Shown here: positions 1 to 64,000 of the stretch, in pieces
Position numbering within the stretch: position 1 is the first letter of the stretch
Layout of the letters: every line of letters begins with the position of its first letter
The notes under the pieces: model-generated
Databases searched by the model: none
What the model was told of the DNA's origin: nothing
The model's input: only the letters and a program-made list of their open reading frames with translations
Program-made: the position numbers and the translations under genes
Origin: Physcia stellaris
Taxonomy: Eukaryota > Ascomycota > Lecanoromycetes > Caliciales > Physciaceae
NCBI GenBank assembly: GCA_018902385.1
Contig: JABSSW010000043.1
Coordinates: 310,001 to 374,000 of the forward strand
Direction of reading: 5' to 3'
Length of the DNA: 64,000 nucleotides

Positions 1-1620
1 GGTGGGAGGAGAATAGAAGAGTCGTGTGATGGGTCGAGGCGGAGCAATTGGAGCCTTGTGAATGTGAGTCAAGGCGACATTGACTCTATTAAAGCCGAAA
101 CGGAGTCAAGGCAGCAAACAAAGAAAAACGCAAAGTGTTGAAGGAAAGGTTGAATTGAGGGAGCATGTGAATGGCAAATGGGTCTCTGCCACATGATCGT
201 AAGCGCTGTTCTGCCTACGGGAGAAGACAATGGGGAGTGGAGTGAATGGTGATTGGTAATTGGTCAATGGGACTTTGCCATCAGCCGGATTGGTCACCAT
301 GTCCTTTGATGGCAATTGGCAGCTGGGCCCAACAAGAGCAATAATAATCCTCTAAATCCAAATGGTGAGTCACTATGCCTGGCGTTGGATGGATGGTGGG
401 AATCATCATCATATGAAAAGCGGGAACAGAGTCGAGCGATGTCAACCATTCTTAGCGTGCATTGGACCCTGAACCGCTCTCCTGTCTCAGTCTTGGCGTC
501 AGATGGAACTTGGCCACACTCTCTCTAGTCCGCCATCGCTTCCACTCGCTTCGGGCGCTGCTCTGCATGAACATAGGTCCACCTGTCTGTGCCTCAACAA
601 TACCAAACATAATGACTGGTGATGAATTGGGTCCAATTCAGGTGCAATGAGCCGTCGCTTTCCATGCTCATCCATCCATTATCGCATTGGGTCTGTCCGT
701 GTCCGAATGACGCGTCAAAATGGGGTCATGGCACTCAACAAAATCGACAAGTGACGGCTTTATGTGCCACTAACGCCGATCACAAGCCCATTCTCCTCAC
801 ACCCATTGCCCAAATCCGGGGCGTTCAATGGAAGAGGGGGAGATGAACCAGGTCCCGAGGCACCCTTCACACCCGGATGAACCACCACCATGAATCTTAC
901 GATTCTGTTGAGGGGGAGGGGGAGGTGGAGAAGGTCCGGAGATGACCAGGGTCACCAGGACAGGACAGCTGCCTTGGGCCGTTGACCGGGCTTTGGCAAT
1001 TCAACGAAACAATTGAGAATTAGACGCTACGCGGGCTGCTAAGCCGTCTCCGTTGTTAACTTGGGTAGGAGGTAAAATTGACTGCGCCTTTGCTGTCGGC
1101 CGTGTTGATGTAGCCTGGTTCAAACCTTGAAGCCCACTTTCGTCAATATCCCCTTTTTGGCTTTTCTGATAGATGGCTGAACGCGACCGCTCAACCGACA
1201 GGCACCAGCTCAGTTCTGGATCCCCCAATCGTTCACGGAAGCATTGTGCTCGGACGTTTCATGTCCTGGATCAGTGTCGCTGAACTTTTATGAAGACACC
1301 AACCGCTCACTAGCGTACATATTTGCGCCCACTCATGCAATGTTGAAAGGTGTAAATCCATCTCCCTGACATCAGGAAAGAGGATAACAGACAAGGTCCG
1401 CTCAAATGCTGTGATGATCGACGCAAGGTGCAAAGACAGACGGGAAAGATCATACAAGAATAGAAAGATCCTGTGCCCCGCGGGGATGCTGGCTCCGATG
1501 CCGCATATGCTCGCTAAGGGTATCCAGTGCACGAACAAGGAGGAACTGTCCATACCATCATCCAAACCCGAGCTAGTGTAAGCGCCAGAGCCATGAATCG
1601 GCTGGTCGATCATGTCAAAT
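1..1620. other. Non-coding flank, no gene seen
   Basis: Only short open stretches occur on either strand, with no recognisable family and no coherent splice pattern. The right end probably contains the 3' untranslated region of the zinc-knuckle gene, whose stop codon is at 1621-1623 on the minus strand. A part of a gene lying left of the window cannot be excluded. Confidence 0.5.
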
Positions 1621-2824
1621 TCAAGCCGGGCAGGCGGACTGAATGTGTCCGGGTTGTTTGCATTTGTAGCAGACACGTTCTGACGAGGCCTCCGTGGGAC
1701 AATCGCGGCTGAGGTGACCGACTTCTCCACCTGATCTCCAGTTAGCCTGAACAGTCAAGAGAGACCGAGGGATCTATCACAATTGTAGCATTTTTGACCT
1801 TGGGTACAATCGCGACTCATGTGACCGTAGCCTGCGATGATCAGCAGCGCTCCAGTAACGAGCCAGTGCGGAATGCATACCTCCGCATGAGTAGCAAGTC
1901 TGGCCTCCGCGACCACCACTTCCGTAACCGCCGCCGTAACCGCCTTGGTTTTGCCCATAGCCTCCATAACCACCTCCACCTTCGGTACAGTTACGCGCGA
2001 TGTGTCCTACCTTCCCGCACTTGTAGCACTCTTGGCCTCCACCGCCGCCATACGACCCTCCCGGTGCCGCGCCAAAGCCGCCTGCACTCCCACCGCCACC
2101 AGAGTTGGGACAATCACGGGATATATGACCAGCTAGAAAAGGAATCTCGGGTCAGTGTTCCGTGTTGGTGGGAGATACTACAGGCAGTTGGAGCAGATCT
2201 CATGCGAAGCACAGAAGAGAGGCCGCCACGAGTCCATGATTGCGGAATAGAAAGGGCTTACTTTCGCCGCAACGGTAGCACGATTTTTCCTTTTGGGGCT
2301 CGTTGCACTCGCGGCTCACATGGCCCTCCTGGCCACAATTGTAGCAGGTAGGAGTTCCACGCTCTAATTGATAGACGTCAGTCTTCGTCCTTCAGAGGAT
2401 AGGTGATCAATTTCATGAGACTCACTGGGACAATCGCGAGCTTGATGGGAAGAGTCGCCGCCTGAACACAGAGTATCATTAGCATGACTTGGATACTTGA
2501 AGCTATAACGGTGCCATTCGGCGCTTCCGATGAGAGTGCACCATGTGGTCGGTCCTTTAGATTTCGCTAGAGCGATTTACGCATGCCAGGAGACTAGGCA
2601 TCCACAATACGATTTGTAAGATGCGCAGGTCTCGGAATATGCGCTCTTGAGGAATCGGACTCGAACGACCAACGATAGGTTGAGAAGTGAAGGGCATGTT
2701 GTACAAGGGGAAGCAAGTTTGTTGGAGCATTGCTGTAGGGAGGTATTGCACGAAGAGCGATAGCTGGTCGAGTAAATGACTCACAGTTAAAGCAACCTCG
2801 ACCGCCAGGAGCCTGGAAATCCAT
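1621..2824 (-). CDS. GIS2: Zinc-knuckle nucleic-acid-binding protein (Gis2/Byr3/CNBP type), six exons
   Basis: Six exons: 2785-2824, 2426-2461, 2262-2363, 1881-2132, 1781-1831 and 1621-1730. Together they give 591 nt, 196 residues, with clean GT-AG introns (323, 62, 129, 49 and 50 bp). The protein starts [14 protein letters not shown] and carries seven CX2CX4HX4C zinc knuckles, for example [28 protein letters not shown] and [15 protein letters not shown] Gly-rich spacer lies around knuckle 4. Seven knuckles and this length match yeast Gis2, an RNA- and single-stranded-DNA-binding protein linked to cap-independent translation and stress granules. All five introns are phase 1. Introns 1 and 5 split the second Cys codon of a knuckle, while 3 and 4 fall within three residues after it. 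No key Cys or His is missing. The function is inferred from the family. Confidence 0.93.
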
Positions 2825-3722
2825 GGTGTCTGATCTTGAGCCTGGGTAAAATTAGCCGAAAAGAGTTCGAGATTTAGGTGGTGAAAAGTGGGCGAAAGAT
2901 CATATAGTACTTTCAGTACTGAGAGACATACCGCGCAAATCCGATGTACAAAACCGATACTACTTCAAAAATAGCGCAATGCAGAAGAACGAGAGCAATC
3001 CGGTGAATGGGTTCGAGAGCGAGTTTGGTGAAGAGCGAGGTGAAAGTGAAAATTTGTGGTGGGGGCAACCTAAGATCCGGTTTAGCCAGGAACCGAAATA
3101 AACTTCCATTGTTGATTTAACCGATCGCGCTATATGGGATTTTATCCGATTGGGCGCTGCAGCCTTCCTCCGCTTTCTCCACACTGTCAGTACTTTAGTC
3201 CGTTGAGCCTCAAGTTCAACATCTCTGCCATCACTCACGCCAACCTCGGAATCTCTCGACCCGTCTTGTTCAACAGTGCAGGGTCAACACAAGTCTGCTT
3301 CTAACTGTCTTGACCGTACTCCACCATGCATTCGGGCCTTGGAGCATTGGAAAAGATCAGAGTTTCAGGTCAACTGAACCATAAGATATACATGGTGCCT
3401 CGCCTGCAGAACATGCAAACAGTGAAGAAGTCAATACCCAAGCTTGAGGGACCTAGTTGACATAGTGGCGAAAGTACGCCTCCAGCACCTGATCAGATAC
3501 CTGATCAGATTGATGCCGGACATGAGCGTCAAACCATATATGACGTTCCCACCGTGTGCTCTGACATTACCGCTACCGAGGACAACTCTGATGATGCCTA
3601 CCCTGCTCCTATAAAACTCCTGCAATGCGTCCCCAGCCCAGCTTCAACCGCAATGTATGGCAACATGCCCGGACAACGCCACGCTGAATCGCACAAGATG
3701 CACAAGATCGCAAAGGACGTCC
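2825..3722. other. Intergenic region upstream of the zinc-knuckle gene
   Basis: About 0.9 kb between the start of the zinc-knuckle gene and the stop of the PFKFB gene; both are on the minus strand. It should contain the promoter and 5' leader of the zinc-knuckle gene and the 3' end of PFKFB. A minus-strand open stretch at 2960-3238 resembles no family I know and is probably leader sequence. Confidence 0.5.
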
Positions 3723-6245
3723 TCAGTAAGAGGTTTGATAGAGAGCCCGACGTAGTTGGTAGTCAGGCACCAGATCAAACCACTCGCTGTCGGGGTTGTA
3801 GCGGTACGCTTTGAAATCAACCCCATATGGTTTCTAGCGCAGCGATTAGATGTGTCACGACCATCGTCTTCTCGAGGGTAAGCTTACCGGTTCCATCATA
3901 TACAGCAGGCCCAGTGGAACGTCTAGATCCGCCACGTCATTTCTGTTAAGGCCTTTGAAATATGCTAGCAGCACCCGGGCAATTGAACGGTGGCCCACAA
4001 GCAGCACGTGGTCCGTCATTCGTTCTATCTCGACAATCACCGCTCGAAGGCGATTGATGATGTCGAGATAGCTTTCGCCGCCCGCTCCAGGGTATCGGTA
4101 ATGCAGCTTGTCCCGCCTCCGCAGCTCGTACTCGTCATGGTGCTGTGTCTTTATTTCTTCGTAAGTTAGACCCTCCATTGACCCTGCATTCAGCTCATCC
4201 AACATGCGCATTTGCTTGATATCAAAGTCTTCTTCATCGAAGTACTGCGCCGTTTGGATGCTTCGCTTGAGCATCGAAGTCCAAACGCAAAAGCTTTTGC
4301 TACTGTTGTCGCTCTCCGCTGAGGTGTACTCCGGATTTGGAGGTGTAGTGTCACCTGGACGCGGGGAAAATGAGTGGACATGGCTTTGAACTGTTGGCGA
4401 GCGTCCCAAGCCTCGCGCTCATGCTTGATGAATTTGGTCAAAGCCTGTCCGTAACGCAGACCCACTTTGCTAAGATCTGAGTCGCCTCCGATCTTGCCAT
4501 TGACGTTATCCATGGATTCCCCATGTCGTGTAATCCAGATTTGCCTTGCGGACAGATTAAAATTGAGTAGATAGTAGACTGTTTGAGCGGAGAGGAAGCC
4601 CCGGATCTGATGTGAAACGACTTTACGCCCAACATCGATCATCTGCGAGCGAATGAGCTAAACTTGTCTGGGACTTCAAACAACACCTGTGCGAAGAGAT
4701 TCACCTGGACATAGGGCATATTGTTGCGCTCCTCGTGCTCGCCAAGAGGTACATACTTCTTTTCATAGAGAGAAACACGCTTCTTGAAGTCGGCCAAAGC
4801 TGTAACAGGATCATGGTCTCGATAGTCTGGCCCCGAAAGCTTCAACCGCATGTTCGACTCTAGTAACTAGTCCCTCGTCAATATGATGCTTGCACTTGAG
4901 ACTTTCCCACGTACATTCTCATCAATACAGAGAGATTCTAGGAATAGCACTCCAAGCTCGGGACCGGCACGGTCGCGGATGCGTTCCATAATGAGTTTCC
5001 TCCGTTCAAGCGTACTGTTGGTTGCGTCAAAGATCCCTACGGATCCGCCTTGATCAAGTATGTAGTCCAGGAGCTCATCCAGTGTTGCCATCGCAAGCTC
5101 CTCTCGCAATTTAGAGGCTGCGGCATTCTCAGGGTCAAAAAATTGAGCGGATTGGTCCTGGGGCTCAAGACTCGGAACTTCCCCTGGTCTGGAAGTCGTC
5201 ACTGCTTCTACCGCGCCATTGCTCGACTGGTCTGTTACAGGTCCTATGAACTGACTCACTGTCCTCAGCTTTCCAAGAGCTGGTGGAACGAAATCATCAT
5301 CCGTCGAACCATGAGAGTTTGGTTTACCGTTAACCAGAACCTGTGCGGTCAAAGCAGGTGGTGGGAGAAGTTTATGTTGTGTCAAGATTCGATTGAGAGA
5401 ATTGGCGGTGGAGCTTGACGGTTGTAGGCCCTCACGAGGCTTCGCTGTTGATGGTCGTGACGGCCCATTTGCGGCCTCTCTCCTCCTCTCGCCAACGTTG
5501 AATATCCTCGTATCGTGTTGGAGCCAATTCAGGTACCTCGTGATTTTCTTCGTAATATAGCTCTTGCCCCTAGCCGGTAAGCCCACTGTGCGTAAATTAG
5601 TATTCAGCCTTTCCATACACAATTAAACGTTGAGCTCCGAAAAGACTTACCCATCACAATGACGAGCTTCGATCCGACGTCTCGTTGCGCAATCCGCCCG
5701 TCAGGGGACACTCGTGATTTAGTAAGCCCAGGAATGTCGAGAGTAGTAGGCCGACTTCGAGAAGCAGTGATTGAGCCGGAGTCTTGCCGACGTGGAGGCC
5801 TGGTCGTAGTGTAAGCAACGCACTCGCAATCATCGTACGCGCGGCGGTTTTCAGTAAGTGACCGGGACCAGGAAGGCGTGTCCCCACCAAGATGCGGAAA
5901 GCTGACTTACATCTTGGGGCTGTTTGGCGCTGTTGTGGCCGGAGTGTCTGTCAAGGCAGCACCTAGATTGGCACGGTGCGGCGCTAGCGAACCGCCATCT
6001 GAAGTCTTTGATGGAGGTAGTCTATCTTTCATGCTTTTGAAGGTGTCGGCTTCCTCAAGGGTAGGTATACCATCATCTGAGGAAGGGTTGGACGGAGGGG
6101 ACTGGTAATTCATGATGGCCGTCTTTGCCATACCTGAATGCTGGCTCTGCTTGCGCGGGAAGGTTGTACGTGAATTCGGGTCTGCTGGGAGAGGCTCGGT
6201 GTCCATTGCAGGTGAGGAAGCTTGATCGTCGCCTAACAGTGGCAT
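3723..6245 (-). CDS. 6-phosphofructo-2-kinase / fructose-2,6-bisphosphatase (one apparent frameshift)
   Basis: A bifunctional cytosolic enzyme that makes and degrades fructose-2,6-bisphosphate, the allosteric switch between glycolysis and gluconeogenesis. Exons: 5911-6245, 5651-5799, 4915-5585, 4705-4866, 3888-4642 and 3723-3833. The kinase half has the P-loop GLPARGKS (about residue 163) and FDATNSTLERR. A disordered insert of about 100 residues follows FNVGERRR. The phosphatase half has the catalytic RHGES (His near 479), LDELNAG and the second His in LLVGHRS, so both activities look possible. The N-terminus (about 110 residues) is Ser/Pro-rich and probably regulatory. In exon 5 the frame changes at the run of four G at 4363-4366 (plus strand). 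One more base would restore THFPPRPGD-type sequence and a 727-residue protein. No intron explains it. An ATG 33 nt upstream (6278) is an alternative start. Confidence 0.9.
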
Positions 6246-7369
6246 CGCTAGATGTTTATGAGGGGCGGCAAGGCGCAAAGACCTTTATGAGGGGATCGGT
6301 GATGGGAAAAAGTCGGTGTGTTTTGAGCACAGTAAGATATGAGTGGCTGATGACAGAGTCAAAAGGTGATGCTCTGGCAGAGCTACAGGGTTTTATCACT
6401 CCATGCTTGTGTGTTGACTCTGTTGAGGATGACTGTTTGGACAGAAATCGAAATTCCCCCAATGGGACCCTTGTTTTCCGCTGACGCAGTTTCGCATGTG
6501 TTAGCCTTCTAGAAGGTTTCCATTTTCGGCTGGCTTCGTCGATCTTAATCGCGCCTCGACTTCTTTTGCGGGGAAATCTATGCGATGCGGTGCAGCAAAG
6601 ATGGGAATCCAAGATGCAAGCACAGCAGTGTGCTTGGTGAGTACTGTTCAAAAAGACCTTTCTCGATTGATCAATCTGCCTTCAGCTTTGGGGTCCGACA
6701 GCCTGCTCTTTAGGACTATTCGTATGGACCAATCACAGCAACGTAACTTGGCCCGTGGACTGCAGTCGTCCGTTCCTCTTTCGTTGAGTCACCGAAACCA
6801 TGCAGTCGGTGATACTTACAACTTCTCATTCACCACCCCTCGCCAAACCTATCTCGTCGCCTTCCACCGGCTGACAGAAACGTCAGAGCGGCTTCACCGA
6901 TCCTTCTCTAAAAAAAAATGGGGCGGTCATCAAATTCCGCCAAGGTGAATGCTGGTGCGGCCATTCACAGAGCGACGAATTTGCGAGGTTGGGCTGTATG
7001 GCAATGAAACTGATTCCCGCTCGTTTGTCAGCGTCCCTAGTTGAGCTAGTATGCCGCAGAGTCCGGGGTTCGTCATTATTGCAGCCCTTCGTCAGCTCAC
7101 TCCCTGCGCAGCGCGTGTGTTGAAGCTTCATAGCTCGCCTTGCCGGATCGCGGTACTCAAAATCTGTCAACTGGCCTCAGGATCATCCAGAGTGCACCAT
7201 TGGCACGCGTAATCCGAGTATCACACAACTGGGAGAGTCGCAATCAAATTGCGAGACATGCCATACCCAAGATTCGAGGAACAAAAAGTGGTCAGTTGTG
7301 CAAAACAGCATGGACAGGATCAAACGGTGGATCCTTGATTGATTTCGATCTTGAAAGTCGCGCGTGCTC
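6246..7369. other. Intergenic region upstream of PFKFB
   Basis: About 1.1 kb upstream of the PFKFB start and downstream of the DUF202 gene. A plus-strand open stretch at 6580-6948 has no family resemblance and is judged spurious. I see no tRNA or conserved element. Confidence 0.45.
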
Positions 7370-7898
7370 TTAAGCATCGCCAAGCTTGATCGTTAAGCCA
7401 AGCAAGCACCCATATGCAGCCATTGACAGCGCTGTAAGGACAACGACGACGTTACCGCTCGTCCTGAACTTCTTCCTGTTCAATCCGTCCTCGCCTATCT
7501 CGGAGAAGAATTGTTTGTTTCCTTGTTGCCTTCGTAGTAGACTGATGAGTAGGATGCCTGCTCCATAGATGGCGAACAAAGCCCCAATGCTGTAGAACTC
7601 CGCTGTGAAGATCTTCAAAATAATCCTAGACCTACAGTCAGAGCCCTATCGTCAGAACACCGTGGTCAGCGCATGTCGCTCACAGCGAGAAGGAGAATTG
7701 CCCCAAAGCTGTTCGAATGTAGGCACCCTCAAATGTCCGCTGCGCAGCCCGCATCTCGACGAGCTCATCATTCGTGAGGACAACTGAACGCGCTCGATGT
7801 AAACGCAGATGGTATCGGTCCTGGGCGCCTGCCTACTGGCGGTCACTACAGTTCCGCTCCAAGAGCTCTTGCCGCAGGAAAGAACTCACCTCGAACAT
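7370..7898 (-). CDS. DUF202-family small membrane protein
   Basis: Three exons: 7890-7898 (MFE), 7684-7832 and 7370-7625; 414 nt, 137 residues. The middle exon reads LTNDELVEMRAAQRTFEGAY followed by IRTALGQFSFSL. The Arg-Thr-Phe-Glu-x-x-Tyr-x-Arg-Thr-Ala-Leu core is the DUF202 signature as I know it from fungal proteins. The last exon adds LKIFTAEFYSIGALFAIYGA (start of a membrane segment), a basic loop (LLRRQQGNKQ) and a second hydrophobic segment, VVVVLTALSMAAYGCLLG. The family is a membrane protein of unknown function, with bacterial relatives such as YidH. The acceptor of exon 2 could instead lie 9 nt further in (CAG before GAC). The three-residue first exon is the least certain part; other upstream exons are possible. 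Confidence 0.75.
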
Positions 7899-8391
7899 GA
7901 CGCGAGATTATTGGACTCCTGTAACGCTACAGGTAAAAGTTCAGACTTATAAATTCGGGGCAGTGGAGGGTTTGCGAAAAAAGCTCCAACAATCCTCAGA
8001 GGGTGGAGAGTAGAACTAACGCCAAGAAACAGGGTTAACGATGCTGAACCCTACTTAAATCAATAATCTCCTTCTCCAGCCAGCAAGATTGCGATAAACA
8101 CAACCGTGTCCGATTGGATGGACGAGCAAGGTGCCGTGAACGATGCCGACTACATGTACCCATTGCTTAGACACCAGACAATACTATATAATTAATCGGT
8201 GGTCTAATGGATTGATCCGCACGGTGTCTAGGACGATGGCGCTTAATTTACGACCGAATGACGAAATCCTCCCAAAGTGGTGGTGAAGGTACCCATCAAT
8301 GATTTTTAAGCAAGATGGATACAGCCGTTCCATGCTCATATCCGTCTCCTGTGTTGAGAACCACAGCAGACCTCAAATTTAATAGATAACC
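7899..8391. promoter_or_regulatory. Shared upstream region of the divergent DUF202 and GST genes
   Basis: About 490 bp separate the divergent starts of the DUF202 gene (-) and the glutathione transferase gene (+), so this stretch must serve both promoters. An AT-rich patch (ACTATATAATTAATC, 8181-8195) lies about 200 bp before the GST start. No specific factor site is claimed. Confidence 0.4.
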
Positions 8392-9150
8392 ATGCCTCCT
8401 CCAGACGCCGACCTCTACCCTACCGCCAGCGGTCCTGCAAAAGTCATCGTCGACGCCCACAGTGCCGAGCAAAGTCTCAAGCTCTACTCAGGCTGGTTCT
8501 GCCCGTTCGTTCAGCGAGTGTGGATCGTTCTCGAAGAAAAGAAAATCCCGTACCAATACATTGAAGTAAATCCGTACCATAAGCCCGAGTCGCTTCTTTC
8601 GCTCAATCCTCGCGGGCTTGTGCCAACCTTAGCATATGAAAACAAGCCGCTGTACGAGTCGACAGTCATCTGCGAGTTCCTCGAGGATGCTTACCCTGAT
8701 TACGGCGTCAAGCTGTTACCCGCAGAACCGTATCTACGCGCGAGGATGAGGATCTGGGTCGATTTTGTTAGTACGAGGGTTTTGCCTGCATTCCATAGAT
8801 TCCTCCAGTTCCAGCCGGGTCAGCAGGGTGAAAAGACAATTGAAGATGTGCGGAGTGGCTTTCTAGACACTCTGAGACAATTTGCTGAGGCAATGGATGA
8901 GGAAGGGCCTTTCTTCCTCGGAAAGGACCCTACACTCGTTGACTATGTCTTAGCACCTTGGGCGGTAAGGCTATGGATCTTCGATCATTTCAAGGAGGGG
9001 GGCTTAGGGCTACCAGGCGAGGGAAAAGGCCAACAAGACGAGAAGAGCTGGGCGAGATTCAGGAAATGGCTAGGGGCCATTGAAGGGCGCAAAAGTATTG
9101 TTGAGACCACCAGTGACAGACAAAACTACTTGCCAATCTATCAAAGATAG
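8392..9150 (+). CDS. Glutathione S-transferase, omega-like
   Basis: A single-exon gene of 252 residues. Residues about 28-105 form a thioredoxin-fold GST domain: LKLYSGWFCPFVQRVWIVLE has the omega-type CPF active site (Cys near residue 37), followed by NPRGLVPTLAYENKPLYEST, where the Val-Pro and the Glu-Ser-Thr are the usual glutathione-binding positions. Residues about 115-245 are the all-helical C-terminal domain. A catalytic Cys instead of Ser or Tyr suggests thiol transferase or dehydroascorbate-reductase-like activity, as in omega and GTT-like fungal enzymes. There is no signal peptide, so it is probably cytosolic. It starts at the first ATG of the frame (ATGCCTCCTCCAGAC). The neighbours give no hint of a substrate. 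Confidence 0.93.
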   Translation: MPPPDADLYPTASGPAKVIVDAHSAEQSLKLYSGWFCPFVQRVWIVLEEKKIPYQYIEVNPYHKPESLLSLNPRGLVPTLAYENKPLYESTVICEFLEDAYPDYGVKLLPAEPYLRARMRIWVDFVSTRVLPAFHRFLQFQPGQQGEKTIEDVRSGFLDTLRQFAEAMDEEGPFFLGKDPTLVDYVLAPWAVRLWIFDHFKEGGLGLPGEGKGQQDEKSWARFRKWLGAIEGRKSIVETTSDRQNYLPIYQR

Positions 9151-9527
9151 TAAGTTACATATACCAGTGCAGGAGGCTTGAGGAGGAAGAGTAGTGCTGA
9201 TCTTTGAACAGCGCAGAAAATACGGCTCAAAGTGAATTGGCAAAAGCCACCAGAGAGGGCAAAGGTGTACCCTAGGATAACATGAACATTTCTCAAAACA
9301 TACTCCGCGACAGGTTTGGGCCGCGGCAACAATAACATGCCATATGGTTGGCGCTTTCAGTCGTACGGATTGAGACAGAAGCAAGCTGTCGATCGGCACT
9401 GGTCAGTAAAGCCTTATTAACGTACATGAGCAAATTGATGAATCTAGTCCGAGGTCTGTTACAACTTGGCGAATCATTTTCAGTACAATATCTCTGCACT
9501 GCCTTTAAGCCTTTCCGTTCGTGCCTC
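9151..9527. other. Convergent intergenic spacer
   Basis: About 380 bp between the stop of the GST gene (+) and the stop of the hypothetical gene (-). It should hold both 3' ends. Nothing else is recognised. Confidence 0.5.
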
Positions 9528-10920
9528 TTAGGTAATGGTCAAGAAGAAACTGTGATAGTCACTCCTTGCGGTAATGCGTCCGACCCTAAATCCAAGACTA
9601 TCAGCAAGTCTGTTTCTGGTGTAAAGGTTGGAAAAACAACCAGTCAAGCCTTCATGTCTTCTTCGTCGTCCACTCAGCTGCACTGGTCGCTGCCCATGAT
9701 AGGCTCTTCCGCCTCTTGCTGGCAACAATGGATGCCTAACACAGACATTCAATAGCGTATCCAGCGCCGTTTGGATCTGGGCCCAGCTCAATGTCACAGC
9801 AGCGGCCGCCGTAATGACGACGTTGCAGGTATCTAGATGCCGACAGTCAGCACCGCTGAATGTTTGAACCAGTCAACGTACTAGAAGACAGTGTTTTTGC
9901 TACTCCTGAGACCAAGTTAATCGTGCCACTATCCACACCAAGTTCTCCCCATTCCACCTGCGCACAATCGACTTCTTTCGGACTTCCTAGTTTGGCATCG
10001 CATTCGTATGTCATCTCGTCCTCGCCCAATGGGTCGCCGGCATTAGACCACCACGGCGTGTTTCCTCCAGTCCGCATTCGTATTGACTGCGAAGTATAGA
10101 AGTGAGCTCGTCTTGCAAGCTGCTGGCGCTTGGCACTGCCTGGTGAGGTATGGCTCCAAGCATTCCGCACGGAGTCTGCAAGCAGGAGGGCAATCGACGG
10201 GTCTGTATTACCGGGTGAAGGATTCTTATAATCTCGACCGGTTATTGATACGGTGAGGAAGGCTGTCGATGGCGCTAGGCGTTCAGAGCAGATTAGCCAA
10301 ACCTGTTACTCACGCAAATGAACGATAAGGAGCACGACAGATAGATATGCAAAGCAATCTTGCGATCGGCTTACGATAAGAATCCAACAGACGGACGCTT
10401 GATGTCGAGCTCATCACGTAACTTAGTAGGTTCGCAATGTTGTGCGTGACGAAGCCTCCTCGGCCGCTGGCAGCTACACATGCAATTTGGAGCCAACCTA
10501 CCATGCCTCGAATGTCGTTCGGTGTGGCCATGTACGTATGGATACTCGTCGGACTGGCGACTTCTACCGAGATCACGCAAGCACCTGGGTTTCAGCATTA
10601 AGTGAGACGAGGAAAATAGCTATCGGACATCCTATATACCATGCTCTATGCTGAACGGCAAGGCAAACCTAGCTCCACTGGTGTCAACGGTATACGGGAC
10701 CGCGGACGTCCCGACTGGTAATGCCCTTCCAGCGACATTGCAGTCAGCTGGCTCAACGTCCTTTGCGTAGCGCTGGTCGCATATATAGAAGTCTGGGAGG
10801 GTGGGAGGAACGGCCGGGAGGTATGAGGGCACTCGAGAGCTGAGCATCGTCTTTACCCTATTGACGACCCACAGCAATGTAGCTGAAGGATCTCCAAGAC
10901 CGTTCTTTTGAAGGAGTTTT
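9528..10920 (-). CDS. Hypothetical fungal protein, probably secreted, 5' end unresolved
   Basis: Four exons join in frame: up to about 10920 down to 10640, 10375-10584, 9882-10274 and 9528-9832, with introns of 55, 100 and 49 bp. I know of no Pfam name. The segments VEPADCNVAGRALPVGTSAV, ATPNDIRGMVGWLQIACVAA, GRGGFVTHNIANLLSYVM, then a C-terminal CNVVITAAAAVTLSWAQIQT and GGRAYHG, resemble a layout I associate with uncharacterised secreted ascomycete proteins: spaced single Cys, a central GGFVT block, and a C-terminal Cys-Asn-Val. The middle exon is polar, with WWSNAGDPLGEDEMTYECD. The first exon cannot be extended past 10922 in frame, so an upstream exon, perhaps with a signal peptide near 11180 (MNPCSFLSLFSTTGLCS), is missing. 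Frame continuity across three introns supports a real gene; function unknown. Confidence 0.6.
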
Positions 10921-13670
10921 CAACATTTCGGAGGAGCCCGATGCATGGAACAGTCGGCTGTATGGGCGGCTCTCAGCGCTCAAAAGGACTCGGAACACAG
11001 ACTCAAGCGCAGATACGAGTATTGCAGCGGATGTAACGTCATGCACGATGTACGGCGGTTCCGTCGGAAACAACGCGTTCAATCGACGTGAGAAAACCTC
11101 ATTGTGTTGGCAGCCAATACAGGAAGCCGATGGGAGCACAATCCGGTAGTGCTAAAAAGACTCAAGAAAGAGCAAGGATTCATAACTGCGGCCGGAAGAC
11201 GAGAAAGGAAGATGAATGAGGGAAAATTTCAAGAACGCCACTCTTAGTCCACTATCGGGTTTCGTCCTTATTGAATTCCATTTCTTGACCATCAAAGCCC
11301 ACGTCGACCTGACTAGTACTTAACAGCGACAAGAAAACTTGAAAAAGGTGTCATGATTGTGCTCAAGGTACTGTCCAGATTCGATGCTTTCTCTGATCCA
11401 TGGACAGAGAAAATAATAATAAATAGATGACTCGGCCCGAACAGATATGAGTGCCGCAAAGAGCCAAAAGATTGTCGGATTAGATTTACTGTTTTCGGAA
11501 TGTCGACCGACGTATGTGATTCGAATGATTTTGCAAGCCACGTTATTATCGAAGTCTGGTACTCGTTCATTTCCGCACTCGATTATGCTTATGACGATTA
11601 CATCACCTGATCAAGCCGATATCAAAAGAATCATACCCTGGAATCCTATTTACATTTAGGATGCTACAACATGTTTGCTTCCTCTAACATGGTGCGGTCA
11701 GGCAAATTTTTGGTGCGCAACTTTATCTACACAAAATCATTATGCCGAACAGGGAGACCAGGTGATAATATGGGGATCTAGGCGGATCGAGCCGCTACGG
11801 AGAAGAGCAGCACGTCGAATACGTCGAGAATCACAATACGTACAGAAGCAGGACGACATGGGATGGATAACAATAATGATCATCATCATGGAATGTGGCT
11901 GGGTCAGTCTCGACCTTGGATGCCCTATTGTTGAGATTCTCCGACTCGCAAGGGGCATCGATGCTGGCAATATTCTTACATCATTCAGTCACCAGTATTG
12001 ACTTTCGTGCACTTGCGCAACTCATACGTCAGAGTCGACGGTGACGCTTTCTTGATGGGTCTCATGGACGCGAATTCTAGACATAGCTACAATCTAGACT
12101 CGGCGGCCTATACAAGAGTTTGAGCCATTGCCGACAGACATGTCTGGACGATATGAAAGCGAGGCTCTGTCGATAGCATTGACAGCAGATAGCTGCATGA
12201 GCTGGATGTCACGGCTGTCAGAAGAGTGATCATTTTCTTTGACTTTTTTAGGTTGTCTGGTCCTCGTGGTTCAAGACAGCTCAGGTACAGGAAAGGTCCT
12301 CATAACCTAACAGACCCGAGGCCTTGGGTCGGTCCACACATAACGCGTGGCTATGTCATAACATCGAGCCACAAAGTAAGAACCCGTTCCTGGATGCGGG
12401 GAGAAAAGGCTGTGTGCTGTCGGTACTCGTATCATCCCGAGAGACGCACTCCGGACATTAGCATCTGCAGGCTTGCAGCCTCTTTGTTGTCAATCCAGAC
12501 GACCTTTCAGTGCCTCTGAGAGTCGCATTACCACACAAACAATGTAGCCAGGGAAAGGGCGACTACATTGATTTCGATCCCGTCGATCAATCTGACTGGG
12601 ACTTGTTACGTTGGTGTCTGGTTAAAGCGGTATCTCCGACAGTCGAGTAGATAGATGAACAAGGTGACAGGTAATAATCCGCAAGTCTGCTGTTCTCGTA
12701 GTATCCCAGTTTGCCATCACCATGTCGAATTATGGAAACAATTGTCACGCGACACCCGGACGGCCTCGACGAATTGATCTCGATTAGTAGTTGTGGCTGA
12801 GATCGGCAGGGCACTTGATTAGAAGAGGAAACTAGCGCTAGAACTAGTCCCCAGAAAACCAGAGGGTGACTCCCGGATCTGGTAATGCATTCGATGGCTG
12901 ACCAATCAGGAGATTGATCCCCCGAATCGGTGAATTTAACGTGAGACTAAAATCTAGTAGTCTTCCATTTTCTTTTACGGCTGTCGCCCGCCGAAATTAC
13001 TCGACTGAAATGGTCAGGGTGAAAATGTTACGATACTGACCGTTTGGTTGTACTCGGAGTGGGGGACTCACGATGCTGAAAACGTTCCAGGCTCATGGTT
13101 CCAGGCTCAATGATTGACGGTACAGTGCTCCTTGCGCCAATCATGAACAGACAGTGCTCCTCTCGATTGCTCGACAACAGGAATCCCACAGAAGGTTGCT
13201 TTGAACATGCGAACGGGCTTCAAAACGAGGTCCTCGCCAGTTCGAGGCGCAACTAGGCTGTCCCGATACGGTGTGCTAGGCGGAGGCTAAGAAAAAAGAG
13301 CTGATCGGTAGACCATAGTGAGATGAACCAAAGGCGGTTCGGGTCTGATAGAGCGTGCCGGCCCCCTGAGGCGTTATTGAACGATGAGGAACGTTATCGC
13401 TTCAGTTGCCGACGATCCTTGCCCTGATCAACTGTCGAGTACCCGCCCCTACGAGTACGTCCAGACGGCAATAATAGTATTGTGTCATCCTCAAGTCTCC
13501 TTGGCGGTGCAAGACATGGACATGGCTTTTCAGCCAGCCTCCAGCTTCGATAGACGTGTGCCTTGCAGACATGGTATGCAGCTGCCAATAGACTTATTGG
13601 CTTTGACTTTTTCTAGTCTACCTTTCACTTCTCGTCGAGCCTTTGGCCTATATCGCTGCTGCTCGATATA
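10921..13670. other. Long gene-poor stretch
   Basis: About 2.7 kb in which I see no convincing gene. It probably includes the missing first exon(s) of the minus-strand gene ending at 9528 and the far promoter of the WSC gene. All open stretches are under 110 codons and look random. No repeat, tRNA or transposon end was recognised. Confidence 0.4.
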
Positions 13671-13712
13671 AGTTCTTTCCCTTCTTCTTCTTCTTCTTCT
13701 CTCACTCTTTGC
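13671..13712 (+). promoter_or_regulatory. Pyrimidine-rich tract in the WSC-gene promoter
   Basis: A CTT-repeat and CT-rich run, about 140-180 bp before the ATG at 13855. CT tracts of this sort are common just upstream of transcription starts in filamentous fungi. The role is inferred from position and composition only. Confidence 0.4.
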
Positions 13713-13854
13713 CCGCTCTCTACGTAGTATATAATTTCTCCACATTCTTTTCTTTCTTTTGCACCAATAATAGAAGTGTTTCCACTTCTTCCTATCGTTG
13801 ACTTGCTACTATTCTCAAGGCATTGGTCGCGCCATAGCGTCATAGCCACTAATC

Positions 13855-16800
13855 ATGAAGTTCTTTACGACTGCTCTCACAGTCCTATCCTGGGCCGCAG
13901 CCAAGGTATCTGCCGGAAAGCTGTCACCAACGGATACGTTAACATGGGGTGGGGACAACAGCAGATCTGGTTACCAGACGTGAGCCTTGGCTCTGACTCT
14001 TCGGTTCAGACATCGAGATTGACGCGCATACAGGAACAATAATATGGATCCGGCAGTAGTTGGCAGCTCCTCATTTGGCCAGCTTTGGAAAGCCAACCTT
14101 CCCGGCAGCTACAGGGGTTATCTCGAACAGATTTATTCACAGCCACTCCTTTACACCCTCGATGACGGAATACAATACGTCTTTATTGCTACTACTCAAA
14201 ATAATGTTTACAAAATTAATGCTAAAACGGGCGCAATCGTCGCCCAAAGGAATCTCCATATCCCCTTCTTGACCGCGGATCTCGCTAGCTGCGTGGATAT
14301 CAACCCTACAGTTGGTGTCACTGTAAGTAGCAGACGCGGCCTGATCTACATATAAAGCACTGACATAATGCACACGAAGGCTACGGGAGTCATCGACCCT
14401 GAGACCGATACCTGGTATTTAACCGCAAAGACATACGATGACCAGACAGATCAGGTCAAAGGTCTCATGAATGGCAGATACTGGTTTCACGCCATCGACG
14501 TCAACACGTTGAACGAAAAGACAGGATTCCCCAAGGGCATCGAGGGGACTATTGGCCGAAATAATGCTAACAGAATGTTCCAGTCCGGCATTGGTCACCA
14601 AAGGCCTGCGTTATTGCATACCGGCCAATATATATACGCTGGATTTGCCTCGCATTGTGTCCAGTGGAATTTTACTGGCTGGATTATGGGATGGGACAAG
14701 ACCTCTGGAAAGATGGTCGAGGCTTACAATATGGAGGGAGGGCCAGAGGCAAACTCCGTCCCAGGTGCCGGAGTGTGGATGTCAGGCGGAGGCCTGGCGA
14801 CCGACGGTAAGGGAAGCATGTACTTCTCCACTGGCAACGGCTATTCTTCACAGCAACAAGGAATCCCTATCGCCGGTCGCCAGCCGCCCACCTCCCTTGA
14901 GGAAGCCGCAATCAACATGAGGATCAATGACGATGGATCTGTCAAAGTCGTAGACTTCTTTATGCCTTGGGAAAAACAGCAGCTTGATGGTGCTGACAAA
15001 GGTGGGACGAAAAGCCCCAGTCTTCTTTTCGTTTGCTGACCTTCCTCAGACTTGGGAACTACTCCTTTAGAATTACTACCGTCGGATGTATTTACTTGCT
15101 CTAACGTCAAGCGTATGGGCGTTGTCACTGGGAAATCCGGGAAGACATACATTCTCAACTTGGACAATCTCGGAGGATACCAGATGGGCGCAAATAAGCT
15201 TGATGCTATACCCCAAGTTTTCCAAAACGAGAACTCTGTCTACGCTGGAGCAGGTGTTTATCCTGGCGAAGGAGGCTATATCTACAGTGAGTCCAGAACC
15301 AGCAGTACGCACGGAGCCAAATCTAACGCACCTGCAGTAAATGTGATTCAGTATCCGACCCATGTATTCAAGTTTTCTTGCAATGCCAACGGAAACCCTG
15401 TTTTCACCAAGGTTGCCGACAGCTCAGAAAAAAACGCATATGTCTTGGGTGTTGGTCATGGCGCGACCACGTCTCTGAATGGATCACCGGGCAGCGGACT
15501 TTTCTGGGTGACTGATGTAGATGGTTTTAATTTGCGTGTATACAATGCGGTTCCCCAAAATGGCCAACTCAACTTAATCAAGAGTGCCAACATCCCTGGA
15601 GTAACGAAATTCTCACGACCGGTATTTGGCGATGGAAGAGCTTACATTGGTACGGTGCAAGGAGCACTCTATTGCTTCGGTTCACCTGTCAATCTTCCAC
15701 TAACCTGCACCTCTCCAAACGACTTCGGAAAACAACTACTCAACAGCACATCCGCCCCAAAGACCATCCAGTGCCAGGCTAATGTGGACACCCAAGTCAC
15801 CTCAATGGCTCTAAAAGGCAATGCCAACTTCAAATTAACTCAGCTACCAACTCTACCAGTCAACTTGATCAACGGTCAGAACATTAGTTTTCAGGCAGTC
15901 TTCGCTCCCAACACACCAGGACCCCTGTCCAGCGACGTGGTTATAGGAACATCGAACGGCGCTACGGGCTTCTCGACATCCACACCAGTATCTTTGAAGG
16001 GCAATGGAGATTCGCTGGCGCCCCTACTGGCCGTTAATCCGAACACCATTTCTTTCAGTGGTGTGATCACTGGAGAACAAGCAGGAGGTGTCACCCAATC
16101 AGTAATCTGGTCCAACAACGGGGACGGGCCATTACACATTACGAGCATTGGATACTCAACCATATCCGAGACTGGTGCTACCGTCACTCCCAACATGACC
16201 GCCGATGGTTACCAAGTTGGGCCTTTCACTTTCAAGGGTGTCCCGACTACCATCGCCGGAAACGACCAGGCCACTGTTGATATCAACTTCAACCCTACCA
16301 CGAGCGGAAACTTTGCTGTGTATGTCACTGTGAAGAGCGATGGTGGCAATAAAATCTTCGACGTAGTTGCGACTGCTGGGACTTATCCAAAGGCCGTTTT
16401 GGAGTTCCAGGCTGCCGACGGATCGGGAAAATGGATTCCATATACCAACAATGCTCCTCCTTTCACATTCGGCAATGTACTTGAGCAGCATACCAAGGAG
16501 CTCAAGATGAGATTGACGAACAACGGTACCAAGTCCGCGGCCTCTCTGTCTGTCACTGTTTCCAAACCTCCATTCGGAGTCTCGGGTATTGTAGGCGCCA
16601 ACAATGGGGTTGATCTCGCTGAAGGTGTGGTATTAGCTGCTGGCGAGTCTCAGACTGCTACTCTCTACTGCTCCGTTCCAAAGTATCAGGTCAATACCGA
16701 TCCCTACAATGGTTCAGCTGTATGGACCATGAACACCGGAGATCCTACTTTTGGTAAACAGTTCATTCAGTTTACATGCACTGCGGTATCTGAACAACTT

Positions 16801-19800
16801 GGTCCATTGGCATCCAACGGCTCGGCGAAATACCGCTATACCGGCTGCTGGAAGGAGAACAACCCTGGTCGTCAGTTGAAAGTCCAGTTATGGGGTAAGA
16901 ATCCGGATAGTACGAATGGCCTTTGCATCAACGCATGTGCAGACAAAGGTTACTCACTGGCTGGAACGCAGTACGTCGACGAGTGCTGGTGCGGGAACAA
17001 TATGCCAAGACAGCAATCCAACGAGACGGACTGTAATTACCAGTGCAGTGGAGACGACACACAGACGTGCGGTGGCAATGGTTACTTCCATGATGGCGCC
17101 TTTATCAGCTTGTTCGGCGACGGAGGTGCAGCTGCATCTTTAAGCTCTAACGCAGCACCGAGCATTGTGAAATCTGTAGGAGCTTACAACTACACAGGAT
17201 GCTACACCGAAGGTACTGGTGGACGTGCCCTGGGATCGAAGAACTCTGCCTCAGATCTTATGACAATCGAGAATTGTGCCGCGAGTTGCTCAGATTATAC
17301 CTATTTTGGCGTCGAGTACGGCTCTGAATGCTACTGCGGCAACTCGCTAGGTACCGGCAGCGCGAAGACTATCGAAGGTGATTGCAGTATGACTTGCCCA
17401 GGCAATACAACGGAGATCTGCGGCGCCGGAAACCGTCTTACTCTGTATACCAAGACCCAACCTTCTGGATCGTCCTCCAGTTCTTCGGTCTCATCAACTT
17501 CATCAACCTCGTCGTCTTTATCGTCTTCGTCTTCTTCATCGTCCTCGTCGATCTCATCGTCTTCATCATCCTCGTCGATCTCCTCGTCTTCATCAACCTC
17601 GTCGTCTTTATCGTCTTCGTCGTCTTCATCAGCCTCGTCGATCTCATCGTCTTCATCAACCTCACCGATCTCATCGTCTTCATCATCCTCGTCGATCTCC
17701 TCGTCTGCATCATCCTCGTCGTCTTTATCGTCTTCGTTGTCTTCATCAGCCTCGTCAATCTCATCATCTTCATCGACGACGTCTTCAGCAACGTCGAAAC
17801 CGACAGGACCAACAGCCGTTCAGACCGCAGGCGCTTTCTCCCACCAAGGATGCTATTCCGAAGGCACCAATGGGCGTGCATTGAGTGCCACCAGCACCGC
17901 GAACAATGCAATGACGGTCCAAAAGTGTGCCACCTTCTGCTCAGGATACAAGTATATGGGCGTTGAGTACTCATCCGAGTGCTATTGTGCGAACACCATT
18001 GGCGCAGGAGCTGCGCCTGCGACTAGCGGTTGCAACATGGTGTGCTCCGGAGATGCGACGGCTCTGTGCGGTGGTCCCAATAGGCTGAATTTCTATTTGA
18101 ATAATGGAGGCTCGCAAACTTCAACATCATCCTCGCCAGCGTCTCAGACCTCTACGTCTACTTCGCCGTCAAACTCTGGGCCTGCAATCGTTCAGAAGGC
18201 CGGAACATTTGGCTACAAAGGATGCTACACAGAGGGTGCCTCGGGTCGCGCACTATCCGAGAAGCAAAGCGCTCAAAGCTCAATGACCGTCGAGCAATGC
18301 TCAACGTTCTGTTCGGGTTACATGTACATGGGTGTCGAGTATGGGTAAGTGTCAACGCTGTTTATTTTCGCTTGACCTGTTAGCTAATTTGGCATGTTTA
18401 GATCTGAGTGTTATTGTGGAAACACAATCAATGCTGGATCAGTCACAGCTACCAGTGGATGTTCGATGACATGTGCCGGAGACGCAACCGAGTACTGCGG
18501 TGGAGGAAATCGTCTGAACCTGTATCAAGCGGGTATCAACACACAATCTAGTTTTACCAGCTCTCAGTCATCGACTAGCAGCGCAACATCAAGGTCGTCA
18601 AGCACAACCAGCAGCGTAGCGTCAAGCTCGTCAAGCACAGTCAGCAGCGTAACTTCAAGCCCGTCAATCACAAGCAGCAGCACAGCATCGAGATCATCAA
18701 GCACAGTCAGCAGCACAAGATCAAGCTCGTCAATCACAATCAGCAGCGTAACTTCAAGCCCGTCAATCACAAGCAGCAGCACATCATCGAGATTACCCAC
18801 CACAATTAGCAGCGTAGCTTCAAGCTCGTCAACCACAACCAGCAGCGTGACTTCAAGCCCGCCAATCACAAGCAGCAGCACATCATCAAGGTTGTCATTA
18901 TCCAGCAGCACGAGCAGTACTTCCAGCATAGCTTCCAGTTCAGGCCCTGCGGTTGTTCAAGGCAATGCCAACTTTACCTATACAGCCTGTTACGTCGAAC
19001 CGCCTAATGCTCGAGCCTTGCCCAGCCTAGTCATAGCCAATAACCAGATGACCGTCGAACTTTGTCTTTCTGCCTGTGCGCAATACGCTTTTGCTGGTCT
19101 TGAATACGGACGGTAAATACATTTCTCGCCAGCTTCTAGGTATTGCTCTTCATGCTAACTTCTTGAACAGAGAGTGCTGGTGTGGAGACAATCTTGCTTC
19201 AACCGCGACCAAAGCAACCGCCGAAAGCCAGTGTAACATGAAATGTTCAGGAGACGCGACGGAGCTCTGCGGTGCCGGTAATAGATTGACTCTGTATACC
19301 CATAAACCTGCTATCAAGCCCCAAGCCAAAATCGCCTTCGCTCAACAGGCGGCTGTCTCCACAGGATCAGCGGTACAGTCTTCCTCTACCACCAGTCTTG
19401 CAGGTTCATCATCTCCAATCTCATCTTCATCAACCGTCAGCTCAACCAGCTCAAAGTCGGCAACCTTGACAACATCAATTGCAAAGTCTTCCAGCCAGAC
19501 AGCCAGCAAGTCGTCCTCGACCGGCACCACCTCGACCACTACGCTTCTTCCGACCCCTTCTCAAACCATTGGTGGCTTCTCGTACTTGGGTTGCGCCAAT
19601 CAAACCTCGCCTGTAGCTTTGGTGGGTATGTCCAAAACCAATAGCAACAATATGACTACAGAAAGCTGTCAGGATTATTGTTTGGAAAACAATTACGGCC
19701 TTGCAGCAACCCAGAACGGTGATGCTTGCTATTGTGGTAATGGCCTGCAGTCATACTCAGCCGTTGGCCAGGAATCCTGCAACGTCGCTTGTGCGGGCAA

Positions 19801-20254
19801 CCAAACCGAAATCTGCGGTGGTGCACAGAGCCTGAGTGTCTGGAACTCGACATCTGCCACCATCCCGCCCACAATCGTCAAGGCCGTTGGTGCATACCCT
19901 CTGGAAGGTTGCTACAGCGGGTCTAAGGTTCTCTCGGCAGCATCATATACCAGCGCGATGGGACTAACTGTTGAGAGCTGTGTCGGGTACTGCATCACCA
20001 AAGGCTACAAAGTTGCTGGTGTTCAGGATGGCAAGACATGTTATTGTGACTCCCAGCTTGCAACTACCGCGCAGCAAGAGTCGCTCTCATCGTGCAATGT
20101 TCTGTGCGCAGGCAACAAGAGAGAGTTCTGCGGTGCCTCTAATATGAGCCTTGTCTACCAGTACGACATGTCGTCAGTTACGAATGGAGTACCCAAGGCG
20201 ATGAACCAACCGAACAAGGCAACCATCACCGCCAACAGCACCAGCTCGGCCTGA
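13855..20254 (+). CDS. Large secreted protein: beta-propeller-like N-terminus, Ig-like region, seven WSC domains
   Basis: Seven exons (13855-13979, 14034-14322, 14380-15001, 15050-15286, 15338-18344, 18402-19112, 19171-20254) give 6075 nt, 2024 residues. [20 protein letters not shown] is a signal peptide. Residues about 25-545 look like a PQQ-type or quinoprotein-like propeller ([48 protein letters not shown]). Residues about 545-920 look like Ig/ASH (choice-of-anchor-like) repeats ([13 protein letters not shown]). Seven WSC domains begin near residues 921, 1039, 1255, 1381, 1616, 1798 and 1903, each with spaced Cys and a CWCG or CYCG-like core. Long Ser and Ser/Thr linkers separate domains 2-3 and 4-5 and should be heavily O-mannosylated. 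No C-terminal membrane helix or clear GPI signal follows the last WSC domain. WSC domains bind glycans, so a cell-surface or cell-wall role is likely. Intron 15287-15337 (51 nt) has no in-frame stop. Confidence 0.9.
17461..17790 (+). repeat. Serine-codon low-complexity tract
   Basis: Inside the WSC gene, a nested array of TCG, TCT, TCA and TCC codons encodes an almost pure poly-Ser linker. Higher-order units recur (TCGTCTTCATCA-type blocks). Because no stop arises in other frames, long shadow ORFs run on both strands here. Such tracts change length by slippage and would be a site of length polymorphism. Confidence 0.85.
18550..18930 (+). repeat. Ser/Thr minisatellite in the WSC gene
   Basis: An imperfect tandem array with units such as AGCAGCGTAACTTCAAGC and CCGTCAATCACAAGCAGC, about 33-36 bp per step. 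It encodes a Ser/Thr/Val linker between WSC domains 4 and 5. Unlike the TCN-rich tract at 17461-17790 it is built mainly on AGC/TCA codons, so the two linkers expanded independently. Confidence 0.8.
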
Positions 20255-21032
20255 GATTGTTGGAATTAGTCTCTCTTTGAAGCGTTTTGTTTAAAATCGT
20301 CAGCCTGCATTGGGTACCGGAGTGAAGCATTTTCTGCGGGAGCTTGAGGAAATTAGAAGTATGGTAACGGTTTCGAATTCGATATGTCTATATTTCACGT
20401 CCTTCGTTGGTAGATATTTGTATGTAGTTTACAGAGATTTCTGAATACTTTTCAGGCTCTACAAATCTCCAGTAGTGTACTACCTGACTGTGATTATGTA
20501 CTTGTCCCTTGTACCTGCCGAACCTTCACTTTAAGACCGTCTGCTTCGACGATGTGATACTCGAAAGAGTCTATTTAAGTCTTCCTGTGATGTTGCTAGG
20601 CAAGATCTATATTGTTAACCTGCCTCTGGATTTCTAGACTAAGCGAAATCAGATTGGGTAGGGAGGGACACCATTTATCACTTTCCTATCCCTGTCATAC
20701 TCTCGATCAGCCGGTCAATCATCATGACCACTACTTGATACTAGCTGGTGGAATCGGAGCTTTAACTTGGGGCTTATCAACTCGATGGTGACTTGCCAGT
20801 TACAGTTCAACAGCTTATAGTCACCCGGAACTCAGAGCTCATGGCTCTTCCCAGGGTTCGTGCCCGCCTATACACTTACCCGTCTTTGGAAAGTAGCACA
20901 TGGACTTTCAGATGAATGGGTAATTCCTAGTTAATTCCGTCCGATATCGTGAATTCGTAAAAGAAGTAGGGTTCCTGCAAGCGACTGGTCCAACAAAGCT
21001 TTCCTCTTGTCATTACCTATTTCATCTCGCAA
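20255..21032. other. Convergent intergenic spacer
   Basis: About 780 bp between the stops of the WSC gene (+) and the carrier gene (-). It should hold both 3' untranslated regions. No ORF or repeat of note was seen. Confidence 0.5.
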
Positions 21033-22740
21033 TCAAGTAACAAGGATACCATAGCCCCCTTGGCTGATTAATACGGCTTCAATATCTGTACCAAAGCGTC
21101 TCCTGACGAGTTCAAAGATAATCAGTCCTGCGCTCGTGCTTGGCATCTGTCTTATGGTGGACCAGAAGAACCCTCTGTACAGCCACCTTCTCCAGCCTTG
21201 ATACTCTCTGGCGAACGTGAGACAGTGTTCATAGGTCTTGCCGTACGAGACACGATAGTTACGTCTGCTTTGAGATCGAAATTGTTCGTACTGGACTTTA
21301 TTCTCTAGTGCTAAGACGGACTTGTGATGAACACCCTGAACAAGGCTGATCGGATGCTGCACTATCTGCTGCGTGACAGAAGCGGCGATTCCTGCAAGCA
21401 TGAGGAAAACGGGCTCAATCGAATAATGCGGTCGGATGACAGAGCCGCTGTGTAGATCATCTATCCTTGGCCGAAGCACAGGATGTTCACTACGGAGTTC
21501 CCATTGCCCGTAGTATTTCGCAATGAAACCATAATATGCTTGAGCCTTGATATACTCGAACGTAGAGAAGAATGCAGCGTAGCCGAAGGAGTCCTTGAGT
21601 AGAGAGAGGCTCCAACCTGCGAATACTCCACGTGTCCCTATGTCTTTCAATTTACGTTGTCCGTATTGCCACATATTCCGATATCGGCCTTTAGTGATAT
21701 CACTGGTACGAAATCGTAGCTGTAGAGCGTCCAGTGGGGCTACCCAGGAAGCAACGTCAGCTTTCCATTCACGGGTAAGCGTTGAGATGCTCATTGATAG
21801 ACATACCAGCCACAACGGATTGAATGGCACCAGCCGTAAACCCAGCCATCAGAGTGCTCTGAGGTGAAGGCGGAGGATGTATTCTCTGCGTGGACAAAGA
21901 AGAGGGTTGATGCACGGTTCCCAGAATTTGAAGATAGCTCGTATACAGGATGGTACCGATACTGTGGTCTCAGTGGTAATTGCTGAGAAGGAAACCCTTT
22001 CGTACCTGATGTTTGCTAGCATTGCAGGCAAGACTTGATTGGGGATGAAACCCCATCTGAGAATGACTTCACGTCAGCTTTTCACTTCTACCCGCCAATA
22101 ACATTAGTGAGTGCTACAAGAAATAGTCCTTTGCAAATATATGGTTCCTCGTCTTTGGCAATTGGACAGCTGTGTTGTATGGAGTTGTGCAATTAGTTAT
22201 ATTCCCAAGTCCATTCACGTCAATATTAATGTGGCGCCTCTGTTCAACCGAAGCGAAAGTGCTTGGATTTCATCGAGCCTGAATAACACAACCAAGCTCG
22301 TGTATAGCATCGCAGTGCGGAAAGACAAAGCATTGAAAGAGTGCGAAAGTACTGGCACGAACCCATATAGTTTAACAGCGTGAGTCAGAAGGCCTGGAGC
22401 ACTCATTCGCCATGACCACGACTCCTTTGCCTGCACTCTAGGATTGATAGCTCTCGCAAAGGCCTATATCTCACGTTACACCTGGGGCATCCAAGCCATA
22501 ATCGAACCGTACCAGATAGCTGCCGGGGCGTCAACTTACGCCTGCACGGCAAATACACGGCAGTACTCACTCGACCCGGGTTCGGAAAAACGCCTTCACA
22601 GGTGCTCGGAAGTAGAAGGCAACTAGTTGCGTTCCTAGGGCTCTGACACCAGCCGCTGAAACTCCAGTGGCCGCATTGCTTCTAGGATTCCTTCGTTGAG
22701 TTTGCCGTGCTCCATCTGAAGTGTCAGTTGGCGCACTCAT
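21033..22740 (-). CDS. Divergent mitochondrial carrier (SLC25) family protein
   Basis: Five exons: 22571-22740, 22363-22452, 22006-22056, 21807-21961 and 21033-21739; 1173 nt, 390 residues, all frames consistent. It starts MSAPTDTSDGARQ. Carrier features include MAGFTAGAIQSVVA followed by APLDALQLRFR (a Pro-x-Asp signature with a charged loop), RGVFAGWSLSLLKDSFGYAA (the typical G-x-x-x-G then W/Y-R/K-G style region), and LAGIAASVTQQIVQHPISLV, a degenerate repeat lacking the usual acidic residue. The N-terminal repeat (VKAFFRTRV, WGFIPNQVLPAMLANI) is also atypical. The substrate cannot be told, and loss of signature residues suggests a non-classical carrier, possibly of the outer membrane or with a lost exchange function. 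Intron 1's acceptor and intron 2's donor (GTTCGT) are the weakest splice calls. The length is somewhat above the usual 300. Confidence 0.75.
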
Positions 22741-22835
22741 AGCACAGCCAGCATGTCTGGCCCTCAGGCTTCATGCGCTGATAGCGGGAAACGGTCTGGC
22801 GCCGACCGACACTGCATACTCGTACAGAGGTACTA

Positions 22836-23190
22836 CAGTGAACCCCCCTTATTAGAACTCAGTTTGTAAGGACTTTCGGGCCTTAAGGACTGAAAGTTTC
22901 ACGACGGGTTTTTTTTGTATGTAAATTAAGGACTTTCGCTTTATTACGATGATCCTTAAGATTTCAGGAAATTTTCGCGGATAGTCCTTACATCCAGATT
23001 TTATTTGACCTATTAGATCTTCGAACTCAGCTCTTAACCCTATATTTCTAGGGTTGTGAGGCTGTTTCATAGGGTTATACACGTTTACAGAACCCTGAAA
23101 TCTACTAGCGTATATATGGTGTAAGAACTTTCGCTTTTTAAGAACTAAAAGTGTCAAGAAAAACCCGGTCCTTATAAGGGGGGTTCACTG
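22836..23190. mobile_element. MITE-like non-autonomous DNA element (pogo/Tc1-like ends)
   Basis: Perfect 17-bp terminal inverted repeats, CAGTGAACCCCCCTTAT at the left and its reverse complement at the right, enclose 355 bp with no transposase. The left end is preceded by TA, as expected for Tc1/mariner/pogo-type TA insertion. The right end is followed by CA, so the target duplication is not confirmed. The interior carries a pair of direct subterminal repeats of about 48 bp (22866-22913 and 23121-23168) built on GTAAGGACTTTCG, with another AAGGACTTTCG at 22928. It lies in the spacer between the divergent carrier and SPT16 genes. It is AT-richer than its flanks and possibly lightly mutated. 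Confidence 0.8.
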
Positions 23191-23469
23191 CATGTTGTCT
23201 CAGCTACTCAGACCCCTGGCTAGCCTAAAAGCCAGCATTGTGTAGAAGAGAAGCCCGAGCCCTACGACGCTTCGGCTACACGGCCCGAGACAAGTACTAT
23301 GTACTTACTTGATGAGCAGTGCCAAGCCATTAGTAAAGCCTCGGCCCGGCTAGACTCCAACGCGCCTGGTAGCCTTCACGGCTCCTTCACTTCTTCCTCG
23401 TGCCATTAATCGTTGCAAAAATCCAATCGCACCATCTTACCTCAGTGTCTCCTAGGCATACCAGCCAAG

Positions 23470-26400
23470 ATGGCAGATGAGGTCAAGATCGATAAACACA
23501 CCTTCAACGATCACCTTTCCCAACTTGTAACAGCTTGGAAGCATGATAAGCGATCAAATGACGCGTTGTTTGGCGGAGTCGGGTCGATTATTATTCTCAT
23601 GGGTCGAGCTGAGGAGTCCGGCTTCCAAAAGAAAAATGCGATGCACGTGAGTCGACCGTACTACAGCCATCGGGAAGAATACAGCTGACAGGTCTTCGCC
23701 CCAAGTTCTGGTTACTTGGATACGAGTTTCCTGCTACCCTGATGGTCTTTACTACGGAAGCGCTCTATATCGTCACCACTGCAAAAAAAGGTAGCCTCTC
23801 AGATCCCTCGTGCGACTACGACTACTGGACTAACATGTCCTGATCTCGTCTAGCGAAGCATCTTGAGCCTCTTAAAGGCGGGAAAATACCGTTGGAGATT
23901 TTGGTACGGGGAAAAGATGCGGAGCAGAACGCGAAGCAATTTGAGAAGTGTCTTGACCTGATCAAGGGCGCCGGTGTAGGTTCCAATTACGCTGACAACC
24001 AGGAAGCTCACTCATATGGTCGCAGAAGAAGGTTGGCGTAATCGCCAAAGATAACTCAACCGGTCCCTTCGCAGATGAATGGAAGGCAGCTCTTGGTGAC
24101 GTTTCTAAAGAGGTCGAGGAAGTCGATATCTCGACAGCTCTTTCCTCGGCAGCGCTCGCAGTGAAAGATGAAAATGAGCTGGTTGGTTAAGGGGTTTACT
24201 ATCTAGGTCTTTTCTTCGTGCTAATTGTCCCTAGCGATCAATGCGCAATGCCTCCAGGGCGTGTACAGGTCTCCTTGCCGAGTACTTTGTTGAAGAGATG
24301 TCCCAGATTCTAGATGAGGAGAAAAAGGTGACGCACGACCAACTTGCATCGAAAGTCGAGAACAAAATCGACGATCCCAAATTCTTTACGAGTTTGAAGT
24401 CTAAGCTACCTGCAGACTTCGACTCTAGCCAAGTGGACTGGGTTTACGGTCCAGTGATTCAGAGCGGAGGCAGCTACGATATGAAGTTGACCGCGACATC
24501 CGATAACAACCCTCTCCACGCCGGAACAATTATCGCTGGTCTCGGTCTCAGGTACAAAAGCTACAACTCGATAGTGGCCCGCACATATATGGTGGACCCA
24601 AATGATTCGCAAGAGAGCAACTATAAATTATTGATCAGCGTACACGAAGCTATGATTAAAGAGGCCAAGGAGGGCGTTGCTGTCAACGAACTTCACAAAA
24701 AAGCGCTCGGGATCATCCGAACCAAAAAGCCAGAGCTTGAAAAACATTTTATCAAAAGCGCTGGTGGTGGTATTGGACTAGAAATTCGAGACACTACGTT
24801 GAGCATCAATGCGAAGAATAATAGAACGCTCCAGGATGGAATGACACTTTGCATCTCTTCCGGATTTAGCGACATTGAGAATCCCAAACCTCAGGATAAA
24901 CAGAGTAAGACATATTCACTTTTGATCTCGGATACAATCCGTATTCGACGCGATCTGGAACCTGCGAATTTCACCGGTTCTGCGCCTTCTGACCTTGGAT
25001 CTACATCGTTCTTCTTCAAGGATGATGAAGAGGAGGAGGAGCCCGCGCCCAAAGCCAAGGCCAAAAAGATTCCAAGGTTGGTGCGGTAGCGACTGGCAAT
25101 ATCACCAAAACCAAGCTTCGAGCTGAGCGAGCAACCCAAAGCAATGACGGAGCAGAAGCTCGCCGAAAAGAGCACCAAAAGGATTTAGCACAGCAAAAAC
25201 AGGAACAAGGTCTGAAACAATATAGCGAAGCTACGGGCAATCAAAATGGTGTTGCACAGAAGAAATTTAAGACCTTCAGTTCTTACAAACGCGACGATCA
25301 ATTTCCATCCCGAGTGAAAGACCTCCTAATCGTGGTAGACGTCAAAGCATCAACGGTAGTATTACCAATCATGGGACGTCCAGTGCCCTTCCATATCAAT
25401 ACGATCAAGAATGCTAGCAAGAGTGACGAGGGCGACTATGCCTATCTTCGGATCAACTTTCTGTCACCTGGGCAAGGTGTTGGGAGGAAAGACGACCAGC
25501 CTTTCGAGGATGCTGCAGCACATTTCGTAAGAAGTTTAACACTTCGATCGAAAGATGCCGATCGAATGCAAGATATAGCCCAGCAGATCACTGACCTCCG
25601 GAAAAACGCAGTACGTCGAGAGCAGGAGAAAAAGCAGCTTGAAGACGTTGTTGAACAGGAGAAGCTCGTTGAGATTAGAAGTAAGTCCACCCCTCTGAAG
25701 GAAAGCTCGTACTAAGGCAATGTCTAGATCGAAAACTCACTAAGCTGGAAAATATCTTTGTGAGGCCAGCAATGGATGGCAAACGCACTACAGGAGAGGT
25801 GGAAGTACATCAAAACGGCTTACGGTATCACGATAACCGTGGCAATGTGATCGACGTCCTATTTGGTAACATCAAGCACTTATTCTTCCAGCCCTCACAG
25901 CACGAATTAATAGTCATCATTCACATCCACTTAAAGAATCCGATTATGATTGGGAAGAAGAAAGCCAAGGATGTGCAATTCTATCGCGAAGCAACCGACA
26001 TGGCATTCGATGAAACCGGCAATCGAAAGAGGAAGCATCGCTATGGGGACGAGGAAGAATTTGAGCAGGAGCAACAGGAGAGAAGGCAACGAGCTCTGTT
26101 AGACAAGGAATTCAAGGGTTGGGCGGACAAGGTTGCTACAGCCGCAGGAGAAGAGATTGGTGGTGTCGACGTTCCATTCCGGGAACTCGGTTTCAACGGA
26201 GTTCCCAACCGATCAAGCGTTCTGTGTCAGCCGGCAACGGATTGTCTTGTACAGCTGACGGAGCCGCCTTTCATGGTTTTGACACTCGACGAGATCGAGA
26301 CTGTACATCTGGAACGTGTTCAGTTCGGCCTTAAGAATTTCGACATGGTCTGTGTCTTCAAAGATTTCCATCGACCACCAGTACACATCAATACCATCCC

Positions 26401-26815
26401 CGTAGAGTGTCTGGAAGGGGTTAAAGATTGGCTCGATTCGGTGAACATCCCCTTCTCCGAGGGTCCTCTCAACCTGAACTGGGGCACTATCATGAAAACG
26501 ATTACTGCAGATCCGCATCAGTTCTTCGTGGACGGAGGCTGGTCGTTCTTGTCAACAGAATCTGACGATGAAGACGAGGAGGAAGAGGAGGAAGAGTCAG
26601 CCTTTGAAATGTCCGAGTCCGAATTGGCAGTGTCGGATGAGTCGTCAGAAGACGAATCTGAGTTTGATGAAGATGCCTCAGCCGACGAGGGTGATGCGAG
26701 TTTGGACGATGATAGTGGGGGTGAGGATTGGGACGAGTTGGAAAAGAAAGCTAAGAAGAAGGACAGAGAAGGAGGCCTCGAGGATGAAGACAGTGGAAAA
26801 AAGAAAAGACGGTAG
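23470..26815 (+). CDS. SPT16: FACT complex histone chaperone subunit Spt16 (one apparent frameshift)
   Basis: Six exons: 23470-23646, 23706-23790, 23854-23975, 24026-24181, 24235-25680 and 25728-26815. Spt16 with Pob3 forms FACT, which reorganises nucleosomes during transcription and replication in the nucleus. Order: N-terminal aminopeptidase-like fold ([19 protein letters not shown] through the pita-bread region ending [10 protein letters not shown]), a Lys/Glu linker, middle PH-like domains ([11 protein letters not shown]-type region, [33 protein letters not shown]), then the acidic tail with long Glu/Asp/Ser runs. No catalytic metal site is expected. The frame changes at the A run 25063-25067. 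One extra A would join the two ORFs and give 1024 residues, the normal family length. No intron fits. Since Spt16 is essential, an assembly error is likelier than a true lesion. The donor of intron 4 (GTTGGT) is non-consensus. Confidence 0.95.
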
Positions 26816-27469
26816 GCTGCATTTGACAGCGTATCTTTTCACCAAGTCCACCAAGGGGTCAGGAATCATATTGGGGGTTTTCGGGCGCTCGTTCTTGTTG
26901 GGCAGAGGCACCGAGGAGCAAGGTCTAGGTCTTAGCATGTCAAGCATGCGATGATCCGAAGCGGTAGAAATTTGCTAATCTCTTGATGGATATCTTATAC
27001 CCCAGCTTGTCGAAATACAATGAGGGAGTTGGGCAGCAGTAGAATCTAAATGCAGCTACTAGTCCTAATTTCTATCATAGTTTCTGAAGGGGTTGTTGTG
27101 GCCCCCTCCCTGGCTAGATCCCTGCACAACACCTCGAAAAAGTGTTGCAACAGTCTCCATCTGTTCATGGCTTCTATCACACTGCACTCGTTGGATGCAT
27201 AGTTGGCCGATTGCATCATGTCGCCCATGTGAAGACTGCACGCATCCAAATTACATCCAATTTCCACTGTCCGCTCTTCCGTTCAATTCTGAGCACACCG
27301 TCAACAAATAACATAGAAAACCGTGGTCGCGTCAGACAACCTGGAAGCCGTATACCCACGGGTAGCGCCCATGGCCTGAAAGACTTCTTGGCTTTCCCGT
27401 ACGCTCCCAGACGTTCAAAAGCTCATCTGCCGGTTGACGGTTGAGCAACATCAAAGTGTCCGGCGAGCT
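26816..27469. other. Intergenic spacer between SPT16 and the RNase H1 gene
   Basis: About 650 bp, tail to head (both genes on the plus strand). It contains the SPT16 3' end and the RNase H1 promoter. No gene or repeat was recognised. Confidence 0.5.
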
Positions 27470-28778
27470 ATGGATGACACTGTATCGGTCAAATCCAGTG
27501 GAACGATAGCTTCGGCAGGCGCAAAACGGAAGCGTGCCAATGAGCCTAAATTCTATGCCGTGAGAATTGGCTTTGCTCCCGGCATATATCACACCTGGGA
27601 AGATTGCTTAAAACAGGTGACAGGGTATAAGAAGGCTAAATGTGTGTGCAATCATCCGAATCTTTCGCTCAGCGAAACACGGCTGATTTTTGTCGAGTAT
27701 AGTCAAATCCTTTCCCACTTTCACTGAGGCCGAGCGATTCGTTGCCGGCGAAGACAATCCCCCTGGTGCAGGCTCGACCTCTTCGCAGCCAACGAAATTC
27801 TACGCTGTCAGGAATGGACGAGTCCCAGGGATCTATACAGACTGGACCAGTGCGCAAGAGCAAATTGTGGGCTGGACGAAGCCGAAACACAAGCTTTTCT
27901 CCACACGTGTTGAAGCTCAAAGGTTCTTGGACGAAGTTGATCAGAAAGGGGTCGGACTTCCTGACGCAGCCGATCACGATGCAGTGCTCTCGACGGAGCT
28001 CTCAGCTGGAGCGGTAGCAAGCCCCGCACCAAAGAGAGCGAAGAAAGTTGTCAATGGTACAGGCAAGGTCAGGTCAGGTGCCATAGAATACAATGAGGCA
28101 GACTATGAGCCAGGAACAGGACCATTACCGCCAGGAGCCGAGGATGGATTTGACCCCAACATTGTGCTTGACCCGCAAACAGGACAAGTCCTTTACAAGA
28201 CTCAGGAACAACGACAAGCGACGAAAGCAATTGGTTTGGGAAGCTCCCAAACGGAAACGTTACGTATCCATACCGACGGTAGCTCTCTAGGTAACGGGAA
28301 GGCTGGGGCGTTCGCGGGTGTCGGAGTCTATTTTGGCCCGGGAGACGAGAGGTAGATACACGATAGGCATGGGCGAACACATAGACTACATCACTGATAC
28401 GGATGGTATAGGAACGTGTCGGAGGCACTGCCTGGCACACGACAAACCAATCAACGGGCCGAGCTGACAGCGATTCTGCGAGCGCTGGAGATCGTTCCTC
28501 GTAACCGCGACGCTAGCATCATCACCGACAGCAAATACGCCATTGACTGCGTCACGAGTTGGTATATCAACTGGAGAAAGAACGGATGGAGGACGGCGGC
28601 AGGAAAGCCGGTGGAGAACAAAGACTTGGTTGAGAGTATCCTGACGAAGATCGAGGAACGACAGAAGCTCGGTGCACGCAGTGACTTTGAGTGGATCAAG
28701 GGGCATTCAAATAACGTTGGCAACGAGGCCGCCGACCGGCTGGCGGTTGACGGAGCGCGGAAGGCAAGTAGCTCATGA
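27470..28778 (+). CDS. RNH1: Ribonuclease H1 with two viroplasmin-type hybrid-binding domains
   Basis: Three exons: 27470-27641, 27703-28351 and 28412-28778; 395 residues. It degrades the RNA strand of RNA:DNA hybrids (R-loops, primers) in nucleus and possibly mitochondria. Two N-terminal modules share KFYAVR...G-x-x-PGIY...W: residues about 26-75 (KFYAVRIGFAPGIYHTWEDC) and about 95-140 (KFYAVRNGRVPGIYTDWTSA). These are viroplasmin/hybrid-binding domains. A basic linker (PKRAKKVVNGTGK) follows. The catalytic domain starts near residue 240 with IHTDGSSLGNGKAG (first Asp), then NQRAELTAI (Glu), ITDSKYAI (Asp), and HSNNVGNEAADRLA (His and last Asp), so all active-site residues are present. An in-frame upstream ATG exists at 27434, but the ATG at 27470 gives the more usual N-terminus. 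Spliced frames fit exactly. Confidence 0.93.
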
Positions 28779-29624
28779 TGAGGTCCATGCACGACGGATG
28801 ATTCCCTATCTCGATCCTTTTCCCCTTCTCGGAAACATGAAGTGCTGTATAAGAGGTAGCTATCAGATGATGTAGCAGCTCAAGCAACGCTACGACGATA
28901 CCGAAAGACAGGTGGCTTGATGAGCAGTGCAGGCAGACAGAAGAATCATTCCATGCTGAACGCTTTGCTCTCATTGCAATACTCTCCATGATGCGAGAAT
29001 CGAAAGGCTATCAAAGATCAGATGAGACACAATCAGGATCTTTGATACAAGCGTCTTGTTGCTCCTCATGCTCCTGCTCAATCCATCAGGCTCCCACCTC
29101 GGGTCCGCTACCGGATAGCGATCTTGGCGGTCAATGTGGATTTGGAGATGGGGTAAAGTGGGACGGTAAAGTGGGCTTTAGGGGACTAAGTTGGGACTTG
29201 CAAGGGCGGGGTAAAAGTGCTTATCTTATCTATCATATCTTGCCTTGCCCGACAAGCCGACCACTTCCCGAGTCCCCTCAATTCACGTGTCACTCATCTC
29301 ATCACCACAAAAATACCTTAGATAACGAAATTCCTCATCATAAGATACCAGCTGCCCGACGCAACCGTTGTCCTTTCATAAGCATCGTCTACTCATCCAA
29401 TCAAGTGGGACTAGAAGCCAACCAGCCGTGGCTTCCCAGAACGTGGAATTCGTCCAACCAGTCCGACAGCATGGCCTCCATTGCCCAATAACATTGACGC
29501 TTGGGCACAGCTTGCTGAGCCGACTGTCGATGAACGGGGACCGCTTCTCTGGCATACCACCCATCAACCTCGATACCAGCTAACATTCGAGGAAGGCAGA
29601 TCTTGCCAATCGCTGGTGATCAGG
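28779..29624. other. Intergenic region upstream of the antiporter gene
   Basis: About 850 bp, including the RNase H1 3' end and the antiporter promoter and leader. A short upstream ORF (ATGGCCTCCATTGCCCAATAA, about 29471-29491) precedes the main start and could dampen translation. A GATA-core cluster is listed separately. Confidence 0.45.
29221..29240 (-). promoter_or_regulatory. Cluster of four GATA cores
   Basis: TTATCTTATCTATCATATCT gives four GATA cores on the minus strand within 20 bp, about 385 bp before the antiporter ATG. Fungal GATA factors (AreA/Nit2, SreA types) favour paired HGATAR sites, and the first two cores fit AGATAA. Binding is an inference from the motif only. Confidence 0.3.
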
Positions 29625-31674
29625 ATGCCGACGCTCATCCTCACCAACTTTAATATTGTCTGTGCTACCTTGGGTGGTTTCATAACACTCTTCGGCCTGG
29701 TATCCTTCCTCCTGAAGGAACGCTTGTTTCTCTCCGAGCCTCGTAGGTCCATCATCTTGACTGTCGCTTCGCTTCGAAACTCTTGGAGAAGTGCTGACGA
29801 GTCCAGTCATATCGATGTTGGCCGGCATTATCGTCTCTCCGCATGCTGCCAACTTCGTTAGGCCTCTTGACTATGCCCATGGCTCAACCGAAGACCTGGG
29901 CTACATTACCTTGTACTTCAGCCGACTTGTTCTCGGTGTGCAGCTGGTTCTGGCGGGTGTACAGTTGCCGAAGAAATATGTGACAAGGCAATGGAAGAGC
30001 CTATCGTTACTGCTTGGGCCCGGCATGTGTGCTATGTGGATATCCAGCAGCTTGCTGGTCTGGGCTATGGTGCCAAACCTGAGCTTTTTACACTCTCTTG
30101 CAATTGGCGCATGCGTCACTCCCACCGATCCCGTCCTCTCCAACTCCATTGTCAAAGGTAAATTTGCAGATAAATACATTGGCAAAGAACTTCAAAAGAT
30201 CATCATTGCCGAGTCAGGTGCCAACGACGGCTTGGGTTACCCTTTTCTGCTGCTGCCCCTGTACATTATGAAATACACAGGCGAGAATGGTTCAGGTCAA
30301 TCAGGTGGCACCGCCAAGGCCATGGGCTACTGGTTTGGTGAGACCTGGGGTTACACAATCTTGCTGAGCATAGTATACGGTGCGGCGGTAGGATGGCTAG
30401 CAAAAGATCTGCTGCGCTGGGCTTACAAGAAGGAATACGTGGACCGGGAGAGCTTCCTTGTTTTCGCCATTACCTTGGCAGTAAGTCGATTGAAAATCCA
30501 CCAGCCAAGCCTGTGTTCACCCCCCGCAGCTCTTCATAGTAGGTACATGTGGTATGATAGGAAGTGACGACGTCCTCGCGTGTTTCGTCGCAGGCAACGC
30601 ATTCACCGTCGAGTAAGTTTTCCTCTCGACTACGTGTTTCGCTGTTAATCTGTTACCTTAGTGACTTCTACCGGCTCGAAACCGAGGATGACTCCTTGCA
30701 GTCTACTATCGATATGTTGCTCAATGTGTAAGCATCTCTGTGTAACCCTGCCGTGGACCATGAAGCTTTCAAGCCACGGTATCAGCACCATGATAAAATC
30801 ATTACCCTACATACATTACAATGACTAACATCATTAGTTCTATTTTCATGTGGTACGGCGCAGTTTGCCCGTGGGCTTCATTTGCTCATTCCAACGTCAT
30901 TCCTATCTATCGCCTCATTCCCCTTGGAGTGTTGATATTACTGTTCAGACGGATACCCGAAATATTCGCCATGCATCTCCACATCAAACAAATCGAGCAG
31001 ACTCGGCAGGCTCTCTTCGTGGGATATTTCGGGCCTATCGGCGTCAGTGCAATCTTTTACTTATATATCAGCCTCGAATTTCTTCGTGAGATAACCGTTG
31101 ATGGTGAAATACGGGAAGACGCCATGAGGCTTGAGGAGGTGATGACCGTGGTCATCTGGTTTTTGGCCATGTGCAGCATTGTACGCAATTTCCCTCCGCT
31201 CTTCGATACGTTCTCAGGTTGACACGTGCATTTCAGATTGTTCATGGTCTGAGCGTTCCAGTTGGCAAGCTGGGTCAAACCATTCCCCGTACCTTGAGTA
31301 AAATCACGTCAACCAATGTCGAGGAAAGACCGGCTTTCCAACTTCGCGACCAGATTCAACGTGAAAGGCGGACGGCTGTGCCAAATGGACAGCTGGTCCG
31401 AAACCAGAACAGAGTGGATGGCCCTCAGCGACCAGTGTGGCGGATCGGCGGATCGATCATACCGCCAGGTACCCCTAAGCCAAGCTCCCCACCGGATGAG
31501 GAAGTGGGCGGTGAGACTTCTCGCAGCTCTGAATTGGTAGAAGACGCTGGCCTGAACCTCGCAAACTCATCGACTTTTGGCTCAACATGCCCCGACTCAA
31601 ATCTAGCAGGGAATCCTGGCCGTGAGGCTGCAAAGGGCTCGAACCAAAGTCGAATGGGTACCGCCCTTGAATGA
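29625..31674 (+). CDS. Plasma-membrane Na+(K+)/H+ antiporter, Nha1/Sod2 type
   Basis: Six exons: 29625-29742, 29807-30480, 30530-30612, 30662-30727, 30838-31180 and 31237-31674; 1722 nt, 573 residues, frames exact. It exports Na+ or K+ in exchange for H+ for salt tolerance and pH control. The membrane part (residues about 10-425) has 11-12 hydrophobic segments. Diagnostic motifs are VSPHAANF, ACVTPTDPVLSNSIVKGKFA (the TPTDPVL transport motif), AESGANDGLGYPFL (the Asn-Asp of the ion-binding site) and GSDDVLACFVAGNAFTVD. After the membrane part, GLSVPVGKLGQTIPRTLS is the start of the conserved C1 cytoplasmic segment. The tail is then only about 120 polar residues, far shorter than in yeast Nha1. 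The start ATG was chosen because it directly precedes the first membrane segment (TLGGFITLFGLVSFLLKER). Confidence 0.92.
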
Positions 31675-32249
31675 TCGTTGTACCGACCGCCTTCTTGCCA
31701 GGATTGATTGCAGCCAGGAGTTCATCGAGCGAGCTATAGCGAAATATCGCGGACGTCATAGACTAGATCGCTGACGTGGCGTACTATCGTAATAAAATGG
31801 AATGTCGCAGAAGCCGGGTACGCACACTCTGTGCCCGAACTCGTACAAGATCCCTTATCAAAGATCAAGGTGTTGCTATTTAGGTCACCCCGTGGTTGTC
31901 CGATCTCGTTGTTGGGGAAAGTATCTTTCTAATGGTGAGCTGCAAGATCCGGAGCATTAAGGTTGTTTGTATGGCTCGCACTGTGACCGAGGGTTTCCAC
32001 ATAATAGGCAAGAATACGACACCACCAGTTACACTGTTTTTGGGCTTAGTGCCAAGTAAAAATCAAGTATATATTATTCTACCTCTTGATTACTGTTTCT
32101 TCTGTTTCTCTTGACTTCCATCTTATCACAATATCAATACGGAAAGTTCATCGTAGCTGCATCATCAGTTTAAGTGACCATTGCCTACATACCCTTTGAT
32201 TTTGATCTAAGAATCAACCGTTATCCCACCCTGGAACCGCTACTTAAGA
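31675..32249. other. Intergenic spacer
   Basis: About 575 bp downstream of the antiporter gene. Nothing beyond a probable 3' untranslated region is recognised. Confidence 0.45.
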
Positions 32250-33373
32250 TGCTAGACTCCTCGGCACTAAAAGCAGACCCGAACACTATAAGACCTTCTC
32301 CACCCTCTAGCCTCTGTTCTGTCTCTTCTAACGAGAGTCTCCGCCCTTCATCGGATACCAACACCGGATACAGCCCACTAGACGAAGAAAAACAATGCCG
32401 CAGTCTACCAAACTTCTACCTAGCTTCCCTTTATAGAGTGCTACGACATTGTCAATTACGCCGCAAAAGAGCTCGAATGCATCAGCTTTACAATCCTGCA
32501 GGATAATGACCCAGCAATCCTCGAAGAACACGAAAAAGTTCCCTTGAGCAGGTAGAGCTCAGTTGGACCAGCATGCAGCTCTATGGCCACTACCCAGCTT
32601 CACGGGAACCAGGCCCGGAGTGGCTACGGGATACTATCAGAGAACCAATTCGAGACTGGCTACCGGATATTCGTCATCTTAATTTGCATGGGAATAAAAC
32701 CACGGCAGTGGCCGCTTCTAAACCTTTCAATGAAGCAGCCACTCTGCAAGCGCAATGCAATACGAGGAGCTGAGACGCAAGCTCAAAAGCTTTGCGATGG
32801 AGATGGTAAAGAGCAACGTGTTTCTTCACAACAATCTCCCTGGAGATCTATTATTGTCAAAGAAGAGATCAGTAAACGATTGAAAGCTGATCTGGAAGCG
32901 GCCCAGGCAGGGATTGCTTGGGAGGCTAAAGATGACTCGAGAGTCAGCGGCGAAGTTCTCGAATATACGTTTGATCAAAAGTGCAAGGAGCATGCATAGT
33001 GTAATTCACGAAACTGTGGGGTCAGGATCGCAACCGGAAACATGTAGATTCGCTACGATCCTCGTCGACGTTTCTTCCTCCCGCGGGCCATCGGAGGCCG
33101 ACAGTGCAAGCACCTGGAGGCCGACATCCAAGCAAGCTGCCTTTCAGGAGAAGGATTGGGCTCAGGACAACAGAAAAGCCCACGTACCTCCGGGCAAAGG
33201 AAAGCATTGTCCTAAAGAGATGGAGAAACAGGAGGGTCAGTATCAAGGGCGCAATAGCAGGCATCCTCCCTTTCCGCGCAAACATGGACTCGTCCACCGT
33301 CCGACCTGCATCGCGGGCCACTCAAAATAAAAACGTTGAACCGCAGAACAGCCTCTTGGAGATCGGCCATTGA
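32250..33373 (+). pseudogene. Unidentified gene in broken frames (decayed, or mis-assembled and spliced)
   Basis: Consecutive frames on the plus strand each look protein-like but never join into one ORF: MLDSSALKADPNTIRPSPPS near 32250; ECYDIVNYAAKELECISFTI near 32435; SWTSMQLYGHYPASREPGPE near 32563; LKSFAMEMVKSNVFLHNNLP near 32780; ADLEAAQAGIAWEAKDDSR near 32888; and RAKESIVLKRWRNRRVSIKG near 33202. One change could be an intron (donor after 32402, acceptor TATAG at about 32436). The change near 32540 is at a run of C, like the breaks in PFKFB and SPT16. I recognise no family. It could be a real gene of about 350 residues with several sequence errors, or a young pseudogene. The composition is like the neighbouring genes, not like the AT block. 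Confidence 0.4.
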
Positions 33374-33576
33374 GGACAAGAATGGGGATCACCCATCATT
33401 ACCATCATCGAAACCACTACTTTTTGTATATCAACCATATGGTTGAGCTTGCCACATACTCAATGCTCTTCTAATGAGGTATTTCAGAGAAAGAAGAAGT
33501 TCTTTTCAACAGAGCTGTTAGCCCAGTCCTAGGAATGCTCCAATTTTTCAGTGCTCGCCACTTGCTACGCGTTTAT

Positions 33577-34264
33577 ATCGAAATGGTAATGGCGAACCTT
33601 GGTAGTTATAGTCAAAGCACTGTTCTCCTAGAAAGTCCAGAGTCTGAAAGGACAGCCCCAGCTCGTCAAGATAGATATTACCAGTCCGTTGAGCAGTTTT
33701 CAGGCTACCAAGGGTCACTGGCGAACGGGTGAGTCACACTGCAATACGTACTAGAAGTTCCATGCGACTTGCTCGAGCCGTAGAGCAAAAATGCATGAGC
33801 ACATGAGAGATGTTGGAATCCCATCATGGGTGTAAGGTCGATTCCGTAATAATCGCCGTGGTTCCAGCCCAAGGTTTTTCCTATACTTCTGTGCGTCGCT
33901 GTGTTTGAAACTTCTTGTGTGAGGAAGATCTCTGCTTCTAAATCGCTGTGCTAAGGCACATTGGCTGTAATGCGAGAAGAATTAGATACATTCGTGGATC
34001 AGGACCGCACTGCATTTCGTCAAGAGAGGCCCCGAGTTTTAGTGTCCCATGATTGATCTGATAAATGAGCAGGATGTTTGTGGCACGCGGACACGAGACT
34101 CATCAGATAGAGCATCACATCTCCCACCTGACGGTTCCCCTTCAGGGCACACTCGTCCGTTCTGCTTGTCCAAGCTCTTCATTGTGTCCATTCTCCTGAT
34201 GTCGGTCATCTTCGCGGCGACTTGCTTCGTCAGTCTGCGACAATGGACAAAGGCTAAGTTTTAG
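33577..34264 (+). other. Possible small gene with a C-terminal membrane segment
   Basis: An ORF at 33577-33732 (starting MVMANLGSYSQSTVLL) ends at a good donor (GG then GTGAGT at 33729). Further on, 34049-34264 encodes a polar stretch followed by a hydrophobic segment (LFIVSILLMSVIFAATCFVS) and a short basic tail. They could be exons of one small tail-anchored protein, but I could not find an acceptor giving the correct phase. No family is recognised. Chance ORFs are an equal possibility. Confidence 0.22.
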
Positions 34265-34457
34265 GGTGCCGCCGCCTCGCGGGGTGTATTTATGAACTGC
34301 TATCCTATCGATTCCCCTTTCCTGGATGATTCGCTTGGACTGGCAATAGAAGTGTGTATATACCCAAGTCTTTTGGAACCTCTACAGCAAAGCTCCGTGC
34401 ACGTTAGTATATAGCATCCGCAACTCTCAATCTCCTCGTTTTGTCCAGGTTGTAAAC

Positions 34458-35621
34458 ATGACCAGATCGACGCTTAATATCGCTCTTCGAAACCAGACCG
34501 GCTCGTCAAATGTTTATGCTTATATCACCGGACAGGCTCTGGACAATAACAATGCCGTTTTCCTTTTGCAGTCTGACGGGCACACCCCTTATTTTCCCAC
34601 GTCTCCCTCGTCTACGGGCGCCTCGCTGGCCACCAATTGTGCCATATCCTTAGGTGCTCCTGGCTCAACAAAATCTGCAACTATTCCACGCACTGGGGGC
34701 GGCAGGATTTGGTTCTCTATCGATGCTCAACTTACGTTCCTGCTCAACCCGGGTCCAAGTGGTAGTACCAGTGCGGCCTTAGTTGAGCCATCGCCACTGA
34801 ATCCTGCCGACCCTAACATCGACATCCAGTGGGATTTCTGCGAATTGACGTTCAACCAAACTCAACTCTTTGCCAACATTACGTACGTCGATTTCGTCTC
34901 CGTTCCAATCGCCCTTACCCTTTTGAACACTGCAGGAAAGGCGCAGCATGTTACTGGAACCGCAGCAACAGGTCTCGATACTGTGTGTTCCGCCTTGAAA
35001 GAGCAAGCGACTACAGACAATCATCCAGGTTGGGCTTCCCTGGTGGTACTCAAGCCTGGTGGTGGTAATCTGCGTGCTTTGAGTCCCAACCACGCGCCGA
35101 ATCCCTCGGCGTTCCAGGACTACTATCAACCGTATGCGGATGCAGTATACTCAAAGTACTCCGGTTCACCTTTGTCCATCGATACTCAGGCATCTTATGG
35201 CACGGTCTCGGGCACTGTGAAGAATGATTTCCTGGACTTTGGTGCTGGTGGGCAGTTTGCGAAACCGACCGCTCAAGACATATTCAGCTGCAGCACTGGG
35301 CCGTTTGCAGACACTGCAGGGGAACGCGCAGCTTTCGTGCCGCGGATTGCCGCTGCATTTAACCGCTCAACTCTGCTCATTGACCCGATCGCGCCGAGCG
35401 CTAATCCTTCTGAGTATTATCAAACCTCACCCACTAATCACTATGCGCGTATCGTTCATGCGGTCAACCTTGATGGTCGTGGATACGCTTTCCCGTACGA
35501 CGACGTGACACCGACAGGCGGTCAGGATCAGTCTGGCGCGGTATTTGATGACTCACCTCAACTACTCACAATCACTGTTGGTGGAATCAATGCCGTTAAT
35601 GCATTCACTGCTCAATTCTAG
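34458..35621 (+). CDS. GH64-type beta-1,3-glucanase (thaumatin-like fold), no signal peptide
   Basis: A single-exon gene of 387 residues. It starts STLNIALRNQTGSSNVYAYI and includes GGGRIWFSIDAQLTFLLNPG, DIQWDFCELTF, then ITYVDFVSVPIAL. It ends HAVNLDGRGYAFPYDDVTPT and LLTITVGG, the typical GH64 layout. In the characterised laminaripentaose-producing GH64 enzyme from Streptomyces, the catalytic pair is a Glu and an Asp 16 residues apart. Here Glu129 (CEL) and Asp145 (YVD) have exactly that spacing, so the enzyme is probably active on beta-1,3-glucan. The N-terminus shows no hydrophobic signal, so either it acts inside the cell, leaves by another route, or the true start lies upstream. A TATA-like AGTATATAGC lies about 50 bp before the ATG. 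It is the last intact gene before the AT-rich block. Confidence 0.88.
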   Translation: MTRSTLNIALRNQTGSSNVYAYITGQALDNNNAVFLLQSDGHTPYFPTSPSSTGASLATNCAISLGAPGSTKSATIPRTGGGRIWFSIDAQLTFLLNPGPSGSTSAALVEPSPLNPADPNIDIQWDFCELTFNQTQLFANITYVDFVSVPIALTLLNTAGKAQHVTGTAATGLDTVCSALKEQATTDNHPGWASLVVLKPGGGNLRALSPNHAPNPSAFQDYYQPYADAVYSKYSGSPLSIDTQASYGTVSGTVKNDFLDFGAGGQFAKPTAQDIFSCSTGPFADTAGERAAFVPRIAAAFNRSTLLIDPIAPSANPSEYYQTSPTNHYARIVHAVNLDGRGYAFPYDDVTPTGGQDQSGAVFDDSPQLLTITVGGINAVNAFTAQF

Positions 35622-35807
35622 CAAAGTCTCGTCTGTGACGAGCGTGCATCGAATTCAACATCTGAATCAACATTCAAAGTTACATTATGGGCGGGATGGG
35701 TGTTTTGAAAACAATCTCTTGATGCTTTCCAAAAGTAGATGCTTTCGAAAGTCTGTTGATGACAAGCGAATCCTGAATGTCCTGAGATGATCTCGACACG
35801 GTCCGAT

Positions 35808-35991
35808 TGTGAGGTGCTATGCAGAGATATAGTACTACTACATAACTACACGAGGATATCGAAGTGAGAAGCAAATACGTTCCTTGGATGCGCCAAGGCG
35901 GACTCCGGCCCGAACACCCGATGTGATAAGATAACGAGATTAATTCGATGTTAGTTCTGCCAAATGTTGAATCCGATGCACGCTCGTCACA
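35808..35991 (-). mobile_element. Solo LTR of an LTR retrotransposon
   Basis: A 184-bp sequence beginning TGTGAGGTGC and ending CGCTCGTCACA (TG...CA borders), flanked by the near-perfect 5-bp duplication CCGAT/TCGAT. It matches the two 195-bp LTRs at 42609-42803 and 48707-48901 at both ends and in blocks (ATGCACGCTCGTCACA shared exactly). The internal part differs. It lies in normal-composition DNA and is much less AT-shifted than its relatives, so it is younger, or it escaped mutation after loss of the element body. The minus orientation is inferred from the larger relative. Confidence 0.82.
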
Positions 35992-36149
35992 TCGATCATG
36001 AATATGTAATTTCGTTGACGTTTTACAAAGATGTTGTGTAATATCGAAAATTGTCAAAAATCGTGTTTAATACTATCTTTCTATAATAAAATATCCTGAA
36101 CACTTCTTAACAGGAGTTTCTGACCCGATCGGGAAGTCAACTTTTCAGA

Positions 36150-36685
36150 ATTCGAACATCAAAACTTCTGCACTTTCGTTCATCATCACTCACTATGCAC
36201 TGCACACATAAAATGAGCTACAATTGTAGCGCTTTTCAAGCGCATTTCAACGCATCAAAAATCAAGAAAATTCGAGTAGTATTGAGTATGTTATGAGATT
36301 CAGAAGTATTGAGGTTTTCGAGTCTGTCAAGACGCTTTCGCAAATCAGAATCTTTTTCAGAGCTATCTGTTAAATTCGATGTTTTCATCAATTCTTAATT
36401 CAGATTCTCAAAGAGAAAGTATATCATTGCTTATTGAGTTTAGCACGAACATCGAAACTTCTGTGATCATACAATTGCTTTGCACTTTGTACATCAAGCA
36501 ACAATCACATCTGACATTGATTTGCTGAAATCAAATTATAGAGCAGAATAAGCGCATTTCAACGCATCAAAAATAACGAGAATCGATTCATTATCGCAAT
36601 AGTTACGATTTATGTAAGTTAGTTGATCTGTTGAAGAGTTTGCGAAATGATCAACTTTCCGCAGAGTCTCATTTGTTTATCTATT

Positions 36686-36716
<31 letters not shown>

Positions 36717-38045
36717 CTATTTATCTATCTATTTATCTCTCAAACATCTGCACGTTCGTCATGAAAGATTTTCTCGATTTTGATTTATCTGGCAGTGCTC
36801 GATCGCGGAAACAAGCCATTAGACACGTCAAAAAGCGACAAATGCGCGAAAAACATCAACAGCAACAAATGCTCGAGTCTCGATTTCAATTTATCTTTTT
36901 CATCTTTTTTTTCTTCTTTTTTTTCTGAAATTCGTCTTCACGAAAGTCTGTTTTCGCTGTCAATAAACAGTCTGTCGATGAGCACAACGTCGTGCAATAC
37001 ATTTACGATATGAAGAACGTCAGCGCACATCATGAAATTCTCTTTTCAACTCGTCGTTCTACTATGAATATTTCTGAAACTAAGAAATCTTTGAGAAGTC
37101 GATTAAGAACGCTTTGTCAATACAAACAGAAAAATTCTCGCGAAAAGAACGAACAGTGATTAAGAATGAACATCGATGATCAATTTGATCTATTGAAATT
37201 TCAACGAATCAAGAAGACTCAATACAACAGCATTCGAAATCATTTGTTGAAAATCATGCTTTTTGACGTTACACGACATTGTCAAAGATCATACGTGAAG
37301 ACTTATCACAACGACGATGAAAATGCTATGATAAAAGAGATTCGATCTTATATTGAATCGAATCGATTAATTATCGAGTTTGAAATCAAACAAGACGATA
37401 TCAATGTTGATTGAATGTTTCTAAGACGATTCAAAAAAGATAAAGAATGAAAACTCGATGATTTTGTACAAAAATCTTTCGAACACGAAATGAGACGATT
37501 GTTCAAAAGAAAAGATTTTTTGATTTCAAATCACGAATGTATCGCGAATTGCAGAACGATATGATTGATATGATTTCGCTTCTTCGAGAACAGTCAAATT
37601 ATCTCAGCTTGAGAGCGTTGTTGAAAATCTACGAAAGAAAAAATCATTTTGCAGTCTTCAAAAGTCATCGAATGTACATAGAGTTCAGAATGAACGATAT
37701 TAAAGCAAAAGCTCGATACAAATTTTAATGCACTAATTCTCAATCGAAATCATATCATGATTCGAAGATGCTGTCAAATTGCTTCGATTTCGAGATCAGA
37801 TTATTGCACGAATTTTCGAGCTCACGAGATTTTCTCTTTCATTTTTGCGACACTGTTTTCTGATTGAATCTAGATCAGAATTCAATCATCAAAAAATGCA
37901 ATGCGCTCGTACAGATGTTTCGCAACTTGCACATCAAACATTCACTTCATATGATTTTCACTTATCTAGCTACAATTGTAAAGCAAGATAAACGCATTTC
38001 AATGCTGCAAAAATGACAAAAATCGATTCATGATCGCAATAGTTT
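36150..38045 (+). repeat. Three dispersed copies of a 120-170 bp cassette
   Basis: Copies lie at about 36150-36275, 36440-36605 and 37860-38045. Shared words, in the same order, are a TTCTGCACTTTCG/TTGCACATCAA-type block, GCTACAATTGTA (palindromic, copies 1 and 3), then GCGCATTTCAACGCATCAAAAAT. Copies 2 and 3 also share AATCGATTCATTATCGCAATAG-like sequence after it. They may be ends of a decayed short element, with copies 2 and 3 about 1.4 kb apart. Between them are weak open stretches (36761-36928, 37166-37414, 37537-37728) of no recognised family. Confidence 0.55.
36675..36738 (+). repeat. TATC microsatellite
   Basis: An imperfect run of TATC/TATT tetranucleotides (about 15 units). It is a likely slippage site and has no coding meaning despite forming an open frame. 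Confidence 0.9.
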
Positions 38046-38213
38046 TGAAATTTTGAAGATTATTTCGTTGTCAAAATTGTGTTTGCTGATATGCGAATTA
38101 GTTCTAACTTTGAAGCTTTGCATGGAATTTTTTTGAAAAAATTCACGAGCAAACTTGTTAAAAGAATAACAAATAACAAAACGAAAATATTTAATTTAAA
38201 AAATAAATATATA

Positions 38214-40016
38214 TGTTACGAGCGTGTTTCGAAGATATTGTCGCAGAACTGAAAGAAGCACATGACTAGAATTTGACTTTCGCAAACTCTACACATTCTT
38301 CGATCTTCATCTGTACATATTTGTTTCTTAAATCAAATATTTTCGTTATGCTATCTGTTTTCTGAGCACGCATTTGACATTATATTTAATTTTCATCGTG
38401 ACGAGCGATGTAAAATTCACACTCGTTGAGACGATCAACGAGTAGAAAAAAACACGATCGTTCTCAGCAAATTTCGTGACGATTGCACATTTTCAGCACG
38501 AAATCTTCATATCAATTGCAATGACGATGATTCACTGTCTACAACATAACGATATCTCGTTTTGAGTTCTGCGAGATTAACTGACACTCGTTTAAACTTT
38601 CTGTCTCGAGTGAATTGCTCGTCGAAATACGCGAGTAAACAAAATAAGATCGTCAGTTTGAAGTTCTTTCTTTGAAAACGATGATTGCATCTCATTTCCA
38701 CTATGCGCATCGTGAAATTTGCGAGAATGATCGTGAAGTTTGCGAGAATGATCGTGAAGTCTGCGAGAATGATCGTGAAGTCTGCGAGAATGATCGTGAA
38801 ATTTGCGAGAATGATCGTGAGTCTGCGAAAATGACAGTCAATTGTTGATCTTTTTGTTTTGAAAGTCAGTCAATCAGTGAGTTTGCTACAACGACAATCA
38901 ATTGACGATTTTCATGTTTCTTCGAGTCAGTCAGCTCATTTACATCAGAATGATCTCTACAATATTCATCTTTTTGAAACGTTGAAACATCGCTTGATAA
39001 AGAGAAAAATAAAAATCACACACACATCAAATCATTCATCAAATCAACAAACAATCACTCAAAATCAACAACAAAATTTTCGATTTTTAGATCTGTTACA
39101 CTTTCAGCATGATCGAGAGATTCACGTCTCGTTTCGTTTCGTTTTTGTCTCAGCGAGTTTGTTCGTTTCAACGACATTCAGTGAGTTCGTTACAACGACT
39201 AATGAGTTTGTTTCAATGACGTCTTATGAACGAGTTCGTACATTGATTTCAATGAAATCGTTACAATGATTTCAAAAGCGCATGCGTTCGATTTTTTACA
39301 TCTTTCGCAATCAACATCAATCGAAAATGAATTCATTACATACAGCGATACGAAAGCAAATGACATGAAGAATTGAAAAACAAAAATCAATGTGAATTTG
39401 TTACGCAATCAATTCAACTCGTCGTTTTCACAAATTTTTGTCATCGTCATTTTCAGAGTTTGCAGTCAATCAAGACGCGTCGATTAATAAGAATTCGAAA
39501 AGTTCAAATTCGAAAAGTTTGAAACAGCATACGCTCGCGAAATCGATATCGTTTTGTTGTTTTTGTTTCTGTTCTGTTCGAGATATCGATCGTTTCATCA
39601 TATTAATTTGCAAATATCTTCGCGATCAAGATTTTCATTCTCGTCGCATATATTTATTTTTCTCTTTCTCGCAAATCTCTTGTTGTTGAATTTATTTCTT
39701 TACGTTTATCGCATTTGTTATGAAATTTTCAGCGTCAATCACGATCAGACAGATATTTGAGTCGCAGTCAATGAATTTTTTCGCAATGTCGATCGATAGA
39801 AGAGATGAATAGTCGCTTCGAAACGAAGTTTGAAGAAAAAAAGAAAATAATGTTACGAACGTGTTTCGAAAATATTGTCGCAAGACTGAAAGAAACACGT
39901 GACTAGAGTTTGACTTTCGCAAATTTTACACATTTTTCGATTTTGATCTGTACATATTTGCTTTTTAAATCAAATATTCTCGTTATGCTATCTGTTTTCT
40001 GAGCACGCATCTGACA
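38214..40016 (+). mobile_element. Short non-autonomous LTR element (TRIM/LARD-like)
   Basis: Two direct 166-bp LTRs, 38214-38379 and 39851-40016, start TGTTACGA and end TGACA, and are flanked by the perfect 5-bp duplication ATATA (38209-38213 and 40017-40021). A purine-rich tract (GAAGAAAAAAAGAAAATAA) sits directly before the right LTR, as a polypurine tract should, which sets the plus orientation. The 1.5-kb interior has no recognisable gag or pol. It carries a 21-bp tandem array and short low-complexity open stretches. It looks structurally whole as a non-autonomous element but is mutated throughout. The LTRs are very similar to each other, so the insertion is younger than most of the surrounding repeats. 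Confidence 0.85.
38712..38833 (+). repeat. 21-bp tandem repeat, nearly six units
   Basis: The unit is close to GTGAAGTCTGCGAGAATGATC, repeated five times head to tail with a shortened sixth. It lies inside the short LTR element. The related copy at 49293-50150 keeps only one or two units, so the array expanded in this copy. Confidence 0.9.
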
Positions 40017-40025
40017 ATATATAAA

Positions 40026-40322
40026 ATGTTATGCATTGATATGATATTAATGTAAAATGTTATGCAAAAATATAATATTATTACATAATTACACGAAAAT
40101 ATCGAAATAAAAAACAAATACATGAGAATTTGCAAAAACATATGTAAAAATTTGATTTTTGAATGTGTCAAATCGAATTTCGATTTTAACATTCGATGTG
40201 ATAAAATAAAAATATTAATTTTGATAATTAAACGTACATTAATTCAAATATTGAAATCGATACATTTTCGTTACATTTTTTTTTCGATTTTTTTTCATTT
40301 TCGTCTCGAAACGATTAATTGA
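40026..40322 (-). mobile_element. LTR remnant with adjoining internal end
   Basis: ATGTTATGCAAAAATATAAT followed by an ATTACACGAAAATATCGAAA block, then ATTCGATGTGATAAAATAAA, reproduce the 195-bp LTR of the 6.3-kb element in the same order. The next stretch (T-rich run, then CGTCTCGAAACGATTAATTG) matches what follows that LTR at 42804-42850. This is therefore the end of a second, truncated copy of that family, abutting the short LTR element on its left. It is heavily mutated. Confidence 0.65.
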
Positions 40323-40389
40323 ATCGTTTTTTTTGTAAAATTCGTATTAAAATAATATAATTTAATAAATTATTGACATTAAAAATGTA

Positions 40390-42050
40390 TTATGTAAAGA
40401 TCAAAACGTTGACGAAATAATGTCTAAACGCAAATTACGTGATTAAATTTTATATACACAAATCATATTTTTACACAATAAAAAACTAATTCATCGTTTT
40501 TCAAATCACAGAATTTCAACAAAATTTTTACGTCGAATTAGATTTTGATTGAATCACACATCGCAATGATTCGATTTTCGACGAATATTCATGATTCATA
40601 TATAACGATTTTTTTTGCACTTTTTTTTTCTATCACAATTTTAAATTTTATTCGAAATTTCGATTATCGTTTGACAAAACATTTTCAAAATCACAACGTG
40701 AATTGTAATATGAATTTTTGTGACATCGTTAACATTTTTTGATCAAAAAATTCACAACAATGAACATGACGTTTCAACAAACGATCGATACGTTGTCGTT
40801 TTCAATTCAAATTTTGAATTTCGACGCAATGTACAGTCGAAATCGCGATGTTTACGATCAAATTGTTGTTCGTTGCGAAATGAAACAATTCGCTCAATCA
40901 AATTTCAAACAACAATACAAAATTTTGATTATAATAATTATCATTTTGTTTAAATGTTCGAAATCGAAACAATCGAAATTGCAACACGACAAAATCAAAC
41001 ATCATGAATTGAAACAAACACGAACAATTTTCAAAATTTTCGAAAAAACGAAAACAAAACGATTTTGAATTTTGATTTTGAATTGCGAAAAACGCAAATA
41101 AATGCAACGTTTCAAATTGTTTTGTAATTATGTTGTGAAAAAAAACTTGACGAAAAAAATGAATTGAAAATACATTTGAAATTGACGTTATCGAAATATG
41201 AATTTTTTGAAAAACGTTGATATAAAATAAAAATTGCAAACTGTAATGAAAAAAAAAATAACAAATATAGAAATTGATCGTCGTTGTTTTGATTTATGAA
41301 AATTCTGAATTCGAAAATTGTTTTGTTATGAAATGTATTCGCAATAATTGTTATACACAATATAATGATCATTTCTTTTCAGATTCGAATATCAAAAATG
41401 TATAATTTGAAATGTAATATATTAATTTATTAATCGTTACAAAACAAATTACGTTTTGTAATTGTTTTTTATTCATATTTTATTTATTCAATTGTACAAA
41501 TTCGATAAATTTCGATTGAAAATTTTAATTTGTTGAATTTCGCGTTAATCGAATTGTAAAATAATTCAAATTGATTTTTTTCGAAATCATTCAAATTTCG
41601 ATTATCGAATTGTTTGATAAAATGCAAATCGTATTTTCGAAAATTTTGAATTTTTATTTCTTATATACGTTTTTTTTAATATCGAAATTTTTTGAAATCA
41701 ACATGCTAACAGAAATTCTGACGTATTTTGTTTATTTTGACGTGTTTTGTTTGTTTTGTTTTTGCATTGATTTGAAAAATCATTATAATCGTGATTTTCG
41801 TATTTCGAAATATTTTGTTCGAATTTTGTAATCAATTTGCGATAAAATTTTGAAAAAATATTTTTTTGAATGATTAAAACAAACATAATTTAATGAATCA
41901 ATTGTTTATTTTTTTAAAAATCGAATATTTGATTTCGTACAATTTACAATTTTTTATATAATAATTGACAATTGATTTGTTAACAAAAAATTTTAAATTC
42001 GAACATTTTTTCATTTTTTCATTTTTTGTTTCGAATATTAACATCGATAT
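40390..42050. repeat. Tandem duplication, copy 1 (about 1.66 kb)
   Basis: Begins TATGTAAAGATCAAAACGTT and is followed directly by a second copy that begins TATGTAAAAATCAAAACGTT at about 42054. It includes GACGCAATGTA, ATAATTATCATTTTGTTTAA and, near its end, ATATAATAATTGACAATTGA followed by TTTGTTAACAA. It has no recognised coding content. It serves as the unoccupied reference for the two insertions in copy 2. The unit's origin is unknown. Confidence 0.75.
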
Positions 42051-42608
42051 CATTATGTAAAAATCAAAACGTTGACGAAATAATATTTAAACGCAAATTA
42101 CGTGATTAAATTTTATATACACAAATCATGTTTTTACACAATGAAAAACTAATTTATCGTTTTTCAAATCACAGAATTTCAACAAAATTTTTACATCGAA
42201 TTAAATTTTGATTGAATTACATATCGTAATGATTCGATTTTCGACAAATATTCATGATTCATATATAACGATTTTTTTTGCGTTTTTTTATCACAATTTC
42301 AAATTTCGAGATTTCGATTATCGTTTGACAAAACATTTTCAAAATCACAACGTGAATTGTAATATGAATACATTTTTGTAACATCGTTAACATTTTTTGA
42401 TCAAAAATTGATACATTCGCAACGATAAACATGACGTTTCAACAAACGATCGATGCGTTGTCGTTTTCAATTCAAATTTTGAATTTCGACGCAATGTATA
42501 ATCGAAATCGCGATGTTTACGATCAAATTGTTGTTCGTTGCGAAATGAAACAATTCGTTTAATCAAATTTCAAACAACAATACAAAATTCTGATTATGAT
42601 AATTATCA

Positions 42609-42803
42609 TGTGAAATGTTATGCAAAAATATAGTACTATTACATAATTACACGAGAATATCGAAGTGAGAAAACAAATACAAAAAATCTGCAAAGACATA
42701 TGTAAAAGATTTGATCATAAACGAATTTCGATTCTGTCACTCGATGTGATAAAATAAAAATGTTAATTTTGTCAGATATTGAATTCGATGCACGCTCGTC
42801 ACA
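42609..42803 (-). repeat. Left LTR of the 6.3-kb element
   Basis: 195 bp with TG/CA borders, almost identical to the right LTR at 48707-48901. Most differences are C/T or G/A. The left target copy is TATCA. Confidence 0.85.
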
Positions 42804-44918
42804 TTATTTCTCGTTTTTTTTCAGCTTCGTCTCGAAGCGATTAATCATTTTTCTCATTTTTCTCATCGATCGACGATTCGAGAAATATCGTTGACTAAAA
42901 CGTGAATAGTTGAACAAATCATTGCGAAAACTAAAATGATCGAAATAGATGCAACAAACGTGATCTGAAATCAGAAATCGAAAAAACGACGAAGACGTAA
43001 ATCGAAATCATGCGAATGAGAATTTTGATTGCAAAAATGAGAATCTTGTTAATCAATTTGTATGCATTCGAATTTTAAACATCTTGTTGCTTTGCATCTT
43101 GTTATTTCTTCGCAATTCAATAAAATCGAACAACAATTTCTGAAAATATTTTTGACACGATTCAACTCTTCATGCGTCGTAAATTCTGACTGTAAATAAC
43201 GTAAAAACGATAAAAAGAAACTACTAAAAATCAACATAAAAGTGAATGTGTAACGAATCTGAAATTGACGCGAAATTTTTTGATTGATAACAAACATTGA
43301 AATCATCGATTTTTGCTCGTCTGATCGATGCGTAATCGTTTTCAATGTTTTTAACGACGACGAAAACTTTTGCAAATTGTTTGATTTTGTATTTGCGAAA
43401 ATCGTTGAATGTCAGAGAGATTTCGCAAATAATATGATAAAACGATCGTTTTCTTTGAACATGCAGATTTTTCAGAAAGTTTGCGTCTGAATCGAGATGT
43501 GAAAAAATTATTAAAACATGAAATATGCGAAGATATCGCGTCATTTCGTATGATAAAAAAACGTCTTTTTTGACAGATTCTTGAATATGTATGCGAAATT
43601 CATTAGTAAACAATACAAAATACACAGAAAAACATGAAAAAACGTTTTCGAATTTCTGTTTCAAGTTTGACTGTGAGACATGAATCACGATATCTGTGAG
43701 TAAATAATATGATAAACGATTTGACAATATCTGAAATTCGAAAATCTTGAAACAGACTGATCGAGACGAGAAGATTGATCAATGTTCGAAATTTTTGATC
43801 AAGATAGCGATTCGCTTCTATCAGACTTTCGATAAGAGTAAAGATATTTGTATTTGATGTCGAATGCAAATCTATGCGAAATACGTAAAATCGAAATCAT
43901 TGCAATTGATAAAAGAATTGATTTGCAATCAATTCGCTGAAAATGCAAACGATGACGTAAATGAAAAAATAAACAAACGATCGAAAATTTGCTTTTTCAA
44001 AATCTAGTACGTAATTTAGAATGTAAAAAATCGAAAACTCGAGCTTTTGAATGTAATGAAAACATTAATGTAAACGTTTCGCATTAATGTAGATTTTGAA
44101 TTTTTGCAACATCAAATCGATTACATTATGAAAAAAACGATTTCGTCGTGTTGATAAAATCATCGCTTTGATGTTCAATGCATTGATATTTGTGCATATA
44201 CGAAAATTGATTCGTACATTGAATTCAGCAAAAAATGCATGTAATAAATTTGCTAGAAATCAAATAATTTGTACGAATTCTACAAATAATTTCGTCAGTC
44301 ATTAGTAAGCAATTGAGAATTTTCGAAAATTTCAAATCGATTATATCATGAAACAAACAGTTTCATCACATTAGTAAAATCAACGTAACAACGATTAACG
44401 CATCGATATTTGAACGCATGCGATAATCGATGTGTACAATTCATCTAATAGAACGTGTATGTAATAAATTTTTTGAAAAATAGATAATTCTTGCGAGTTT
44501 TATAGATAGTTTCGATGAAATAATAAAACATTAATGTAAACGTTTATTTTTCGTCTTTTCTCAGTTTCGTTTCGAAATGACAAATGTGACTTTTATTGAA
44601 TGACACGATCAATGATCGAAATAGCTTGTTCGTAAACGTTAATGCAATTCATTGTTGCAATTGACATGATCGAAACGATTGCAAAAACAAGAAAAAAAAT
44701 CGAAAAAAAACGAAAAAATATGAAAATGAAAAAAGAAATCTCGCCGAAGACATCGAGCATTTTGTATAATAATTTGACTCATTTTTCAAACAAGTTTTCG
44801 CTGAAAACAATGCGAATTGATTTCGCAAACATGTGTTGATTCAAATTTTTCGAATTTGAATTTTTCGAATTCTGATCAATCGACGATTTCTGATTGATCG
44901 TGAACTTGAAATAAAAAA

Positions 44919-46662
44919 TTATTCGTGACTGATAGAAAAAACGTGATTGACTAGATGAACGAATGTCAAAACTCTGCGAAGAAACAAGATTTTTCGATGT
45001 TGACATAGTTCAAATGATTTAGATTTCTCATGAAACATGCGAATCAAATCATCGATGATAAAATAAAATTTTTGATGTTTTGATACAGATATTCGAGAAA
45101 ATGAAACTGATAATTTTTTCATCGATTTTGATATGATATTGAGTGTCGCAATAAAAAAATTCGAACATTTTGATAATATTGATTCAAATATCGATGTAAA
45201 TGTTGCAGAAAAAATCGACGAAACAAACGAAACAAACAAAACAAACGAACAAATGATTGTTGATTTTTTTTCGATTTTGTACGTAAATTTTGATGCGAAA
45301 GTTTTGAAATTCAAATTTTGAACAGATTTTCGAACATGATGTTCGCGAATATGCTCGTGAAATTTGTTATTGAAATTGAAATTCTGTTTGCAACGTTTGC
45401 AAATTCGAACACAAACGATTTGTTGAATCGAGAATTTTTTCATCGATTTCGATGCAAAATCGAGTGTTGATAATTGAAAAATTGCTCGTTCAATTTTTAA
45501 TTTTACGCGAATGCGAACAATTTGAATTCGAATTTTTGCGAGCGACTTTTCGATGATCTTTGCAATTTCTGCAAATTCTGTAAATGAAACTGATGTATTC
45601 TTCATGCATTTCGACGTGATTTTAGACGTCGCAATCGAGAAAATAAAACAATTTGATACGACGAATTGCAAAGATATTATCGCATTTGTTATCAAATTTC
45701 TTGATGTTGCAAAGAAAATTGATGATTTTTGCGACGAAAACGAACATGTAATTGCTGATTTTTTTGCGATTTCACTCGTTGAATTGACTGTATTATTCGA
45801 AAAAAATGAACAAATGTTTGAAGTTTTTTGAACAAAAATTTCTTGAAATTCTGATTCGAACGTTGAAAATGATGATTTCGACGAGATAAAAAAACATTGA
45901 ATTGATTTATTCTTTTTCGACTCTGATACAGTTTTTAGTGTATGAACTGAAAAATGAATATTTTCTTGTAAAATGATTATTTCGAAAATTAATGTTGACT
46001 CAAATATTTGCTTTGATGTTGAAATAAAAACTTGCAACTCAGACGAAACGAACGAATTCATGACGATTGATTTCTTTTCGATCGTGCATAGTAATTTGAC
46101 TGCGTTGTTTTCGAAACGAAAATTCTTGACATGTTTTTTCGAATGTTGTTCGTTTTTATGTTTGCGAAACGATTTTTTGAAATTAAAAATCTCGTCGCAA
46201 TGTCGGCACGTCGATAATTTTTTCGTCGATTTCGATACAATTTTGAGTGCAAAAAATTGAAAAATCGAACGTTTCAATAAAGTGATTGCTTCAAATGCTA
46301 TTGCAGATTCGAATATCGATTTTCGAAATCTTGTGAGTGATTCAATGCGATTTTTGCGAAACGAATGATTTTTTCTCGATTTCGCATACTAAATTGATTG
46401 CTTTGATCGAAAGATAAAAATTCGTGACGAATTTCAAAATTTCATGATTGCGAATATGCTCATATAATTTTTCGTTGAAATTGAAACTTTTTTTGCAAAG
46501 TTTGCATGTTCGAACGCAAACGATTCGTTGAACTGACGTGTTTTCAATCGATTTTGATATAATTTCGAGTGTATTTGACTGAAGATTCGAACGTCGTGAT
46601 GAAAAACGTCTCAAAAATGTTTTTGAAAATGTTTTCGATAAAACTTTACTGAAACGTTTCAA
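44919..46662 (-). other. Zinc-finger-like ORFs carried by the 6.3-kb LTR element
   Basis: Two minus-strand ORFs (44919-46277, 452 codons; 46342-46662, 106 codons). Each shows C-x2-C...F...H-x(3-4)-H type units: CRHCDEIFNFKKSFRKHKNE, CKRCKQNFNFNNKFHEHIRE and CKLCKKSFNFNEKLYEHIRN. Long Ser/Lys-rich spacers that recur (for example KSMKKLS and EIFESxLSK-like blocks) lie between the fingers. Similar finger-plus-Ser-spacer proteins are, as I recall, repeated in some ascomycete genomes inside transposon-rich DNA. Whether they belong to the element's own gene set or are captured host sequence is open. A 452-codon frame that survives in RIP-mutated DNA is notable. Confidence 0.6.
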
Positions 46663-48706
46663 CGAGATGAATTCAAATTGAATTTTGAATCATTCAGACG
46701 CAAAATCACATAAACATTTCGACAACAAATTCAACAAATCTGATTTGCGATACAGATGCTGACATTGCTCAAAATGTTGCAAAAAGATCGCGACGTTGCT
46801 ATACAAATCGAACTCGAATTTGTCAAATGTTAATGATAAATCGAAAATATCGAAATCTTGAAACGTTGATGTTTGTTTTGTTGTTTTAATGATTTTCAAC
46901 TCAATTCGTTTTGCGATTTTTCGAGCTTTACGTTTTGTTCGCTTTTGAGCAATTGCTTTCAGTTCTTGTTGTTCTTGCGACGAAAACGTTTTGATTAAAA
47001 TCATTTTAAAGCGAAACAGAAAGTTGAAATGCGTTTGTTTTTTGAATCATTTTCACGCGAAATCATTGAGAATTCAAAACATGTATTCGAACAATTTTGT
47101 TTTTCGATATCGATACAATCTCTGACAATGTTCGAGATTTCGTAAAAAATTCGTGACATCATTGAATTGTCTGATTTTTGAATCAGAGCATGACAAACTT
47201 GAATTGAAAAAATCGATATCTCGAAAAAAATCGAAAGAATCAAAATTCGAAAACAATGAAAATATCGAAAACATCGCAAAAATCGAAAAAAAACGTTGAT
47301 TGACTAATTAATTGAACGTGATTTTGTAATGTTCTCGAAAAAAATAAATGATTTCAGTATCATTCGAATGCTGAATTGTTCGAAATGATTTGAAATCGAA
47401 ATTTGAAATTTTGACTCGACGTGTTATTGATTTCATCGCGAATGTTGAAAAGTCAAACTGTTATTCTAGTTGAACAGATGTGATTCTTGAAGATTCTCGA
47501 GCACTAAAAATGATTCGAGTATCGATATTAGACGAAAATTGACTAAAAGATTTTCGATGTTTCTGATAAAAAAATATTGAATTCAACGTCGAGACGTGAA
47601 AAACAAAAATTCTTTGCAAATGAAATTGATGTGATTTTCTGATCGTCTCGAAGAAAAAAAATAGTTTCAATATCGAATTCTTGTTGAAGTATTGAACGAA
47701 AATATAAAAAAATCTAAAAAATTGATTTGAAATCTGAATTCGAAATATAATCATTTCATCATCGATGCGAAAAAAGTCAAATTGATTTGCTAAACAGACG
47801 AATGTATATTTTAAAGATTTTCAAAAATCAAGAATGAATCATGTATCGATATGAAATTGTCAATACTGAAAATTCTGTCGAAGAATTGATTGATTTTTTG
47901 ACTCGAATATTGATACTATCACTGAGAAAGAAGAGAATAGTTGATTCGCTAAAAATTTGATAAAAATTCTGAAAAGTTCTCGAAACAGATAAATGATTCG
48001 AATTCGATCGAGAAGTGAAATTCGATTGATGATTTTTGACGTAATGATTTTCGATATGAGATTTCTGAAAATTGATATTGAATTCATCGCAAAAATTGAA
48101 GAAAGAAATCGTTTTATTAGAATCAACAGACACGTTTTCGAATTGCTTCTCGAGCAAGAAAAATAATTACACTATCGAATGTTGATTGATTTTCAGATAG
48201 AATATTGAACGATTTTCTGACTCAATACTGAAACTATCGAGTGAGAGTGAGAAAACGATCGCTTTGTTAAGAAAATAAATAGAATCGAAAATTTCTGACT
48301 AAACGACGAAGTTTCTGACTCGATCATTGCTCAGATATTCTGTATGATGTTTTTTTGATGATTTAAATTTGATTTGATGATTTAATCGAATCATCTTCGT
48401 GATCAACAAATGATATAACGAATCTAAATCAACGTTTGAAAAAAAGTTTATTTGTGAATCAAAACTATCGCGTAAATCAGTCTGTTTTGAAATCAAACGA
48501 CGCAAACGAACGAATTTATTATGTTTCGTTTCTGTTTACATTCACAACGAGTTCATTGTTGTTATTGTTTCGATGTTTTTCTTGAATGATCGAACGATAC
48601 GAGTTTATTATGTTTCATTATCATTGAGCTTTATTGAAACGAAATGTTTTGTTTATTTAATGTTCGCGTATTTTAAACGAACATGACGTGAATGATTTCG
48701 ATATAA

Positions 48707-48901
48707 TGTGAAATGTTATGCAAAAATATAATATTATTACATAATTACACGAGAATATCGAAATGAAAAAACAAATACAGAAAATTTGCGAAAACATATG
48801 TAAATAATTTAATCATAAACGAATTTCGACTTTGTCATTCGATGTGATAAAATAAAAATATTAATTTTGTCAAATGTTGAATTCGATGCACGCTCGTCAC
48901 A
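48707..48901 (-). repeat. Right LTR of the 6.3-kb element
   Basis: 195 bp, the partner of 42609-42803, followed by the target copy TATCA and then the continuation of the split tandem repeat (TTTTGTTTGAATGTTCG). Confidence 0.85.
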
Positions 48902-49292
48902 TATCATTTTGTTTGAATGTTCGAAATCGAAACAATCGAAATTGCAACGCAACAAAATTAAACGTCATGAATTGAAACAAACACGAACAATTTTCAAAAT
49001 TTTCGAAAAAGCGAATTCGTTGAAAAACGAAAACAAAACAATTTTGATTTTTGATTTTGAATTGCGAAAAACGCAAATAAATGCAACGTTTCAAACTGTT
49101 TTGTAATTATGTTGTGAAAAAAAAACGTTGATATAAAATAAAAATTGCAAATTGTAATGAAAAAAAAAAATAACAAATATAAAAATTGATCGTCATTGAA
49201 TTCGAAAATTGTTTTGTTATGAAATGTATTCGCAATAATTGTTATACACAATATAATTGTCATTTTTTTTCAAATTCGAACATCGACATCAT

Positions 49293-50150
49293 TATTACGA
49301 ACATGTTTGAAATTTCGATTGAAAATTTATCTTATCAACGAAAATTTTTATGAAAATTAACGCGATTTAAAACTTGACGTTTACAATTTATTTTTGACAT
49401 TCGATTTTCTGTATATATTCATTTTTTAAATCAAATATTTTCGTTATGTTATTTGTTTTTTGAACACGCATTTGACATTATATTTAATTTTTATCGTGAC
49501 GAACGATGTAAATTTCATATTCGCAAACGATTTGCGAACAAAAAAAAACAAAATCGTTGTCAATTCGTGACGATTTTATTTTCAATACGAAATTTTAATT
49601 AATTCGTGACGATCGCACATTTTCAACACGAAATTTCTTTATCAATTAACAATGACGATGATTTATTGTTTCTAACACGCGATTTCTTGTTTTAAATTTT
49701 GCGAAATTAATGAATATTCGATCAAACGTTCTGTTTTGAAACAGATTGTTCGTCGAAATACGCAAATAAACAAAATAAAATCGTCAAATGAGTTCGTAAA
49801 AATACGCGAATAATTAAAAAAAATCGTCGATTTGAAATTTTCAAATCATTTGTAAAAATACGCAAATCAAAAAAATCGTCGATTTGAAATTTTCAAATCA
49901 TATGTAAAAATACACAAATTGAAAAAAAATTGTCGATTTGAATTTTTTTCTTTGAAAACAATGATTGCATTTCATTTTCATTATGCGTATCGTGAATTAA
50001 CGAAAATGATCATGAATTTGCGAAAATAACGATTTTTCAATAAACGATTTTTATGTTTTTAAAATTAATCAATTCATTTATCAAATGATTTTTACAATAT
50101 TTGTTTTTTTAAAACGTTAAAATATCGTTTGTGTAAAATACGAAATGTGA
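49293..50150 (+). mobile_element. Decayed copy of the short LTR element
   Basis: It follows 38214-38900 in order: the LTR-like start, AAATCAAATATTTTCGTTATG, ACACGCATTTGACATTATAT, CGTGACGAACGATGTAAAT, then the interior with ATGCGTATCGTGAAT. It is truncated and more AT-shifted than the copy at 38214. ACATC occurs at both borders (49286-49290 and 50150-50154). It sits inside copy 2 of the tandem duplication. Confidence 0.65.
49795..49935 (+). repeat. About 50-bp tandem repeat, three units
   Basis: The unit includes GTAAAAATACGCAAAT, then AAAAATCGTCGATTTGAAAT, then TTTCAAATCAT. Three successive copies lie inside the decayed short LTR element. The corresponding part of the copy at 38214 is not expanded in this way. 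Confidence 0.8.
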
Positions 50151-50849
50151 CATCAAAAATGTATAATTTTTGATTGATAATTAGATTAATTTCTAAAATA
50201 TCAAAAATTCTAATCATTATTTGTTCGTTATATACAATTGTACGAATAAAAAAATAAAAATTTTAATTGCAAATCATTCGACTTGTTGTTTGTTATTATA
50301 AAAAAAAAATGCAAACAACATTTTTTCGAATTTGATGTTTGTTTTGCATGTAATTATAATGCATATTTCGATTTTATTGAAATTCGATTATATTTTATGT
50401 CGATTTGAATTTTAAATATTTTACATGCGTTTTTTTAACATTAATTTTTTTTGAAATAATTAAAATTTTTTATTTGTTTTGTAGCAGAAATTTTAAATTT
50501 GTATATTTTTTTATTTGAAAAATCATTGTCGTCGTAATTTTTGCATCGAAAATCGTTGATTTGAAAAATTATTATGATCGTAATTTTCGCATCGAATATT
50601 TTTCGCAATTTACAATCAATTTGCGTTAAAAATTTCTAAAAACATTTTTTTGAATAATTCAGAAAAAACATGATTTGATAATTTTATTGTTTGTTGTTTT
50701 CAATATCGATAATTTAATTTCGTACAATTCACAATTTTCGATATAATAATTGACAATTGATTTGTTAACAACGAAATCGAATTCGAATTTTTTTTGCATA
50801 TTTCATTTTTTTGTTTTTGTATATCAAAATTGATATGTTATTGCAAATT

Positions 50850-53800
50850 GTTAAACGAAATAAACGTCGAATAATCGCGATCGCAATTGACATATCAATT
50901 TTCGAAATTTTTATCGTTGTATTCAACAACATATTTTACATTCATATTCAACGTTTAATCAAATCGAATAACAATTTTTGAAAATATTTTTAACACGATT
51001 TAACTTTTCATGCGTCGTAAATTTTAAACAATAAATAACATCGAATCAAATATGAAATCGTCGAGAAAAATGTTCGATTGATTTTGACGTTTGAAATTCG
51101 TTTCGAATCGTTTAATCAAATAATCAAAATTATTGTTTTTTATTGTTTCAAATCAACAATCTTTCGTCAAAAACAAATTTCAAACAATTGAAATTTGTTT
51201 CAAGTTTTTTATTGTTGATTCAAAATTTACATTTAAAATATTGAATTGTTTCAAAATGTTTCAAAACGCATCAAATAAATTCATTTTTTTGCATATTTTT
51301 TGATTGATAATTTTTTGTTTTTTTGATTGTTATTCGTGCTCATCATGCATTCAAAAAATTATTAAATTTTTTTGATAATTTTTTCATTTATTTCGTTTTT
51401 TTTGTTTTAAACATTCAAATCGTTTTTTACATATCAAAATCATTGATAATTTGTATTGTTTTTGTCGTATTAAATATTTTTTATTTTTTTATTTCGCGTA
51501 TGTTTTGAAATTTTTGTTTTGAAATAATCATTAACGTCATTTTTATCATTGAATTTATCGATTCGTGTTAAATTATCAATTAAATTTTGATTGATTGTTT
51601 TTATCAAACACGAAATGCACAATTTGTATTCAATATATATTAAATCGTTTTCGTAATCACATTTTTTTGCATCGTTATTGATTTTTCGAAACGTTTTTTA
51701 TAATTCATTTGCAATTTTTTTTTCATTGAATTGTAATTTTCATTCGTTTTGATAAATCAGAATTTTCGATACAAAATATATTCAAATATTTTTTCGTTTT
51801 GTACATTCATTTTTTTACATCATGTTTGTCAATTCAAATCGTACGTGAACGTTCATTTTTGATCGTTTTGTTGTTCAATAAAATGATAAATTTCATTTTT
51901 TTCGACGATTCGATTTCAAAATTTGCGTTTTTTATATTTTGTTATTTATGATTGAATAATAAACACATTGACATCGCATGTGTAAATTCGATTTATCAAT
52001 TTTTCGACACGTTTTTCAATTGTTTCGTTTTTGTATTGAATTTGTTTTTTTGTTTTCAATGAATTAATATTCGAATTTTCGACAATTGATATCACGCGAT
52101 CATTATTTGTAAAAAATTTGAAAACAAAACGAAAATTCGAAATCGTGACAAATTTTTTTTTTCAAAAAACATGATATGATATTGTTATAATTGATATTAA
52201 TTTTTCGATTAACGAATTTATCGATTATATTCGAATTATTAATATCAATTTGAAAATTTTTTGATATAAAAACGCATAAAACAATTTTTTTTTTCGCAAA
52301 ATTTTGATCGTTTTGATAAAATAATCACATTTCAATAAAATAATTTTTGAAATTTCATTGTTTTTTGCGTTGATTGTAATTCGATTTTTGATTTTGTTTT
52401 GAAAATATTTGCAAATTTTGTTTTGAACACGAAAATTCAAAATTTTTCAAATTAACATGTAAAATTCGTAATTGTTTGTTGCATGTTAATAATGTAAAAA
52501 ATCGAAATGACATGTAACATATTTTTCATCGTTGAATTTTCGAATATTATGTTTTTTTTTATTATTCGCGAAATATTTTTTAATCGCATGATGTATAATT
52601 GTGATCACAAAAAATATTATAATAAAACGAAATTTATTGAATATGTTTTTGATGTACATTTGAAAATCGAAATTATTTTTAAAATTTTTGAAAAATATGT
52701 CGTAAATCGCGATAATTATAATGTCGACAATAAATGAAATAAATTACACAATATTTGTTAATTTTTATTATAATAATTAACACGCATTTATTTATTTTCG
52801 ATTCAAAAATTTTGTAATTAAAACAAATGAAAACATGATTGTATAACAATTTCGCAATCAATTGATGAAAAATTGACAATTGTTTCGAATTTATAATACG
52901 AAATCATTATGTTATTGATTTTGCAAATTGCATTAAATCGAAAAATGTCGATTGAATCGTATATTTATGTTAACGTTAATGTATTTGTATATTTTTTATA
53001 TAAATAATTTTACGATTTGCGTTTCGAAATTTTGCGATACATTCATGATTTTCGAATATTTTTTTATGTTACGTTTAAACATTTGTTTGCATTTTTTTTA
53101 CATTTTCAAAATAAAATCGTTGATTGCATCGAAATTATGTTTTATTCAAATGTTTAATTTGATTTTGATACATTTATTGAATATTAATGTTTGAAAAAAA
53201 ATTCGTTTTATCAAATATGCATGTTCATCATTTAAAAAAAATGTTTTTTCGTCGTTTAGTAATTTTTCAATATTATTGTGTAATCGATGTTTTTTTCGAA
53301 CGTTCATGTAACAAAAAATTTTGTCGAAAAAAATGTCAATTCATATTACGTCGATATTTTCGATTGTTCGTTTTTGATAAAAAAAATGAAATCGTTTGAT
53401 TTGTTTCGATTCAATATCGATTGTTTTTTTACAAATAATATAAAAATGTTAAAAATATCGATTGATATCGAAATTTTAATTTGTAAATAATTCAATACGT
53501 TGTTGAATTATTCATGAATAATTTAATTTACAACAATTGTCAAACGTCGTTTTGATGTAATATTCATGTTTTTTTTTTGAATTTTTATTGTTGTTGTCGT
53601 TTTTTGTATCGATTTCGTCGTTCGATATATTTTTAAAATTATTCGAAATAATTTTGCGTTTTTTGAATAATTTTTGTACGTTTTTTTTGCAATTGTATTT
53701 AAATATATTTTATTATGTGCATGCAAATAATGAATTTGTTTTTAGATTAACAATATCATTTGATTGAATAATTTAATTTATGAACAATTAATTACAACAT

Positions 53801-56150
53801 TAATTATCGCAAAAAAAAACAATTTCGAATATCGATTGTGAATGTTGTACGTGAAATTTCGTATTGTCGATTTTCGCGTTTTTGATTCGATTTAATTTAT
53901 TTGAAATTATTGAATTAATCAATCGAATCAATCGTGAATCGAAAACATTATATTGAATTTTGATATAAAAACACAAAAATTGAAAAATAAATGTGTTACA
54001 ATCAACGCGACATCAAATATGTATCAAAAATAAAAAAATAAAAAAATAAACAATGCAGTTTAACGCGAAACGTTTTTAATTGTGATTGACGAAATTGATT
54101 AAACAAATTTTTTGTCGTCGATTAAAACAACGATTATTTGTTTTGATCGTCAAATTATTTTGTTATTTAACGTGTTTCGCGAAAATTTAAATTTATTGAT
54201 TTTTATCGTGTTTTATCAAATATACGAACATGTTATTTATTTTTCGTTTAATTGTTTGTATTTTACAAAATTGTGCGATTGAAATCAAATAAATTATTAA
54301 AACAATTTCAAATATATTAAATTATTATTTATATCAAACATGATTTTTTTTGCGATCGAAATGTTCGATTATAACGATTAACATCGACAAAAAAAATGAA
54401 ATATCGTTTTTCGTTATATTGATATTTTTTTTAACATAGTTTTTTTTTAAATTTCGAATTCAAAAATTTTAATGAACGATAAATAAAACGACGACAATAA
54501 TATTTATCGCAATCGTTGTTTTTTATAATTTGTATTTTGCGATATTTTTCGAAATATTTAAAATTAAAAACACAATTGCGAAAATTGACAAATTGTTATA
54601 AACATTTGATTGCGACAATTCAAAATTTTCGCAACATTATTATTTTTGATGTTAAATTGAAATTCGAAATATAACAAAATATTCGAATTAAAATTAAATC
54701 AATCAACGTCGTATTTCGATCGCATTTAAATCGATTTGAACATTTATAAATTGTTTTCAATCGTATTCAATGATTTTAACAACAATTGAATGATATTAAA
54801 AATAAATATCGACAATGTTTGAATATCATTTATAAATCGTGCGATCGCGAAAATTTTCAACATTCGAATACGATTTTCAAAATTTTCACAATTGACGTAA
54901 TTGTAAAAAATTATATATTGTTTGACATCGAATCAAATTTGTATTAAATTCAATTTGTTTTCAATTATATTTTCAATTTTTTTGATTTTATTTAGATATA
55001 TTTTTTGTTGCAATTTTCGTTTTCGATTTTTATGAATCGAAAAAAACGAAACAAATCGTGAAAAAAAAATAAACAATAAAAAAAACAATAAAAAATTGAA
55101 AAATGATTTGAATACGAAAAATAAATTGAAAATAAAAATTGAATTGTTAACGAAAAATGAATTGAAAAAAAAAAAAAAAAATAAAAATCGAATTAAAAAA
55201 AATGAAAAAAAAAACGAAAAATGAATTGAAAACGAAAAAAATGAACAAATAAAAAATCGTTGTTGTTGCAACGATTCGCATAATGATATTAACGTTAATA
55301 TAATTAATATTTTGAATCGAATTGATCGTAAAATATTAATTTTTTGAAAAATTGTGCGTCGATTATTTTTATAATTCGTTATGTTAATTTTTAATACAAA
55401 TCGTTTAATCAAAATGTTTTTTTTTATTTGCATTGATGATTTATTTTGATTTAATTTAATAAAAAATTGCAAATAATAAAATTTATAAAAATATATTTCG
55501 AAAATCGCGATTTTTCAAAAACGAAAAAAATTGCATCGTTGATTTTTGACATTTTTCAATTCATATAATTCGCAATGTATGAATTTCAATTCGAAATTTA
55601 TTTTCATATTTTTTTTTCAATATTTGTACAAATTTATCAAATTTCAAATATTTTATCGTGATTTTTCAAAAAAAATATTTGAAAAAATTATGTTTTTTGA
55701 TCGACACATTTCGTTATAACAATTTTTTTTTTCGAAAAAAAAATGCAATTGTATCGAAAACAACATTGAATAAATAAAATTTTATAATAAAATTATTATT
55801 GTATAATTTTTCGAATAATATTAAATTTGTACGTTTTTTTTTGCAATTGTTGTTGATTTTTTTAATTCAATAAAACAAATATGTTTTTTTTATGCGAAAT
55901 CAACGTTTTCGAATATTGTAAAAAAAAAAATTTTGATTGTAATAAAAATCGATTACAATTTTTTTTTGATATTAACATGATTAAATTTGTCATTTAATAT
56001 TTCATTTTTAATCAAATTTTTTTTCAAAAAAACGTATATTATTTTGTACGTTTTTTCGTTTATTTTTAAATCAATACGAATACGATCATTTGTTCAATAA
56101 TTTACGTTCAATTTTTTTCAATTTTTTTTTACGAAAAACATTGAAAATAA
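50850..56150. other. Featureless AT-rich stretch
   Basis: Some 5 kb of extremely AT-rich sequence with long A and T runs. The only link found is 50955-51045, which resembles 43100-43200 inside the 6.3-kb LTR element (GAAAATATTTTTAACACGAT, then CATGCGTCGTAAATTTT), so at least the left part is another relic of that family. The ORF at 54933-55472 (-) is Phe/Lys/Ile low-complexity and is regarded as chance. Confidence 0.6.
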
Positions 56151-56332
56151 TTATTGTGATCGATATTTTCGATATGTAATTCGCATTCGCACGAACGCGT
56201 TAAACAAACAATTAAACAAATAATTAATATATAAATTTGCGAATGATGTCGAATTTGATCGTCGAATTGCACGTTGTGTAATTGTTATAACACAAAATCA
56301 AATTAAATAATATAAATTTAAATCGAATATTT

Positions 56333-56970
56333 TGACATGATTTTTGACAAAAATTCTGTCGTTATTTTATATTAAATGAATGATAATCAAACAATTGATT
56401 CGCAATTATTGTACATAAATTGACATTTTGTCGTTCATAATTTTTAAATTAATCGAAATTCACATATCATGTTTGATAATTGATAACATTATTCAAACGA
56501 TAATTTGTACGTAAACAAATTGATATCATCAATTGTTTTTAACGTATCAATTTTCGAAATAACACAAAACGATTTTAAATATCAATTATTTATTATCGTT
56601 GTAATTTGATTTTATCGTCGAAAACTTTATTGTTTTTTCGATTTGACGTGTCGATCGAAATCAATTATCAACAACAAATATTCAATTGAAAATGAAAATT
56701 TCAATTAAGTTTTTTATTTTTTTAACAATTTTCAACAAAAACGATTGATTTTTTTTTAATATTCAAAACATTTCGATTTTTCGTGAAAATTCGTATTGTC
56801 ATCGTTCAATGACGACGCATTTAAATGTCAATTTATTATCGAATTTTTGTTCGATTCGAACAATTCAATTTAACGATTTTATTTGTTTTTTCATCAACAA
56901 ATTATTTGTTCAACAAGTTTTGAAAATTTCAATTCGTTTTTTTTTCTGTTTTGTTTATCATTTTTTTAAA
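56333..56970 (+). repeat. Left arm of a long inverted repeat
   Basis: Matches the reverse complement of about 63195-63835 over some 640 bp. Landmarks are ATTAAATGAATGATAATCAA, TGTACATAAATTGACATTTT, ATTTGTACGTAAACAAATTG, TCGATTTGACGTGTCGATCG, CATTGTCATCGTTCAATGAC-like sequence and TTTTTTCATCAACAAATTAT. Mismatches are mostly C/T or G/A, with this arm the more AT-shifted. A weaker match continues outward to about 56150. Confidence 0.85.
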
Positions 56971-59900
56971 GAAAACGCGAACGATTGTAAAAATCAATTT
57001 CGACAAATATTGATTCGAATTGTGCAATAAACACAACGAAATAAATTCGTTATGTTGATGACAATTTCAATCGATACGTTAAACGTTCGATGCGTTCAAA
57101 AATTCGAAATAATTCGCAACGTTGTTGAAATAATTTCGAATTTGATTTGTCAAACAGTTTGTAATTTTTGTTGAATTGTAAATAAATTTTTTCATTTTGT
57201 TTTAATCGAATAAAAATATAACGTGAATCATAATATATTTTGATTTTGACAATTGCAAAATTCGTGATATCGACAATTTTTTGTTGATATTTCATGCGTT
57301 GAATTGACAAATTCTGTACATTTGTTGTGTTAAATGCGATTAAATTTGATATCGCGTTTTTGATTTTGAATTCGTATATGATTTTATTGAATGATAAATT
57401 TGTAACGATGTTAAACGTGTTGTTTAGTTGAATTTGAATTGCAAAAAAAAATTAAAATGTAATCGATGTTCGAAAATTCGATGACGAAATATTTGATAAC
57501 AATTTCAACAATTTGATTGATTCGTTTTGACGAATCGTTCGTTTGCGAATGATATGTCATTGAAATTAACAATTTCGTGTTTAATTTGATGAAAAACATT
57601 TGTCAAAAATTCGACATGAATTTTGAATCACGATCGAAAATTATAGTTTTAAACATTTTTCAATCGACGATTAATAGTTTGTTCAATAATGCGTTGATTC
57701 ATTTTTTCGTTTCATAAATGTTTTTGTCGAAAATCAATGAAATTCGACGAAAATATTTACAAATTGCGAACATAACAATGTTCATTTCGTCAAATATAAT
57801 TAAAATGAAATCAATGACAATGATATGAAACGAACGCGAAACGAATGTGATAAACATGAATTTTTCGTACAATCGATAACGTTTAAATTTGTGTTAATTG
57901 ACAAATAAAACAATGTTCGATATATTTTTTAATTTTTCGCGAAAATCGAAATATGTATAACGTATTGAAAATTTTGTCATAATATCGATGAATTTTTGAA
58001 TGTTAATTCTGATTATAAATTAAACGAAATATTTTTCGTTTCATTGTGACAAATATACACGATCGACGCGAATCAATGTCAACGTGATATATAATGTCAT
58101 TCGTATTTATCGCGAAATTGATTTTTGTTTTGAACTTTTTTGATATAAATTTCGTATCGTCATTTTTTTGCTCATTGACGTTTCGATTTTTTACGTTGTT
58201 TTCGAACGACGACGAAATTTGAAAATTTCGAATCGACAATTTTTGTTTTTTTTTTGCATTCGAATCGTCAACGATTTTAACATTTTAATCATGTTTCGTC
58301 ATGTTTTTTTTTTTTGATATTCGTTTTTGATTTTTTTTTTAAATTTTTCGACATGACAATAAGAATGTTTTGAAAAGCGTAACAGTCGAAATTATTCGAA
58401 AAATCGATTATTTCGTCATGATATGTGTTCAAATCGAATTTATTTTTTGAATTTTTATCGATTTATTTATTTTCAAACGTTAATTTTGATAACGCATTCG
58501 AAATCACATGATTTTTTTTATTTATATTTCATTTTCAATTTAAATTGTGACAAATAAATTGAAACACGAACAAAACGAAAATTGAATTTATCGATGTTGT
58601 TCGAATTCATCGTGATTTGTTTAACGATAAAAATATTGACGACATGATTCGTGAATACAACAATGATATTTTTGATTGTTTTTATCATATGTCGAATTTT
58701 TTTGACAATTCATATTAAATCACACATTTCGAATTCGATGAATCAATATTTGATTTCGATTTCGTTCAACATTCGATTTAAAAATAGAATAAATTCGATA
58801 TCGTTACGTTTGAATTTGTTTGAATTATTGTTTGTTTTGAAATGATAAATTATCGCGTCGAATTCGCGTCGTTTAAACGCGTCGATGTCGATGTACAATT
58901 TTCGATCGAAATTGAAATGTATCAAAAATGAAATTTTGTTAAAAATTTTTGCAATAATCGATATGATTTTAATTTTTCAATTGAAAAATTGTTTATTACA
59001 ATTTTTGCGAATAGATTTTGCGAATGATGTTTTTGTTGAAAAAATTGACGTAAAAATAAAATTTTGCGACGTTATAACGCGTTCGTTTTTGAATATAAAA
59101 CGCGACGAATTTTCGTAATCATTTTGTTAAATTTAAATAAATTTTCAAATTTTTCAAAATATAAAAAAATTCAATTTAATTATTGTTTTCAATTTATCGA
59201 TTGCGATAATGAAATCAAAAACGTCAATTTTTTGATCAAAAAATGCGATCGTAAAATAGTCGAAAAATGATTTTTCGACGACAAATTAATTTCATAAATA
59301 TTAATCGTTCGAATATCGAATGAAAATGAATCATATGTTTTTCAAAAATATTGAAAAAAACGATAATGTCGTTTACGTAAACACGAACAAATTCGCGAAA
59401 ATTTCGAAAAATAAAATCGATTCGTCGTTGTACGTATGATGATGAATTTTTGAAATTCATCACGACGACGTTAAATTGTTTTTGTTTTTTATGTGAAACG
59501 ACGATAAATTTATGTTTGTTTGCAAATTTTATCAATTATTGATGAAAAAAATTCGCAACGTCAAAAACGAATATGAATTTGCATTCGACGACAATTGAAA
59601 TAATGTTTGATTGAAAAAACATAAAATAAAAATCGATTAAAATGATTTTGTTTAATTCGCGTATATTCACGACGATTCGATTTTTGCGTTTTAAATCATT
59701 TGATTCAAATATTGTTTTTTATATTGCGAAAACAAAATAATCATGCGAAATGAATTGATTGATGTATTTTATGCGATTTTGAACGTGCAATTTATCGAAA
59801 ATTTCATCAACGAGTTTTCGATTTGCAAAATCGAAAAAATAAATTTTCGTTGTTTCAATTTTCGCGTCGAATTTGAATTCAATTGATATTCATTTTTCAA

Positions 59901-62900
59901 ACGAAATTCGTACAATAAATTCGTTATCATTTTACAATTTTGAATAATTTTCGATTACATTTGCAAATTTAATTCGTGCGTTAATATCATCGTAAATCGT
60001 GATATTTGCAAACAAAATTTTTTCAAAATTAATGTTTGAATTTGAAACAAAATTGTTAAAATTTTCGCTCGAATTAATTGAAAAATTGATCGCAAAATTG
60101 AAATTTGTATCGACGAAATTAATCGCGATCGCATCGTGCAAATTTTTATAATTAATCGCGATAATCGCGTCAACGATCAAAATCGAAACATCAAATTTCA
60201 ATGTTTGTTTGAATCAATTTTTAAAAACAAATTTATGAACATTAACAATTAAATGAACGTATTTCGAATTAATTAAATAACATTTTTTTTTTCGTATTTT
60301 TGTACGAATTTCAAACGCGTATTTTTGAAAATGTAAACATTTTCAAAATTGACGTTGTTAATTTGAATCATTTTTGTATAAACATCGATAATATGAAAAA
60401 ATACGTTTTCATTTAAATTTAATCGTTCAATTCGCGAAAACGTGAACATAAAATCGCGTTCAATAAATAAATTATTTTTTTCACGTAATTTGAAAAAAAT
60501 CGTAAAAATTGATTTAATTGAAATTTTAATAATTTCGTTGACACGAATCACGCGTTTGATCGACGATTCAACATTAATGACATTTAATTGAATTTTAATG
60601 TTTTTGCAATTTTCAATGATAATCATTTGTTTGTTTACATTTATATTCATTCGTTTTGAATTCAATATATCATTGTCAAAAAAAATTTTGTTTTAATTTT
60701 TTCATTATGTAAATTTGTCGAGTGAACGTGACAATCGCATTTTCGTCATTAATCGAGATTTCGAAAATTCGAAAAATTAATGATATATGATTCGTCGTGA
60801 TTATGACGACATTTTCGATATCGCGAATTTTGAAAAATTTCATGATTTGTCGCGCATGAATTCGATAATCAAATATTTTTTGCATCAGAAATTTGCGATC
60901 GATTAATGACGTATCGCATTCGATATCGACGCACATATCAATAAAAAATTGTTTTATGTTTGTTTTTATCGTGACGTAACGTTACGAACGAAATTCGAAA
61001 TTGAATCGTGTATTTGTTTTAACATTTGATTGTATGATAAATGTTTGATAATTATGAGCATTTTTCGTCGACGATGTGTCAAATTTAATCGAAATTGTTT
61101 GACACGAACGCAAATGTCGATGAAATTTGTTATTAAAATAAAATTTCGATTGACAACGTTTGCATGAATAGATTTTTGTTTATTTGATTGAAATATTCAC
61201 AAAATACTCGAATGATTCATGAATTACATAATTTTCATTAAATTTTTGAATTTCGAAATGTTTTTCGTCATGATATTTATCATTTATTATAAATATTTTT
61301 GACGCGTTTTCAATATTCATGTTGTAATCATTTTGATAATTTTTTTCATCGAGTTTGAATAATTGTTTTTGCTTTTTTTTTCGCAAAATACGTTCGTCGA
61401 TATAATGTTTCATTTTGATTTGACGTTTTATTTTGATTGAAATAAATATCTTGTTTAAACGAAAACGAAAATGAATTTGAAAAATCAACAAAATATTGAT
61501 TAAAACGTAAAAATTGCGAATATTGAAATCGCGAATCGAACGTGTTTCGATTTTTTTGAATTTCGTTTTGTTGCGTTTGTTGAAATCGATATTGTTGATT
61601 TTCGTATGAACGTTTTTGCATATTTTGTGTCGATTGTTGTCGATTTGAATAGTTTGACTGATACGAACGCTGTTGAAAAATGTAAACGTTATTTTGTTTT
61701 TCAAATTGATACGATATCGAATGTTGAATTTGACGAAATTGCGAAAAAAATTCATTGAAATTTTCGTAATTTACATTACGTTTATTGATGAAAAAAAAAA
61801 TATTATACGAATCGAATGATGTTGACAATGTTGATAATTGAAAACGATAAATAAATTGAAAACGACGTTCGTTTTCGTGTTGAAAATAAAAACGATATCG
61901 ATTTTCGATGTTTCATTATATTTTTTTTTATCATCAAATTGTTGAAAAAATTCATTCATAATAATTTTTTCTGTCGATTTAATTAAATTTCGTCGAAATT
62001 TTAATTTCAATTCATTGTAAATTAAATAAAATTGTGAATAAATTGATATCATAATCGATTTAACATTTTTGATTATTATTTCGACGAAATCGAATGATTT
62101 TTTATGTTTGCGAACATTTTTTATAATGTATTTTTTTTCGTGATCATCGTCAACGTCGTGAACGACGATTTTTTATAACGTTTTAACAACAAACGTTTTC
62201 ATTTTTTTACGTTTTTTTTTAATTTGATCAAATTTTTTTGATCGTCATTGACGATTTCAATATATTATCGTAATGCATGATCACGCATACAATTATAAAA
62301 ATTTGTTCGAATCACATCAACATTTTTGAATAATGTCATATTTTTAATTTTTTCAATATAAAAATGAATATTTCGAAAATATGTATTTTTGCTCGAATGT
62401 TCGATCGAATTGTCGATAATAACGTTTTTTTTTTTCGTATCACGAATCGAAAAATTTTGTTTTTTGAACATTTTATTTGACGTCATCGTCATTGTCAAAA
62501 AATTCGATTGAATTTGATGATTCGACAAAATTTTGAAATTTTGTTTGAACATCGTTTCGAACATTTGTAATCAATGTTTGAAAAATTTGTCATTGTTGTT
62601 GCGTGAATTTCGTGTTTTGTCAATTGTTATTTTCATTCGTCATGTTTGTATTAAATGCAAAAATAAATTCGATATTTTTTGTGTTTCGAAAAATAATATT
62701 CAACGAAATTATGATGTTGTTTCGTCGTTGAAAAAACGACGTCGACGAAATGATTTGAAATTTACGACGTAAATTTTTCGAAAAATGAACGTAAAAAATA
62801 TCAAAAAAAATATTTACAATCGTCGATTTTAAATCAAAAATGAATGACGTAATTCGATCATTAATTCAATCGAAAAATGATTGATTGTTTCGATACGTTT

Positions 62901-63195
62901 CGATGACGATCACGAAAATTTTAAAATTTTTGCGAAAACGAATTTTGTCGACGATTCATTTTGCTGAATAAACAATGTTTGTTGAAATTGAATGATTAAT
63001 GACAAATAACGATGTTAATTTAAAACAATTAATTACGATATTGTTTACAATAGCTTTTGTTGATGTATTGACAAAATAAATTCGATTAATTGTATCGATG
63101 TAATCGAATAATTCAAACGCAATGCGAATGATTTGTGATGTAAAAACAATCAAAATGATTTAAATGAAAATGATGTGTCGTATTGAAATTTGAAA
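56970..63195 (-). mobile_element. Ty3/gypsy retrotransposon body, heavily decayed
   Basis: Read on the minus strand, the parts come in Ty3/gypsy order: Gln/Asn-rich gag-like sequence with a nucleocapsid-like basic tail (about 61180-62560), a protease-like region (about 60270-60936), the pol entry region with an ANITIYDD block (about 59932-60201), reverse transcriptase with the YVNDI active-site region (59236-59535), and an integrase core and C-terminal domain with YHSQTN (57411-57599) and IERLTYRLKL (57050-57310). It is broken by very many changes (dozens at least), in the RIP pattern, and is old. Direct LTRs were not found; instead both sides are flanked by arms of a long inverted repeat. 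Confidence 0.8.
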
Positions 63196-64000
63196 TAAAA
63201 TGATAATAAACAAAACAAAAAAAGAAAAACAAATTGAAATTTTCAAAATTTGTTGAACAAATTATTTGTTGATGAAAAAACAAATAAAATCGTTGATTTG
63301 AATTGTTCGAATCAAACAAAAACACAATGATAAATTGACATTCAAATGTGTCGTCATTGAACGATGACAATGCGAATTTTCACGAAAAATCGAAATGTTT
63401 TGAATATTTGAAAAAAAAATCAATCGTTTTTGCTGAAAATTGTAAAAAAAATGAGAAATTTGATTGAAATTTTTATTTTCAATTGAATGTTTGTTGTTGA
63501 TGATTGATTTCGATCAACACGTCAAATCGAAAAAACAATAAAATTTTCGACAATGACAACGACAACGATGATAAATAGTTGACATTTAAAATCGTGTGTT
63601 ATTTCGAGAATTGATACGTCAAAAACAATTGATGATGTCGATTTGTTTACGTACAAATCATCGTTTGAATGATGTTATCAATTGTTATGCGTAAAATGTG
63701 AATTGATTTATTTTGAAATTATGAACGACGAAATGTCAATTTATGTACAGTAATTGCGAGTCAATTGTTTAATCATCATTCATTTAGTATGAAACGATGA
63801 CAAAATTCTTGTCAAATGTTTTGCAAGAATATTCGATCTAGTTTCAAATCATTCAATCTGATTTTATGTCATAACAACGATGCAAAAATCATTGAAAAAA
63901 TGAAAATGACGAAACGAATAATATTTGATTGATAAAAAGCGAACTGTTCGAACTCAAAACTTGTTAAAATAGAAATAATTCATTGATTATATCGATGATG
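63195..64000 (-). repeat. Right arm of the long inverted repeat, reaching the window edge
   Basis: The reverse complement of the left arm (56333-56970) for 63195-63835. The match weakens but seems to continue to the edge of the window, so the outer limit is unknown. This arm keeps more C and G than the left arm. Both arms contain the same inward-facing open stretch (left 56809-57030 on +, right 63113-63370 on -). Confidence 0.8.

Follow-up and report, generated by a model that had tools for sequence, protein, structure and literature searches.

Inverted arms around a Ty3/gypsy-type body in Physcia stellaris very probably stem from two insertions of one family joined at a single point

How does the coding body of a gypsy-type retrotransposon come to lie between two long inverted repeats instead of between direct LTRs? 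A locus in the fungus Physcia stellaris raises this question. We studied it in a stretch of 64,000 nt (C43:310001-374000, hereafter the window) and searched the genome of 43.97 Mb in 147 contigs. In a BLAST search of the window against itself, 56282-56968 paired with 63877-63196 (minus strand) over 691 columns with 86.4% identity (E = 0.0), which bears out the preliminary description of long reverse-complement flanks around a gypsy-type body. This is the only long inverted pair among the 24 self-matches of the window (E <= 1e-8), which include one further inverted pair of 108 columns. After refinement, the arms were placed at 56283-56968 and at the reverse complement of 63196-63876, and they are about 86% identical. 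Their global alignment contains 675 ungapped columns with 76 mismatches, of which 61 are transitions, and 17 gap columns. The match between these inverted arms is far above chance. A gypsy body with long inverted repeats on either side could pass for a new class of element. Comparison with other copies of the family and with empty target sites removes this false lead and points instead to two truncated insertions.

The window as a whole consists of two different parts. At about 36000 a gene-rich part with 50% GC changes sharply to decayed repeats with 17-34% GC. The gene-rich part harbours Spt16-like, WSC-domain and GH64 genes, a set in keeping with a filamentous fungus, and the WSC-domain gene (15052-18348) has internal repeats inside or next to it, at 17482-17777 and 18576-18910. 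The features of the locus, as we interpret them, are the following:

55582..56281, plus strand: older repeat X (the stretch searched), host of element 1, broken at 56281/56282; 21 other copies cover at least 480 bp
56283..56480, plus strand: 5' LTR of element 1, class A, about 198 bp, starting with TGTTAT; inner end approximate
56481..56968, plus strand: 5' leader of element 1, about 485 bp; the remainder of element 1 is absent here
56967..56972, no strand: breakpoint between element 1 and element 2, with a few shared bases at most; the exact base is not resolvable
56971..63195, minus strand: coding body of element 2, from the gag to the integrase zone, broken by stops and lacking the last 342 bp and the 198-bp 3' LTR
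57050..57451, minus strand: open piece with a weak match to SH3_Tf2-1 (integrase C-terminal part, Tf2-like; E 1.1e-4, 22.7 bits, cut-off 30)
59236..59535, minus strand: open piece with a weak match to RVT_1 (reverse transcriptase; E 1.6e-4, 21.9 bits, cut-off 29.6)
63196..63678, minus strand: 5' leader of element 2, normal and continuous with the body, as in other copies
63679..63876, minus strand: 5' LTR of element 2, class B, about 198 bp; inner end approximate
63877..64000, plus strand: older repeat Y, host of element 2, extending beyond the window end; the upstream part is present in 11 of 11 other copies found that start at its first base

The flanks are not LTRs as such, as the other copies of the family show. 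The genome search with the left arm gave 41 rows, with the best 40 of 144 candidates scored; these matches each span at least 600 of the 687 bp, with the exception of one 101-bp piece on C17. The body was searched with 1 kb of its sequence (best 40 of 110 candidates) and with its left edge (best 40 of 94). Among the best-scored copies of these searches, identity to the window was 78-89% for the arm and 84-96% for the body. Five copies were read across the left edge of the body (C34, C4, C10, C30 and C13). Beyond the body, all five have about 342 bp that are missing in the window; next comes a ~198-bp stretch, which matches 63680-63877 in direct, not inverted, orientation. When this left stretch was compared to the arm region of the same copy (C34, C4, C10 and C30), only these ~198 bp matched, with 90 to 95% identity. 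The LTR, which runs TGTTATGACA...TAACA, is therefore about 198 bp long, and the other ~485 bp of the arm are 5' leader. Since the arm consists of LTR and leader, the one on the right of the locus is what an element on the minus strand normally has as its 5' end. What had been called the right arm is just that part of the natural 5' end of element 2 which has a left-hand partner. The equal placement on both sides is likewise only apparent, as on the left a shortened 5' end lies against the cut end of the body. An exact target duplication of 5 bp was present in two of the four copies read at both ends (GTTTT in C34 and GCAAC in C30); C4 and C10 have no matching 5-bp duplication at their ends.

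The same arrangement was found when arms and bodies were paired across the genome. A scored arm lies within 16 kb of 18 of the 39 other bodies, in all 18 cases on the 5' side and in normal orientation. The distance between body and arm is 6.2 to 6.3 kb in nine copies and 6.5 to 15.9 kb in the nine others, where either inserted sequence or another copy may account for the greater length. On the 3' side, none of these 39 bodies has a scored arm within 1.5 kb, and the window's is the only pair within 12 kb in the set of 40 long arms scored (the 101-bp piece on C17 omitted). A contiguous normal 3' end was found for at least 27 of the 40 scored body left edges (among 40 scored 3' ends); this is a lower bound, since C30, in which direct reading showed a normal 3' end, is among the remaining 13 together with the window. 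The proposal that the body had inserted at the centre of an older palindrome fails, as the arms are 5' ends of the body's own family; the right arm continues into the coding body in other copies too, which rules this reading out. A second head-to-head pair of the same family was seen at L019 (C17:750175-750862). There, a body cut inside its leader meets a copy of opposite orientation roughly where the LTR ends, in the manner of a nested insertion.

Classes of LTR were set by eye on a MAFFT alignment of 28 arm loci (L001-L030 without L001 and L007); the two window arms (L001 and L007) were entered separately. Three classes were distinguished, A with 14, B with 11 and C with three loci, and they are split by a transversion-bearing stretch in the first ~70 bp of the LTR. 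Because C-to-T decay cannot make transversions, these classes reflect more than decay. The left arm of the window belongs to class A and the right arm to class B. In the normal copies with both LTRs read, the two were of the same class in four of four. The left arm is also the more decayed of the two: at 43 sites its T or A faces a C or G in the right arm, against 18 sites the other way round.

The sequences outside the arms differ as well. The 700 bp to the left of the left arm belong to the older repeat X. Each of the 16 other X copies found that reach its last base runs on unbroken for at least 115 bp into common sequence that is absent from the window, and the four empty X sites that were read diverge from the window at 56281. 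The outer flank of the right arm is a separate repeat, Y, for which the best 40 of 68 candidates were scored; all 11 other copies found that start at its first base have an unbroken upstream part. Four empty sites were read here too, and the X and Y stretches read show no match to each other. The outer 5-mers of the window, GTAAT and ACGAT, are unmatched, and because the flanks X and Y differ we take them as remnants of two different target sites. Taken alone, this mismatch is weak evidence, as C4 and C10 also have no duplication; the comparison of 5-mers is ambiguous since decay alters bases, and the empty sites of X and Y decided the matter. Regarding the location of X, the four copies read (L067-L070) are no more than 20 kb away from a contig end, others lie mid-contig (C5:591670 and C19:380867), and the window copy lies about 60 kb from the contig end. 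It may be that X favours chromosome ends.

Because the LTR classes differ, and because X and Y differ and are uninterrupted elsewhere, we read the locus as two separate insertions of one family joined at a single breakpoint. We hold this with high confidence, however the joining came about. Element 1 (plus strand, LTR class A) would have inserted into the older repeat X, and element 2 (minus strand, LTR class B) into the older repeat Y. At a single breakpoint, the first ~686 bp of element 1 would then have been joined to an element 2 that lacks its final ~540 bp. As LTR and leader, the 5' end of one and the same family, stand on either outer side, the locus takes on the look of a single body with inverted arms. 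The simplest history of the join would be a deletion between two oppositely oriented neighbours; a different rearrangement or an assembly misjoin could also have produced it. The preliminary description had offered four readings, and the one in which two elements collided head to head is supported by the differing LTR classes, the differing host repeats and the single junction (one among 40 scored). Of the other three, the new element class and the older palindrome fail in the comparison, and the inversion of one flank is disfavoured.

To what extent the junction itself is genuine is a separate matter. With a 201-bp probe across it, the window alone matched on both sides among the best 40 of 125 candidates, and the 39 others were one-sided. 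Around the junction, the leader is T-rich and varies between subfamilies. The joined partners have at most a few bases in common at 56967-56972, which fits end joining, and we infer a rearrangement of the end-joining type rather than an assembly error. An assembly misjoin would leave both insertions real and concern the last step only: the assembler would have crossed a copy of element 1 in X to a copy of element 2 in Y. We regard this as unlikely, though as a contender to be reckoned with, since the junction lies in a multi-copy family and was found once among the 40 scored. Moreover, neither X's far half (all 23 candidates scored) nor Y's near half (all 12 scored) was found on contig C43, and the missing 3' end of element 2 was not found there among the best 40 of 136 candidates. 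The absence of these counterpart pieces from the contig also stands against a full reconstruction of the event. However, misjoins usually follow long shared sequence, and here the few shared bases and the opposite orientation of the elements speak for a true join.

Two further explanations start from a single element. In the first, an inversion within one ordinary element would have turned one end round; the preliminary description had likewise considered one flank to be inverted by recombination. The outer arm does belong to the right family, but an inverted 3' end would consist of the 342 bp and the LTR, whereas the left arm is a 5' LTR with its leader. Its LTR is of the other class, it lies in the other target repeat, and the pieces expected at a reciprocal junction were not found on contig C43 (3' end search: best 40 of 136), which makes an inversion very improbable. 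Still a little less probable is the integration, in one event, of a single aberrant cDNA that had a 5' end at each terminus. This would explain why both outer ends are exact LTR termini, and GTAAT and ACGAT differ by transitions alone, which C-to-T decay could cause. It does not explain two LTRs of different classes, nor flanks from two repeats, X and Y, each of which continues otherwise in every copy found that reaches the breaks. The weakest reading is a separate DIRS-like or Maverick-like class in which a gypsy-like pol lies between long terminal inverted repeats. It agrees with the local picture only and is scarcely credible, as the same body has direct ~198-bp LTRs elsewhere, just one of the 40 scored matches has the inverted junction, and both the zinc domain of an integrase and an SH3 domain of Tf2 type occur in the family. 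Other copies with direct LTRs around this body had been named beforehand as grounds for dismissing such a structure, and it was these that the genome search uncovered.

Ten of the 33 listed minus-strand pieces of the window were scanned with Pfam, and RVT_1 and SH3_Tf2-1 were matched, both below cut-off. In other copies, RVT_1 scored above cut-off in L050 (30.7 bits), in a piece homologous to that of the window, and Integrase_H2C2 was matched with 2.7e-9 (L054) and 5.7e-7 (L041). The reverse transcriptase lies upstream of the integrase domains, in an order assembled from different copies. SH3_Tf2-1 has at least 150 matches in the genome (best 150 of 471 candidates). No credible Pfam match to gag or aspartic protease was obtained in the scanned pieces of that zone. 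For the integrase core (rve), six matches were found in the genome, none of them at the listed copies of the family; decay may hide the core. A BRO1 match in 58003-58284 (E 3.8e-4, 19.9 bits, cut-off 35.1) was taken as chance, as were other sub-threshold matches of single pieces to unrelated families.

Direct LTRs of the form TG...CA were seen at all five left ends, with matching 5' ends in four copies. A short target-site duplication was also present (5 bp, exact in two of four copies), which is unmatched at the window locus. From its sequence, the family is most probably a Ty3/gypsy (Tf2-like) LTR-retrotransposon. The conserved inverted or split direct terminal repeats of DIRS-like elements were not found, the other copies read having direct LTRs, and the integrase zinc and SH3 domains of the family argue against a DIRS-like tyrosine recombinase. 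Similarly, long inverted termini common to the copies, as in a terminal-inverted-repeat transposon (Maverick/Polinton or similar), were not observed, the junction being single among the 40 scored. A target duplication of the Maverick/Polinton type outside the termini was not found either, as the outer flanks are different repeats.

The decay of these repeats has a pattern of its own. RIP-like C-to-T decay was observed in 36000-64000 and in loci L001-L074. From 51.0 kb to the window end there is no CC or GG at all, CT and AG are rare, and CA, TG and CG remain. Where some copy keeps C, the fraction of T is 0.95 for CpC (a value from about seven columns), 0.89 for CpT, 0.18 for CpA and 0.11 for CpG, as determined in 27 RT loci (30 less three shorter ones). 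The preference is independent of the preceding base, with ACA the highest of the spared contexts at 0.27. The copies of X and Y show the same pattern. Between the two arms, differences occur at CpA (33), CpT (16) and CpG (12), CpC and CpT being nearly exhausted in both. The CpA change between the arms weighs somewhat against a total sparing of CpA.

As a second index besides TpA/ApT, (CpA+TpG)/(ApC+GpT) is the standard form. TpA/ApT was 0.35 to 0.56 in the decayed sets versus 0.70 in the gene-rich part, and the second index was 1.27 to 1.59 versus 1.23. The usual thresholds for RIP, in the portions available of the papers that state them, are TpA/ApT >=0.89 and a second index <=1.03 (PMC2621366, PMC10998396), and these papers print the formula variously. 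According to the accessible part of one study, Magnaporthe oryzae and one Botrytis strain have CpT as the main signature, followed by CpA, and CpT comes after CpA in another Botrytis strain and in Sclerotinia (PMC4352252). Raised CpT change is given for Neurospora Tad1 and Stagonospora in what was available of PMC2621366, and a survey, in its accessible part, states that RIP-like defences have a CpA preference in common (PMC12543289). Decay of CpC and CpT with CpA spared was not found in the literature, covered mainly as titles and abstract openings. On balance, we favour the view that a RIP-like process targets CpC and CpT after any preceding base and largely spares CpG and CpA, the classical target, and that standard indices would score these repeats as negative. 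Tools built on CpA-to-TpA would miss the decay signature in these repeats.

Three genes for cytosine-5 DNA methyltransferases were found in the genome, L075 (C6:791557), L076 (C3:340323) and L077/L078 (C5:499307/498855). In the pieces scanned, L076 has a DUF7893 domain and the other two show the methylase domain only. They could be RID- and DIM-2-like enzymes. The CpC/CpT decay might be tied to one of these three genes.

Both elements are ordinary, mutation-riddled fragments of fungal retrotransposons, and the locus is debris for which we propose no function. Nothing in the structure itself is novel. The nearest known system is the Tf2-like branch, which we take to be that of Tf1/Tf2 of fission yeast and which is linked to this family via Pfam SH3_Tf2-1. 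With these fungal Ty3/gypsy elements the family shares the reverse transcriptase before the integrase, direct LTRs of the form TG...CA and, where readable, a 5-bp duplication. Unlike Tf2-like elements, the copies examined here are decayed, to a variable degree, by C-to-T change, and the window locus has the 5' end of a second element in place of its own 3' end. In the titles and abstract openings of the literature on inverted or chimeric LTR elements, no description of the window arrangement was found. Nested and complex arrangements of LTR-retrotransposons, as far as the available parts of their reports describe them (PMC6911290, PMC1950507), have in common with our locus that related elements interrupt each other or share parts. 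In contrast to these, the parts in the window are opposite in direction, are joined internally in both elements and have no LTR at the join. Finally, RIP-decayed repeats of Ascomycota, to judge from the accessible portions of the reports (PMC4352252, PMC2621366, PMC12543289), resemble those studied here in that repeats saturated with C-to-T change lie beside unaffected genes. In those cases the change affects CpA, CpT together with CpA, or CpG, whereas in the P. stellaris repeats CpC is hit at least as strongly as CpT and CpA is largely spared.
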